A DNA stretch of 64,000 nt, taken from an uncultured Verrucomicrobiae bacterium (lineage in GTDB: Bacteria > Verrucomicrobiota > Verrucomicrobiia > Limisphaerales > AAA164-E04). The stretch's first letter is position 1. The number at the start of each line of letters is the position of its first letter. The stretch covers positions 27,818 through 91,817 of the forward strand of contig CALSPN010000001.1 of assembly GCA_943788245.1 (NCBI GenBank), given 5' to 3'. A program made the translations under genes and the position numbers. The notes under the pieces are model-generated. The model was given only the letters and a program-made list of their open reading frames with translations. It did no database searches and was not told the origin of the DNA. Positions 1 to 64,000 of this stretch are shown here, piece after piece.

Positions 1-1733
1 GTCCCCTAATATTTCCGGCCAGATACGTTGCAAACTGCGGTAGGCAATGTAACGAACAACGGGGTAAGGATCCTCCAGCAGTGGTATGAGAAAAGGTGCC
101 ATCCAATCCGGATTCGAAACCTCAATCGCTGGTTCCCAACCCATATGCCAAGCGGCTACGGCACGTTGAGCTGCATGACCTTTTAACATCCACAGCAAAC
201 CTGCTGATATGGATTTTTGCTCCTCTGTAAGTTTCAAATCCTCGCTACCGTAGCGGTCTGCCATATGGTCCTGCGCCCAGCCCAAAGATTTATCCAGGTG
301 ACAGAGATTACATGCGTTGGGTACACCAAACTCGGTGCTGCTTTTTAATCTCGGAGATTGAATCTGATGCGTTCGAATAGCGTTGAACAAGGCGTACGTT
401 GTATGCGGCATATGACAATTCATGCAGTCGCTACCCGAAGAATCCTGCATGTGAAAGGTGTGATCAGAGATGCTTTCATTGTATGCTGGCTCGGTGTGGC
501 ATTGGGTGCAGGATTGGTTACGAACGAGTGTCGGTTTTAGCTGATCTGCAGGAGGCGCATCGTGCATGGAATGACAGGAAAGACAACTCATGTCACCTGA
601 GACATAACACTCAGACCGGGACATGCCGGTGAACTCTCGGCCACCCGCCAGAATGCTTCCATCTTCCCACCAACGTTCGCGAAAGAATGCTGGGTTTTTT
701 TCTAGTTCATCCCAGCGTGTCTTCGGATCTCCTTCCATTGGATAATGGATATAGTATCGGGAATCGGACAAAAGATCGCCCGGTTTGAATTGAACGCCTT
801 CATGGGCGATTTGCATTGCTACCTCATCTTTGGGAATAAAGACTCCGTGGCATTGCCCGCAAACATGACTGGAACGTTCATGATCCAATTTCGCGGGGTT
901 TACGATTGCCTGGTCGCGATCATTTCCCAGCCTGGATCCATACCTGTTGGCTGGATTTTGATGCAGTGCTATATGTTCTTCACCCGGACCGTGGCAGGCT
1001 TCGCAGCTGATGCCCAATTCAGCAACCTCAGTTTCCAGCATGCCAGTGTCATCATTGAGTCCTGGATTCCATCCTGTACTGTGGCAGCGAATACAATGAT
1101 GGTTCCACTGGGTGACCATCCGCTCGCGATCTTCGGGTCCACGCATGAAAGCGGCCTCTCTTGGGATCCAGCGTTTGTCCTTGATAAGGTAAACCAAGGG
1201 CAAGGTCTGCAGCAGGGTTTCCATGCGGGGGCTCTCCACCCAATACGTCTGATAATGGTGAGACCCGGTTGTCATCACCACCTGACGATCCACATGCGGG
1301 ATTTTGCTTAAATCAGCTTTTCTGTTTTTTTGGGCAGCCTGCATCAACAAGTCAGGATCTGGCATCCGGGCCCAAAAAGTATTGTTGGTTTTGTAAACTG
1401 AGTATTCCAATCCGTCCGAAAGAATCGTTTGATTATCGAACGCACCGAACACATTCCCTTCCTTAGCCTGCATGGTCATGGAGCGATGGAAAGTGCCCTT
1501 CCAGGACGCATGTTCGCCAGGATGACAGGATTGACATCGATCAGAGGAAGCATAGGCATCCACCTTGCCCAGCTCGGGCAGTTGTTCTCTCAGAACCTTG
1601 TCCGCGGAATCCCTGAGGGAGGCCTCCATTCGTCCCTTGACCAAAGAAACTACCAACAAAGTAACGGCCGCCAAGCCAGTGATGATGGCCAAAAGGATTG
1701 TATACTCTTGAGATGTTCGTTTTGTCTGGCTCA
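1..1733 (-). CDS. Multihaem (at least 8 CxxCH) c-type cytochrome with C-terminal HEAT-like segment, partial at left edge
   Basis: Minus-strand frame open from ATG at 1733 (MSQTKRTSQEYTILLAIITGLAAVTLLVVSLV, N-terminal TM anchor) to the window edge, so no stop and not in the ORF track. CxxCH motifs read: CQSCH, CIRCH, CEACH, CGQCH, CLSCH, CTQCH, CMNCH, CNLCH. The end reads ...PFLIPLLEDPYPVVRYIAYRSLQRISG (HEAT-like). Confidence 0.88.
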
Positions 1734-2172
1734 TGGCAGCGTTCGCTTTCTACCCTTACGATCGTTACAAGTTTCCGTTACGTTTGCCACTTGTTAATTG
1801 GGTTAATTCACTAACTCAGGACAAAATCACGCTGCCTTCAGGTTTTAATCAAATGATCACTTGGGTGCCAATCTTAAAGGAGTATCGGATTTTCTTATCC
1901 TATTGTCATGTTTCTGAACCTCTACTTTAACTAATAAACGCAGAGTGCGAACGTTGGTGTAATATTCAAATTTCCAAGTGAAAAATCCCAAATAAACTAA
2001 TCGCTACTCTATCATTTAAAATGGATTAGATAATTCAAAAAACAGAACTTTTGAGGTTGGGCATGTTTTATTGTGTGCCTGACTCATGAGGCATGCTTTT
2101 TGAGTTAACAAGGGGAAATACGGTGCTGTGTCCAACAATTCTGACCCTCTTCGGTATGCTATTCATGTTAAA

Positions 2173-2198
2173 AAAGCCCTTGAAATTTCAAGGGCTTT
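2173..2198. terminator. Perfect 26-bp palindrome, probable intrinsic terminator
   Basis: aaagcccttgaaatttcaagggcttt, just downstream of the stop of the minus-strand CDS at 2257. Confidence 0.6.
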
Positions 2199-2256
2199 CG
2201 ATGGTTTTCACAGGAAGGATTCCCATGAAAAAATTGATGGGTTGCCCGCGCAACAC

Positions 2257-3024
2257 TCATTCATGAAACATGTAATCATAGAGCTGATTTGTCGTGCCGT
2301 CCAATTCCCATGGGATTATTTCGTCAGGATTTCCTCCATTGGGATCTTGCTCAAATGGAATGAGGTGGCAGCTGCCCGCGTAACGCCAGGGGTCCAGCAC
2401 ATACATTACCTCACCCGTATTCTTGTCAATGACTCCAAGATAAATATGCGCTGCATATTCATTTGGAAGCCATCCGTAGTCGCATAGACTTACCACATCG
2501 TAACACGTAAACGCTGCGTTCAAGTTGTTTACGATACGCCGAATGGCGTTTTGAATATAATCATGTACCTCATCGCATTTGGACCCTCCTGTCATATTAC
2601 CAATCCACCCTCTTGCATCGAGGTCATCGATTATTTGTTGCTCAGCTGCTTCAAGAATATCCATTAATTGCATGAATTCTGAATAACAGACTGCACCGTT
2701 TGGATCGTAGACAGTGCCAACCTGAGTTAAATGCCAGCCATAGCTGCTCCAGTATGACATTTCAGTTCCTCTAATTTGTTCCCACTCGATCCTCAGGTGA
2801 GCTGGAATACTAGCTTCAATTCTTACTCGATCCTCCATCAGTTGATCATAAGCCTCGAGCTTGGCGCCACGTAGCGTCCAAGCTGAGCCATAACCATGTG
2901 CAATTACCACGTCATTATTGAAAATAGTTGATTGAGCCATCGCACTTGAAAAGCCAATAAGAATGGAGCAGCCGATTAAAGCGAATGCGAATTTTTGCTT
3001 TGCAATATTTAATATTTTTTTCAT
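2257..3024 (-). CDS. Secreted hypothetical protein, possible papain/transglutaminase-like fold
   Basis: ORF 2257..3081; likely start at 3024 gives signal peptide MKKILNIAKQKFAFALIGCSILIGFSSAMAQS. C-terminal AFTCYDVV...AAHIYLGVIDKNTGEVMYVLDPWRY has an ordered Cys/His/Asp pattern. Confidence 0.6.
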   Translation of the reverse strand: MKKILNIAKQKFAFALIGCSILIGFSSAMAQSTIFNNDVVIAHGYGSAWTLRGAKLEAYDQLMEDRVRIEASIPAHLRIEWEQIRGTEMSYWSSYGWHLTQVGTVYDPNGAVCYSEFMQLMDILEAAEQQIIDDLDARGWIGNMTGGSKCDEVHDYIQNAIRRIVNNLNAAFTCYDVVSLCDYGWLPNEYAAHIYLGVIDKNTGEVMYVLDPWRYAGSCHLIPFEQDPNGGNPDEIIPWELDGTTNQLYDYMFHE

Positions 3025-3318
3025 ACCAGGTTTCTTTGATTCAACAACTTTGATTGCAAGCGCCATGCCACTCTCACACATGAGAATTGATAGAGCTCAA
3101 TTCGAAATCGGTGGGTCATTCATGCAAATTGAGCATGAATACAATGGAGGAACATCCAAAGTGATCAGAAACCAGAAAAGTTTAATCACATCGCTGAACA
3201 ACTGTTTCGCTTACTCCCGAATTTAAAAGCTCCATTGAGAGGGTTCTGTTCACTAGATAATTGCTTTACTTGCTCATATCAGCAGCGCATCATGGGAAAT
3301 AATCCAAGGAAGTGAACC

Positions 3319-4056
3319 ATGAAAAAATCTGATTTAAAATCTGGCTTTACACTGATTGAGTTATTGGTTGTGATTGCCATCATCGCCATCCTTGCAGGCA
3401 TGCTTCTGCCGGCATTATCCAAAGCCAAGGAAAAGGCCAAAAGAACCAAATGCCTGAGTAGCTTGCGGCAGCTTGGTATCGCCAGTCACATGTATGCAGA
3501 TGATAACAACAATCATCTGCCACCCATGGTCAATAATCAGAATCAGGTGGGTAATTGGTCGTGGGATATGCCCCAGACCGTTGTTTCCAATTTGCTGGGA
3601 TACGGTTTTGATCGAAACATCCTATACTGTCCGTCGTTTGCCAAACAGAACAACGACACCCTCTGGAATTTCACCTCTCAATTCAAGGTCCTTGGTTACG
3701 CATTTGCCACCAAGGGATCCCCGGGTTTGGCACAAAGCAATATTTTTGAGCGTATTCAGTTAAAGACAGTGACCGACAACCGCAGCGGGGCTACTTATAC
3801 CATTGGAATTTCCGAGGGGATTTTTGTCGCTGATGCCACGCTCTCCAATCGCAACGATCGTGAGGGGTATGGCGGTAATTTTTCCAAAGTCGATGGAGGT
3901 TGGAAGGGGCACAGTTCTCCTCACCTTGCCGGGGGAGGGGCTCAAGATCGGCTTCCTGCGGGTGGAAACGCTCTTTACCTGGATGCGCATGTTGCATGGA
4001 AGCCATTCAGTCAGATGCAACAGCGAAGAACTCGAGGGCCTTTTTTTTGGTGGTGA
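3319..4056 (+). CDS. Type II secretion/type IV pilus-like pseudopilin with prepilin N-methylation motif
   Basis: [53 protein letters not shown], with C-terminal LYLDAHVAW as in verrucomicrobial/planctomycete G/H-like pseudopilins. Confidence 0.85.
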
Positions 4057-4457
4057 CGTTTCCTTGCTGACGCATGGCCTGATCGATATCTCGATTGAGG
4101 TTTTTCTACTTTCAAGCGAACAGGAGGCAGCTTGTTTTGCGATGAAATGGACCAGTTACTTGATGTAGCTCCTTTGGAAAAATCTCAGCATGGCCTCTTC
4201 AGATCCGACAATGATCTGCTTTGCTTGATCCTATTTCCAACTCCGCTTGATTACGATCAAGCAGCATCCTTTGCTATGGTGAAAATCCTTGGTTCAAACA
4301 TTCTCTCTTGAACTCGCTACGACAGCGTTTCCGGTGAACCGCTCCTTCTGGTTTAATGATCGAACAAAAAATATCCTGAGCCAACAATCAAAACCACTCA
4401 CTTAAACATTTCAAAAGTTTTGCTTAACTCAAATAAAAATATTGACAGAAGGCTTTG

Positions 4458-4479
4458 CTTAATGAGAATGAGTCTCAAT
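4458..4479. promoter_or_regulatory. Fur-box-like inverted repeat upstream of the TonB-dependent receptor
   Basis: cttaatgagaatgagtctcaat; core TGAGAATGAGTCTCA is a 7-1-7 near-palindrome, 11/14 to TGATAATNATTATCA. A nearly identical element lies at 6991..7013. Confidence 0.55.
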
Positions 4480-4520
4480 CGCAACAGCGAAATCCTTAAC
4501 ACAATATCTGGAAATATAAA

Positions 4521-6866
4521 ATGAACCGAAATCTCACCTCACAAAGAGAGGTTATCAAAAAAAATAATGCATTAAGCATCAGCATGCATTCAGGATTATT
4601 AACTACAATCTGTATGGGGTTGGTTTTTTCCTCATCACTCAAAGCCCAGGAATCTTCGAACATGGAGCAATCACAGACGGATCAACCACTGTTGTTGCCT
4701 GAAGTGTCTTTGATTGGCTCCGATGCATCACAGCAAGTGCTTCCTGCCTCTGGGGTATTCATCGGCAAGGATGATCTCAAAAAGCAAATCAACGTCGATG
4801 TAAACCGTGTTCTTCGTCAAGTACCGGGCGTTTATGTGCGAGAAGAAGATGGTAGCGGGCTTTTCCCGAATATCAGTGTGCGGGGTGTCACAACTGAACG
4901 AAGCAAAGCTGTCACCGTCATGGAGGATGGTATCCTCAGTGCGCCTGCCCCTTACTCAGCGCCTTCGGCTTATTATATTCCAAATATAGGACGCATGAGT
5001 GGTTTGGAAATTTTGAAGGGAAGTAGCCAAATCAAGTATGGTCCCCATATCACAGGTGGCGTCATTAATTATCTATCCACGCCCATACCGGTCGATCAGG
5101 AGACATTCCTCAAATTCTCATATGGATCCTACAACGAGGTGATTGGGCATTTTTGGCATGGTGATGTTCAGGAGCTTAACAAAGGTGGTCGTATTGGCTA
5201 TCTGGTGGAAGGGTTCTATCACGGTAGCGATGGGTTCAAGACCATCGATGCGACACCTGATTTTTCCGACACGGATGACACGGGTTTCAGGCGGGTTGAG
5301 CCCATGGTAAAAATCTTCTGGGAACCTGATACGGCCAATTACAACAGGATAGAATTCAAATATGGATTCTCTGGCCTGGACGCGAATGAGACTTACCTCG
5401 GATTATCAGAGGAAGATTTCAGTGCGGATCCCTTCAGACGTTACGCAGCTTCAAGGTTTGATCGTATTGAAACAGAGCAACAGCAGTTTTCGCTTCGTCA
5501 CATTGTCGAGCCGGATCCGAGCTTGCGCATCGCAACCACTGCCTACCTTCAGAACTTCACACGAAACTGGGCCAAACTCAAAGACTTGAGAGCACCTGTC
5601 AAAATGGGGCTTTCCCAAGCTCTAATGGATACTGGTCCCGGTGGAGGTTTAGCTATCCTGAAAGGTCAGGCTGCCGGAACGTATCGTCTCAGGAACAATG
5701 CACGAGATTACCAGCTCTACGGTATTCAAACCACCGCAACCAAGCAATTTGTAACAGGTAATGCCGAGCATGAATGGGAAACGGGTGTTCGATTACATTT
5801 CGATGAAATTGATCGTTTTCAGTGGGATGTGCAATATGACCAGGCTGCCAATGGGACCATCACAGGTGCCCAGACGGGAGTGAAGGGAGCTGCCGGAGAC
5901 CGGATTCAACAGTCAAGAGCGCTTGCGATTCATACCCAGGATCAGATTAAATGGGACCGCTGGTCGATAACGCCTGGTATTCGCTTTGAAACCGTTGATC
6001 AAGAATATGAACAGGATCAACGGCGCGGTGATGGAGGAGGCAGTCCTGACTCCGGTGATGGAAGTATTGATGCGGTTGCTGGTGGTGTCAGTTTTGGATA
6101 CGAAATCAATCAAGACTGGAATGCCTTTTTTGGTGTTCACCGAGGCTTTTCGATGCCTGGTCCAAGATCATCCATTCGCAGTAATCTGGAAGAAGAAACG
6201 TCATGGAGCTACGAGTTGGGCACAAGATACAACAACCCTGAACGGGGTTTGACAGCAGAGGCCATTGCGTTCAGGACCGACTTCAACGACTTGATCGTTG
6301 GAGGCAACATTGGCGGAGGCGGTTCTGCGACCACTGAAAATGTCGGCGATATCGATTCCATGGGACTTGAACTGGCGATTGGTTATGATCATGGTCAAGC
6401 ATCCAACTGGTCTATTCGCACGCCTGTGCGCTTGAGTGCAACACTGACCGATGCGACTCTGGATGGAGATGCCAGAAATACAGATGCAGAATCTTTGTTT
6501 GAAGGCGGTCGCGATGGTGCAGAAGTGCCATACATCCCGACTTATCAGTTCAATCTTCAAGCTGGTTTGGAATTTGGGAAACTCGGCGCCTATGCAAGTC
6601 TTACCTATGTTCCTGAGACCTTTACAAGTGCCAGTAACAACAGCGCAAATGTCCGAGCTGATGGCACATCAGATGCCAGGGTAGGGACGACTGACAATTA
6701 CTTGTTAACGGATCTCTCGGTTCGCTATCAGATAAGGGAGAATACGACCATTTTTGGCGGTATCCGCAATCTTTTCGATAAAGAATATGTGGCTTCCAGG
6801 CATCCTCATGGTCCTCGTCCAGGATTACCACGATTTTTCAACGGAGGCGTAGAAATGAATTTCTGA
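4521..6866 (+). CDS. TonB-dependent outer membrane receptor (FecA-like)
   Basis: 781 aa; plug domain (VNRVLRQVPGVYVREEDGSGLFPNISVRGVTTERSKAVTVMEDGI), barrel, and C-terminal FGGIRNLFDKEYVASRHPHGPRPGLPRFFNGGVEMNF ending in an aromatic residue. Confidence 0.93.
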   Translation: MNRNLTSQREVIKKNNALSISMHSGLLTTICMGLVFSSSLKAQESSNMEQSQTDQPLLLPEVSLIGSDASQQVLPASGVFIGKDDLKKQINVDVNRVLRQVPGVYVREEDGSGLFPNISVRGVTTERSKAVTVMEDGILSAPAPYSAPSAYYIPNIGRMSGLEILKGSSQIKYGPHITGGVINYLSTPIPVDQETFLKFSYGSYNEVIGHFWHGDVQELNKGGRIGYLVEGFYHGSDGFKTIDATPDFSDTDDTGFRRVEPMVKIFWEPDTANYNRIEFKYGFSGLDANETYLGLSEEDFSADPFRRYAASRFDRIETEQQQFSLRHIVEPDPSLRIATTAYLQNFTRNWAKLKDLRAPVKMGLSQALMDTGPGGGLAILKGQAAGTYRLRNNARDYQLYGIQTTATKQFVTGNAEHEWETGVRLHFDEIDRFQWDVQYDQAANGTITGAQTGVKGAAGDRIQQSRALAIHTQDQIKWDRWSITPGIRFETVDQEYEQDQRRGDGGGSPDSGDGSIDAVAGGVSFGYEINQDWNAFFGVHRGFSMPGPRSSIRSNLEEETSWSYELGTRYNNPERGLTAEAIAFRTDFNDLIVGGNIGGGGSATTENVGDIDSMGLELAIGYDHGQASNWSIRTPVRLSATLTDATLDGDARNTDAESLFEGGRDGAEVPYIPTYQFNLQAGLEFGKLGAYASLTYVPETFTSASNNSANVRADGTSDARVGTTDNYLLTDLSVRYQIRENTTIFGGIRNLFDKEYVASRHPHGPRPGLPRFFNGGVEMNF

Positions 6867-6899
6867 AGTGGATTTCCTCTTCAGTTCCTCGAACAATCG

Positions 6900-6929
6900 C
6901 GCCAGTTGACCTTTTTCGGTCAACTGGCG
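6900..6929. terminator. 12-bp-stem hairpin downstream of the TonB-dependent receptor gene
   Basis: cgccagttgacc-tttttc-ggtcaactggcg. No obvious T tract follows. Confidence 0.5.
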
Positions 6930-6990
6930 TATTTGCATTCCAAAAACCAGTCGAGTATTTATTAGCAGGACACATGGCTCTCTGCTTGCA

Positions 6991-7013
6991 ATTGAGACTC
7001 ATTCTTATTAATG
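6991..7013. promoter_or_regulatory. Fur-box-like element upstream of the DUF3450-ExbB-ExbD-TonB operon
   Basis: attgagactcattcttattaatg; reverse complement closely matches 4458..4479. Ends 12 bp before the ATG at 7026. Confidence 0.55.
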
Positions 7014-7025
7014 AAGTAGTACAAA

Positions 7026-7814
7026 ATGACATTCCAAACAACATTATGGCAACTTTTTGTCATCACCACGCTCCTTGGCTCAATCGAATCAATGGCATTT
7101 GCCGACAGCCGCCTTGCTGACGCGCGGGCTGCCGTAGCTCAATGGGTGGAACTTGAAAAAAATATTTCCAGAGAACGGCTCGCCTGGGATGAAAAAAAGC
7201 GTCTTCTGGAAGACATGACCGCTGTGGCTGAAGCTGAAATCGTCACGATAAAGGAACAACTGGAAGACTTGAGCGTTGCTGCCGATGAAAGCGAGAGACG
7301 CCGCATCGAACTTGTCAAAAAGAGCGACACTCATGCAGAATTATCCAGCAGCGTAAAAATCTCTCTTGAGTCTTTCGAGATTCGGTTAAAAACACTCTTT
7401 CCACGCCTTCCAAAACCGCTGGCGGATAAATTAAAAATGATCATGGATCGTCTGCCTGATGATTCCAAAAAGACATCACTCGGTATAGCTGCTCGCATGC
7501 AAGCGGTGATCGCAATGATCACTGAAATTCAGAGATTTGACAGAGTGGTGACGACAGGTGAGGAGCTCATGAATCTCTCGGATGGGGAAACACGTGAAAT
7601 TTACACCATTCATTTCGGACTCGGTGCCTCATACTTCATGACATCGGACAGTGCTGAAGGGGGCGTCGGTACCCCGGCCGAAAACGGTTGGCAATGGGAG
7701 TCCCGGCCACAACTTGTCTCCAGTATTCAACGTGCGATCGCATTGGCATCAGGGAATGGTGTCGAAGCTGGGTTTCTCTCACTGCCAGTCGCCACAAAAC
7801 AAACCCAAAGATGA
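7026..7814 (+). CDS. DUF3450-like periplasmic coiled-coil protein of a TonB/TtpC locus
   Basis: Signal peptide then heptad-rich coiled coil (RLADARAAVAQWVELEKNISRERLAWDEKKRLLEDM...). First gene of the ExbB/ExbD/TonB operon, the usual DUF3450 position. Confidence 0.75.
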   Translation: MTFQTTLWQLFVITTLLGSIESMAFADSRLADARAAVAQWVELEKNISRERLAWDEKKRLLEDMTAVAEAEIVTIKEQLEDLSVAADESERRRIELVKKSDTHAELSSSVKISLESFEIRLKTLFPRLPKPLADKLKMIMDRLPDDSKKTSLGIAARMQAVIAMITEIQRFDRVVTTGEELMNLSDGETREIYTIHFGLGASYFMTSDSAEGGVGTPAENGWQWESRPQLVSSIQRAIALASGNGVEAGFLSLPVATKQTQR

Positions 7815-9256
7815 GGGCATTACAGCGATTTTCTGCGATTCACCTGGTGCAGCGTATTTGTTGTGGTGTCAGTTTTTGCCTCATGACGTTCGGATGGACC
7901 CAATCCATTGAACAACTTACCGAGCGGCAGCAAAATCGACTCGAGGAAGCAACGGAGCGCCTTAAAGTACTGCGTTTGGAAATTCGAGATCAGCAAATCC
8001 CGATGGGGAAAAAACTTTCGGACCTTCGATATGAATCGGATAGCAAAGAACGCCTTCTAAAAGAGCGGCAGCGATTGCGCGACCGATCAAGCCTGAGTCT
8101 GGAGCAACTCGAATCCCAAGTGGCGGCCGGGAAAAAGGAGTTGGATTATATTGCCGGTAACTTGTTCAATGAGTTTGAATCCTCATTCAAGGCTGCACTT
8201 TCTCCAGGAGAAATAACGACTTTTGGAGAAGATCTTCGTCAATTGGACCTGTTGTTTGAGCGAGATGATACCACTGAAGCCGAGAAGATTTCAGCTTCAA
8301 TGGAACAGATAGCTGATTCCCTTGATCGTATCGATGGCCTGTTGGCAGGTAAAAGATATCCCGGCTCAGCGCTGGATCCAGAGGGAAAGCAGCTTGCGGG
8401 GAGTTTCATTCAAGTGGGGCCACTTCTTTACTTCATATCGGAATCAAAAGGCACAGTTGGTTGGGTGGAAGAGACCCGTACTTTAAAACCCAAGATGCGC
8501 TCCATTGGATCCTCCGAGGTGAAGGCCATCCAAAATCTCTCAGAGACCGGGATTGGCCTTCTTCCCGTGGATCCGACTTTGGGGGATGCGGTTGCTTTTG
8601 CTGAGACGAAGGAATCCTGGCAAGAGCATTTTAAAAAAGGAGGGGTTTGGGTTATCCCGATCATTGGATTTGCGATTCTTTCGATGGTTGTCGCCATCTA
8701 TAAATCCATTCAGGTTTCCTTGATCCGCCAGCCACAACCCAGGGTTGTGCACGAAATAATTGAAAAACTAGGCGCTAACGATTCAAAGGGAGCTCTCAGT
8801 TTGGCCGCATCGCAATCTGGACCGGCAGCTCAAATGTTGACTGAAGGTGTCAAGAACGCGGGCGAATCTGTTGAATTGGTAGAAGAAGTCATGTTTGAAT
8901 CTATCCTGGGGGCGCAGCCTAAATTAGAGCGCTTTCTCAATGTGATTGCTGTCACTGCTGCCACAGCGCCCTTGCTCGGGCTTCTGGGGACGGTAACGGG
9001 AATAATCAAGACGTTCAAATTGATGGAAATATTCGGAGCGGGAGATCCCAAACCGCTTATTTCCGGTATCTCGGAGGCACTTATCACAACCGAGATGGGG
9101 TTGGTTCTGGCAATTCCCGCCTTGATTGCGCATGCCTTGCTATCGCGAAGAGTCGCTGGCATTCTGGCGCAGATGGAGAAACTCTCAATTGCTTTTGTGA
9201 ACGGCTTGTCCCGCCGAGATGTTGGCTTCAAGGCTGCAGAAAATTCAACTGACTAG
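7811..9256 (+). CDS. TtpC/ExbB-family proton channel protein with long periplasmic coiled-coil N-terminus
   Basis: ORF 7688..9256; ATG at 7811 overlaps the upstream stop (ATGA). Signal peptide, coiled coil, then MotA/TolQ/ExbB domain ([56 protein letters not shown]). Confidence 0.85.
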   Translation: MRALQRFSAIHLVQRICCGVSFCLMTFGWTQSIEQLTERQQNRLEEATERLKVLRLEIRDQQIPMGKKLSDLRYESDSKERLLKERQRLRDRSSLSLEQLESQVAAGKKELDYIAGNLFNEFESSFKAALSPGEITTFGEDLRQLDLLFERDDTTEAEKISASMEQIADSLDRIDGLLAGKRYPGSALDPEGKQLAGSFIQVGPLLYFISESKGTVGWVEETRTLKPKMRSIGSSEVKAIQNLSETGIGLLPVDPTLGDAVAFAETKESWQEHFKKGGVWVIPIIGFAILSMVVAIYKSIQVSLIRQPQPRVVHEIIEKLGANDSKGALSLAASQSGPAAQMLTEGVKNAGESVELVEEVMFESILGAQPKLERFLNVIAVTAATAPLLGLLGTVTGIIKTFKLMEIFGAGDPKPLISGISEALITTEMGLVLAIPALIAHALLSRRVAGILAQMEKLSIAFVNGLSRRDVGFKAAENSTD

Positions 9257-9259
9257 TCC

Positions 9260-9946
9260 GTGGAACTGAACCCCAACAACTTTTTTGTCGAAGTGATCTG
9301 GACTTGGGTGAGTGGTGGCTGGCTCATGCTACCACTCCTCATTCTGACATTCTTCATTTACTACAGCGCTCTTTTTCTCTGGTTGCAACTGGAACATCAT
9401 TATCTGGTGCAATCGGGAGTTCACTTGCTTTCAGATCATGAAATAACAGAGATTTTAGATGAAGGCTCCATACCGCTGCGTCAGATGCTGTGGAACCAGG
9501 ACTCAGATATCGAAGACGTCAAAAGGCATTTTATTGAGGTCTCCAATGAATACCTTCCACCGATCAACCGACGCATTCATTTTCTAGGAATCATGATCAC
9601 TATTGGTCCTCTGATGGGATTGTTGGGAACAGTGACGGGTATGCTTTCGACTTTCGACGGTATGATTGTCGGTCAAGGTGAGAAATTTCAAAATGTCGTT
9701 CAAGGTATCTCTGAGGCGCTGATTACGACTCAGACTGGCCTTATCATTTCCATACCGGCCATGGCCATTCTCTCAATCATTATTCAACGGAGAAACCGGC
9801 TCAGGCGATCTATTGTACGTCTGGAACGTTTTAATACATGTCGGCTCCTCAGATTGGGCTGTCCGATTGGTTCAACGAAGGGAAAGGTCTCATCCATCGG
9901 ATCGAAGCTGCCAACAAATTCAAGCGGGGCTATTCAAACTGCCTGA
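9260..9946 (+). CDS. exbB: ExbB-type MotA/TolQ/ExbB proton channel protein
   Basis: [59 protein letters not shown] start. Confidence 0.88.
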
Positions 9947-9953
9947 ACAAATC

Positions 9954-10358
9954 ATGAGAAAACGGAAATTAGTTTTTGATCAACAATCCCGTGCCAGCGA
10001 TATCAACGTGTCGCCGCTGATTGACATTGTCTTCATCCTCCTGATTTTCTTCATTGTGACCACGGTCTTTGTGGAAGAGTCCGGCGTTGAAGTGCAGAAG
10101 CCTCAGGCGGCTTCAGCGCAACAACTTGAAAAGCGTTCCATATTGATTGCAATCACTTCCGATGGACAAATCTTTCATGGAGGTCAGGAAATTGGCCTTC
10201 GCGGTGTCAGGGGGGTTGTCAAGCGGTTGCTCAAGCAGGAAGATATGCCTGTCATCGTTCAAGCCGATCGAACGATTTCCATTGATTTATACGCCAACGT
10301 TCACGACGAAGCCGCACTGGCAGGAGCCAAACAAATAAATCTGGCCACAAAAAAATAG
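9954..10358 (+). CDS. exbD: ExbD/TolR biopolymer transport protein
   Basis: In-frame ATG at 9954: [44 protein letters not shown]. Confidence 0.88.
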
Positions 10359-11044
10359 TGATCAAAGGGTTTCCACAAACAAAAAAGAATTCAATCCGGG
10401 GCTTGGCTGCCGGTGGAGCTCTTCTGATCTCAACTGGATTGTTTTTGGTTATCCCGTTGACGCAAACTTTGAATGATACGGAAAAAGACAGCGTGGAATA
10501 CAGAACAATGCTGATGGCACCGCCACCGCCACCTGCCTTCATTCCCCCATCCGAAGAGGTCAGTGACATGGAGATTGATCTTCAACCTGTCATTCCGAAA
10601 ATGGAACGTCCTGTCGAGGAAGTTCCCCTTCGTCAGCTCGAGCTTTCTCTCGCTCCCGGTATGGGAGTTGCCTTATCAATGGGGATCCCGAATATTCCCA
10701 CCATTGATGGAATAGATACATTAGCAGATATCGAAAAAGTATTCAATTTTGATGAGCTTCTGCAGGTTCCAACCCTTTTAAACGGACAGATGATTCGCGC
10801 TGATTTTCCCAGGGAACTTGCTAGAAGAGGTTTGAAGGAGGCCAGGATTAATCTGGAAATATTGATCGATAAGACCGGAAAGGTAAAAGTCAATCGTATC
10901 CTTTCCATCTCCTTCGATCACCCTCGATTGCGCGAAGCTGCAAAGAAAGCAGCTTCACAAGCACGTTTTTCAATCACCAAGGTGAACGGTCGGCCAGTCA
11001 CCGTGCGCGGCAGTTTTCCAATGACATTGCAGGCTCCCAGATGA
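10358..11044 (+). CDS. tonB: TonB family energy transducer
   Basis: N-terminal TM, proline-rich APPPPPAFIPPSEE, C-terminal RGLKEARINLEILIDKTGKVKVNRILSISFDHPRLREAAKKAASQARFSITKVNGRPVTVRGSFPMTL. Confidence 0.87.
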   Translation: MIKGFPQTKKNSIRGLAAGGALLISTGLFLVIPLTQTLNDTEKDSVEYRTMLMAPPPPPAFIPPSEEVSDMEIDLQPVIPKMERPVEEVPLRQLELSLAPGMGVALSMGIPNIPTIDGIDTLADIEKVFNFDELLQVPTLLNGQMIRADFPRELARRGLKEARINLEILIDKTGKVKVNRILSISFDHPRLREAAKKAASQARFSITKVNGRPVTVRGSFPMTLQAPR

Positions 11045-12414
11045 TACATTTCACTACTTATCCATACATTTTAGTTCTGATAGTAACTGTGCACTCGATA
11101 CTGCTAGCATCGGGCGCTTCCTTTCCTCTCACGGATTCAGATCCTGACAGTGCGGCTTTCAGGCGTCGGTTTCTGGCCAGTCATGGAGTCAATGAAGCCA
11201 TTGAACCCAAATTGACAGTCAAAGATCGGCCGCTGCAGGAAGCCATCATGCCTCTTATCCGAACGAACCCACAAAAAGCAATCGAACTTATCGAGAAAGA
11301 GCTCACGCCAGATACTAATCCCGCTTTTTTGAATATTCTTGGTAATCTTTATTACCAGACAAGTGATTATCCCAGCACCGAAATTTACATGCTCCGCGCA
11401 TTGAAAAAGTTTCCTTCACTGAGGCGATCATGGAGAACACTTGCTCTATCCTATGTGCAGCGTGGAATGATGGATCAAGCAATCGGTCCATTGATCAAGG
11501 TCATCGAACTGGGGGGTGGTGATGCTCAATCATATGGATTGCTTGCTTACGCGCATCTGAATGAAGCTCATTATGAATCAGCTTTGTCTGCCTATCGCAT
11601 GGCGCGTATGTTCGACCCGAACAGCTTTGATTTCAAAAGAGGTCAAGCAATGTGCCTGATCAAGACGGAACAGTTGAGATCAGCCATTGCGTTGTTTGAC
11701 GAACTCATCGTTGAAAGACCTGAAGAATCGACCTTCTGGTTGGCTCAGGTCAATGCCTTTCTGAGCTCAGAACAAACAGGAAAAGCCATCGCCAATCTTC
11801 AAATTTTGTCAGATTCAGGAGCATCCACCTGGGAGAGTCAGATGATGCTTGGGGACCTTTACCTGAATGAGGATCTTTCCAAATTAGCCTTGGACAGTTA
11901 CGCGCAAGGTTATCGCAAGCATCCACCTGTCGCAATGTCTCAAGCGGTCCGGCCATTGATTTATCTAGTCGGGAAAAGGTGCTTTGAAGAAGCTCAATCT
12001 TACTTTCAGCTCATCCAGTCAGATATACAAGGGAGTCTTGGCCTTGAGTTACAACGCCAGGTGAATACTGCATTGGCAAGGATTGAAATGAGGCTTGGCG
12101 ATCCAAAAAAAGCGTATGCGATTTTGACCGCATCAGTCGAAGAGGATCCTTTGGACGGTAACAGTCTGATGCTTCTCGGAGAGTATCATCTCGAAAATCA
12201 GGACTATGAAGAATCCGAGTATTATTTCGAAAGAGCCACGGCGCTGGGTCCATTTGAGGCCGATGCCTATATTTTTCTGGGACGTTTACAGGTGAAACAA
12301 GGGAACCTCAAAGCGGCTTTGATCCCGCTCCGCGAAGCTCAAAAGGTTGAGAATACCCCTAACCTGCAGCGCTACATTGAGTCGATCGAAAGTGCATTAG
12401 ACCCACGGCGTTGA
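11041..12414 (+). CDS. Tetratricopeptide repeat protein of the TonB operon
   Basis: Signal peptide and multiple TPR-like helices (AFLNILGNLYYQTSDYPSTEIYMLRALKKFP; NSLMLLGEYHLENQDYEESEYYFERATALGP); 4-bp overlap with tonB. Confidence 0.85.
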   Translation: MIHFTTYPYILVLIVTVHSILLASGASFPLTDSDPDSAAFRRRFLASHGVNEAIEPKLTVKDRPLQEAIMPLIRTNPQKAIELIEKELTPDTNPAFLNILGNLYYQTSDYPSTEIYMLRALKKFPSLRRSWRTLALSYVQRGMMDQAIGPLIKVIELGGGDAQSYGLLAYAHLNEAHYESALSAYRMARMFDPNSFDFKRGQAMCLIKTEQLRSAIALFDELIVERPEESTFWLAQVNAFLSSEQTGKAIANLQILSDSGASTWESQMMLGDLYLNEDLSKLALDSYAQGYRKHPPVAMSQAVRPLIYLVGKRCFEEAQSYFQLIQSDIQGSLGLELQRQVNTALARIEMRLGDPKKAYAILTASVEEDPLDGNSLMLLGEYHLENQDYEESEYYFERATALGPFEADAYIFLGRLQVKQGNLKAALIPLREAQKVENTPNLQRYIESIESALDPRR

Positions 12415-12707
12415 AACGAAAAGCATTCGGTGAAGATGTGTCACTGTGGGAAAGTATGGTTTGTCCTTCGTATGAAGGGACTGTCCTATCGTTTCCATTC
12501 ACCATGGTATTTCCATAGTGTTTAATTTCAGGTGATGTTTTTCGCCATGGTTGTTGAAAGATCCTGATAATGTTTTCCAATCACTTGCGTATGGTCAGGG
12601 TGACAAGTTCGGTGAAACACTCATGATCAATAGCAAAATTGCGATGTAAATCCCCAGTAATGAGATTCCTTGTCGACTTGTGAACTTTGCCGCATTCCCA
12701 TGATGAT

Positions 12708-14291
12708 TTAGTTCGTTTTTCGGATTCCATGGTTTGGGTTGTTGCGCCCATCGAAATATTTGTCTCGAATCCACTTCGGTTGCCATCGGTCAAGGGTGCG
12801 TTTATCGTTCGCGTAATTGGGTTTTTTTGATGCAGGATTCGCAACGCCTAGAGGGTAAGGATCACCGAGTTTTTTACGGTGAGTCTCCATCAGTTTGGAC
12901 ATTCTGATGACTTGTGACTGGTGAGCAGGATCATGGAGCAAATCAGTGGTTTCGTGCGGATCCGCTTCAAGGTTGAAAAGAAGACGGTGATTGATTTTAG
13001 GGTAAACATGCAGTTTCCATTTTCCATCGCTGACGGCACGCTGGTTGTCCTGGAAAGGTAGGAAAACAGAATCGTGCACTTGAGGGATTTCAAGATGCAT
13101 GATCGACCGCAGATTTTTGGAATCGTTTTCAACTGGCTGCTCCACGCTTGCGAAATCACAGATGGTGGCGTAAAGATCGTGCACGTAGGTGAAAGCATTG
13201 CTTGATTGGCCAGAAGGAATGCCGGGCCCACTCAGAATCAGTGGGCAACTCATGCTTTGTTCATAAACATTTTGTTTACCCAGTAGCCCGTGACTGCCCA
13301 TTGCCAACCCATGATCTGCTGTATAAATGACGATCGTGTTTTTTGAATGAATACTTTTTTCAAGTGCTTTGATAATCCGGCCGACTTGTTCGTCGAGGTG
13401 TGTGATCAAACCGTAGTATTCACAAAGTTGATCACTGATCATTTCCTTCGTGCGTGGCCAGGGTGCGAGTCCTTCATCACGACCGGATGTGGCTTGAGGG
13501 GCATTTTGAAACGGGTGCTGTGGCAGGAAATTCAAGGGGAGGGGGGGGCGGTTCTTGTAATACTTCTGACGATACTTTTCCGGTGGATTACGTGGATCAT
13601 GCGGAGCCATGAAAGCAACATACAGGAAGAAAGGTTGTTCTGTTCCAGCGCCCTGAATATACTGTATAGCTTCATCTGCGAACACAGTGCTGGAGAATCC
13701 GCCAGCATCCCGTTTTGCGCTTAGTTTGCCTTCAGACAGGTCCTGAACCTGGAAATCAGCATGATTTGCCATTCCCCCCATGTAGATGGACTGTCCGTTG
13801 TGAAAAGATTGGTCCAGTGTGCTTTTGCCATTGTGCCATTTGCCGATGATGAAAGATTGGTAGTCACCTCTCTCACTCAGCAAAGCCGGCAGCGGTTTGG
13901 CGTTTCCCCAATTGGATTGAGGTTTATTACGAGGCAGTCGCATCCAGTGGCGCCCAGTCATCAACATGGCTCGACTCGCGACACATACAGCACCGCTGAA
14001 CGATCCCGCGCAATAATTGCGTCTAAAGCTGAAGCCACTTTCTGCCAATCGGTCCAAATTTGGGGTCTGAATGTGTGGGTTTCCATGTGCTCCAACCGTG
14101 TCCGCTCGCTGATCGTCAGCGAAAAGGAAAATGATATTGGGACGTGTTGCGCTCCTCGCCTGAACCAGGCAGACAAAGATCAAGCCAATGAGAAGGGCGA
14201 TTCGTTGCATCCTGGCGCTTGGAGAACTCAGCTTATTCTTCGTGATCATACCTCGGTTGTTATCAAAAAATATTGTGGTGTATGAGATCAT
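12708..14291 (-). CDS. Sulfatase (formylglycine-type); true start probably near 14210-14249
   Basis: RPNIIFLFADDQRADTVGAHGNPHIQTPNLDRLAESG, CVASRAMLMTGR (CxAxR motif), TADHGLAMGSHGLLGKQNVYEQS. MQRIALLIGLIFVCLVQARSA reads as a signal peptide. Confidence 0.9.
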   Translation of the reverse strand: MISYTTIFFDNNRGMITKNKLSSPSARMQRIALLIGLIFVCLVQARSATRPNIIFLFADDQRADTVGAHGNPHIQTPNLDRLAESGFSFRRNYCAGSFSGAVCVASRAMLMTGRHWMRLPRNKPQSNWGNAKPLPALLSERGDYQSFIIGKWHNGKSTLDQSFHNGQSIYMGGMANHADFQVQDLSEGKLSAKRDAGGFSSTVFADEAIQYIQGAGTEQPFFLYVAFMAPHDPRNPPEKYRQKYYKNRPPLPLNFLPQHPFQNAPQATSGRDEGLAPWPRTKEMISDQLCEYYGLITHLDEQVGRIIKALEKSIHSKNTIVIYTADHGLAMGSHGLLGKQNVYEQSMSCPLILSGPGIPSGQSSNAFTYVHDLYATICDFASVEQPVENDSKNLRSIMHLEIPQVHDSVFLPFQDNQRAVSDGKWKLHVYPKINHRLLFNLEADPHETTDLLHDPAHQSQVIRMSKLMETHRKKLGDPYPLGVANPASKKPNYANDKRTLDRWQPKWIRDKYFDGRNNPNHGIRKTN

Positions 14292-14437
14292 TAAACGGAG
14301 ATCCGTTTCTCATATCAATCTTATTGGCTGTCTCCATGGAGAAATGTGCTTATACCCGTATTCTTTCCTTCCTCATTCAACCCTTGACCAGGCGATCTCA
14401 GGGGAAAACCGTTGTCTTCGATGGGCTTTTGATCGTA

Positions 14438-15883
14438 TTAAACCATGAGGTCATGCAACACATGTCCATGAACATCCGTAAGTCGAAAGCGCCGGCCTTG
14501 GAATTTGAAGGTGAACTGTTCGTGGTGGATGCCCATCAGATGCATTAAAGTAGCTTGAAAGTCATGAATATGGACCGAGTTTTCAACTATGTTATAGCTG
14601 AAATCGTCAGTTTGGCCATAAGTCCTTCCTCCCTGAATACCTCCTCCGGCCATCCAGATGGAAAAACACTTTGGATGATGATCTCGTCCGTAATTTGTTT
14701 GCGTCAGTTCCCCTTGGGAATAGTTGGTACGCCCGAATTCTCCTCCCCAGACCACCAGTGTTTCGTCCAGCATCCCCCGTTGTTTGAGATCTGTGATGAG
14801 GGCTGCTGATGCCTGGTCGGTATCTTTGCATTGACGCTGGATTCCTGATGGCAAATCGTCATGTTGATCCCAGCCGCGATGGTAGAGCTGAATGAACTTA
14901 ACCCCTTTTTCCGCCATCCTTCGCGCCAGCAGGCAGTTTGCTGCAAATGTACCCGAATCTCTTGATGTTTCACCATAGAGATCGAAAATGTGATCGGGCT
15001 CGTCAGTGGTATTGGTTATTTCAGGAACGGAGGTCTGCATGCGAAACGCCATCTCGTATTGAGCAATGCGCGTTTGAATTTCCGGGTCATTGAAGCGTTG
15101 GGACTGCCGTTCCTGCAATTGGCGCAGAATGTCCAGCTGATCTCTGCGGTCCTTGAAATCCACCCCGGGAGGATTGTTGAGGTAAAGCACGGGATCTTTC
15201 CCTGACCTGAATTGTACTCCTTGATGTTGTGAAGGTAGGAATCCGTTTCCCCACAATCGCGCGTAGAGAGGCTGTCCGTAGCGTTCCTTTGTGATCAAAA
15301 CGATGAAGGCCGGCAGGTTTTCGTTGTCGCTTCCCAAGCCGTAATCAATCCATGAACCAATCGCAGGGCGACCAGGAAATTGAGAGCCAGTCTGAATCAA
15401 TGTGGCGGCTGGATCGTGATTGATCGCATCGGTATGCATGGAGTTGATGACGCAAATATCATCGGCTACTTTGGCGGTGTGCGGCAGCAGGCTGCTGAAC
15501 CAGGTGCCTGATTGACCATGACGGGAGAATGGGAACTGGGAGCCAGCCATCGGAAAAGAACTTTGACCCGCCGTCATGCCGGTGAGGCGCTGACCTTGAC
15601 GTATTGATTCCGGTAGTTCCTGTCCATGTCTCTGATGGAGTATGGGTTTGTGATCGAAGGTTTCGATCTGTGAAGGAGCACCGCTTTGGAATAGATAGAT
15701 GACGCGTTTTGCCTTTGGGGCGAAATGGGGCAGGCTATTTTGGGTTCCGGTCGCAGCCCATCCTGTTCGATGCAATAATGTCGATAAACCCAAGGCGCCC
15801 AGACCACCTGCCGATTGACCGAGAAAGGTGCGACGGTTCAGTCTGTTGGACTCGTTGATGATGTCGTGCATGCTATTTTTCAT
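14438..15883 (-). CDS. DUF1501 family protein (Tat-type signal)
   Basis: NRRTFLGQSAGGLGALGLSTLL signal; KRVIYLFQSGAPSQIETFDHKP; WGGEFGRTNYSQG...GRDHHPKCFSIWMAGGGIQGG. Confidence 0.9.
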   Translation of the reverse strand: MKNSMHDIINESNRLNRRTFLGQSAGGLGALGLSTLLHRTGWAATGTQNSLPHFAPKAKRVIYLFQSGAPSQIETFDHKPILHQRHGQELPESIRQGQRLTGMTAGQSSFPMAGSQFPFSRHGQSGTWFSSLLPHTAKVADDICVINSMHTDAINHDPAATLIQTGSQFPGRPAIGSWIDYGLGSDNENLPAFIVLITKERYGQPLYARLWGNGFLPSQHQGVQFRSGKDPVLYLNNPPGVDFKDRRDQLDILRQLQERQSQRFNDPEIQTRIAQYEMAFRMQTSVPEITNTTDEPDHIFDLYGETSRDSGTFAANCLLARRMAEKGVKFIQLYHRGWDQHDDLPSGIQRQCKDTDQASAALITDLKQRGMLDETLVVWGGEFGRTNYSQGELTQTNYGRDHHPKCFSIWMAGGGIQGGRTYGQTDDFSYNIVENSVHIHDFQATLMHLMGIHHEQFTFKFQGRRFRLTDVHGHVLHDLMV

Positions 15884-15923
15884 CTGATGAAGGTGTTGAA
15901 TATTGTTACCGCTTGCGCCTGTT

Positions 15924-18900
15924 TCAACGTTTCATGTAGGCTTCGTCAAAATTCATGATCGTCGAGGCAACTTGTGTCAACGCTGCCGTCTGAACCCGGT
16001 CCAGCTTCGGATTCAGAGGATACGCTCCTACCTCCAATAAGGCATTCGTTGCCTCTGGATTGTTTTCGTATTTGGTGTAAGCCCGATCAAAAAGGGTGGT
16101 CAGCAAGTTGAGTTCGGTTGCGTCCGGATACCTCCCGCATAGAAGTCGAAATCCCAAGTTCAATTGATGATCGATGGTTTTGCCTGCTTCTAGTTGCATG
16201 CGCTGTGCCAGCACTCGTGCAGCTTCCATGAACTCTGGATCGTTGAGTAAGGTCAATGCCTGGATCGGCGTGTTGGTATGCTCGCGTTTCACCGTGCATA
16301 CCGAACGATTGGGCGCATCAAAGGCGATCATGGCAGGGTGAGGTGTGGTTCTTCGAACGAAGGTGTACATGCTTCGACGATAAAGGCTTGGAGCCTGTGT
16401 CGTGCTTGTAAGCGCTTCCGGGACCCGTTTTTTCTACCCACAATCCAGCAGGTTGATAGGGTTTGACACTTGGTCCACCGACTTTACGCGCAAGGAGACC
16501 GCTTGCGCTCAGCGCATTGTCACGAATCATTTCGGCTGAAAGACGGTGATATGGACCTCTTGCGAGGTAGGTGTTAGTCGGATCCTTTTCCATGTGCTGC
16601 TGCGCACTGACTGAGGATTGTTGGTATGCGGCAGAAGTCACCATGGTGCGAATCAACCAGCGCAGATCCCAGCCAGATTCCATGAAAGACACGGCTAACC
16701 AATCCAGGAGTTTGGCATGCGAGGGCGGAGCGCCTTGTGAACCGAAGTCTTGCGGCGTGTCGACAATGCCCCTTCCAAAGATCATTTGCCAATAGCGATT
16801 GACCGTGACGCGCGCGGTCAGGGGGGTTCTTTATGTCGGTTAACCATTGAGCCAATCCCAGGCGGTTTCGAGGCAGATCATCATCGAAAGCAAAGATCTT
16901 GTCCGGTGCATCGGGAAATACCTCCTCAGTTGGAGCGTCGTATTGGCCACGATTCAATACAAAAGTCTTACGAACTTTTTCCATTTCTCCCAATACCATC
17001 ATTTCAGGTACACTTTTGAGTAAGGCTAATTTACGTTTTGTCAACGACCGGATTTTATTTCTTAAATCACGGGATTTCGCCTCTTCGCGACGCAGTAAAT
17101 GATCCGTAAAATAGGATGGAGGTTGGGATGATTCGTCCAGCGACTGATTGGTCAGCGTTGAGAACAAAGCAGCAGATTCCCGTTCGCTGAGGCATGATTT
17201 GAAAAATGTAATGTGATCGATGCTGCCGAGGAACACGCCGTTGTCACCCGTGTAAAAACGGCCACTTCTGCCAACGATAACCGGTTTTTGTGGCCACCCT
17301 TCCTGTTTTCCCCAGCTGTGGACAATACTTCGATAAAGGTTGTCGTAAGGAACGGTGTGATGGACCTTCTTTCCATTGACGAATAGCCCTGTATCCTGCG
17401 TGTTACCCAATCCACCATATGTGAACATGACATGATGCCATTCGTCCCTGGCTAACGAGATCTCTGATGTTATCTGCAGATAATTCTGCGGCCAAAATCC
17501 GATCAATCTCAAGTTGAGCCGGCTTTCCTCATCCAGAAAGAAATCCCAGCCCTTCCATGCATTACCAAGCTCACCTGAAATGCCCATGATGGATTGGTTT
17601 TTGCCGGCCTTTTCCGAACGAATCCAGGCGCCGGCGGAGAAAGGTTCGTTTATTTCGAACGTTCCGTCCTCACGTAGAAAGACCAGATCAAACTCCTTGT
17701 CAAAACGGAGGGCATTTCCGACGCGCCCATTTACCTGTTCAGGGTCACCAGATGCCACGGACTTTGGATTGTCATCCACCATTTTGTCGATAGGTGTGTT
17801 GCGAACCACCCGGTGTATGGCGCCTTTGACAGGGATTTTTTCTTTGCGCATCGTATCCAGAGGGAATACGGCTTCTGGAACGGGTGCTGAAACAGGAGTC
17901 GTCTTTAGTCGTTGGATAGTTTTGGCATCAGCGATCCAATCTCTTTTCACTTCCTCAAGTTCTCTGAATGCCTGATCCAACTCTTCCTCGAGCTGTTGTA
18001 GATCGTGCTCTTTTTCAGGGTCGGGTAAAAGGAGCACGGGGCCGGAAGAACTGCCACCTTCGGCTACCATGCCCAGCTCCTTCTGATTATTGAAAAAAGC
18101 GGACAACTGATAATAATCTTTTTGTGAAATTGGATCGAATTTGTGGTCATGACAACTGGCGCATTCCAGAGTCAACCCCATGAAAGCGGTGCCAACAGTA
18201 TTGATACGGTCCTGTACATATTTGATGCGAAATTCCTCATCAATGATGCCGCCCTCGGCTGACACTGGATGATTGCGATTGAAAGCCGTAGCCAGGATTT
18301 GCTCTCGCGTGGCGTTTGGAAGGAGATCGCCCGCCAACTGCCAAGTGATGAATGCGTCATAGGGCATGTTCTGTTGAAAGGCCTTGATTACCCAATCGCG
18401 CCATGGCCAATGATAACGCTCGCGATCTCCATGCATTCCCTGTGAATCGGCGTAACGCGCTACATCCAGCCACTCCATGGCCAGACGCTCCGCATGTGCT
18501 TGCGAATGCAAAAAACGATCGATCAATTTTTCGTAGGCCGTGGGAGAGTCATCAGCCAGAAAAGTATCGATTTCTTCCGGGCTGGGTGGCAAACCGGTCA
18601 AATCGAAACTCAGGCGACGGATCAGATACTCCTTTGAAGCCCTGAGTGTGGGGTCTAGATCGCGATCTTTCAATGCGCTCAAAACGAATGCGTCGATCGG
18701 ATGACGAATCATATGCCCATTTTCTTGCAAAGGGTTTTCCTGTTCGAATGGGAGGGTGGATTTGACGGCTGGAACAAAGGCCCAATGCTCTGTCCATGAA
18801 GCGCCCTCATTGATCCATTGGAGTATTTGTTGTTTTTCCTTTGTGGACAAACTTAAATTAGACTCAGGAGGCGGCATGCGTTCGTCAGAGTCTTCAGACT

Positions 18901-19243
18901 GCATACGTTGCCACGCAATACTTCGATCGGGATCACTTGGGACAAAGGCGTGACCATCGGAATCTTTCAGTAAGGCGAATGCATGATCCTTGTGGTCCAG
19001 CCTGAGGTCGGCTTTGCGTGCGCTGTCGTCAGGGCCGTGACACGGAAAACATCGATCAGAGAGGATGGGAAGAATATGAGTATTGAAATCGATCGGACCG
19101 GACGCTGCTTCATCAGCTCGGGCAGGTCCGGTGTTTATCGACAGGCAACACACCAGACAGACCATCCTGACACAGACAGAAAATCGGAACCGCAAGGCTT
19201 CACTTCGAATGCGTTCATGAATGTTCATAAGTTTTTTATTCAT
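15924..19243 (-). pseudogene. PSD1-type cytochrome c domain protein (PSC1/DUF1549/LamG-like/DUF1553), split by two single-base frameshifts (or sequence errors)
   Basis: ORFs 16574..19243, 16318..16785 and 15924..16370 are consecutive parts of one protein. [119 protein letters not shown]. Breaks at the G6 run 16821-16826 and near 16385. Confidence 0.85.
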
Positions 19244-19795
19244 GGTTATTTTGTGATGTCGGGATTCGGAATGTTCAGATCCTACTTATCGTGTGAGATC
19301 TGTCGAGCAGAAGAGGGGGAGTGGTTGGATGATGTTTTTTCTGTGAGAAGGGCCTGAGGAGATGCATTTGAATCATCGAACCCTTAACCCGCCAGGCTTT
19401 GATACAAGGTTCTCATGATGATGTGGGCATCTTCCTGCATTTTGCTTTCAAATTGGATGCGAAAATGCAGCCTCGACGGCAGATCGAGTCGTCATGATCC
19501 GGCTCTGGCAGTGTGCAGGAATGCTTGCGGCAGGGGATGGGAAAGGGCACTGGAAACGACAAGGGACAGGGAAGTTCCGGAACCACCTGCTCTGATCTTT
19601 GCTGGAGTCCATGGATTTGATGTTCTTATCCATTGCATCACATACTCCTCATACCCCCATCCATCGTCTAAAAGAGATGATCCGCGGCGCTTTTACGGAT
19701 CATGCTTGCATGATTGATTTGTCATGAAGAGTCATTTACACTTTGCTCTATTCAGAATCAATCTTAAGACAAGAAGTCGTTCAAAAGAAAAAAAT

Positions 19796-20839
19796 ATGAG
19801 AATCAAAACCCATAGCAAGCTTATGTCCATGCTCACCCTTTGTGCCATATTGCTGCAGGGAGCGTTTTCCCTGCAAGCGGAACCGTGGGTGGTTTATGAA
19901 GGGGATTCAGGGCCAGGGAAGGGGAAACATATTTTATTCATTGCTTCTGATCATGAATATCGAGGTGAAGAATCTTGTCCGGCGATTGCCCGCATCCTTG
20001 CCAAACGTTACGGTTTCAAATGTACCGTGCTTTTTGGTCAGACATCTGAAGGATTTATCAAGCCTGGCTCATCAATCATACCGGGGATTGATGCCATTGA
20101 CGATGCGGACATGTTGTTCCTGTTCATGCGGTTCCTCCATCCAGACGATGCGTGGATGGCAAAGTTTGAAGGCTACCTTGATCGTGGAGGACCCTTGCTT
20201 GGCCTTCGCACCACGACACATGCATTCAATGGCATCAAGGGTAAATACGCCAAGTACAACTACAATACATCCGGTGATTTTGTCGGTGGATTCGGTCGGC
20301 AAATTCTTGGTGAGACATGGAACCCCGCATTGGGTGCCGGTCATTACGGTAGTAATCACAAGTATGCAACTTCGATGCATGTGGTTCCTGGTCAGGCGAG
20401 TCATCCTGTGATGCGAGGAGTGAAGGATATGCATGCCATGGCGGGAGCCTACTCTGCTGTCCCGATGCCGGGCTCTACTATCCTTGCCAAAAATCAGGTA
20501 CTCTCTTCCATGGAAGTTGGAGCCAAGCCTCTGGAGAACAAACCCCCACAACCCGCCGCCTGGGTAAAAACTTATCAGTCGAAATCTGGCAAGGAAGGGC
20601 GCGTATTCTGTTCAACTCAAGGCGCCTCCGAGGACATCCTCAGTGAGGGAGTCCGGCGCATGATCGTCAACGCGACGCTCTGGTGCATGGGGATGGAGAA
20701 AGAGATTGAAGCCGATGCAGATGTCTCATTTGTCGGACCTTACAATCCAAGTACCTTCAGTTTTAACCCTTCCATCACCGACGCAAAGCCCAGCGATATC
20801 CGAGGGTGGGATACTGCCATTCTGAAAAACAAGGACTAG
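19796..20839 (+). CDS. ThuA-like domain secreted protein
   Basis: ORF 19724..20839; signal peptide MRIKTHSKLMSMLTLCAILLQGAFSLQA; GKHILFIASDHEYRGEESCPAIARILAKRYGF...LLGLRTTTHAFNG...HPVMRG. Confidence 0.72.
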   Translation: MRIKTHSKLMSMLTLCAILLQGAFSLQAEPWVVYEGDSGPGKGKHILFIASDHEYRGEESCPAIARILAKRYGFKCTVLFGQTSEGFIKPGSSIIPGIDAIDDADMLFLFMRFLHPDDAWMAKFEGYLDRGGPLLGLRTTTHAFNGIKGKYAKYNYNTSGDFVGGFGRQILGETWNPALGAGHYGSNHKYATSMHVVPGQASHPVMRGVKDMHAMAGAYSAVPMPGSTILAKNQVLSSMEVGAKPLENKPPQPAAWVKTYQSKSGKEGRVFCSTQGASEDILSEGVRRMIVNATLWCMGMEKEIEADADVSFVGPYNPSTFSFNPSITDAKPSDIRGWDTAILKNKD

Positions 20840-21085
20840 GCGGCGTGGGTTGAAGCAGTAAAGTCGTGCGCCAGCACGGTTGATGTGGCCTCCATGCGAG
20901 CCTGATGCTGAACTGATTCGAACTTATGGTTGGCTTAAGCTTCACATAGCTGCGTATGAGTCATCGCAGTAAAAGGGATTGAGAGTGTTTTTTGGGGCAA
21001 CGCCTGATGTGATCAAGAGTCAGCGTGGCGAATGCCCTCATCAGCTTTTGGAAATAATGATGCCTGATTTTGAGCACTGCTGAAA

Positions 21086-24000
21086 TTACCTGAACATCTC
21101 GACAAACTTGTGGATTTCGTTGAGTTTGGCAGTGGCAGACTTTCGGGTAAGGCGGGGAAACCTGCCACTCATCATGACCCATTGTCCATTGCGCATGATT
21201 TTGAGTTTATCTCGCTGGGTGGCGATTTCACTGATGCCTTTGAGGAAGGCTTTCCATTTCAGATCGCTCAACAGCATCAAACGCTCTACCGCATCAGGCA
21301 AGGGCCCGTAACGATCCCGAAGTTCATTTCTAAGCGATTGAAGGGACTCGGTATCGTTTATTTCAGCTATCTTGCGATATATTTCAATACGCTGCTGAGG
21401 TTCTGTCACGTAATCCAATGGCAGGTAGGATGGTTCCTTGACGACCGCAATGACTTTCTCTGCGGGGGCTTCACTGACGTCGGTGGTTTCTATGTAAACC
21501 GCCGTTTCGCGTGGTATGGAAATTTCCAAACTGTCTTTCCCTCGGCGCCTTGATTTCTTCTTGCTTTCCTTGGTTTGTGCTTCGCTGGTTTCTCCAGGGT
21601 TCGTCAAAAGGAAATCCATGTCGACTTTTACATCCACACGCGGAGGAATTTTTTCGCCGCGTAATGCGCAGATGCTCTGCTTGAGAAGTTGACAGTAAAG
21701 ATCGAAGCCAATGGCTGTAATATGACCGCTTTGCTGAGATCCCAGAAGATTGCCAGCTCCCCGGATTTCAAGGTCACGCATCGCAATTTTGAATCCGCTG
21801 CCTAACTTGGAGTACTGTTTCATTGCACTCAATCGTTTGCGCGCATCCGTCAGGACACCCGCATGCCGCGGAAGCAACAGGTAAGCATAGGCCTGGTGTT
21901 TGTACCGTCCTACTCGGCCGCGTAACTGGTAAAGTTCACTGAGCCCAAAACGATCTGCTCGATCTATGATGATGGTGTTGGCATTGGGGATATCGATGCC
22001 ACTTTCGATGATCGTTGTGGATACCAATACGTCGGCTTCTCCATTGATGAAGGTACGCATCACTCCTTCTAGTTCCTTTGCTTCCATCTGCCCATGTCCC
22101 ACTACAACGCGCGCATCCGGAACCAGAGTCTGAATTTTCTGAGCCATGACGTTGATGGTGCCCACTCGATTGTGAAGGAAAAAAACCTGCCCCTGACGAT
22201 TCAGCTCCCTGCGTAAAGCATTCTTGATGGCATCCTCATCAAAAGGAATCACTATTGTCTCGACGGGTAAACGATCCTGTGGGGGCGTCTCAATCGTACT
22301 CATGTCACGAGCCCCCATCAATGCGAGATGAAGCGTGCGTGGAATCGGCGTTGCACTCAGGGTCAGGACATCGACCATTTTGCGCATTAATTTGAATTTC
22401 TCCTTTTGTGCGACACCAAAACGCTGCTCTTCATCAATGACCACCAACCCCAGATCCTTAAAAGTAACGTCCTTTTGAATGAGTTTGTGAGTGCCGATGA
22501 TGATGTCGACTGACCCCGTGGCCAGATCCTGAATAATTTGACGACTTTGCCTGGGTTTTTGAAATCTGGACAGCAACTCCACGCACACCGGGTAATCTGC
22601 CATGCGATCAGCAAACGTATTGTAATGCTGTTGAGCAAGTACTGTAGTTGGAACCAGGATGGCTACCTGGCGTCCGCCCATCACGGCTTTAAATGCTGTG
22701 CGAATGGCTACCTCCGTTTTTCCAAAGCCGACATCTCCGCAGATCAATCGATCCATGGGTTTGGCTCGCTCCATGTCTTGTTTGGAGGCATCGATGGCAC
22801 GGACTTGATCGTCGGTTTCCTCATAAAGAAACGCACTTTCGAACTCTCTCTGCCATGGTGTGTCTTCCCCAAATGAATGTCCGGATTCGCTTGCGCGTGC
22901 AGCCTGTATTTGAAGTAAATCCCCCGCAAGATCCCGAATGGATTTTTCAGCCTGAGCTTTTGCTTTTTGCCAACGACGCCCCCCCAACGTGTTTAATTGA
23001 GGTCTGCCTTTACTGGCCCCAATATATTTGCTGACGAGATGAGCCTCACTGACAGCGACGTAAAGTTTGGGAGGTTCGTCTCCGTAGTCTTTGGCAGCAT
23101 ACTCAATCACCAGATATTCGGGGCCCTTTTCATCATCCTCAGATTGCGAACCCACTGGAGGTAAACGCCTCAGCCCTACATAACGCCCAATACCATGCTG
23201 CAGATGTACAACGTAATCTCCCTCTTCGAGATCTGCAAAATCGATTTGCAGTATAGATTTTGCTGCTGCCGCGTGGGGTGATTTGAGGCGACGAGGGCGC
23301 TGTACTTTGTAGCGCCCAAAAATTTCAGCATCAGTGACAATCGCGCATCCAAGTGAGTCAGCCACAAAACCTCGACTAAGGCTACCCGTGAGCAAATGAA
23401 GGTTTTTTGACTGAGCAGAATCGCTGTTGAACCCTGACTCACTCCAGATTTCCTGAAAGCGCTGGCTTTCGCCTTCGTTGTTACAAATCACCAGAACCTG
23501 ATATCCCTTCCGCAACCAACGATGCATTTGGCTGAGGAAATCCTGACGTTGTTTTTCTGCGATGTGAGCCTCCGGACGTCGATCTCCCAATGGACGGTAT
23601 AGTTCCATGGATTCTAGATCTGGATTTAGCTCCATGCCCTGATCCATCGACATAGGTTCAGGGGAATCTTCAATGAAGCTGCCACCCTGATCAGCTTCCT
23701 TTAATTCGGCACGTTTAAAATCGCCATCATTCAAACGCTTGAGCAATCCATACCAATCCATGAAATAGGGATCATCCTCAGGTATTTGCTCCATATAATG
23801 CTCTGCTGCCTCTTGAAGATGCCAATGGCTGCTGTATCCAGAATGCATGCATCTTGAGGGAGATAGTCCAGGATACTGGAAAAGGGGATAAACTTACTGG
23901 TGCCTGCTTTTCTCGTTCTTCTCGATTTGTTTGCTTGATGATGCCGAGCTCTCCACCAGGGGTGAGTTCGATCTTTTCAACACGATCTCGTGTAAGTTGA

Positions 24001-24724
24001 GATTCGGGTTGAAAATAGCGGATGGATTCCAGTTCATCACCAAAAAATTCAAGACGTACCGGCCAGGGACTGCTAAGAGGAAACACATCCAGAATGCCGC
24101 CCCTGAGAGCTATCTCACCTTTCTGGGTGACCTTGGCTTCCGGCTCATACGCTTGATCTTCCAGCCATTCGACCAGATCCAGAGGGTCGATTATATCTCC
24201 TACCTTCAATGTTCGTGCACGTCCTTGAAGATCATCTGGTTCGAAGGTGCGTTGCATCAATGCCTGGGATGGGTGGTGACAATGACAGGCGCCGGTTGGT
24301 TTTTCAGGATCTGATTGCCATCGCAAAAGAGCCATCAATGTGTCCAAGCGCTCGCTGATCACATCCGCATGAGGAAGTTTGGCTTCATGTGGTAGATGTT
24401 CCCAAGCCGGGGTAAAAATAAGGCTGTGAGAAAGACGACAGGTCTTCTTGATTGCTGAAACCATTGCAACCAGGTTGTCAGATCCTGATGCATGGATTCC
24501 TGGAGTTTCAAGCCGGGAGTAATGACAACCAATGGACTCTTTGGATGTGCCGTTTTGTAACAGGCAGCCATGAAAGGCCAGCTCCGACGATGGCGCAGGT
24601 GTCCATCGAACAAAGGGCCGCTGGCCGGAAGAAATGCACCCATTTCCTTCCACCATGAAGTGTCTTTCCAGTGACTCCATGGCTGCAGGGATGAATGCGT
24701 TGATTTTTTATTTTTGTTCTTCAA
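21086..24724 (-). pseudogene. mfd: Transcription-repair coupling factor Mfd; intact helicase part, N-terminal part interrupted by about three frameshifts
   Basis: ORF 21086..23848: CarD-like domain (LEEGDYVVHLQHGIGRYVGLRRL), helicase motifs ([80 protein letters not shown]) and TRCF domain. N-terminal UvrB-like part lies in ORFs 24359..24724 and 23778..24680 in other frames. Confidence 0.88.
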
Positions 24725-25004
24725 CTTTCGAAACCCAAATCCCTCTTGCTCGTCGGATTGTTCCTCTTTCCAAATCTATTCTCATACCACTATCGGTGGT
24801 CTTCCCAATGAAATGCTGGTTAACGTCATCGTTTTTGATAAGTCGGGTTTGTTGATGGCCGGCGTTGTGATTTGCCAACCTTGATTTTTCAGGTACAGAG
24901 ACGGATTCATGAATCTCATGCAACTGGTTAAAGATTGGCAGCAAAATGTGGATCAACACCTTCGCTAAAATAACCGACATCGGTGTGAAATCCATCGAAA
25001 ACAT
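24708..25004 (-). CDS. Small hypothetical protein directly upstream of mfd
   Basis: 98-aa ORF ending ...TTDSGMRIDLERGTIRRARGIWVSKVEEQK, overlapping the start region of the mfd frame. Weak evidence. Confidence 0.3.
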   Translation of the reverse strand: MFSMDFTPMSVILAKVLIHILLPIFNQLHEIHESVSVPEKSRLANHNAGHQQTRLIKNDDVNQHFIGKTTDSGMRIDLERGTIRRARGIWVSKVEEQK

Positions 25005-25196
25005 TCCTCAGTGTTTTTACGTTTCCATTATTATGCCCAGGTGCCAGAGCCTTAAACCATACGTGTTCGTCTTTTGCGCGTCTATCTCACTGACCAAAAT
25101 CAACCAGCTTTGCGAATGTTATCACACAGGTGAGTCAGGAAGCATGAAAAATTCAGTTTGGAGTGAATACCGTTATTTGTGTTTTTCTGGTATCGG

Positions 25197-25225
25197 TCAT
25201 TGAGGTTCTCAGCGAACCTCAATGA
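25197..25225. terminator. Hairpin downstream of the minus-strand gene at 25250
   Basis: tcattgaggttc-tcagc-gaacctcaatga. Confidence 0.4.
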
Positions 25226-25249
25226 TTGAAATAATTGCATTGCGCATGG

Positions 25250-26326
25250 TTATTCCAGGAAATCTGAAACCTTGGCTACCCAGATTTGCCCCTGACAGGT
25301 GAAGCTGAAATGAGTCCCGGATGGATTGAGCTTCACGTGTCCAATGTTTTTCATTTCGATATCAGGGTCAAGAATCTCGGATGTTTCTGTCTCTAAATTC
25401 CATAGTTCGAGCGTCTGTTGGGTTGATCTGATTCTAAAATAAGGGAAAACCTGTGTCCTTCGAATGCGCCATCCAAGTGATAATCGTTCATATGCAATCA
25501 GCCATGCATTGCCATTCTGGCAGTGCGATACAGAAGAGTTTTTGGTTACCAACATTTTCGGAACCATCAAATGCCGCTTTGATGCATTCTTCGCTGTCTG
25601 ATTGGCAAAGGATATCACATGCAGCGACAAGCTCTTTTCAGACCGTTTCATGAGATGCTCAAAGCACAGAACCCCGAGAGTGCCGTTTTTCATGAAGACA
25701 TAAGGAGGGCTTGGGAAAAAGGGGAACGTCAGCTTGTTCCAGCCTGAATAGGAGGCATTTGTCGAAAATAAATGTGGATCCAATGAAAATTGGGTTTCTT
25801 TGAATGTTGTCGATGGATCAACTTTCCAGGTGATCCATCCAGATTCATCAGGCAACCAGGTCAGATTCAACATATTATTAAGCCCTTCTTTCAATTCGAC
25901 GGTCTTCTCACTTTCCCATTCATGGAGAAACTGCGCTTGCTCCGTTTTATTACCCATCACAAGAGCGAGGTGTTTTCCTGAAGGCGATGACTTTATCTCA
26001 AAATGATTTCCTCGCTCTTCATGGTCCTGGAGATGAGGAGACAGGGCTTCCATCAACGATTCGTGGCCATCGTTTATATCCGTTTTCACACACAGAAAAT
26101 CCCCTTGGTTTTTTTCTCGAAGAAAAAAGATTTCGTGATCAGATAGCCATCCATGATGCCTTGGTGCCTGAAGATCCATTTTAATCACCGGTTTGGCCAG
26201 TGCTGCCAGTGATTTTGGCTTGGATGTCTGAAGTCTGATGAATAAGTAGGCCGAAATGAAAACCAGAATGACCATGGCTGAAACTCCGACAATCAAGGAG
26301 ATCCGAGCGAAGGATTTGAATCTCAT
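25250..26326 (-). CDS. Membrane-anchored hypothetical protein with WD40/TolB-like (PD40) propeller character
   Basis: ATG at 26326 overlaps the upstream stop (ATGA). N-terminal TM; repeats such as SPSGKHLALVMGNK, LTWLPDESGWITW, LNPSGTHFSFTCQGQIWVAKV. Confidence 0.6.
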   Translation of the reverse strand: MRFKSFARISLIVGVSAMVILVFISAYLFIRLQTSKPKSLAALAKPVIKMDLQAPRHHGWLSDHEIFFLREKNQGDFLCVKTDINDGHESLMEALSPHLQDHEERGNHFEIKSSPSGKHLALVMGNKTEQAQFLHEWESEKTVELKEGLNNMLNLTWLPDESGWITWKVDPSTTFKETQFSLDPHLFSTNASYSGWNKLTFPFFPSPPYVFMKNGTLGVLCFEHLMKRSEKSLSLHVISFANQTAKNASKRHLMVPKMLVTKNSSVSHCQNGNAWLIAYERLSLGWRIRRTQVFPYFRIRSTQQTLELWNLETETSEILDPDIEMKNIGHVKLNPSGTHFSFTCQGQIWVAKVSDFLE

Positions 26327-27768
26327 TTCCCGAAGCAATAAAGCGTTTGGCTCGTTCTCATATACAGCCTGTTCTCAACGATCGCAGGTGTCGCCATGAT
26401 TGTTTCTTCGAAATCAATTTGAAACATGATATTGAGTTCCGGATTACCTGCTTCGATAACGCTGACAACGCCTGATTGAGCCGCTACGAGAATTTGTTTT
26501 CCAGCTGCAACAGGGGATGCGTAATAGTCGCCCAAGGCCCCAAGTCTTTCTTCGCGATAGATAACTTTACCCGTCGTTGCGTTCATGCATGAAATCATTC
26601 CTCCATTTTTAACGAGATAAACATGGCCTTGATAAGCGAGTGGCGAAGGAACGTAGGGAAGTCCGCGAGTTTGTTTCCATGACAAGGTTGGAGGGCTTTT
26701 GAGTGATGGGCCAGGTTTAAGAGCCAAAAGTGCATTTTCACTTTTGCTGAAGATATCCGACATCGTTTCCCACTCCTTTCGAACAATCTTTCCATCCTTG
26801 TCTGCATCGATGTAAGGGAAGTGCATGCGCGCAGGCCCTGTGGCTTCAGAGCGCGCAATAGATGCATCTTTGTTTTCATCGTTTTCAAGAAGTTCATCAA
26901 AATTGGGGATTCTTGAAACACCCGCCCCCATGGTCCACCCAGAGACGTATAGATGCTGATCATCAAACGCGGGGGATGCGACTGTTTCATTTGGCAAACC
27001 TCCAACTTCCCATGCGAGTTCCCCGTTTGAGATATGGTAGGCACACACGCGCAAGGTCCCGGAAGTGATGACAAGTTCGGGTTTTTCTGAAGGCCATGCT
27101 ATGGGGGTGGAAAACCCTCGCCGAAAACCGGGCCGGGGTGTTTTCCAAACTTGTTTGCCGGATGCCGCATCTACGCAGAGAAGGTGGGAGCTGATATCCT
27201 GATCAACCTGTAAAAAGAGACGTCCCTCTGCCAGCACGGGGGAAGATGAAGCGCCGTGTTGGGTCACTGGGACAGGAAGAGGGAGTCTCCATTGCTCATT
27301 CCCTTCCATATCGTAGGAGAGCAAGCCATAAGACCCAAAGTATACAAATACAGATCTGCCATCTGTCGTCGGTGTCGAATTGGCTGGTGTTCCGTTGCGG
27401 TGACCTCTTTCGATCTTCGTGGGCGGGATAGATTTTTTCCACAGTAGAGATCCATCATGTCGATTCAATACCTGTGTAGTGAGTTGATCGGATTCGTAGG
27501 TGGTCACCAAAAGTAGATCTCCCCAGATGCTGGGTGAGGAATGGCCTGGGGCGATATTCTTTTTCCAAATAACGGAACGATCAGGTCCGAACGGGATCGG
27601 AAGCGAACTGCCTGAAGCTCGGCCTTGACCATGTGGTCCCCTAAATTGAGGCCAATGGGCACTCTCAGACTGGAGAGCCATGACAGAATGAAACAGCAAT
27701 GCAGTCCACAAAACCGATACCATTAACAAATTCGAAGGAACACGATGAATGGTATTTCTACAGGGCAT
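26323..27768 (-). CDS. PQQ-like beta-propeller repeat protein
   Basis: WPQFRGPHGQGRASGSSLPIPFGPDRSVIWKKNIAPGHSSPSIWGDLLLVTTYE; LLCVDAASGKQVWKTPRPG; MNATTGKVIYREERLGALGDYYASPVAAGKQI. Confidence 0.87.
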   Translation of the reverse strand: MPCRNTIHRVPSNLLMVSVLWTALLFHSVMALQSESAHWPQFRGPHGQGRASGSSLPIPFGPDRSVIWKKNIAPGHSSPSIWGDLLLVTTYESDQLTTQVLNRHDGSLLWKKSIPPTKIERGHRNGTPANSTPTTDGRSVFVYFGSYGLLSYDMEGNEQWRLPLPVPVTQHGASSSPVLAEGRLFLQVDQDISSHLLCVDAASGKQVWKTPRPGFRRGFSTPIAWPSEKPELVITSGTLRVCAYHISNGELAWEVGGLPNETVASPAFDDQHLYVSGWTMGAGVSRIPNFDELLENDENKDASIARSEATGPARMHFPYIDADKDGKIVRKEWETMSDIFSKSENALLALKPGPSLKSPPTLSWKQTRGLPYVPSPLAYQGHVYLVKNGGMISCMNATTGKVIYREERLGALGDYYASPVAAGKQILVAAQSGVVSVIEAGNPELNIMFQIDFEETIMATPAIVENRLYMRTSQTLYCFGK

Positions 27769-27780
27769 GCTTGAATTATT

Positions 27781-29019
27781 TCATGGAGCAGTTTTTGTGT
27801 CTGCCGTCGTGTTGGCTCCACCTTTACCATCTTTTGTTTGTCCCAGGATTTTTGGCAGGTAAATTCCAGCGATCACACCTGCCACCAAGGCGACAGCTCC
27901 AAACACCCAGTAGGGAAGGGGCGTATGCATACCATACAAAGTCAGTGCGACCGGAGGCCCGATGATACGCGCCATGGCAGATGCTCCTTGAGAGACACCT
28001 AGATTGGTCCCCTGCTCATTGTCTGGTGAAACCATGGAAATAAGACCAGTTAAAGGCGCACGATTGATACCTGAGAAAATAGCATAAACAGTCAGTGAAA
28101 CCAGAATCCAAACGACATTCTGTTTCAGTGGAATCATGAAGAAGCTCAGAGTCAGGCCGAAAAAACTCGCAAAGATCAAGGGTTTTTCGCCGAACCGATT
28201 CACCAGTTTACCGATAGCTCCTCCCTGCACGCCTGCCGCAATAAATCCGGAATAGGCCAGGAAGTAGTAACATTGAGAAAGCTCATACCCAAAATAACTA
28301 CTGATCAGCAGAGGCAAGGTACTTTCGAAACATGTGAAACAAAGTGTGGCCAAGAAAACAAGCAGGACAAGCAATCTCAGCTTGGGTTGTCCCAAAGTAT
28401 GCATCCACTGCTGAAATTGAGCACGTTTGACTGCGGGTTTGGCATCCTTGCTTTTACTCTCCGTAAGTATGAAGCAGGCTGCGATAAAGTTAATCAGGCA
28501 GATGCCTGCTGCGACCCAGCCTGGACCGGATATCCCCAGAAATGCTGCGCTCAATCCTCCAATGATCGGGCCGAAGACAAAGCCCATACCAAAGCCAAGT
28601 CCGATGACAAGCCCTACACCTCGAGATCGTTTTTCAGGTGGCGTGATGTCAGCAACATAAGCAGATGCAACAGAGAGGTTTGCACCGAACACACCTGCCA
28701 ACATTCTCGAAACGAGTAGTATGATCAAGCCATAGGTTCCGGTTTGAAGACTTGCATAACCAAAAACGGCATACGAAATCGTCGAGCCGGCCGTACTCAA
28801 CAAAATGATGGGGCGGCGTCCTATTCTATCCGAAAGCTTGCCCCACACCGGTGCAAAGAAAAACTGCATCAGGTTGTAGGAAGCAATGATGCACCCGATC
28901 ATGAATCCGGAAGCTTTAAACTGTTCTGCATAAATGGGTAGTAATGGCAGAACGATGCCAAAACCCACCAGGTCCACGAAAACAATCAGAAAGATGATTA
29001 GTAATGTTGGTTTTTTCAT
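27781..29019 (-). CDS. MFS transporter, TetA-like
   Basis: ORF 27781..29109; MKKPTLLIIFLIVFVDLVGFGIVLPLLPIYAEQF...YNLMQFFFAPVWGKLSDRIGRRPIILLSTAGSTISYAVFGYA. Confidence 0.9.
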   Translation of the reverse strand: MKKPTLLIIFLIVFVDLVGFGIVLPLLPIYAEQFKASGFMIGCIIASYNLMQFFFAPVWGKLSDRIGRRPIILLSTAGSTISYAVFGYASLQTGTYGLIILLVSRMLAGVFGANLSVASAYVADITPPEKRSRGVGLVIGLGFGMGFVFGPIIGGLSAAFLGISGPGWVAAGICLINFIAACFILTESKSKDAKPAVKRAQFQQWMHTLGQPKLRLLVLLVFLATLCFTCFESTLPLLISSYFGYELSQCYYFLAYSGFIAAGVQGGAIGKLVNRFGEKPLIFASFFGLTLSFFMIPLKQNVVWILVSLTVYAIFSGINRAPLTGLISMVSPDNEQGTNLGVSQGASAMARIIGPPVALTLYGMHTPLPYWVFGAVALVAGVIAGIYLPKILGQTKDGKGGANTTADTKTAP

Positions 29020-29414
29020 TCGGATTTCCAATGATTTGGCGCAAAAGGTAACCGCTAGCCTATAGAGGGTCAAAGGAGAAAATTTTAAAAAGCATGGAAT
29101 GATGCACACATTGACTCATTCTCCCAAAGAATTCGCGGGGGCGGTATTTTCAAGTTTTCATGGGGACATTGAAGATGAGTCGAGTTGTTTGGTCATTTCA
29201 TGTCTTTCCTCCCAGGAAAATTGGACCATCTTCGATCTGCGCTGTGCCTATCGTAAAGGTGGCTGATACATAAACTTTCCAAGATGAACTACCTCCATTC
29301 GAGCCCAGTCAGAGTACGCGCGGAGGCTCCGCAACTGCCCTTCTGAGCCAAGGTTTCGATTTGACTGCGTGCGGTGATTCGGTTCGAATAGCATGTAGAT
29401 CAACACGAAAGCTT

Positions 29415-30296
29415 ATGATAAATCAAAAACTCTCCCGTCGTGGTGCATTGAAGTCTCTGACCGCAACTGGCATGGCAGTCGCCGCAAGCTCAAATATTGC
29501 GTCGCAACTGGAAGCTGCCAACATCAAGCCAGTCAAACTCAAGGGCAATGTGAATCATTCCGTTTGTAAATGGTGTTATTCCAAATTGAGTTTGGAAGAA
29601 CTTGCAGAAGCGGCTTCAGAGTTTGGCATGCATTCCATTGACCTACTCACACCGGATCAGTTTCCGATCATTAAAAAATACGGTCTTGCCTGCGCGATGT
29701 CCAACGGTCCGGGAGGTATTACCAAAGGTTTTAACAGAATTGAGCATCATGCCCAACTGATCGAAGGTTTTGAACGCATGATTCCTCAAGTTGCAGCGGC
29801 AGGGTTCCCCAATATTATTTGTTTCTCCGGCAATCGTGATGGATTGGACGATGATGAGGGTCTTGAAAACTGTGCCATTGGACTTGAGAAAGTCATGAAG
29901 ACTGCCGAAAAATTCAAGGTAACCGTCTGCATGGAATTGTTGAACAGCAAAGTCGATCACAAGGATTATCAGTGTGACCACACCGAGTGGGGGGTGGCAT
30001 TGGCGAAACGCATTGGTTCTGACAAATTTAAATTGCTTTATGATATCTATCACATGCAGATCATGGAAGGGGACGTGATCCGGAATATTCGCGAGTTTCA
30101 TCCTTACATTGGACATTATCACACTGGCGGTAATCCCGGGCGTAACGAGATCGACGATACTCAGGAACTCAACTACCCGGCCATTTGTAAGGCCATTGTC
30201 GAAACAGGTTTCAGTGGCTACATTGCGCAGGAGTTCATTCCCGTAAGGCATCCGCTGGGAAGCTTGTATGAAGCCGTACGCACTTGCGATGTCTGA
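29415..30296 (+). CDS. Sugar phosphate isomerase/epimerase (hydroxypyruvate isomerase-like, TIM barrel), exported
   Basis: ORF 29361..30296; Tat-like LSRRGALKSLTATGMAVAASS; VCMELLNSKVDHKDYQCDHTEWGVALAKRIGSDKFKLLYDIYHMQIMEGDVIRNIREFHPYIGHYHTGGNPGRNEID. Confidence 0.88.
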   Translation: MINQKLSRRGALKSLTATGMAVAASSNIASQLEAANIKPVKLKGNVNHSVCKWCYSKLSLEELAEAASEFGMHSIDLLTPDQFPIIKKYGLACAMSNGPGGITKGFNRIEHHAQLIEGFERMIPQVAAAGFPNIICFSGNRDGLDDDEGLENCAIGLEKVMKTAEKFKVTVCMELLNSKVDHKDYQCDHTEWGVALAKRIGSDKFKLLYDIYHMQIMEGDVIRNIREFHPYIGHYHTGGNPGRNEIDDTQELNYPAICKAIVETGFSGYIAQEFIPVRHPLGSLYEAVRTCDV

Positions 30297-31404
30297 GGGT
30301 TTCAGGAGATCGATACAATTCAGATTCAAGGGCTGGATACTCTCAACGGTAATCATTTGCCTGCTGGGGGTGTCCTTTCTCTTATACAACGCTGAACCCA
30401 GGTACGGAGGGCGGCGAATATCAACGTGGATGACGCTTTATTCAGAGGATCTTTCCCTGAATTCTGCTCAATCAGCCATTTATGCCATGGGTGCAGATGC
30501 GATTCCGCACCTGGCCGCTCGTCTGAAAGTTCGTAATGATCTCCTCGCTCGAATATACGAAAGGAGTCCAATTGTTTCCGGACTGATGGATCGCCTATTT
30601 CAAAGCGGTCAAAGATTTCGTAGCGTTCACCCTCAGGCAATGGTTGCTGAAGATTTGCTGATACATGCTCCCAAGGATTGGGATTCAAGGATTGAGGAAT
30701 CCATGATTGGAATGCTGTCTCAGGGGAATAGCACAGACCAGATCACTGCATTCAGGGTGCTTCATGCATTTAACCCAGATCCCAAGCGGCTCCTTCCTGT
30801 CTTGAGACTTATCCTTCAAAAACAACAGCAGGAAACTTCAAAGGCGGCGCTTGAGTTTATTCGCAGAAAGAAAATAGACGCCAAACCTTTGGAAGATGAA
30901 GTGATTGCCCTTTTTCAACACAAAGACCCAACTCTTCAAGACAAAGCCTTGATTGTTGCCAGCTTTTCGAAATTGGATGTCGAAAAATCCATGCCATTCT
31001 TGAAACCCCTTCTGGACAGTATGCCGGGCAGCCACAAAAAACGCATGGCCATGCAGCTTCTGTCCAGTATCGCACTGCCTGTTCCTGAGCATATTTCATA
31101 TTTGGAAACTGGATTGGATGACCCTTCGGACGAAGTTCGCAGGTATGCCGTTCTAGGTTTGGGAGGTTTAGGTCATGATGCACTCGATAGTCTGGGGGCG
31201 ATGCTTAAGCTCCTCGGTGATGAAGATTTTGGTGTTCGCATGACAGCGGCAGACGCCATTGGTGATTTGGGGCCTGGTGCCACCAAGGCCATTCCTGAAC
31301 TGATTCGGACTTTGAACAATGATTTTTCAGGTGTCGGTCAGCATTGTCGTCGTGCCATCGAAAAAATAGACCCTGAGCAGGCAAAAAACATCATGATTCG
31401 TTGA
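30289..31404 (+). CDS. HEAT-repeat protein with N-terminal membrane anchor
   Basis: ORF 30268..31404; LETGLDDPSDEVRRYAVLGLGGLGHDALDSLGAMLKLLGDEDFGVRMTAADAIGDLGPGATKAIPELI. Confidence 0.75.
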   Translation: MSEGFRRSIQFRFKGWILSTVIICLLGVSFLLYNAEPRYGGRRISTWMTLYSEDLSLNSAQSAIYAMGADAIPHLAARLKVRNDLLARIYERSPIVSGLMDRLFQSGQRFRSVHPQAMVAEDLLIHAPKDWDSRIEESMIGMLSQGNSTDQITAFRVLHAFNPDPKRLLPVLRLILQKQQQETSKAALEFIRRKKIDAKPLEDEVIALFQHKDPTLQDKALIVASFSKLDVEKSMPFLKPLLDSMPGSHKKRMAMQLLSSIALPVPEHISYLETGLDDPSDEVRRYAVLGLGGLGHDALDSLGAMLKLLGDEDFGVRMTAADAIGDLGPGATKAIPELIRTLNNDFSGVGQHCRRAIEKIDPEQAKNIMIR

Positions 31405-31459
31405 AAACTTGAATGTCCCCTCTTGACGAAATGAAAAAGTACACTTTACTTCATCACTC

Positions 31460-33310
31460 ATGAGTCAAAAAACGGAAAAACATGAATTTCAGGCGGAAAT
31501 CCAGCAATTGTTGGATATTGTTATTCATTCCCTGTACACGGATAAGGAAATCTTTATTCGAGAATTGATCTCCAATGCATCGGATGCCTGTGAGAAATTG
31601 CGATTTCACCAGACATCAGGCAAATCAATCCACGAGCCTGATGTTGAATTAAAGATCAGCATCGCGACCGACGACAATGCCAATACCATTACCATCACAG
31701 ACACGGGTATTGGGATGACTCGTGATGAGTTGGTAGAGAATCTGGGAACGATTGCGCACTCTGGATCCAAAGCATTCCTCAAGCAGATAGCCGAAGGAAA
31801 AGAGAAACCCAATGCCAATTTGATCGGTCAATTTGGAGTAGGATTTTACTCTGCATTCATGGTAGCAGAGGAAGTCAAAGTGCACACGCGTTCCTGTGAT
31901 GCGGATAAACCAGGGCATACATGGATTTCAAAGGGGGCGGGAACATACGAGATCGAAGAAACGCCGGATTGCCCCCGGGGAACCAGAATATTCATCAAGC
32001 TCAAAGAGGATGATAAAGATTTCGCTCAAAAAACCCGTGTGGAATCCATCATTAAACAATATTCCAACTTTGTTACCTTTCCCATCGAATTGAACGGTGA
32101 AGTGGTTAACAAGGTCAGTGCCATCTGGACCCGTAGCAAGAGCGAGGTCAAAGAAGAGGAATACAAGGAGTTTTACCATTACATTGGGCATGATCATGAG
32201 GACCCGTTGACACGACTTCATTTTTCCGCTGATGCACCACTGGCGATCCAATCACTCGTTTATGTGCCGGCTAAGAACATGGAGAATCTGGGGATTTCCC
32301 GAAGTGAGAGCGAAGTCCACCTTTACTGCCGAAAAGTTTTAATTCAATCCAAAGCTGAAGGACTTTTCCCTGAATGGCTTCGATTCCTGAAAGGTGTTGT
32401 GGACAGTGAAGACCTGCCATTGAACATTTCTCGCGAAACGATGCAGGACAGTGCATTGATGCAGAAACTCAACAAAGTGTTGACCACTCGCTTCCTCAAG
32501 CACCTTGATGAATTGAGCCGTAAAGATTCTGAAAGTTTTTATAAGATTTACGATCAATATCACAAATTCCTCAAGGAAGGTGTCGCTACAGACTTCACGC
32601 ATCGCGATAATCTTGCGAAACTGTTGCGGTTCGAATCCAGTACTCAGGATAAAGACGCGAGGACATCGCTCAAAGATTATATTGAACGCATGCCTGAAGG
32701 TCAGAATGAGATTTACTTTCTTCTTGCTTCCGGGCGTGATGCTGCTGAACAGAGTCCTTATCTGGAAGTGTTCAAGGCCAAGAAATATGAAGTGCTTTTC
32801 CTTTATGATCCTATCGATGAAGTAGTGATGGATCACTTGGGGCAATTCGAAGAAAAAAGCCTTACCTCAGCCGAAAAAGCTGATCTCAAGATCGAGGATG
32901 AAGATAAGAAGACCGAGCAACTTTCAGATGAAGATGCTGAAGCTCTGGCCAAATGGGCTAAGGATAAATTAGGTGATAAAGTGGAATCTGTTCGCATTTC
33001 AACACGACTTGTCAACAGTCCCGCTGTTGTGCTTGATAGCGACAAAACAATGACTGCCGGGATGCGTCGTATGATGAAATCGATGAATCAGGACCTGGGA
33101 CCGGTGAAGGTTGACATGGAACTCAATCCTCGGCATGCGATTGTATCTCAGCTCCATGCCATGAAATCATCGAATGAAATCCTTGCTACCAAAGTCGCCG
33201 AGCAACTATACGACAACGCCCGTCTGGCTGCTGGTATGGTTGAAGATCCCAAGACTATGGTCAATCAGTTGAACCAATTGTTGGAACAGGTACTCACCGC
33301 CAGCAAATGA
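31460..33310 (+). CDS. htpG: Molecular chaperone HtpG (Hsp90)
   Basis: EFQAEIQQLLDIVIHSLYTDKEIFIRELISNASDACEKLRF...ITDTGIGMTRDELVENLGTIAHSGSKAFL...GQFGVGFYSAFMVAEEV; PLNISRETMQ. Confidence 0.98.
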   Translation: MSQKTEKHEFQAEIQQLLDIVIHSLYTDKEIFIRELISNASDACEKLRFHQTSGKSIHEPDVELKISIATDDNANTITITDTGIGMTRDELVENLGTIAHSGSKAFLKQIAEGKEKPNANLIGQFGVGFYSAFMVAEEVKVHTRSCDADKPGHTWISKGAGTYEIEETPDCPRGTRIFIKLKEDDKDFAQKTRVESIIKQYSNFVTFPIELNGEVVNKVSAIWTRSKSEVKEEEYKEFYHYIGHDHEDPLTRLHFSADAPLAIQSLVYVPAKNMENLGISRSESEVHLYCRKVLIQSKAEGLFPEWLRFLKGVVDSEDLPLNISRETMQDSALMQKLNKVLTTRFLKHLDELSRKDSESFYKIYDQYHKFLKEGVATDFTHRDNLAKLLRFESSTQDKDARTSLKDYIERMPEGQNEIYFLLASGRDAAEQSPYLEVFKAKKYEVLFLYDPIDEVVMDHLGQFEEKSLTSAEKADLKIEDEDKKTEQLSDEDAEALAKWAKDKLGDKVESVRISTRLVNSPAVVLDSDKTMTAGMRRMMKSMNQDLGPVKVDMELNPRHAIVSQLHAMKSSNEILATKVAEQLYDNARLAAGMVEDPKTMVNQLNQLLEQVLTASK

Positions 33311-33372
33311 CACGATCAGGCAAGCACCTCTGAAACTGTTCTGCTGTTCAAGTGTGCTATCTTGTTTCATAA

Positions 33373-33410
33373 AAAAAGCCCCTGTACCAATCAAGGCTCA
33401 GGGGCTTTTT
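33373..33410. terminator. Intrinsic terminator between convergent htpG and PPIase genes
   Basis: aaaaagcccctg...caggggcttttt with A- and T-rich flanks (bidirectional). Confidence 0.8.
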
Positions 33411-33423
33411 CTTAATTTGAAAA

Positions 33424-34287
33424 TCATTCTTTCTTTTCCAGGCGAATAGACTCGATCACCACAGGTGTGCTAGTTTTGCCGGAAGCATCAGTTTCCAGTT
33501 TACTGATCTTATCGACTACATCCATGCCCTCGATCACCTTGCCAAACACGGTGTGTTTACCGGTCAAATGCGGTGTGTCCGCAACATTGATGAAAAACTG
33601 CGAACCATTGGTGTTTGGACCCGAATTTGCCATTGCAATCACTCCCCTCAAAGGCTTTTTCGGGGTGAGATCCTTTTCGAACACATATCCCTGGTTTGCG
33701 TAAACATCCTGCAGTGACATGGCGTTGACCGTCTTCTGAATCTCTTCCATTTTGGCTTTGAATTCTTCTTCAGACTTGATTCCCATTTTTTGAAGTGCCG
33801 GTCCCAGCACAAGGCGCTGGAAATCCTCTTGTGAGCGTACCAACAGCCAAGGGTGTGTTTGTCCTTCCTTAATGGCTTTCAATTCACTCAATCCAAGTCC
33901 GACAGCATTGACTTCGTCTTTAAACTGATATCCTGGTCCGGCTGTACCTGTGCCGAGAGGACATCCTCCCTGGATCATGAAATCCTTAATGACACGATGG
34001 AATGTGAGTCCATCATAAAACGGTTTTGTTACTTCTTCTCCTGATTTGGCATCCTTGAAGGCTTTGCGTCCTTCAGCCAGATCGATGAAATTCTTCACAG
34101 TCTCAGGGGCTGCATCCGGCCAGAGTTCCAGTCGAACACTGCCTTCGGATGTTGTTACGATGGCGACCGGTTGTTGGGTCGATGTGGTTTTTTCTGCGGC
34201 TTGCGATGTCATAAATGAACTGGAGGTGAACAGAGTCACTGTCGCCATGGTGGCGATTCCTTTTTGTAATAAGTGGGTAATATTCAT
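33424..34287 (-). CDS. Peptidylprolyl isomerase, cyclophilin type, with internal insertion
   Basis: LWPDAAPETVKNFIDLAEG...FYDGLTFHRVIKDFMIQGGCPLGTGTAGPGYQFKDE, then about 80 aa of extra sequence, then GVIAMANSGPNTNGSQFFINVADTPHLTGKHTVFGKVIEGMDVVDKI. Confidence 0.93.
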   Translation of the reverse strand: MNITHLLQKGIATMATVTLFTSSSFMTSQAAEKTTSTQQPVAIVTTSEGSVRLELWPDAAPETVKNFIDLAEGRKAFKDAKSGEEVTKPFYDGLTFHRVIKDFMIQGGCPLGTGTAGPGYQFKDEVNAVGLGLSELKAIKEGQTHPWLLVRSQEDFQRLVLGPALQKMGIKSEEEFKAKMEEIQKTVNAMSLQDVYANQGYVFEKDLTPKKPLRGVIAMANSGPNTNGSQFFINVADTPHLTGKHTVFGKVIEGMDVVDKISKLETDASGKTSTPVVIESIRLEKKE

Positions 34288-34317
34288 GCCTAAATTCTCA
34301 TACTAGTATCTAACCGA

Positions 34318-35106
34318 CTAATTGGAAGCTTTCTTGAAGAAAAGTAAGTGTTGTCTCGGTAATCCCTCGAAACTTCTAACCCATTCAAATCCTTGGTAGG
34401 TTGCTTCCTTCTGAACCTGTTTCTTGGACATTTTATGCAGCAATTTGATGGGCACACGAGGATCTTCCAATCGGTATTCTACCCATACCACTATGCCATC
34501 CGGTTTCAATGCTTCGCGGATGGCGGTCATCATTTCATGAGGGTATGAAAACTCATGATATACATCCACCATCAAGACCAAATCAACCGAGGCTTCAGGA
34601 AGATTCGGAACTTTCTCCGTTCCCCTGATCATCTTAACATTCCTGATACCCTCCTGTTCGAGGTTTTGTTTCAGGATACGCAACATTTCTGGTTGGATAT
34701 CCACTGCCAGTACCCTGCCGCTATCGCCAGTCTCGGCTGCAAGACGCCGCGTGAAATAGCCACTGCCGGCGCCTATGTCTGCTATGGTATCTCCGGGCTT
34801 GATTCCAAGCGCCTTGATGAGCAAGTCGGGTCGTTCTTCATATTGCCTTTCCGGACGTTCCAACCAGTCAGCCCCAAGGTGGCCCATCACGTGTGAAATT
34901 TCCCGTCCCTGATACACCTTACCAATCCCATCCCTGCTCGGGCGTGGCATGGAGGTGTAGTGCGCACTCCCTGCTTTCTGGTTTTTCTGAGCCTCAACCG
35001 TGGTCAGAGTAAGCACGAGCGTCAACGCACTCAGAATTGCTTTTAGATGGCATTTCTTCCAAGCCCGGTTACGAGCTTGCCTTGATGGAGGGTAGGTTTG
35101 GTTCAT
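34318..35106 (-). CDS. SAM-dependent class I methyltransferase, exported or anchored
   Basis: KALGIKPGDTIADIGAGSGYFTRRLAAETGDSGRVLAVDIQPEMLRILKQNLEQEGIRNVKMIRGTEKVPNLPEASVDLVLMVDVYHEF. Confidence 0.85.
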   Translation of the reverse strand: MNQTYPPSRQARNRAWKKCHLKAILSALTLVLTLTTVEAQKNQKAGSAHYTSMPRPSRDGIGKVYQGREISHVMGHLGADWLERPERQYEERPDLLIKALGIKPGDTIADIGAGSGYFTRRLAAETGDSGRVLAVDIQPEMLRILKQNLEQEGIRNVKMIRGTEKVPNLPEASVDLVLMVDVYHEFSYPHEMMTAIREALKPDGIVVWVEYRLEDPRVPIKLLHKMSKKQVQKEATYQGFEWVRSFEGLPRQHLLFFKKASN

Positions 35107-35161
35107 ATGAGTTTGATTCTACTGGACCTCAAAGGGATCAGATTGCAAGTGATGTTTTCGA

Positions 35162-36658
35162 TTATTCCTTCAATACAGTCTTCTTCATTTGCGCTTTAGA
35201 GGGACGCGGCCGGATTCTGGCAGGGGTGACGCCTCCGGTTTGACGGTCGAATTCATCCGGCGTTCGGATTGCTGGGATTTTGTCGTTTGTAGCCAGCCTC
35301 CAGGATTGAAGGATATCGCGATGTTTTTTCAAGACGGTTTGGTAGGCATCGTGATGTGCAAGGTTATTGAGTTCGTGAGGATCGTCAACAAGATCATACA
35401 ATTCCTCGCCGGGTCTGGGCACAGTGAGGCATTGTTGTTGTTGTGCTTTGAGTTTTCCTGCCTGATGCAATTTCAACATGGCTTGAAACACGGGGCCTCT
35501 GACGGCGTCTGCCGGTGGAGTCATCGGTAGATCATTGTAATCATTGAGAATGTATTTGTATCGATGTGATCGAACGGCACGTGAATGATCCTCATAGTCG
35601 TGCCAGTGCTTTTCCGCGAAGCAATAGTTTCGGACAGATTTTCCCGGGTTCTTCAGCAAAGGGGCAAATGACTTGCCGTCCATACTTGATGGTTGCTTCA
35701 CCCCAGCCAATTCCAGAAATCCTGCACCCAGATCAATGGAACTCACAAGTTCTTTGCAAACCGACTCTGGCGCAATCGTGTCCTTCCAAACCGCAAACAT
35801 GGGCGTGCGAATGCCACTGTCATAGAGGGTTGTTTTGTCCCTTGGAAAGGGGCGGCCATTGTCACTTATGAAAAGGATCAATGTGTTTTGAGCTATCCCC
35901 TGATCGCGGACACCTTCCATGACGTCACCTACAAATCGATCCAATCGGGTGGCTTCATCGTAATAAAGTGCCATATCTTTCCGCACCTCAGGAGTGTCGG
36001 GGACATAAGGAGGTAGACGGACATCATTCGCTCCATGCGGTTTTTCGAGGATACCTTCATCGTACGGACGGTGGGGGTCCAAAGCCGCAAGCCACAGAAA
36101 AAAGGGCTGGTCTTTGGGACGGGCATTCAGTGCGGTGAGCCAGTCAGCGCAACCGCTCTTTGCATCGCCGATTGCAGTCTCCTTGAATTCGCCTGATTCG
36201 CCCGCCTTGCCTGAAGGAAGCTGGAATCCCGAGGTATCTACCTCCCAAATCCGATCAAACCGGTCCTTCACCTGATCGCCCAAATGCCATTTCCCGGCTG
36301 CTGCGGTCCAATAGCCTGCATCTTTCAACAGTTCGACAAAAGTGACCTGATTTTCAGGTAGAGGCCAGTGCAGTTGTTCCGCATTGGTGCGGTGTGGGTA
36401 TTTGCAGGTGATCAGGCTGGATCGACTGGCGCTGCATGAACTGATCGTGAGAAACGCTCTGTCAAACCGCATGCCGGTGGCCGCCATGCGCGTCAAGTTG
36501 GGGGTGCGTATTGTTGGATGTCCGTAGGGCGCACTGTCATCCCATGCCAGATCATCAGCAATGATGAGGATGATATTGGGGCGTTCACTTGCTCCAAGAT
36601 GCAAAGACAATGTGACAGTGCAAACACTCAGAGCGAAAATGAGATTTAAGAATTGCAT
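35162..36658 (-). CDS. Sulfatase (N-sulphoglucosamine sulphohydrolase-like)
   Basis: ERPNIILIIADDLAWDDSAPYGHPTIRTPNLTRMAATG; CSASRSSLITCKYPHRTN (CxAxR); FISDNGRPFPRDKTTLYDSGIRTP. Confidence 0.9.
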   Translation of the reverse strand: MQFLNLIFALSVCTVTLSLHLGASERPNIILIIADDLAWDDSAPYGHPTIRTPNLTRMAATGMRFDRAFLTISSCSASRSSLITCKYPHRTNAEQLHWPLPENQVTFVELLKDAGYWTAAAGKWHLGDQVKDRFDRIWEVDTSGFQLPSGKAGESGEFKETAIGDAKSGCADWLTALNARPKDQPFFLWLAALDPHRPYDEGILEKPHGANDVRLPPYVPDTPEVRKDMALYYDEATRLDRFVGDVMEGVRDQGIAQNTLILFISDNGRPFPRDKTTLYDSGIRTPMFAVWKDTIAPESVCKELVSSIDLGAGFLELAGVKQPSSMDGKSFAPLLKNPGKSVRNYCFAEKHWHDYEDHSRAVRSHRYKYILNDYNDLPMTPPADAVRGPVFQAMLKLHQAGKLKAQQQQCLTVPRPGEELYDLVDDPHELNNLAHHDAYQTVLKKHRDILQSWRLATNDKIPAIRTPDEFDRQTGGVTPARIRPRPSKAQMKKTVLKE

Positions 36659-36802
36659 GATTCGTATCCTGCTTGATTCGAGAAAAAGGATCGAGTCTGG
36701 AATAAATGTTTGGAATTTATCAATAGTTGGGACCGACCCTCATGGGCCCCTAATTCAAATGCAAGGTTGAGGTATGGGGTTTTTTTTGATTATTTTTTGT
36801 GG

Positions 36803-39232
36803 ATGGAAACTTCATGTTCGATTCCTGCTTCAGCTCAGGTGGTTGTGGTGGGTGGAGGTATCGTTGGCTGCAGCGTTGCCTATCACTTGACCAAGCTTGG
36901 CTTCTCTGACGTTGTTTTAGTTGAGCAGAAAGCTGTGGCCGGCGGAACGACCTGGCACGCAGCGGGGATGGTTGGTCGCTTGCGCACATCCAATAGCCTG
37001 ACCAAGATCAACCAATACAGCGCAGAGCTCTACGCTGGTCTAGAGGCTGAGACCGGTCACGCTACTGGTTGGAAACAGGTGGGTAGCTTGGTTCTTGCCT
37101 CGAATGAGGAACGCATGACCCAACTTTACCGTACTGCAGCCATGGCAGAATACCTTGGGGTTCAAGCAGATTTGATCAGTGCAAAAGAAGCTGGTGAAAA
37201 ATGGCCACTGATCAAAACCGATGATTTACTCGGAGCCGTCTGGTTGCCTGGGGATGGTAAAGTGACCCCCAAGGAAACGGCGATGGCATTGGCCATCGGG
37301 GCTCAGCAGAATGGAGCCAGGATTTGTGAGAACGTTGAAACGCACGAAATCCTCCATCGAAATGGTAGAGCAGCTGGAGTCAAAACAAATCAGGGCTTGA
37401 TTGAAGCGGAATACGTGGTGCTGGCTTGCGGGATGTGGTCACGTCAGCTTGGTTTGACCTGTGGTGTTTCCATTCCACTGGCACCTGTGGAACATCATTA
37501 TGTGGTTTCGAATCCGATTGAGGGGGCCTTTGATGAACTTCCTTGTGGCCGTGACCCTGATGCAACGATCTATTTTCGAGGTGAAGATAATACGGTTCTT
37601 CTGGGGGCTTTTCAAAAATACACCAAACCTTGGCTTCAGGATCCGATTCCATCTGATTTTTCGTTCGATCTCCTGGAAGCGGATTGGAAAAAGTATCGTG
37701 ATCCACTCCGGGCGGGTGAATTTCGCATTCCAAAATTAAAAGACGCTGGCTATGCGAAATTTGTCAACGGCCCAGAAAGCTTTACTCCTGATAATCAATT
37801 TCTGCTGGGAGAAACGCCTGAATTACAAGGTTTGTTTGTGGCTGCCGGGTTTAATTCAGCTGGCATCGCATGTGCTGGAGGTGCAGGTAAATACCTGGCG
37901 GAATGGATGAAGGAAGGGGAGCCTACAATGGATCTCTGGGCAGTTGACATACGTCGCTTTGGGCGCTGGGCCAACAACCGAACCTACCTGCGGGATCGTA
38001 TCACGGAAGTGCTTGGTCTTCACTACCAAATGGCCTGGCCCAATCGTGAAATGGAAACCGGCCGAAATATTCGGATGACACCCATCCATGATCAACTCAA
38101 AGAGTCAGGAGCCTGTTTTGGTTCCAAAGCTGGATGGGAACGGCCCAATTGGTTTGCGCATCTGCCATCCAAACCCGAGAACCAATATTCGTTCGGTAAA
38201 CAGAATTGGTTTGGCAATCATGCCCGGGAACATCTGGCCACTCGTGAGAGTGTGGCTTTGTTTGATCAATCCAGCTTCGCTAAATTACAGCTCAAAGGCA
38301 AAGATGCCTGTGCTCTCATGCAGCATGTATGCGGCAACAATATGGACGTTGCGCCCGGTAAAGCCGTCTACACAGGCATGTTCAACAAGCGTGGAGGTTT
38401 TGAATCTGATTTCACAGCCGTCAGAATCGCAGAAGATGAATACTATATTGTTACGGCATCCACTCAGGCGGTCCATGATGCCTCATGGATTTCCAGGAAC
38501 ACTCCTCAAGGCATGCAGGTATCCTTGACCGATGTCACCTCTGGAACAGGAGTGCTGAGTGTGATGGGGCCGGAGGCAAGGCGTTTCCTTCAGCCCTTGA
38601 CAGACACGGATCTTTCTGGAGAAAACTTCGCCTTTGCAACGTGTAAAGAAATCTCCATCGGAATGTCCACCGTGCGAGCGCTTCGCCTTTCCTATATGGG
38701 GGAATTGGGATGGGAACTCCACGTAGGAATGGATCAGATGTCAGCTCTTTATAACTTATTGATGGATCACAGCAAAACTCATCCGATTCAACTCGCTGGT
38801 CATTACGCCATCAACTCATTGAGATTGGAAAAGGGATTCCGTGCATGGGGTCACGAACTCTCCCCGGACGATAACCCACTCGAAGCCGGTTTAAGTTTTG
38901 CCATTGATTGGCACAAGACATCGGCATTCATCGGGCAAGATGCGTTGGTGAAAAGTAAATCTTCGCAACCACAAAAGCGTCTCGCCATATTTACGCTCAA
39001 TGATCCGGATATTTTCCTTTGGGGAGGCGAAATTATTTACCGTAACGGGCAGGTCGTTGGATATACCACATCGGGTTCTTTCGGGCATTCCGTTGGCGGG
39101 GGCATAGCAATGGGGTATGTCCGCAGAAAAGATGGTGTGGACCGTGCATTCGTTCAGGGGGGAGACTATGCACTGAAAGTTGGAAATCAGATGATACCTG
39201 CCAGCGTGCATTTAAAAGCTCTGGTTAACTGA
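36803..39232 (+). CDS. FAD-dependent oxidoreductase with GcvT/DMGDH-like C-terminus (sarcosine/dimethylglycine dehydrogenase family)
   Basis: ORF 36710..39232; QVVVVGGGIVGCSVAYHLTKLGFSDVVLVEQ...GGTTWHAAGMVGRLR; C-terminal MGELGWELHVGMDQMSALYNLLMD...INSLRLEKGFRAWGHELSPDDNPLEAGLSFAIDW. Confidence 0.92.
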   Translation: METSCSIPASAQVVVVGGGIVGCSVAYHLTKLGFSDVVLVEQKAVAGGTTWHAAGMVGRLRTSNSLTKINQYSAELYAGLEAETGHATGWKQVGSLVLASNEERMTQLYRTAAMAEYLGVQADLISAKEAGEKWPLIKTDDLLGAVWLPGDGKVTPKETAMALAIGAQQNGARICENVETHEILHRNGRAAGVKTNQGLIEAEYVVLACGMWSRQLGLTCGVSIPLAPVEHHYVVSNPIEGAFDELPCGRDPDATIYFRGEDNTVLLGAFQKYTKPWLQDPIPSDFSFDLLEADWKKYRDPLRAGEFRIPKLKDAGYAKFVNGPESFTPDNQFLLGETPELQGLFVAAGFNSAGIACAGGAGKYLAEWMKEGEPTMDLWAVDIRRFGRWANNRTYLRDRITEVLGLHYQMAWPNREMETGRNIRMTPIHDQLKESGACFGSKAGWERPNWFAHLPSKPENQYSFGKQNWFGNHAREHLATRESVALFDQSSFAKLQLKGKDACALMQHVCGNNMDVAPGKAVYTGMFNKRGGFESDFTAVRIAEDEYYIVTASTQAVHDASWISRNTPQGMQVSLTDVTSGTGVLSVMGPEARRFLQPLTDTDLSGENFAFATCKEISIGMSTVRALRLSYMGELGWELHVGMDQMSALYNLLMDHSKTHPIQLAGHYAINSLRLEKGFRAWGHELSPDDNPLEAGLSFAIDWHKTSAFIGQDALVKSKSSQPQKRLAIFTLNDPDIFLWGGEIIYRNGQVVGYTTSGSFGHSVGGGIAMGYVRRKDGVDRAFVQGGDYALKVGNQMIPASVHLKALVN

Positions 39233-39286
39233 TCACTCTGGGGGCGGATGCTCTCCTTCTGTTCGCAATTGGGCAAGGTGAAAGCA

Positions 39287-40417
39287 TCAACAGCAAGCAT
39301 CATTTTCCGCAACTTCGATTGTGGCTTTGTAATGAGCGCCCTTGGTTTCCTTTGGATGGCGAAGTTTTGGTTCGGTACATCCAAAAGCTTGGGCGCTTTC
39401 CAGCGGGATCGTTTCATTGGGCTCGATCCGTTCGAAGTGTCCCTCGTAAGGTGGTTTCCCATATATTTGGTAATTTTTATCGCATGTAGCGTAGCGTTTT
39501 CCTCGCTCCATTGTATTCCCGTCATCATCGGTCACGGCCTTGAAGGGGCCTTTGTATACAACTGCCTGATTTCGTTCCAGGCAGACGCCTTCCTTACCTT
39601 TGAAAGCCTGGACCGTGATCCCGCGGAACTCGATGCCTTCGACGGTTTGCCATGGGGATTCATCTCGCTTGAGTATTTCGATGCCGTAAAACCCTGCCTC
39701 CTCAAAGGCCTTGAGGAATCCTTCCTCAGTCAGCGCTCCGCTGATGCATCCGCTCCAGAGCTCATGGTCGTCCTGTAGATGCTGAGGTATGATTTCGTCT
39801 GAGACGATGTCGGATATGATGGCCCTGCCACCTCTCTTGATGACGCGGAAAATTTCCGAGAACATTTGATTCTTGGCTGATGCATGCACCAGATTAAGTA
39901 CGCAATTTGAGACAACGGCATCGATACTTGCATCGGAAACAAGGGGACGAGTTTTTTTAAGGTTTTCCGTGATGGTATCCAGATTCAAAAAGTCATTGGC
40001 ATTCAATACGGGATGTTTCACCAGCTCATCATCGAGCAAATCCAAATCCAGTGCCAGATCTTGAATCCTGCCTTTTTTGAAAACCACATTCGCATGGCCT
40101 GCTCGCTCTGCCACAACAGGAGCGTTTCGTTGCGCGACTTCAAGCATGTCATCCGTCATGTCGATGCCAATGACCTTACCTTCTGGCCCGACCACCTGAG
40201 AGGCAATGAAGCAAATCTTGCCAGTGCCGCTACCCAGATCCAGCACGGTTTCTCCTGGTTGCAAGTATCTCGAGGGATCTCCACAGCCATAATCTTTTTC
40301 GATGACTTCTTGTGGAATGATTTCGAGATACTTCTGGTCATATTCTACTGGACAACAAAGAGCCGGTTCTGGTGCATTTGCGGCGGCTGCGTATCTTTTT
40401 TTTACGTTGGATTCCAT
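39287..40417 (-). CDS. ArsM-like methyltransferase (arsenite methyltransferase family) with C-terminal extension
   Basis: GETVLDLGSGTGKICFIASQVVGPEGKVIGIDMTDDMLEVAQRNAPV...VDAVVSNCVLNLVHASAKNQMFSEIFRVIKRGGRAIISDIVSDE; Cys-rich, ending NDACC. Confidence 0.8.
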   Translation of the reverse strand: MESNVKKRYAAAANAPEPALCCPVEYDQKYLEIIPQEVIEKDYGCGDPSRYLQPGETVLDLGSGTGKICFIASQVVGPEGKVIGIDMTDDMLEVAQRNAPVVAERAGHANVVFKKGRIQDLALDLDLLDDELVKHPVLNANDFLNLDTITENLKKTRPLVSDASIDAVVSNCVLNLVHASAKNQMFSEIFRVIKRGGRAIISDIVSDEIIPQHLQDDHELWSGCISGALTEEGFLKAFEEAGFYGIEILKRDESPWQTVEGIEFRGITVQAFKGKEGVCLERNQAVVYKGPFKAVTDDDGNTMERGKRYATCDKNYQIYGKPPYEGHFERIEPNETIPLESAQAFGCTEPKLRHPKETKGAHYKATIEVAENDACC

Positions 40418-40758
40418 TTTTAATAACTGATCTTTCCACTAGGAGACACCTTACAGGGATTTCTTCCAATTCAAAAATTAAAGGGATATCTGTTTCTTGG
40501 CTGATTCCCCCTTGAATCAAGGTCTCAAGGGAATGATGGCACACATTCTTTCAATCAGCCCTCACTAATGAGCGGGCTTTATCACTTCAACGGCAAAAAC
40601 CTGACGAAGAAAGCGGATCAGGTCCCTGACCATATGCTCAATCTGAACGGATTTCGATGAATCCCGCGGCTGCCATCTTTCGCGTTGGAAATTTCGTGAC
40701 AGTGCCGTAACCTTGCCCTTGAAACTAAAGCGACAGTCCTTGTTCATCGCTGCAACCA

Positions 40759-41376
40759 ATGAGAACGCGCATTAAAATTTGTGGAATCACCTGTCTGGAA
40801 GACGCACAGTTTGCTGTTCACTGCGGCGTGGACGCTCTGGGATTCATGTTTTTCGAGGAAAGTAAAAGATTCATCGATGTGGAATCGGCACGCGACATCT
40901 GTCAGGCAATGCCTCCCTGTCTCACCAAGGTGGGTGTTTTTGTGAATGCATCCAAGGAGCAGGTTCATCATGCGCAGCAAACTTGCGGTTTGGACACGCT
41001 TCAGTTTCATGGAGAGGAAGCGCCTGATTGGTGCCGGCAATTTGACGCCAAAACCATGAAAGCGTTCCGGGTTGGCGATGCAGAGACTCTTGAATCACTT
41101 GATGATTATGATGTTAATGCATGGTTGGTGGACAGTTATCAACCGGGGGAACGAGGGGGAACCGGACATTCTTTTCAATGGGATTTGTTGTCAGCCATTC
41201 GACCTTATCGCAAGCCACTGTTTCTGGCTGGCGGCTTGACGCCAGACAATATCCAGAAGGCCATTCGTGAAGTACAACCTTTTGGTGTAGATGTCTCATC
41301 AGGTGTCGAATTGGCACCTGGGCGGAAATGCCCCGACAAGGTTGCATCTTTTGTGCGAAAAGTGCAGCAAGCCTGA
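40759..41376 (+). CDS. trpF: Phosphoribosylanthranilate isomerase
   Basis: MRTRIKICGITCLEDAQFAVHCGVDALGFMFFEESKRFI...TLQFHGEEAPDWC...LAGGLTPDNIQKAIREVQPFGVDVSSGVE. Confidence 0.95.
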   Translation: MRTRIKICGITCLEDAQFAVHCGVDALGFMFFEESKRFIDVESARDICQAMPPCLTKVGVFVNASKEQVHHAQQTCGLDTLQFHGEEAPDWCRQFDAKTMKAFRVGDAETLESLDDYDVNAWLVDSYQPGERGGTGHSFQWDLLSAIRPYRKPLFLAGGLTPDNIQKAIREVQPFGVDVSSGVELAPGRKCPDKVASFVRKVQQA

Positions 41377-41542
41377 CGATCGTGAGCAAAACCACGCATG
41401 GCCGGATGATTGCCCTTGAAATACCTCTTTTCGGTTTCTAAAAGCTGAAAAACAAGGGCTTAAACAGTAAGAAAGTTTCATATCGTTGTTGACTCCTTTG
41501 GTTGGTTTGCTACTTTCCTGCCTCTTATATTTTGGATTTGTA

Positions 41543-41977
41543 ATGAAGACATATCTGCCGAAGATTAATGTAGACGAGCGCAAGTGGCACGTAGTAGACG
41601 CTGAGGATATTGTCCTCGGTCGTTTGGCAACTCAGGTTGCTGATGTTCTCCGTGGCAAGAATAAACCCACATACACCCCGCACCTTGATGCTGGCGACTT
41701 TGTGGTCGTCATCAATGCCGAGAAAGTTAAATTGACTGGGAAGAAAGAAGATCAGAAAACCTACATGAGCTACTCAGGATGGTTCGGTGGCGAACGCTAT
41801 CGCTCAGTGCCTGAAGTGCGTGAATCGCATCCTGATCGTCTGATCCTGCACGCAGTAAAGGGTATGCTCCCCAAAAACCGACTGGGGCGCAAGCTCCTGA
41901 CCAAACTCAAAGTTTACCGTGGCACTGAGCATCCTCATGATGCGCAACAGCCTGAGCCGATGAAAATCGAGCAGTAA
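41543..41977 (+). CDS. rplM: 50S ribosomal protein L13
   Basis: MKTYLPKINVDERKWHVVDAEDIVLGRLATQVADVLRGKNKPTYTPHLDAGDFVVVINAEKVKLTGKK...AVKGMLPKNRLGRKLLTKLKVYRGTEHPHDAQQPE. Confidence 0.97.
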   Translation: MKTYLPKINVDERKWHVVDAEDIVLGRLATQVADVLRGKNKPTYTPHLDAGDFVVVINAEKVKLTGKKEDQKTYMSYSGWFGGERYRSVPEVRESHPDRLILHAVKGMLPKNRLGRKLLTKLKVYRGTEHPHDAQQPEPMKIEQ

Positions 41978-42004
41978 TAGAATTTTAATACTCATAACCT
42001 GAAC

Positions 42005-42400
42005 ATGTCTGAAAATACTGATTTTTTGGGAACTGGTCGCAGAAAAACCTCTGTAGCTCGCGTGCGCTTGTCCGCTGGCACAGGAAAAGTATCCGTGAAC
42101 GGACGCAGCCTCGAGGAATATTTCCCATTGGAAACGCAGCGCAGCGATGTGCTTTTGCCTCTTAACATCACCGAAACCTCCAGCAAGCTTGACGTTCGAA
42201 TCAATGTTTGTGGTGGTGGAATGAGCGGCCAGGCTGGTGCAGCTCGCCATGGTATCTCCCGCGCATTACTCAACGTGGATGCCGATCTCCGTCCCGTGTT
42301 GAAATCCGCTGGATTCCTCACGCGTGATCCGCGCATGAAAGAACGTAAGAAGTATGGTCAGCCAGGCGCGCGTCGTCGCTTCCAGTACAGCAAACGTTAA
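42005..42400 (+). CDS. rpsI: 30S ribosomal protein S9
   Basis: [33 protein letters not shown]...[20 protein letters not shown]...[27 protein letters not shown]. Confidence 0.98.
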
Positions 42401-42427
42401 TCAAATTTACATCCTATCTGGATATAC

Positions 42428-42456
42428 AAAAGCCGTCGGTTTCTCCGACGGCTTTT
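42428..42456 (+). terminator. Intrinsic terminator after rpsI
   Basis: aaaagccgtcgg-tttct-ccgacggctttt plus T tract. Confidence 0.9.
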
Positions 42457-42518
42457 TTTTTCAAGAAAGAACACATATCGGTTGCGTTGTGTCACTGAAT
42501 TGATCAAGTTACCAAGTC

Positions 42519-43628
42519 ATGATCAGTTTTGATATACATGGATCAACGAGGCACCTTCAGCCGACGCTGTTGAGGGCTTGTCTTTGGTCTGTTTTATTTC
42601 ATTTCATGGTCATTGCTTCCATTGAGCTTCTCCACCATTACGGATTCACTGAAAAAGGGCCACTATCCTCCTTGCTGGCTCCCAAGATGCCTGAGCTCAA
42701 TGCTGCTGAATTAGAAAAAGAGTTGGAGATCACCCTGGATAAAGAACCTGAACCCAGCATTTTCTTTGATGCTGACCCTTCACTCGAGACGGAAGAGAAA
42801 CCTGAGGACACTCCGTACTATGCCGTGATTGATTCCATCGCAGGCAACCCGGATATCTCTCAGGATTTGGATCAGCCCAAGCTCGAGGGCTCACAGGATA
42901 AAGTATTCAAGACCACGGATACTGCACCGGGCGAAGAAATAACACCGGAACCTCCTGTCAGTGGGCTTCAACCATTCGTGCCTGAAGACGTCGAATCACC
43001 ACCCGATACCGAGTCGGTTGAGGATTTTGAAACTGAGTCTTTGGAACCTCAGGAAGTGGATGTTCAAAATGATGGTGTATTCGAAGAAGCGATTGCCGTT
43101 GAAACCAAAGAGCCCGAGATCAAACAGCCGGCTGAGATTCTGACGCGCATCAAGCCGCGAAAAGCTGTTCCGGTTCAGCAATCAACTCCCCCGAGAAAGG
43201 AAAGAACCCGCCCACGAACCATCGCAGAGGCCAAGAAACGCAACGGAATGCTTTTGGGCGAATCCATGAAACAGGAAGGCGGCGTAAAGAAATTTCGTGT
43301 TGAATCCTCACCTGATCTTTTGGCAACGCCATTTGGGGCTTACGATGCAGCCATTATACAGGCCATTCAACAGCGCTGGTTTGGATTGCTCGAAGGATTG
43401 CCTTCTGCGCGCAATGCATCAGGGAAGGTTACCGTAAAATTTCAGCTCATGTCGAATGGGAAGGTCATGGAAATGTCGGTGGAGGAAGATACAGTGGGCG
43501 TGATTCAATCTTTACTCTGTCAACGTGCGATCAGTGATCCTGCGCCTTACGGAAAATGGCCAAGTGATATGCGCCGTCTCGTAGGTGCTGATTACCGGCA
43601 AATAAGATTTTCTTTTTATTACAATTGA
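42519..43628 (+). CDS. TonB/TolA-like energy transducer
   Basis: N-terminal TM, long acidic Pro-rich spacer, C-terminal YDAAIIQAIQQRWFGLLEGLPSARNASGKVTVKFQLMSNGKVMEMSVEEDTVG; followed by exbB/exbD. Confidence 0.75.
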   Translation: MISFDIHGSTRHLQPTLLRACLWSVLFHFMVIASIELLHHYGFTEKGPLSSLLAPKMPELNAAELEKELEITLDKEPEPSIFFDADPSLETEEKPEDTPYYAVIDSIAGNPDISQDLDQPKLEGSQDKVFKTTDTAPGEEITPEPPVSGLQPFVPEDVESPPDTESVEDFETESLEPQEVDVQNDGVFEEAIAVETKEPEIKQPAEILTRIKPRKAVPVQQSTPPRKERTRPRTIAEAKKRNGMLLGESMKQEGGVKKFRVESSPDLLATPFGAYDAAIIQAIQQRWFGLLEGLPSARNASGKVTVKFQLMSNGKVMEMSVEEDTVGVIQSLLCQRAISDPAPYGKWPSDMRRLVGADYRQIRFSFYYN

Positions 43629-43753
43629 AAACAAAATATTAAAATCCCAGACTTTGAGCTTACTATCAGAGAGGCGAACATGCCTCTACCCGGGGGGGGA
43701 TTCAGTTTTTTGGGGCCAGAGGAAAGCAACATAAATTATTTCTATAAAAAACA

Positions 43754-44476
43754 ATGTTTGAATTTTTAGAGGCAGGTGGACCTTTCATGTGGTTGTTACT
43801 GATCATGTCAGTAGTGGCCTTGACTTATATTATCGAGCGTGGTCTCGCATTGCGTTGGCGTAATGTGGTTCCGGATCAGATTGCTGAAGCCCTGAGTCAA
43901 TGTGAAAGTCCGCAGGATTTATCGACATTGCATACCTTGTGCCAGCAGTTTCCATCTCCAGCAAGTCGCATGTTGAGCGCGGCCATGGATCAATTTCCAT
44001 ATTCAAAGGCTGAAAACATGGAAGCTTTGCAAACGCGTGCTCGAAAGGAAATCGCTCAACTCGAAAGCGGGCTGGTGGTGATCGAAGTGATCGTGGGTTC
44101 CGCACCTCTCCTTGGTCTGGTTGGAACCTTGCATGGGCTCATTACCCTCTTTGGTGACTTTGGTGCCGCCAGCCTTGCTGATCATACTTCATTGGCCAAG
44201 GGTATTTCCATTGCACTGAACACGACACTTACAGGGCTCCTGATTGCGATCCCATCACTGATTGCCTGGAGTTACTACAACAAGAAGGTGGAAACCATGG
44301 CTATTGAGCTTGAGGCGCTCTGTGATGAATTATTGCGGATATACTATCCGCCCTCAAGTGCAGCGAAGCAGGCTGAAGTCGTCCCGTCGGATGCCATTAC
44401 AAGTGTTGAACCAGAACAACAGGCTCCCGCACCCAAGCGCCGTGCCAAGCGTCGGCGTGACTCAAAGCAATCCTGA
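43754..44476 (+). CDS. MotA/TolQ/ExbB proton channel family protein (second set)
   Basis: MFEFLEAGGPFMWLLLIMSVVALTYIIERGLALRW...VGSAPLLGLVGTLHGLITLFGDFG...LAKGISIALNTTLTGLLIAIPSLIAW. Confidence 0.92.
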   Translation: MFEFLEAGGPFMWLLLIMSVVALTYIIERGLALRWRNVVPDQIAEALSQCESPQDLSTLHTLCQQFPSPASRMLSAAMDQFPYSKAENMEALQTRARKEIAQLESGLVVIEVIVGSAPLLGLVGTLHGLITLFGDFGAASLADHTSLAKGISIALNTTLTGLLIAIPSLIAWSYYNKKVETMAIELEALCDELLRIYYPPSSAAKQAEVVPSDAITSVEPEQQAPAPKRRAKRRRDSKQS

Positions 44477-44493
44477 TTGATAAGGAGACTATT

Positions 44494-44919
44494 TTGAAAT
44501 TCCTCCAACGCAAACGTCAAAAGCCGCCGACGATTATCATCATATCATTGATTGATATCCTGATTGTGCTGCTGATTTTCATGATGGTGACCACTACCTT
44601 CAAGCAGAAATCGGTTTTGAATCTAAGTTTGCCACAATCGCGTGCTCAGTCCTCTGCGCAAACAGAGACCGGCAACATTACCATCAGTATTACCAAGAAT
44701 GAACCCTTCCTGCACTGGGATGAATTACCCATTACAGAAGCTGAATTGGAAGCTCGCCTCAAGCAAGTGGCGCAGGAAAATCCGGACATGACCGTCATTG
44801 TTAAACCGGATAAAGACTCCACAACCGGGCATTTGGTATTTGTGATGGATGCTGCCAACGCGGTTGCTCTCAATAACATCAAGCTCAGGACCAAGCCTCT
44901 CAGGGATGCAGTAGAATAG
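44494..44919 (+). CDS. ExbD/TolR family protein (second set)
   Basis: TIIIISLIDILIVLLIFMMVTTTFKQKSVLNLSLPQSRAQ; TTG start adjacent to exbB. Confidence 0.87.
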   Translation: MKFLQRKRQKPPTIIIISLIDILIVLLIFMMVTTTFKQKSVLNLSLPQSRAQSSAQTETGNITISITKNEPFLHWDELPITEAELEARLKQVAQENPDMTVIVKPDKDSTTGHLVFVMDAANAVALNNIKLRTKPLRDAVE

Positions 44920-45015
44920 GCTGCCGCAAGCTGAGTCAATGCGCATGCATCGGCTTTGATTCATCGGGCTGCCAGATGCTCGACAACCCTTTGCCAAATC
45001 GAATATGATTTGCTG

Positions 45016-46842
45016 ATGAACCGATTGATCCTCTGCTGTTTCCTGCTGGTGACCTGCCTTCATGCCCAGCGCGATCCAACCCGTTTAACAGATGGTCCCA
45101 TGCTGGGGGATGTGACTGCGAATTCCGTTCGCATATGGGGAAGGACTTCCGACCCCTCTGAATTTTTTGTCCACTATGGCACTGACAAAACATCAATGAT
45201 ACAGATTTCAGAGGGTGTCATGACTTCCATTGCTCATGACAATACGGGCTCCATCATCCTGAATGGACTGCGGCCTGATACTCGTTACCACTACCAGTTA
45301 TGGGTAAACGAGCGCCCTCACGGTGAGTCGGGAACTTTCAAAACACTCCCGGATTCTGCTTCTCTTATTGACCCGGAACACAATCCTGAGGGTTTATTCA
45401 ATTTCAAGTTTCAAATCGGTTCTTGCGCGAATCAAAACCCGCTTCATGGCATTGGTCATCAGACTCCCACCTACGAGACCTTGAATCGTGATTGGAGTCA
45501 TCGCGTTGATTTCCATATTATGAACGGAGATTGGCTTTATGAGGAGCTCCGGGATTACCCTCTTGAGGCCTGGCGATTGGTGCAGGATGTTGCTCTGAAT
45601 GCCGTGCCTGACCCCCTTCAATGGATGCCAACAGTCGTTGGGGTCTGGGAGAATTACAAGCTGTACTTGCGGCGCAGCCATGACCTGTCCGACTGGCATC
45701 GAAACGTGCCCAGCTATTTCACGTTTGACGATCATGAGCTGGTCAATGACATCTGGGGAACGGGAACGGCAGGCAAAAGGCATCGACGTACGGTGTTCCG
45801 TGATATCGGAACCTACGCCTGGTATGATTATCTTGGATGGGCCAACCCGACTGCTCATGATGCCGAACTTCATGTGGGACGGGGCAGTATGAAGGCAGGG
45901 AGTGATCTATTAACGGATTCTACTGTTGATTTCACTCAAATGCGGCTCAACGAAATGCTGAATCTTCACGTCCATTGGGGTACTCCTGAAGCGGGTGTCA
46001 ACGACATGAAATATGACAACGATGATGGTCATCCCAATGCTTACGTTTACGATATAGTGGAAGTTGTCGACGCCCACACGTTACGTTTGCATATGCCTGC
46101 CAAAACGACGGATGTCGTGACCTATTCCGTTGGTCGCCGCAGCTATGGGAAATTTCAGGTGGGTAATTGCGAATTTTATTTGATTGATACACGCAGTGCT
46201 CGCGACATGCATGATGTGACGGAACGCGACCGACCCGGTTTATCAATGCTTGGAGCAGCTCAGAAACGATGGTTGATCGACAGTATGCAGCAAAGCGATG
46301 CTTCCTTTTTCTTTTTCATTTCCTCGGTGCCATTCATGATTCCTCATAGTGGGGCAGGAGGTTTCGAATCCGATGCTGCCAACAAGGAAGAAGCCTGGAC
46401 TGGTTTTTTTGATGAGCGCGAACAGTTGATTGAATTTTGGAAGGATCTTAACAAGCCCGTTTTTGTGATGACTGGAGATCTTCACAACAGTTTTGCCGTT
46501 AAGATCACCGATAAAATATGGGAATTCTGTTGTGGTCCTCATAACAGCGTCAATCATGTACCGGCTTTGGATGAGAGTAATCGTCCCGCCACGGGACCTT
46601 TTAAATTCGGTCCCAGAGCATGTGACATTCGATGGAGCAGTTACATTCTGCCCGACCTGCCGCGTTTGGAGCGCCTTTATCCACATTTCTGTATCGTACA
46701 AGTGAACAATGTCTTCAACATGCCCCAAAAAATCGGAGATACTCGATGGGTTGCCTATCCACACCCTCAAATTATCTTTCAATATTACGATGGACGCACA
46801 GGGGAATTGGCCTATGCAGAATCGATCAGCCCAAGGCCATGA
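45016..46842 (+). CDS. PhoD-like alkaline phosphatase/metallophosphatase
   Basis: ORF 44956..46842; DGPMLGDVTANSVRIWGRTSDPSEFFVHYGT...FKFQIGSCANQ...TFDDHELVNDIWGTGTAGKRHRRTVFRDIGTYAWYDYLGW...FVMTGDLHNSF. Confidence 0.9.
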   Translation: MNRLILCCFLLVTCLHAQRDPTRLTDGPMLGDVTANSVRIWGRTSDPSEFFVHYGTDKTSMIQISEGVMTSIAHDNTGSIILNGLRPDTRYHYQLWVNERPHGESGTFKTLPDSASLIDPEHNPEGLFNFKFQIGSCANQNPLHGIGHQTPTYETLNRDWSHRVDFHIMNGDWLYEELRDYPLEAWRLVQDVALNAVPDPLQWMPTVVGVWENYKLYLRRSHDLSDWHRNVPSYFTFDDHELVNDIWGTGTAGKRHRRTVFRDIGTYAWYDYLGWANPTAHDAELHVGRGSMKAGSDLLTDSTVDFTQMRLNEMLNLHVHWGTPEAGVNDMKYDNDDGHPNAYVYDIVEVVDAHTLRLHMPAKTTDVVTYSVGRRSYGKFQVGNCEFYLIDTRSARDMHDVTERDRPGLSMLGAAQKRWLIDSMQQSDASFFFFISSVPFMIPHSGAGGFESDAANKEEAWTGFFDEREQLIEFWKDLNKPVFVMTGDLHNSFAVKITDKIWEFCCGPHNSVNHVPALDESNRPATGPFKFGPRACDIRWSSYILPDLPRLERLYPHFCIVQVNNVFNMPQKIGDTRWVAYPHPQIIFQYYDGRTGELAYAESISPRP

Positions 46843-46913
46843 CAGCTCATGCATCGAAATTTGGAAGACTGCAACATTGCACATCGAAAACTTAATTGCT
46901 AGCGTTTCGCGCC

Positions 46914-47880
46914 ATGAGGATTTTGTCGGGTATTCAACCTTCCGGTGCGCTTCATCTTGGAAACTATTTCGGGATGATGCGTCCTGCAATCGAATTGCAG
47001 AACCAGGGCGAGGCCTATTATTTTATCGCTAATTACCACTCCATGACCTCGTTGTTCGATGCTGAACAGCGAAGGCAGAACGTGCTGGATGTCGCATTGG
47101 ATTTCCTCGCCTGTGGACTGGATCCCGAACGCTCAGTGTTCTTCAAACAATCGGATGTGCCGGAGCATACGGAGTTGACCTGGATGCTCACGACCTTGAC
47201 CCCCATGGGACTGCTTGAGCGGTGTCATAGTTACAAAGACAAATTAGCTCGCGGAATATCACCCAATCACGGGTTATTTGCTTACCCTGTTCTCATGGCC
47301 GCAGATATTTTGATCTATGATTCCAAGGTGGTTCCGGTAGGTAAAGATCAGAAACAACATGTTGAAGTGACGCGTGATATTGCCATCAAATTCAACCAAC
47401 AGTATGGAGACACTTTTATCATTCCTGAGCCGCAGATTCGAGAGGACGTTGCTGTCGTTCCTGGCACGGATGGCCAGAAAATGAGTAAAAGCTATGGTAA
47501 TACGATAGAGATTTTCGGATCTGAAAAACCACTCAAAAAGAAGATCATGAGTCTGGTGATGGATAGCCGTGGTATGGATGAACCTAAACCGGATGCGGAA
47601 AAAAATATCGCCGTTCAACTCTTGAAATTGGTGGCTGAACCGGAGCTGGCCCAGGATTGCGAGGATCAATTAAGGGCAGGGGGGTATGGTTACGGGCACT
47701 TGAAGAAAGCGCTTTTTGAAGCCTGTTGGAGTTATTTTGAGCCCATGCGGCAGAAGCGTGAAGAACTTGCCAAAAATATTGATTTTGTTCAGGAGGTGTT
47801 ATCCAAAGGTGCAGAGCGCTGCTCGGTCAGTGGCTTCTGCTGTGAACAATCGGGCAAAGAACGCCTGTGGTCTGGATTGA
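46914..47880 (+). CDS. trpS: Tryptophanyl-tRNA synthetase; C-terminus frameshifted in this sequence
   Basis: MRILSGIQPSGALHLGNYFGMMRPAIELQ...YPVLMAADILIYDSKVVPVGKDQKQHVEVTRDIA...KMSKSYGNTIEIF. ORF track runs to 47918; removing one base near 47820 restores AERARSVASAVNNRAKNACGLD* ending at 47880. Confidence 0.95.
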
Positions 47881-48145
47881 AGAGTGCGGCCTCTCTATCT
47901 GTGCCGCATATATCTTGAGATAGTTTTTTCGCGGACAGGATGACATGAGTTCGAAAGGATTATGCAAATGATCTCAGAAAAAAATCATATCTCGGTTTGT
48001 CCAGTCTGGCATGCTTATGTCATGGAATGATTCGCCCTCTTAGATCTTTTATCGAATCTGCATCTGCAGATCGGTTTATGATCTGAATGATATCCTTCTA
48101 GAAACAGCCTCCAAATTTCTTTAAACAAATGCCGTTCTTGACTAA

Positions 48146-49474
<1,329 letters not shown>

Positions 49475-49498
49475 GTTGGAATTTAAATATCTAACAAA

Positions 49499-49529
49499 AG
49501 ACAAGGCGCGGTTCTTCCGCGCCTTGTCT
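49499..49529. terminator. 13-bp-stem hairpin downstream of eno
   Basis: agacaaggcgcgg-ttctt-ccgcgccttgtct. Confidence 0.65.
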
Positions 49530-49539
49530 CTGTACAGTG

Positions 49540-49583
49540 AAAAGCGCGTGATCGGAGCAACCCCTTGCTGATCACGCGCTTTT
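49540..49583. terminator. Second, longer hairpin with T tract between convergent genes
   Basis: aaaagcgcgtgatc gg agcaa cccc ttgct gatcacgcgctttt. Confidence 0.75.
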
Positions 49584-49613
49584 TTCAAACCGGAAGAAAG
49601 CCAGGCTTTCTTC

Positions 49614-50970
49614 TTAGGCCATCCAACCCGGTCTGTATTCGCGTTGGATGATGTCTGAAATATCCATATTTTTGGCCTGAAGTCGCGTGCTATCCCATTC
49701 GATGCGCCCCCCAGCCTTGAGAGCAGCGTTACCCAGAAGGATCGATTCTGTCATTTGTGAGGCATAATCGAAATTGGACAGGGCAGGTTTACCGCCACGC
49801 ATTGCTTCTACCCATTCATTCTTCATGGCCTGATCACCTCCACCTATGCGGGGGATCCAGGCATCCGGTGCCTCATAGTCCTTGAAATCATCGCCGGGCA
49901 GCAGTTTCCAACTCGATCCGTAATCATTGGGTGAGTAAAGTATACCTTTGTCGCCTACAATAATTGAACCACTGTTGGTTGGTTTTTCACCGTGAAAAAG
50001 ATCCATGGGGGGAAGGTTCTTTTTTCCATCCGGGAATTTACCTTCATACCAGTAATAGCTTAGAGGAGGCATGGCACCTCGGGCACCAAATTCGGTTTTG
50101 GTGGTGGCCCATGCGGGAAAAGTTTCTTCATTGATCGGACCATGATCCAAGGCCTCAACGCTGAGAGGATGACCAAGATTGAGTGCCATGAAAGCCAGAT
50201 TCGCTGTATGACAGCTCATGTCTCCGATAGCTCCAGTCCCAAAGTCCCACCAACCGCGCCACTTGAATGGATGGTAGGCATTGTGATAAGGGCGATCGGG
50301 AGCGACTCCCAGAAATAGATGCCAGTCCACATGATTTGGAATCGCGGGGGTCTCGTTCGGACGTGCGGTAATGGAAGGAGCTTGTGGCCACACTGGGCGA
50401 TTCGTCCATACATGAACCTCCCGGACGGCACCAATCGCACCTGATTGAATCACTTCTACTCCTCGGCGAAGACCATCAGAGGCGGTGCCCTGATTGCCCA
50501 TTTGGGTGGCTACCTTGTATTGACGTGCAACCTGCCCCATGCGCCGAGCTTCATACACTGAATGCGTCAGGGGTTTTTGACAATAAACATGTTTGCCGAG
50601 GCTCATGGCCAACAAACCCGCAGGAGCGTGCATGTGATCAGGAGTACTGATTGTTACCCGCATCAATTTCGGTATGCATCTCCTCGAGCATCTTCCGAAA
50701 GTCCTTGTATTTTTTGGCTTTTGCAAATTTTCCACCCTTCGCATCCAGTTTTGTTAGATCAATATCACAAAGAGCGACAACATCACCCAAATTCCCTGCT
50801 TGGTCGATATCTCCAGACCCCTTTCCACCCACACCAATACCGGCAAAAGCGATGCGGTCATTGGCTCCAAAAACGCGTTTTGGGAAAAAGTTGAAAGTGA
50901 ACGCGGATGCGGCAGCGGTCCCAATGAAGGACCGGCGAGAAACATAGGTCTTACTGAATTTATTGGCCAT
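49614..50970 (-). pseudogene. Gfo/Idh/MocA family oxidoreductase (Tat-type signal), split by one single-base frameshift near 50657
   Basis: ORF 50638..51039 gives MANKFSKTYVSRRSFIGTAAASAF...NDRIAFAGIGVGGKGSGDIDQAGNLGDVVALCDID...HTEIDA; ORF 49614..50744 continues VTISTPDHMHAPAGLLAMSLGKHVYCQKPLTHSVYEAR. Dropping one C at 50657-50659 joins them as EIDAVTISTPDH. Confidence 0.88.
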
Positions 50971-51310
50971 GATATCCATGTAGTGAAAATTTGATTCAGG
51001 GTGTGATTTCAAAGTAATCACTCCAAAAAACCAAAGCAAGACTTGATCTCTTCAAAGTGTCCTTAAAAATGGAAAGATCAGGCTGTGTCCTGATGCATAG
51101 GGTCAGGCATGAGGAGCGGCATTCTGAGAGTCATGCAGCGTTGTTGCGAGACGTCTATTTTGCAGGTAAAGGATAATAGATGAGTTTTGAATCCCTTCCC
51201 CCTCTCCAGCGTGGGTGATTCATGCAGGGCTTGTGTCAACTTCATTTGATTCAGGATTTGTCATTTTTCCAATTGCAGCAGGTAAGTAATCACGGGTAAA
51301 CTGCTTACCG

Positions 51311-52018
51311 ATGGTTATGAAGAAAACACTTGGACGTGGACTTTCCCAGCTGATGAAGGGGAACGAGACCAAGGGAACCGATGCCAAAACGGCTAAGGCC
51401 CTTGCGAGTCCGGTGGATTCAGCTGAAGCTCCCTTGTCCGGCGTTTCGAAACTGATGCAAGGTCATCACGAACCAGCTGAAGTCCAGCCTGCAGCTGATG
51501 GGGTATCCAACCCTTTTCAGCAAGACGCCCCTTCCAGGACGGTTTTTTCAGTGCGCCTTGTGCCTGACTGGATCTACTACCTGAGTGATGTTGTTTTGCT
51601 GTCAGCTGTTCTCTGGATGGTTATTCTCAGCCCTACAGCACCTACGTGGGTCGAATGGACGACCAGTCTGTTGCTAACCGTCCTGGCTGGTTTGATAGGT
51701 GTTTATCCCTGGGCTCGCAACGTGCTGGGCAACGATTCGCCTGTTCAGTCAGGTGAAATACCTCAGTGGAGTCTGGCTTCGAAAACGCAGCCCAATGGAA
51801 CCGAGAAGGTATATGTCATGCATCTCCACGAGCCTTATACCGCAGTCGAAATTACGGAAACCAGTTGGAGCGGTGTACAGCCCAGACCCATCTGGCTATC
51901 GGGTACCCCTGATATCTCACCTGAAGACATGAAGCGCTTGCTCATGGGGGCAGCCGATTTTTACAAAAAACATCAGACTGACAAATCGCACTCGAATTCC
52001 AACGTAAGTGCAGCTTGA
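51311..52018 (+). CDS. Two-TM membrane protein with ParB-like N-terminal motif
   Basis: MVMKKTLGRGLSQLMKGNETKG N-terminus; TM1 YYLSDVVLLSAVLWMVILSP, TM2 WTTSLLLTVLAGLIGVYPW; no ParB HTH domain. Confidence 0.65.
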   Translation: MVMKKTLGRGLSQLMKGNETKGTDAKTAKALASPVDSAEAPLSGVSKLMQGHHEPAEVQPAADGVSNPFQQDAPSRTVFSVRLVPDWIYYLSDVVLLSAVLWMVILSPTAPTWVEWTTSLLLTVLAGLIGVYPWARNVLGNDSPVQSGEIPQWSLASKTQPNGTEKVYVMHLHEPYTAVEITETSWSGVQPRPIWLSGTPDISPEDMKRLLMGAADFYKKHQTDKSHSNSNVSAA

Positions 52019-52578
52019 GGCGTCCACTCGGATTGCCTGAAAAGAGGGACCGTGTCTCCCTGCGTCTCAAATTCTCATATTTTTAACCCGAACGGATCGT
52101 CAGTAAGTTCGACGATACTGCAACCTCAAAGTTTCCTTCCTCAGATGATTGGGTAGTTGAATAATGAGGTAAGAAAAACTTTGGAGATGACTTTGTCTTT
52201 GTTGCTCCGGAGTTTCATGTTCCTTTGAATCATGGGTGAAATAACCCTTTCCACTGCAGTAATAGAACCTTTTTGAGGGCGTGTTATTTGTGACTGAGAA
52301 CACTTTGTCGCTGCAAGCAATTCAACCCATGCAAGGCCGAGAGTTTGATAGGTCATTCACGGGATAATGATTTCAAATTGCCTGCTGTATTCGGATCATT
52401 GACGGTCTCTTTATTGCGATTGGCAGAGGCTTCAGCCTGCTGGTTCGCTTCTTTGATCGGATTGAATCTGAAGTCTCATTGGCGTTCCCTTTGAGTTGAG
52501 CTCCATTGATAAAGATGATCCCCAGTGTTTTCTGATAATTCTGCTCAGCGATTTTCAATTACCTCGTAGCATTAGATA

Positions 52579-53631
52579 CTACTTCATCACCCCATGTTCG
52601 ATGGATTCCATTGTCTTGTCTGATGGAGGTTTAAGGCTGGCTGCTCCCGCATACCACAAGCCTAAAACGGTGGTTGGTAAAAAGAAAATCAAATGCATGA
52701 CGAGAGCATAGGCCAAGGCGACTTCTCGGGATGGATGCAGATTTAATACTGCAAATCCGAAAATCATACCTGCTTCATAAATACCCCAATAACCAGGAGC
52801 GGCAGGAATCATGACTGCCAGCGATTCGATGACAACCAAGGCGATTGCTTGCATCAAGGTCATGGTGATACCATCGAAACCCCATCCCAGGGTCTGAGCC
52901 GCGATGGCATTGATGATCCAGGTCAGTACTGAATAAAAAGTTATCCATAAGAATCTTCGAGGTTGTTTGATTGCTTGGAAGCCCCGGACAATTCCTTCAA
53001 GGCCATCTTCGATGGATTGATGCATGCTTTCCGAAATGGGGATCTTGCGCACGAATTTCAATAGCTTGATTCGTACTTTTCGAAACATGAGTAATCCCAA
53101 TCCGCAAATCATGATACTTGATCCCACAACTACTTTTTGAATCAGTGGAGCCAACATGCTCCCTCTAATCACAAATCCCCCAAATTCGACCGACATCCCG
53201 GGGTCGATTGGGGGGATGAATGCCATGGAAACAATAAACAAGGCAATGAGAGTGACTCCATCAAACACTCGTTCGGTGACAATGGTTCCGAAGGCGATGG
53301 GTACTCCTGTTTTTTGTTTTTTACCCACATAGATTGCCCTCATGAATTCTCCCATTCGACCCGATGGCAGTACGTTATTAAAAGCAAAACCTACCATGAT
53401 TGGTTTGAATAGATGATTTGAGGCTACTGGTTTATCCTCAGGAAAGAGTAGCGACCAGCGAAGCGCACGCACATAGATACCGGCATAGAACACAATCACC
53501 GTCACGAGAAGCCAGAACGGATGTACTTCGCTCAGCGCCCTCCAGAGTGCTTTCCAGTCAAGGTTTTGAAATACCCAGATACAGCTGAGCAGAGACACCA
53601 AAAGCCCAAGATAGACAGCCAGCTTTTTCAT
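52579..53631 (-). CDS. Lysylphosphatidylglycerol synthase TM-like flippase family protein (HpnL-like)
   Basis: MKKLAVYLGLLVSLLSCIWVFQNLDWKALWRALSEVHPFWLLVTVIVFYAGIYVRALRWSLLF...GFAFNNVLPSGRMGEFMRAIYVGKK; ATGA overlap with the upstream GT gene. Confidence 0.82.
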   Translation of the reverse strand: MKKLAVYLGLLVSLLSCIWVFQNLDWKALWRALSEVHPFWLLVTVIVFYAGIYVRALRWSLLFPEDKPVASNHLFKPIMVGFAFNNVLPSGRMGEFMRAIYVGKKQKTGVPIAFGTIVTERVFDGVTLIALFIVSMAFIPPIDPGMSVEFGGFVIRGSMLAPLIQKVVVGSSIMICGLGLLMFRKVRIKLLKFVRKIPISESMHQSIEDGLEGIVRGFQAIKQPRRFLWITFYSVLTWIINAIAAQTLGWGFDGITMTLMQAIALVVIESLAVMIPAAPGYWGIYEAGMIFGFAVLNLHPSREVALAYALVMHLIFFLPTTVLGLWYAGAASLKPPSDKTMESIEHGVMK

Positions 53632-54749
53632 GGTTCGGGTGATCCCTTCAGCGCCATGGACTCCAGCCAATCACAGGCCTTGGGGAGTATGGCATCCCAG
53701 TGAAATTGTTTGGCGCGGTTCCAGGCTTCGATCCTGTATTGCTGGTATCTCTCAGGTTTTTTGATCATGGACTGGATTTCATCAGCAAGTGATTCGGGAG
53801 TTTCCTTTTTCGAGACCCTTCCGGTGACATGATCAAGAGTGGATTCGGTCAGGCCAGCCACCGGATAGACCACTGAAGGTGTTCCCATGGCATTTGCCTC
53901 AATAATATTCAAGCCCCAGCCCTCACGCACTGAAGTATGCAATAGTATATGAGCTTCCTGAAGAGACTGATCCTTTTGCTTCTCATCCAAAAATCCAGCG
54001 AAGGTCACACGCTCATTTAAACCAAGTTCACCCACGCATTGTTTGAGTTGAGGCATGGATTCGCCCGTTCCGATGATTTTGAGTACTGCATCGATTTGGC
54101 GGTCTTTGAGACAGCGTAGGGTCTGGATCGCATGGTCGATACGTTTGTTGGGGGCAAGCCTGGAAACGACGGCCAAGCGTAATGGAGCGCTCATCAGTTT
54201 TTCTGGAAGTGAAGGCAAGGCCTGCGTGTAGACTCCATAAGGAATACGTTTGACGTTCTGGATGCCCCGCGCATGCAGCATGTCTTCAGTTCCCTTGCAC
54301 GCGGTCCAGAAAGGCGTTTGGCGATAGAGCCAATGCGTGAATTGCTCCTGGATTCTTCCGATTTGATCCAGTGGCCATCGATAAAATGAAGACCATATTG
54401 GTCCTAAAACCTCGTGTATGTAGGAAACGCATTGAGTTTGAGTCCACCAGGGAGCAAACCAGGGAATGCCATGATGTTGATCAATCACGAGATCGAATCG
54501 AGCTTGCGATTGAAACCAGCGATTGGCGGCCAGTATAGATGTTCCCATGCCGCCACGTCGTATAATGTGAATGCCGTTCAAGATAGATTCCTGTTCACAA
54601 TCTGGGTATGCGTTTGCAAACCACCAGACGTCATGGCCTTTTGATGAAAGTGCACTGAGATAAGCCAACGAAACCCTTTCTGCCCCGCCTGAAGCAGGGT
54701 TTTGCGGGTCACGCCAGTTGAGCATCAAAAATCTCAGTTGTCTCTCCAT
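53628..54749 (-). CDS. Glycosyltransferase family 4-like protein
   Basis: ORF 53628..54836; FLMLNWRDPQNPASGGAERVSLAYLSALSSKGHDVWWFA...LRLAVVSRLAPNKRIDHAIQTL...HILLHTSVREGWGLNIIEANAMGTPSVVYPVAGL. Confidence 0.9.
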   Translation of the reverse strand: MERQLRFLMLNWRDPQNPASGGAERVSLAYLSALSSKGHDVWWFANAYPDCEQESILNGIHIIRRGGMGTSILAANRWFQSQARFDLVIDQHHGIPWFAPWWTQTQCVSYIHEVLGPIWSSFYRWPLDQIGRIQEQFTHWLYRQTPFWTACKGTEDMLHARGIQNVKRIPYGVYTQALPSLPEKLMSAPLRLAVVSRLAPNKRIDHAIQTLRCLKDRQIDAVLKIIGTGESMPQLKQCVGELGLNERVTFAGFLDEKQKDQSLQEAHILLHTSVREGWGLNIIEANAMGTPSVVYPVAGLTESTLDHVTGRVSKKETPESLADEIQSMIKKPERYQQYRIEAWNRAKQFHWDAILPKACDWLESMALKGSPEP

Positions 54750-54948
54750 ATTATAATAAAATCCGGTCAATAACTCACTCGAGGTCAAATCCATCCACGA
54801 GCCTGGTAGGGGCGCCGTATTCGCGATCATCACCATGGACGAGTGACTAATTTAACCCTTTACACCCCAAGGGCAAGATTACACTCTGATGCTCTTACAC
54901 CGGACAAGCATTTCTCAGTTGAAAAGATCAAAGAAAGATTTGATATCA

Positions 54949-56895
54949 ATGAAGGAACCCCTTTTCTCTCCACTGAACAAGGAGGCTTTTTGGATCACCA
55001 TCCAACGTTCACAGGATTACCTTTTGAACGCTCAGTTACCAGATGGATACTGGCAGGGCGAACTGCGGATTGACTGCACATTGGTGGCGGATACTATTTG
55101 CTTCAAGCATTGGGACGGAAAAGTGGACGAAGTCTGGCAGCGCAAGGCCGTAAATCATTTATTGAACCTGCAATTACCGGAAGGCGGATGGAATATATAC
55201 CACGGAGGACCTGCCGAGGTGAACGCCACGATTAAATCTTATCTGGCACTCAAACTTGCTGGATTGACGGAAGCGGATCCTCGCATGTCACGCGCTCGCT
55301 CGGTTCTGCTGAACCTGGGTGGAGTCCCTCGGATGAACACTTTTTCAAAACTCTATCTTGCCTTGCTGGGGCTCTTTCCCTGGAAATATTTACCGACCAT
55401 ACCTTGCGAAGTGATTTTGATTGGCAACTGGTTTTATTTGAACTTTCACGAGATGAGTAACTGGACGCGCAGCATAATCGTACCCTTGTCCATCATCAAT
55501 CATTTCAAGCCTACAAGGAAACTGCGTCATCCCGTGACAATCGATGAGTTGTATCCGGATGGTTTTCACGAACGTGATCTTCGGCTGCCGCACACCCCGG
55601 AGATTTTCTCATGGCGTAACTTGTTTCTAGCCCTTGATAAGGTGAATAAGTTAGCTGAGAAATTTGCACAATGGGGTATTCATCCATTCCGGAGACAGGC
55701 TTTGAGAAAGAGCGAAGATTGGATGCTGGAACGATTCGAGGGCGCTGATGGTTTGGGAGCTATCTGGCCATCCATGCTCAATTCGCTCATTGCGATGAAG
55801 GCAATGGGCTACGAGGATGACCACCCGCAGGTGTTGCGTGCCGAGCGTGAATTAAAGAAACTTGAGCACGAGACCGAAACTGAGGTGCGCATTGAACCTT
55901 GTCTTTCCCCTGTCTGGGACACGGCGATTGCCTGCGCTGCCTTAAGTGCTTCCGGAGTTTCACCTGCGAACCCCAGAATGAGGAAGGCGGCTGATTATTT
56001 AGTTTCCAAGGAAATCCGCTTCAGAGGAGACTGGAAATACAAGAACGAGGCCGATGTTGAACCCAGTGGGTGGGCTTTCGAGCATGAGAATAAATGGAGT
56101 CCTGATGTCGACGATTCCGCCATGGTGATGCTCGCCTTGAGGCGCATGCAATCCAGTGACAAAAAAGCCCAGCAATCCTGTCTCAAGCGTGGTTTGGAAT
56201 GGCTCATGACTTTTCAGTGCAAGGGGGGAGGCTGGGCTGCGTTCGATAAGGATTGCACCAAGAGCATCATGGAAAAAGTGCCCTTCGCGGATCACAATGC
56301 CATGCTTGACCCTGAGTGTGCAGATATCACCGCGCGCATACTGGAACTATTGGGAGTTGAGGGTCTTACCCTTGAGCATCCTCAAGTGAAACTGGGCGTT
56401 CAATACCTGCGCTCCCAGCAGGAGGAGGATGGCTCTTGGTACGGGCGTTGGGGGGTTAATTACCTTTATGGGACATGGCTTGCACTCAGGGGGCTGAGAG
56501 CCTTGAAAATGGATATGCACCAACCTTGGCTGCAGAAAGCCAAGGACTGGCTGGAGAGTGTTCAATTGAAAGACGGTGGTTGGGGTGAGCGTTGTAACAG
56601 CTATGAAGATCCTGTTTTAAAAGGCCAGGGACCTAGCACAGCTTCCCAAACGGCCTGGGCTGTCATGGGCCTTTGTGCTTTCGGTGATCCTGGCCTGCCA
56701 AGTCTCCATCGAGGTATTCAGTATCTCATCGATATGCAATCCGAGGATGGTTCGTGGCCCGAGGAAGAGACAACGGGCACTGGATTTCCCCTCGTATTCT
56801 ACCTTAAATACGATATGTATCGGAATTCCTGGCCATTGCTTGCTCTGGCAACTTATCAGGATTTGCTCAAGGCGAATGCCAATGCATCCCTCTAA
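54949..56895 (+). CDS. shc: Squalene-hopene cyclase
   Basis: ORF 54889..56895; DxDD motif in SPDVDDSAMVMLAL; QW motifs QLPDGYWQGELRID, QQEEDGSWYGRWGVNYLYGTW, QLKDGGWGE; C-terminal TGTGFPLVFYLKYDMYRNSWPLLALATY. Confidence 0.95.
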   Translation: MKEPLFSPLNKEAFWITIQRSQDYLLNAQLPDGYWQGELRIDCTLVADTICFKHWDGKVDEVWQRKAVNHLLNLQLPEGGWNIYHGGPAEVNATIKSYLALKLAGLTEADPRMSRARSVLLNLGGVPRMNTFSKLYLALLGLFPWKYLPTIPCEVILIGNWFYLNFHEMSNWTRSIIVPLSIINHFKPTRKLRHPVTIDELYPDGFHERDLRLPHTPEIFSWRNLFLALDKVNKLAEKFAQWGIHPFRRQALRKSEDWMLERFEGADGLGAIWPSMLNSLIAMKAMGYEDDHPQVLRAERELKKLEHETETEVRIEPCLSPVWDTAIACAALSASGVSPANPRMRKAADYLVSKEIRFRGDWKYKNEADVEPSGWAFEHENKWSPDVDDSAMVMLALRRMQSSDKKAQQSCLKRGLEWLMTFQCKGGGWAAFDKDCTKSIMEKVPFADHNAMLDPECADITARILELLGVEGLTLEHPQVKLGVQYLRSQQEEDGSWYGRWGVNYLYGTWLALRGLRALKMDMHQPWLQKAKDWLESVQLKDGGWGERCNSYEDPVLKGQGPSTASQTAWAVMGLCAFGDPGLPSLHRGIQYLIDMQSEDGSWPEEETTGTGFPLVFYLKYDMYRNSWPLLALATYQDLLKANANASL

Positions 56896-56955
56896 TTCAT
56901 TCAGAGATGCTTGGCTTCGAATCACACGTGTTGAACAATACCATATGATAGTTTA

Positions 56956-57585
56956 GTGAAAGCGCTGGTTTGTTTTGCTGTAGCTCAGGAAAAGCAATAT
57001 TTCCATGTCCGTGAAAGTGTGCATGTGCTTGTTACTGGCATGGGGGCTTCTGCGGCAGGATGTACTCTTGCCAGATTACTCGAAGTTGAACATCCACGTT
57101 TAATCATCGCCGCTGGCTTTGCGGGTGGCCTGAATCCCGAGTTAAAGCTCGGTCAAATGATACTCGATGATTCTGATCTGTCAGAGCATGGACTCAATCT
57201 ATCGGGCCCCGCAGCGCTGTTTCATGGAAAGATTCACTCTGCCTCCAAAGTCATGGTGACCCCTTTTGAAAAGGCTTCCCTTCGGAAAGAGTCCAACGCG
57301 GATGCCGTTGACATGGAATCGTCAGCTGTTCGATCGATAGCAAGAAGTCATCGCATTCCCATGGTTGCACTGCGTGTGATTACCGACCCATACAATGAAG
57401 CATTGCCGCTTGATTTCAACCAGTTCATGGACACTGCGGGCAGCATGCGCTACGGAAGGCTTGGCTGCCATTTGCTCAGAAATCCCAGCACCGTCTCTGG
57501 ACTCATCCAGTTTCAAAAGAAGTTGAAATATGCTGCTCAGCAACTGGGTGAAACCCTCAACTCACTCCTGGACACGTCTGCTTAG
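56956..57585 (+). CDS. Phosphorylase superfamily protein, hopanoid-associated nucleosidase-like (HpnG-like)
   Basis: VLVTGMGASAAGCTLARLLEVEHPRLIIAAGFAGGLNPELKLGQMIL...NADAVDMESSAVRSIARSHRIPMVALRVITDPYNEALP; directly downstream of shc. Confidence 0.8.
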   Translation: MKALVCFAVAQEKQYFHVRESVHVLVTGMGASAAGCTLARLLEVEHPRLIIAAGFAGGLNPELKLGQMILDDSDLSEHGLNLSGPAALFHGKIHSASKVMVTPFEKASLRKESNADAVDMESSAVRSIARSHRIPMVALRVITDPYNEALPLDFNQFMDTAGSMRYGRLGCHLLRNPSTVSGLIQFQKKLKYAAQQLGETLNSLLDTSA

Positions 57586-57627
57586 AAACACACTGGTCCT
57601 ACCGAAGCTATTGGAGGTTCGTGTCGA

Positions 57628-58632
57628 TCAAGCTGCCCTGAGGAGCCTGAGGTAGCCGAATCCCACAAAACGTTGATTTTCCTCGTCATACAAACGGTAA
57701 TTTACCGCTTTCAAGCTGGCCCACAGAGTGATTTGAGGCACATTTTGGAAGATTTCTTCGCTCTGGTGACACTTCTCCAGGTTGTAATTCGGTATTCTGG
57801 GGCCCAGATGATGAATGTGATGGAACCCAATGTTGCCTGAAAACCATTGCAACACCTTTGGTAGTCTGTAAAAAGAGCTTCCTTCCAGCGCTGCTGTGAG
57901 GTAGTCCCAATCTTCACTTCTTTCCCAGTAAACTCCTTCAAACTGGTGCTGCACGTAAAAAAGCCATATTCCCAGCGAACCAGCCACCAGCATGACGCTT
58001 GCTTGTATGATCAAGTAAGCCTGCCATCCGAAAATATAACTCATGGCCACTGCCATGGTGAGCACTCCGATATTTGTCCAAAAGACGCTTTTGCGCTCTC
58101 GCGGTGGAGATTTGGGGGTAGAAAAACGGTGTTTGATGAAAAATAATCCCAATGGACCAAACCCAAACAAAACGATTGGGTTACGAATGAATCGGTAGGC
58201 TATTTTCTTCCATTTGGATGATTCAAGATACTCCTTGACTGTCATGATCCAGACGTCACCCATACCGCGCCTGTCCAAATTGCCCGATGTGGAATGATGG
58301 ACACCGTGCTCCCACCGCCATTGGAAATAGGGGGTAAACTCCAGAACCCCAAGAATGGACCCCAGCGTATGGTTTGCCTTCTGTGATTTGAAGAAGGATC
58401 CGTGGCCGCAATCATGGAAAATAATGAACACGCGCACCAGAAACCCACCTGCCAGCAAGATTAGTGGCAGAAGCAGCCAGTATGAAACGTTCATGGCATA
58501 ATACATCATCACCCACAATCCAGCGTAGGGAACCAAGGTGTTCACTATCTGCCATATCCCTCTAGCCACTGATTGCTTCTGATACTTTGCAATTATGGCC
58601 TTCCACGTAACCGTATTTGGTTTTTTACTCAT
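57628..58632 (-). CDS. Fatty acid desaturase
   Basis: ORF 57628..58644; histidine boxes HDCGHGSF, WEHGVHHSTSG, NIGFHHIHHLGPRIPNYNLEKCH. Confidence 0.92.
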   Translation of the reverse strand: MSKKPNTVTWKAIIAKYQKQSVARGIWQIVNTLVPYAGLWVMMYYAMNVSYWLLLPLILLAGGFLVRVFIIFHDCGHGSFFKSQKANHTLGSILGVLEFTPYFQWRWEHGVHHSTSGNLDRRGMGDVWIMTVKEYLESSKWKKIAYRFIRNPIVLFGFGPLGLFFIKHRFSTPKSPPRERKSVFWTNIGVLTMAVAMSYIFGWQAYLIIQASVMLVAGSLGIWLFYVQHQFEGVYWERSEDWDYLTAALEGSSFYRLPKVLQWFSGNIGFHHIHHLGPRIPNYNLEKCHQSEEIFQNVPQITLWASLKAVNYRLYDEENQRFVGFGYLRLLRAA

Positions 58633-58848
58633 TCGCGTAATCAATTTGCAGCCTTATTTGAAATCAGCCAAATTGTTTTTATTAGAAATTTCTTCTTTTT
58701 TGAAATATTTTCTGAAAATGGCAAGCCAGATTTTTTGTAACTGGTTGTTTCCTAATAAAAAGGCACATAAACAGGGTGCATTGCTTATTTGCAGCCAGGT
58801 CGACAAATTCATAGTTGACCTCCAGCTGATGCCTTTCAAAATGATTTC

Positions 58849-60018
58849 ATGGAACCAAGCATTGAGCATAGTCGACGTGACTTTCTGGGCAAGATGGCTT
58901 CATCCGGTCTCGTTCTAGGGGCTCCTTGGATTCGAGCCAGTACTGCGGAACCTTTGGTCAAGATACTGGATTTGAAAAAAATCAGTAGGTCACCTGAAAT
59001 GTACCATGGCTGGCCCACTTTATCTCTTTTGCAAAATGGCGAAATGGTCCTCGCCTGGTCTGGTGGGAGAGAAGGTCATGTATGCCCATTTGGGCAGGTT
59101 CATTACATGAAATCGCGCGATGGGGGGGGAACACTGGTGCTGGCCCAGAGTCATTTTGGATAGTGGTTTGGATGACCGCGATGCAGGTGTTCTTGAAACC
59201 AGAAGCGGTACCTTGCTAGTCACTACCTTCAGTTCTCTGGCTTACGAGCCGATTTTTCGGCGAGCGCTTGCATCAGGAGACTGGGATTCCAAACGGATTC
59301 GGCGTTGGACAGCAGCCCATAACCGCCTTGATAGTGAGGCCCGAGAACGTGAATTGGGACAATGGATGATACGTTCCGAGGATGGAGGTAAATCCTGGTC
59401 TCGCCAATACGATTCCATTGTCAACAGCCCGCATGGGCCTATTCAATTGATGAGTGGCAGATTGGTATACGCCGGAAAAGAGCTCTGGACAGACAGACAG
59501 CGGGTTGGCCTCTGTGAATCTTTGGATGATGGGAAATCCTGGCGATGGTTATCGGAAATTCCCGCACGCGATGGGGATGATCCCAGAAATTATCATGAGC
59601 TTCATGCGGTTGAAATGCCCGACAGAAGGCTCGTCGTTCACATACGCAATCACAATCCAATGCGCACGCCCAAGAAACCCTTCAGTGCGAATCATCCGAT
59701 GGGGGCAGGTCCTGGACCAAGCCCCGAAGTATTGGTGTATGGGGCTTGCCCTCCCATTTGCTGGGTCTTTCAGATGGCAGGGTCCTGATGACTTACGGTT
59801 ATCGAAGGCCCCCCTTTGGCAATCAGGTGCGAATCAGCGAGGATGGACGCAAATGGTCTGCTCCAAGGACGATTTCAGATGATGGCGCCTCGGTGGATCT
59901 CGGATACCCCAGCACCGTACAATTGAAGGATGGCACATTTGTAACCGTCTGGTATGAACTTCCCCGAAATGCCGCAAACGCCGTGTTGCGACAAGCGAGG
60001 TGGGTATTGGAAAGCTGA
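58849..60018 (+). pseudogene. Sialidase/BNR-repeat exo-alpha-sialidase-like protein, split by two single-base frameshifts
   Basis: ORFs 58849..59163, 59120..59788 and 59746..60018 are successive parts: RRDFLGKMASSGLVLGAPWIRAS; SRDGG|EHWCWPRVILDSGLDDRDAGVLETRSGTLLVTTFSS; WMIRSEDGGKSWS; YWGLPSHLLGLSDGRVLMTYGYRRPPFGNQVRISEDG. Breaks at the G8 run 59122-59129 and near 59740. Confidence 0.85.
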
Positions 60019-60224
60019 ATGAATCAATTAACGGGGATTTGTAAGACAGCCTGCTCCATCATGTTGAAGGCTCCTTCACCTCGTCTGCATGGGAGACTGC
60101 ATTCCATCGAACCGATTTTGAGTCTCATGTCGCTGCATGCACTCCGGGGCAGGAAGGGTTCGGAAACAGACCTCGTATCTTACACCCGCCCCTTAAATTT
60201 GCAAAAGCCATTGAAACCGGCAAA

Positions 60225-60256
60225 AAAGCCCAACAGCTGTTCAGCTGTTGGGCTTT
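60225..60256. terminator. 32-bp perfect palindrome, bidirectional terminator
   Basis: aaagcccaacagctgt-tcagctgttgggcttt between the sialidase-like gene (+) and the ferredoxin gene (-). Confidence 0.75.
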
Positions 60257-60283
60257 GGAAAGTTTCTTCCGGTGAGGCCTGAC

Positions 60284-60517
60284 CTACCCGCCGTCTTCGC
60301 CGATCGCTTCGACAGGACACCCCTCCATGGCTTCCTCACATTGTGTGGATTCGTCGTCGTTTTCAGGTTGCTTGTAAACAAAGGAGTATCCTCCGTCTTC
60401 CTGACGTTTGAAGTTTTCTGGCGCGGTCTCACGACAGAGATCGCAATCGATGCATTGGTCATCGACGTAGTATTTGCCACCTGCGTTTTCGGGTTGTTTG
60501 TTTGCTGCGTCTGCCAT
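60284..60517 (-). CDS. Ferredoxin (4Fe-4S type)
   Basis: KYYVDDQCIDCDLCRETAPENFKRQEDGGYSFVYKQPENDDESTQCEEAMEGCPVEAIGEDGG. Confidence 0.9.
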   Translation of the reverse strand: MADAANKQPENAGGKYYVDDQCIDCDLCRETAPENFKRQEDGGYSFVYKQPENDDESTQCEEAMEGCPVEAIGEDGG

Positions 60518-60688
60518 AATTTTTTCTAGTTCCTGTGTTCCTTGCTATGAAGAGTCTCTCCCAGAGGAGCTCTTTCTGATTGACGTGGGCTTATCTAAAC
60601 CTCTCCTTTCGTGCGGTGCGTGCGGAATGATGCATTGTGGCACCTCAGGAGTGATCAGCACACCTCAGGTGATTAAAATAATTGAGAT

Positions 60689-62057
60689 TTATTCGTAGCG
60701 CAAGGCCTGAATTGGATGCAGGCCTGCGGCCTTGTAAGCAGGGAAGATGCCTGCAACGACTCCCACCAACGCACTGAAAGCAACCGCCAGGAGCATGGGC
60801 GGTGTGGTGATGATGGGGGAGTTCTGTGCTGGGGAGGCCAGCTCTATCAGTTCCACCAGCACAAAGGAGAAAGCCAGGCCCACGACTGCTCCGATCAGTG
60901 CCACAGCGATACTTTCCACTAGAATTTGTGTAAAAATAGCTTCACTGCTGGCTCCAACGGCCTTGCACGTCCCGATTTCCCGAATGCGTTCGTTGATGCT
61001 GGCGAGCATGATGTTCATGATCCCTATTCCCTCCCACAAGCAGGCTCAGGCCAGCAATGACGCCTTGACTGATGCGCATGTTCCGTATGCGTGTTCGTAT
61101 GTCGTTGATTTGATTTTCCTCTGTTTCAAATTCAAAATCCACAATGCCGTTATGCATCGTCAGCATCACGTTCCTTGCCTGTTGCAAGGCTGGTTCCAGC
61201 AGGTCGAGGTCCGCTATCTTGATGTCAATGTCTGTCAATCTTGGATCCGGGGTTCCATCTTCATTGGAGGCTGCCCTGAACTTGATCCACGCGGTGTTCA
61301 GAGGCATGTAAACCACGTTGTTCTTTCGCCAGAACGCATCGCCCCATTTCTTTGCACCGCTCCATCCACGCTGGCGTTTGACGCCCCCCTCCGTTTCCTG
61401 TTGCTGTTTCTTGGCGAGTTCCTTGAGTTTGCGTTCCTGCTCACTTTCGTAATGCCTGAACATGCCGACAATCGTGAATGGCTGGCCGCCGATCTGTATT
61501 GTTTTTCCGATCGGCACCATTGTCTCACCTGTTTGTTCCGGGCTTCCGAACAGCTGGTCGCGCACGCCTGTTCCTATGACGCAGACGCTGTTCGCAAATT
61601 CCTCATCGAGATCGCAAAAGAACCGGCCATGTTCGAGTTCGTAAAGGTTCATTTCCAGAACAGCGGGCCAGACACCGACGATTTCTGAAGTGGAGGCTGT
61701 CTTGCCCTTGCTGGTGACACGCGTGCTTCGCCAGTCCAGTCGCATTTCGGGCGAGATGGTCTTGACCAATGGTGCGCTTGCCTGAAGGGCATGCACATCC
61801 CTGATCAGACGCCCCGGGCTCTGGTCACGCAAGTGATCCTGCCAGACGGGGACATCCTCGTCGTCGATCCTGACCTTGTCCAATCCACCCATGGCGATCA
61901 TGGACTCTTTCATGCCCTTTTCCATGCCGGTGATGACCGCCGCCATGGCGACCAGGCTGGACACGCCCAAAACGATTCCCAGCATGGTCAAAAGGGTCCT
62001 GAACTTATGAGCCCAGATATCCTTCAATCCGATCAGTATGGCGTTGTAGAGGTTCAT
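60689..62057 (-). pseudogene. MacB-type ABC transporter permease, split by one single-base frameshift near 61030
   Basis: ORF 60942..62057 plus 60689..61039. [39 protein letters not shown] restored by dropping one C at 61029-61031. N-terminal KDIWAHKFRTLLTMLGIVLGVSSLVAMAA. Confidence 0.88.
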
Positions 62058-62069
62058 GAAGCTCAGTGA

Positions 62070-63449
62070 TCAATCGTATTTCAAGGCTTGTATGGGGTGA
62101 AGTTTGGATGCCTTGACGGCCGGTATCATGCCCGCGATGATACCCACCATCGCACTGCAGCCCCAGGCAAAGAGCATCGCCTCGCCCGTGATGACCGGGT
62201 TGTTTTCAGTGGGGGTGAATGCGGTGATGGAATCGACCAGGGCGACCGAAACAGCCAACCCCATCATGCCCCCGATCAGGGCAATGACGACACTTTCAAT
62301 GATGATCTGCACGAAGATGTCGGTTGTCGTTGCTCCAACCGCCTTGCGTATACCTATTTCCCGAACACGTTCCGAAACGCTTGCAAGCATGATGTTCATG
62401 ATACCAATGCCACCCACGACCAGCGCAATGGCAGCGATGATGACGCCGCTCATCCTGAAGTTTTTGATGGTCACCTGAATGCCGTCGGCGAGATCTTCCT
62501 CGGTGCGGAAGGACCAGTCCTCTATTCCATTGTGCGATACCTGCAACACATTACGGATTTGCTGAAGAGCTGTTTCAAGCAATGAAATGTCCCTCACTTT
62601 CATGTAAATCCCCGACAAGCGCGGGTCTGCTTTTTCCTCCAGCCCTGCTGCGGCTCTGAACTGAATCATCATCGTCTTCAGTGGGATGAAAATCGAATTG
62701 TTCTTGAGCCTGAACACGTAACCGCTTGGTCCGCTGCTTCCCCTTCCTTTGTCACGCACCACGCCTCCTTGAGGATTCTGTTGAGCCTGGAGTTTTGCGA
62801 GTTCTTTTTCCTTTTTCTCTTTCTCAGTCATGTAATGCTCGAACATGCCTACGATGGTGAACGGTTGACCGTTAATACGTATGGTCTGGCCGATGGGAAT
62901 GATTTCCTTACCCGTTTTTTCAGGATCTCCAAACAAGTCGTTTCTCAGTTCTATCCCGATCACGCAGACGCTGCGTGCTTCTTCATTGTCAATTTCGTTG
63001 AACATTCGCCCGTGCTCCACTCGGTGATCCTCCAGATCGAGAATGCCGGGCCATGTGCCGTAAAGTCGCCATGGTCTTGCTCTTTTGTTCCTGTAGGTCA
63101 CATTGATGCGCGAGCGATATCCATGCTGTTCGACTATGGGGGTGATATTTTCAACCAGTGGAGCACCGGATTGAAGCGCATAAACGTCCTTCATCAGCAA
63201 GCCGGGGATCTGGTCTGTCAAATGCCGTTGATGCGGAGGCAGGTCGTCCTGGAATTCAACCCTGACTTTTTCAAGCCCTCCCATGGCCACCAAGGCCTCT
63301 TTCATGCCGTTTTCCATCCCTTTGACAAGTGCCGACATGGCCACCAGGCTGGATACTCCCAGGATGATGCCCAACATCGTCAAGAGAGATCTGAACTTGT
63401 GAGCCCAGATCTCCTTCATGCCGATGAACATGGTGTTCCAGAAATTCAT
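62070..63449 (-). CDS. MacB-type ABC transporter permease
   Basis: KEIWAHKFRSLLTMLGIILGVSSLVAMSALVKGMENGMKEALVAMGG...IALVVGGIGIMNIMLASVSERVREIGIRKAVGATTTDIFVQIIIES. Confidence 0.93.
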   Translation of the reverse strand: MNFWNTMFIGMKEIWAHKFRSLLTMLGIILGVSSLVAMSALVKGMENGMKEALVAMGGLEKVRVEFQDDLPPHQRHLTDQIPGLLMKDVYALQSGAPLVENITPIVEQHGYRSRINVTYRNKRARPWRLYGTWPGILDLEDHRVEHGRMFNEIDNEEARSVCVIGIELRNDLFGDPEKTGKEIIPIGQTIRINGQPFTIVGMFEHYMTEKEKKEKELAKLQAQQNPQGGVVRDKGRGSSGPSGYVFRLKNNSIFIPLKTMMIQFRAAAGLEEKADPRLSGIYMKVRDISLLETALQQIRNVLQVSHNGIEDWSFRTEEDLADGIQVTIKNFRMSGVIIAAIALVVGGIGIMNIMLASVSERVREIGIRKAVGATTTDIFVQIIIESVVIALIGGMMGLAVSVALVDSITAFTPTENNPVITGEAMLFAWGCSAMVGIIAGMIPAVKASKLHPIQALKYD

Positions 63450-64000
63450 GCGTCAGCCGGGCGGTTCAGCTTGAAACGTGACTCTTGCCCTGACAGTTTG
63501 GCGTCCACATCACTTGCGATTTTGCCGTCTCTGATTTCGATTTTTTTTGGGGTTAGAGCAGCGATCTCTGGATCGTGAGTGACCAGCATGATGGTGCGTC
63601 CTTCCTCATGCAGCTTGCAAAATGTTTCCAAGATCATTTCACCCGTGTGAGAATCCAGATTCCCCGTAGGCTCATCAGCAAAAATAATGCGCGGATCATT
63701 GACGAGAGCGCGGGCAATTGCGACACGTTGCTGTTGTCCTCCGGACAGCTGGGATGGTCGATGCTTTGCTCTGTCTTCAAGGTTCACCAGATCCAAGGCC
63801 TGCATGGCTCGTTCCCGGCGTTTACGGCTGGAGGCTCCTTTGTAAATCAATGGCAATTCAACATTTTGAGCAACGCTCAACTTTGGGAGGAGGTTGAAAA
63901 ACTGAAAAACAAACCCGATTTTTTCGCCTCTTACTTTGGCAAGCTGGCGGGGAGTGGCATCGTGAATGTCCATGCCGTCAAGATTCATGGATCCTGATGA
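63446..64000 (-). CDS. ABC transporter ATP-binding protein (LolD/MacB type), partial at right edge
   Basis: Open to the edge ([53 protein letters not shown]), signature [33 protein letters not shown]; overlaps the permease gene start by 4 bp. Confidence 0.95.

Follow-up and report, generated by a model that had tools for sequence, protein, structure and literature searches.

The protein encoded at positions 51311 to 52018 of the window, i.e. of the whole stretch of 64,000 nucleotides from an uncultured Verrucomicrobiae bacterium analysed here, is likely an inner-membrane partner of the sole chromosomal ParA, second to ParB. Chromosomal ParA is usually described with one activating partner, ParB. 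We infer from the sequence that the family protein binds ParA, probably as a bivalent, membrane-anchored ligand and likely as an activator of its ATPase. The protein carries MVMKKTLGRGLSQLM in its N-terminal part, and its features, all on the + strand, are as follows.

51311..52018, +: whole gene, ORF of 235 aa (homologues in the family genomes and across the order)
51329..51355, +: motif 1, LGRGLSQLM, residues 7-15, candidate ParA-binding motif of the ParB type (conservation, ParB alignment, PWM)
51431..51457, +: motif 2, PLSGVSKLM, residues 41-49, degenerate second copy with the Arg lost and the hydrophobic positions kept (alignment)
51458..51568, +: low-complexity variable linker, putatively cytoplasmic (no conservation and variable length in a 44-sequence alignment)
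51572..51628, +: transmembrane helix 1, with the invariant Asp93 (codon 51587-51589; hydropathy)
51659..51715, +: transmembrane helix 2, with a loop of about 10 residues between it and helix 1 (hydropathy)
51758..51988, +: C-terminal soluble domain, predicted strands followed by a helix (alignments, low-confidence model)

The gene and its distribution

The host genome of the window comprises 3.64 Mb in 57 contigs and is 79% complete. Homologues were detected by single-sequence search in 10 of the 11 family genomes (99 to 29% identity), and the graded identities within genus and family (99, 93, 64, 54 and 29-40%) indicate that the ORF is a real gene and not a chance frame. With a profile search the range widened to some 20 more families of this order (Pedosphaera-like Verrucomicrobiota). 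In a second scan of the order at least 40 of the 106 sampled genomes showed, among the matches listed, a match extending from the N-terminus through the second membrane helix; three family-f1 genomes possessing the full-length gene appear among the matches listed by its downstream part only. Compared with the G004 homologue, the window gene exhibits four synonymous and one non-synonymous differences in codons 1-13 of the motif 1 region. Distant homologues begin M(K/S/A)K.xLGRGL, suggesting that translation may in fact begin at Met3, an in-frame ATG at 51317.

Searches of Pfam (E up to 10), NCBIfam, PHROGs and PDB sequences assigned no meaningful family to the window protein, and there was no match to it in a plasmid collection.

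A ParB-type motif and its second copy

Coordinates and sequence of the ORF were as first described in an earlier sequence-only reading of this DNA, and the ParB-like N-terminal motif proposed there was confirmed both by a ParB PWM and by conservation. An orthologue check set beforehand as the refutation test showed that no other part of the family protein is as conserved as the N-terminal motif. In 48 homologues, which were gathered partly via the motif so that the counts are biased upward, the positions of motif 1 were occupied by L/M (47), G (48), R/K (48), x, L/I (48), x, x, L (48) and L/M/I (47); the basic residue, essential in the short N-terminal peptides of ParA/MinD ATPase partners, is thus R or K in all 48. 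The invariant columns of a 14-sequence and a 44-sequence alignment are G8, L14 and D93, and L7, R9, L11, G44 and L96 are among the nearly invariant ones. Two homologues (L184, L185) begin MAASGLGKGL(T/G)SLL though the first profile had matched both only from motif 2 onward, which argues against the conservation being solely a search artefact. Motif 1 is also present in three matches missed by the regular expression (L191, L202, L203). A close relative, L039, carries a damaged motif (SGRGIGELK).

A six-frame scan of 11 genomes for the pattern LGRGLxxL was rejected as too permissive; the best-looking extra match in the window genome (L112) lies out of frame within a peptidase-like gene.

ParBs of the same family begin MSKTPLGRGLGALLGG or MAKSPLGRGLSALLSG. 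With a PWM built from 17 ParBs only, the N-termini of the family reached a median of 20.9 bits, with 42 of 46 at 14.7 or more and the window motif at 21.6 bits, and the highest value for an unrelated ORF among about 600 was 7.6 bits. Motif 1 therefore fits ParB as well as genuine ParBs do, and the resemblance is far above chance. Running the family profile over 338 phylum genomes also gave matches confined to its N-terminal part, and all eight of those read were ParB. In M. xanthus ParB, mutation of L11, L15, L18 and I19 strongly impaired ParA binding, and R13 is required for ATPase stimulation and largely dispensable for binding (PMC12462528). Motif 1 aligns with all five of these residues (L11, R13, L15, L18, I19).

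As the sequence-only reading had also stated, the DNA-binding domains of ParB are lacking: neither the parS-binding helix-turn-helix nor the C-terminal dimer domain gave a Pfam or NCBIfam match in the window protein, which consists mostly of linker and the two membrane helices, and the ParB/Srx CTPase domain (PF02195) is absent from it at E up to 10 in Pfam. A PF02195 search of the genomes picks up ParB genes separate from the family gene. The window protein is therefore not a member of the ParB family, yet the contact it uses may equal that of ParB.

The second copy of the motif, previously called "weaker", turned out to be conserved as well: the pattern xG(V/L)xx(L)(L/M/I) is found in 45 of 48 homologues, 10-33 residues past motif 1. 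The glycine, the V/L and the two last hydrophobic residues are retained, and the position of the Arg is mostly taken by P, A or S. Three members possess a full G-R-G second copy (L029 VGRGVGSLL, L048 IGRGLGTLI, L059 LGRGMRTLI). The simplest reading of the alignment is that motif 2 represents a duplicated motif whose basic residue was mostly lost. Judging from ParB R13A, such a copy would be expected to bind ParA but not to activate it. Each ParA dimer offers two such ParB-binding sites (PMC12462528), so that a single chain could in principle bridge both.

Candidate partner, gene neighbourhood and membrane hairpin

Of the ParA/MinD-type ATPases proposed earlier as partners, ParA was found and MinD was not. 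One strong canonical ParA was found with a ParA-type model in 10 of the 11 family genomes, including that of the window; in the eleventh we detected ParB and no strong ParA match. A MinD-like gene was not seen in the family genomes with PF13614, for which the E. coli and B. subtilis controls were positive. We therefore rejected a MinD-type partner and consider ParA the candidate. The ParA was compared with the PDB entry 8ray, which, judging by a D-to-A change and the length, we take to be a construct of M. xanthus ParA. Y81, D110, E117, L150 and L155 are kept, and the replacements of V116 and L152 are conservative; the differences at E82, L187 and L192 speak against ParA as the partner. The ParB-binding pocket is, according to this alignment, mostly kept and hence a candidate site for the motif.

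The loci of the family gene show no link to a parA or parB operon and no conserved operon. Its sole conserved neighbour is a gene for an SNF2-type helicase directly upstream on the same strand, in seven loci from five families (L057, L058, L060, L066, L069, L073, L199), with gaps of 6-128 bp in the six loci measured. Both observations would suit an alternative in which the motif, borrowed from ParB or convergent, now binds a target other than ParA, e.g. another P-loop ATPase or this helicase. We regard this as unlikely: all ParA-contacting positions are kept, including the Arg, and ParB of the same genome carries the same motif. Moreover, the other matches to the ParA-type model, judged by size only, were Mrp-sized or kinase-like proteins of about 730 aa. 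The exceptions were, in G007, a frame of 274 aa that matched weakly and in part and, in G006, a ParA-like protein of 419 aa. About 2 kb separate the family gene from parB in G044, a single such case among some 60 that carries little weight.

A divergent oxidoreductase gene beside the family gene is local to some members. In the window a Gfo/Idh-type oxidoreductase gene is present as two overlapping ORFs (49614-51039); close relatives possess one intact ORF of 474 aa, indicating a frameshift or an assembly error in the window genome. Likewise, a gene at 58849-60018 of the window is divided into three ORFs, whereas its counterpart in L018 is a single ORF of 374 aa or more, again pointing to a frameshift or assembly error.

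Two membrane segments and a soluble domain had been described in the sequence-only reading, and hydropathy together with a low-confidence model agrees with this: hydrophobic helices span roughly residues 88-105 and 117-135, and a soluble tail comes after them. D93 in the first helix is invariant in 44 sequences. Positive-inside counts gave no decision between the topologies. The AlphaFold2 model, calculated from three near-identical sequences, had a pLDDT of 39, too low for a fold search; the very low pLDDT of the linker in this low-confidence model is weak evidence of disorder. The C-terminal domain occurs in the window's family and a few others, and most members end just past helix 2 (about 120-170 aa). 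We read the domain of the window protein as an addition of its lineage.

Matching hairpins were also found in other verrucomicrobial proteins. Across the order, a second kind of protein has a coiled coil and then a GrpE-like domain behind the hairpin (L061:1495-2388, also L013, L188 and L189; PF01025, E 4.5e-8), and this protein is possibly a membrane-bound relative of GrpE. PF01025 is absent from the window protein (Pfam, E up to 10). Other orders of the class have proteins of 400-570 aa (L117-L145) that open with the hairpin and contain a coiled coil and a conserved C-terminal domain (IGIGN(K/R)(L/P)..RG.GPGLSW...GKWRWET); L118, the sole one tested, matched no Pfam family above the cut-off. 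The GrpE-like and coiled-coil types have the hairpin with its conserved Asp in common with the window family. They lack the ParB motif and possess a C-terminal domain of their own, GrpE-like or other. Fused to such different domains, the hairpin looks like a shared anchor module.

These fusions across the class, together with the observation that partner proteins devote an N-terminal peptide to the ATPase and the remainder to a cargo (PMC10241942), might suggest that the family protein is a passive membrane cargo positioned by ParA, like McdB on carboxysomes, so that ParA would distribute the protein itself or whatever its hairpin and C-terminal domain carry, with chromosome segregation unaffected. 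This appears improbable, as in most members nothing follows the hairpin, and with the segregation ParA itself as the ATPase a cross-talk with ParB would be expected. That the N-terminal segment, short, basic and hydrophobic beside a membrane protein, is a mere basic amphipathic leader aiding membrane insertion and matches ParB by coincidence is very improbable given the invariant Gly and Leu spacing, the existence of a second copy and the more than 10 bits which separate the family from other ORFs in the ParB PWM.

Proposed function and comparison with known systems

If the protein is a second partner of ParA, its N-terminus would be placed in the cytoplasm, where motif 1 would enter the pocket that ParA forms at its ATP-dimer interface and, by way of the Arg, would stimulate ATP hydrolysis. 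Motif 2, mostly without Arg, would add binding and could fill the second pocket of the same ParA dimer. The outcome might be a transient link of nucleoid-bound ParA-ATP to the membrane, or a membrane site capturing and releasing ParA. As a consequence, the ParA gradient would be shaped or the nucleoid tied to the membrane during segregation. The earlier suggestion that the protein could tether ParA or the segregation machinery to the membrane agrees with this anatomy. For the fuller picture of a dedicated integral-membrane ParA ligand in one order, with two copies of the ParB motif (one activating, one merely binding) and forming a regulated, ATP-dependent nucleoid-membrane link, we see about even chances.

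Should this be true, a conserved membrane protein copying the peptide of ParB would compete with ParB for the pocket of ParA or share it, and ParA hydrolysis would be placed at the membrane. In Verrucomicrobiota, for which we found little published on either subject, chromosome segregation and the coupling of nucleoid and membrane would become accessible to study. A description of a membrane protein bearing ParB's own motif was not found in the open-licence literature, where the motif string led to unrelated papers only.

The system most closely resembled is ParB/Spo0J of chromosomal ParABS, which likewise carries the ParA-binding and -activating motif at its extreme N-terminus followed by a disordered linker. 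Unlike ParB/Spo0J, the window protein lacks the ParB/Srx CTPase, parS-binding and dimerisation domains, and its family possesses a membrane hairpin and usually a second copy of the motif.

TipN, PopZ, HubP and PadC are not known to use the N-terminal peptide of ParB; PadC contains a ParB-like CTP-binding domain. No sequence relation was found between the window family and TipN, PopZ, HubP or bactofilin-PadC. These proteins direct ParA to a fixed location in the cell, as is proposed here for the window family. HubP, TipN, PopZ and PadC are membrane or polar regulators of ParA, and HubP, which acts on ParA1, is a transmembrane protein (PMC7333895).

Partners of ParA/MinD ATPases generally act via a short basic N-terminal peptide (PMC7993993, PMC10241942). 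As in the window family, such a peptide is carried by an otherwise unrelated protein in TlpT (partner of PpfA), PomX (PomZ), McdB (McdA) and MinE (MinD). The window family differs from TlpT, PomX and McdB in being an integral membrane protein, and from MinE, which acts on MinD, in occurring in genomes in which no MinD-like gene was seen. Furthermore, these four proteins serve dedicated ATPases, whereas the window family carries ParB's own motif and apparently addresses ParB's ParA.
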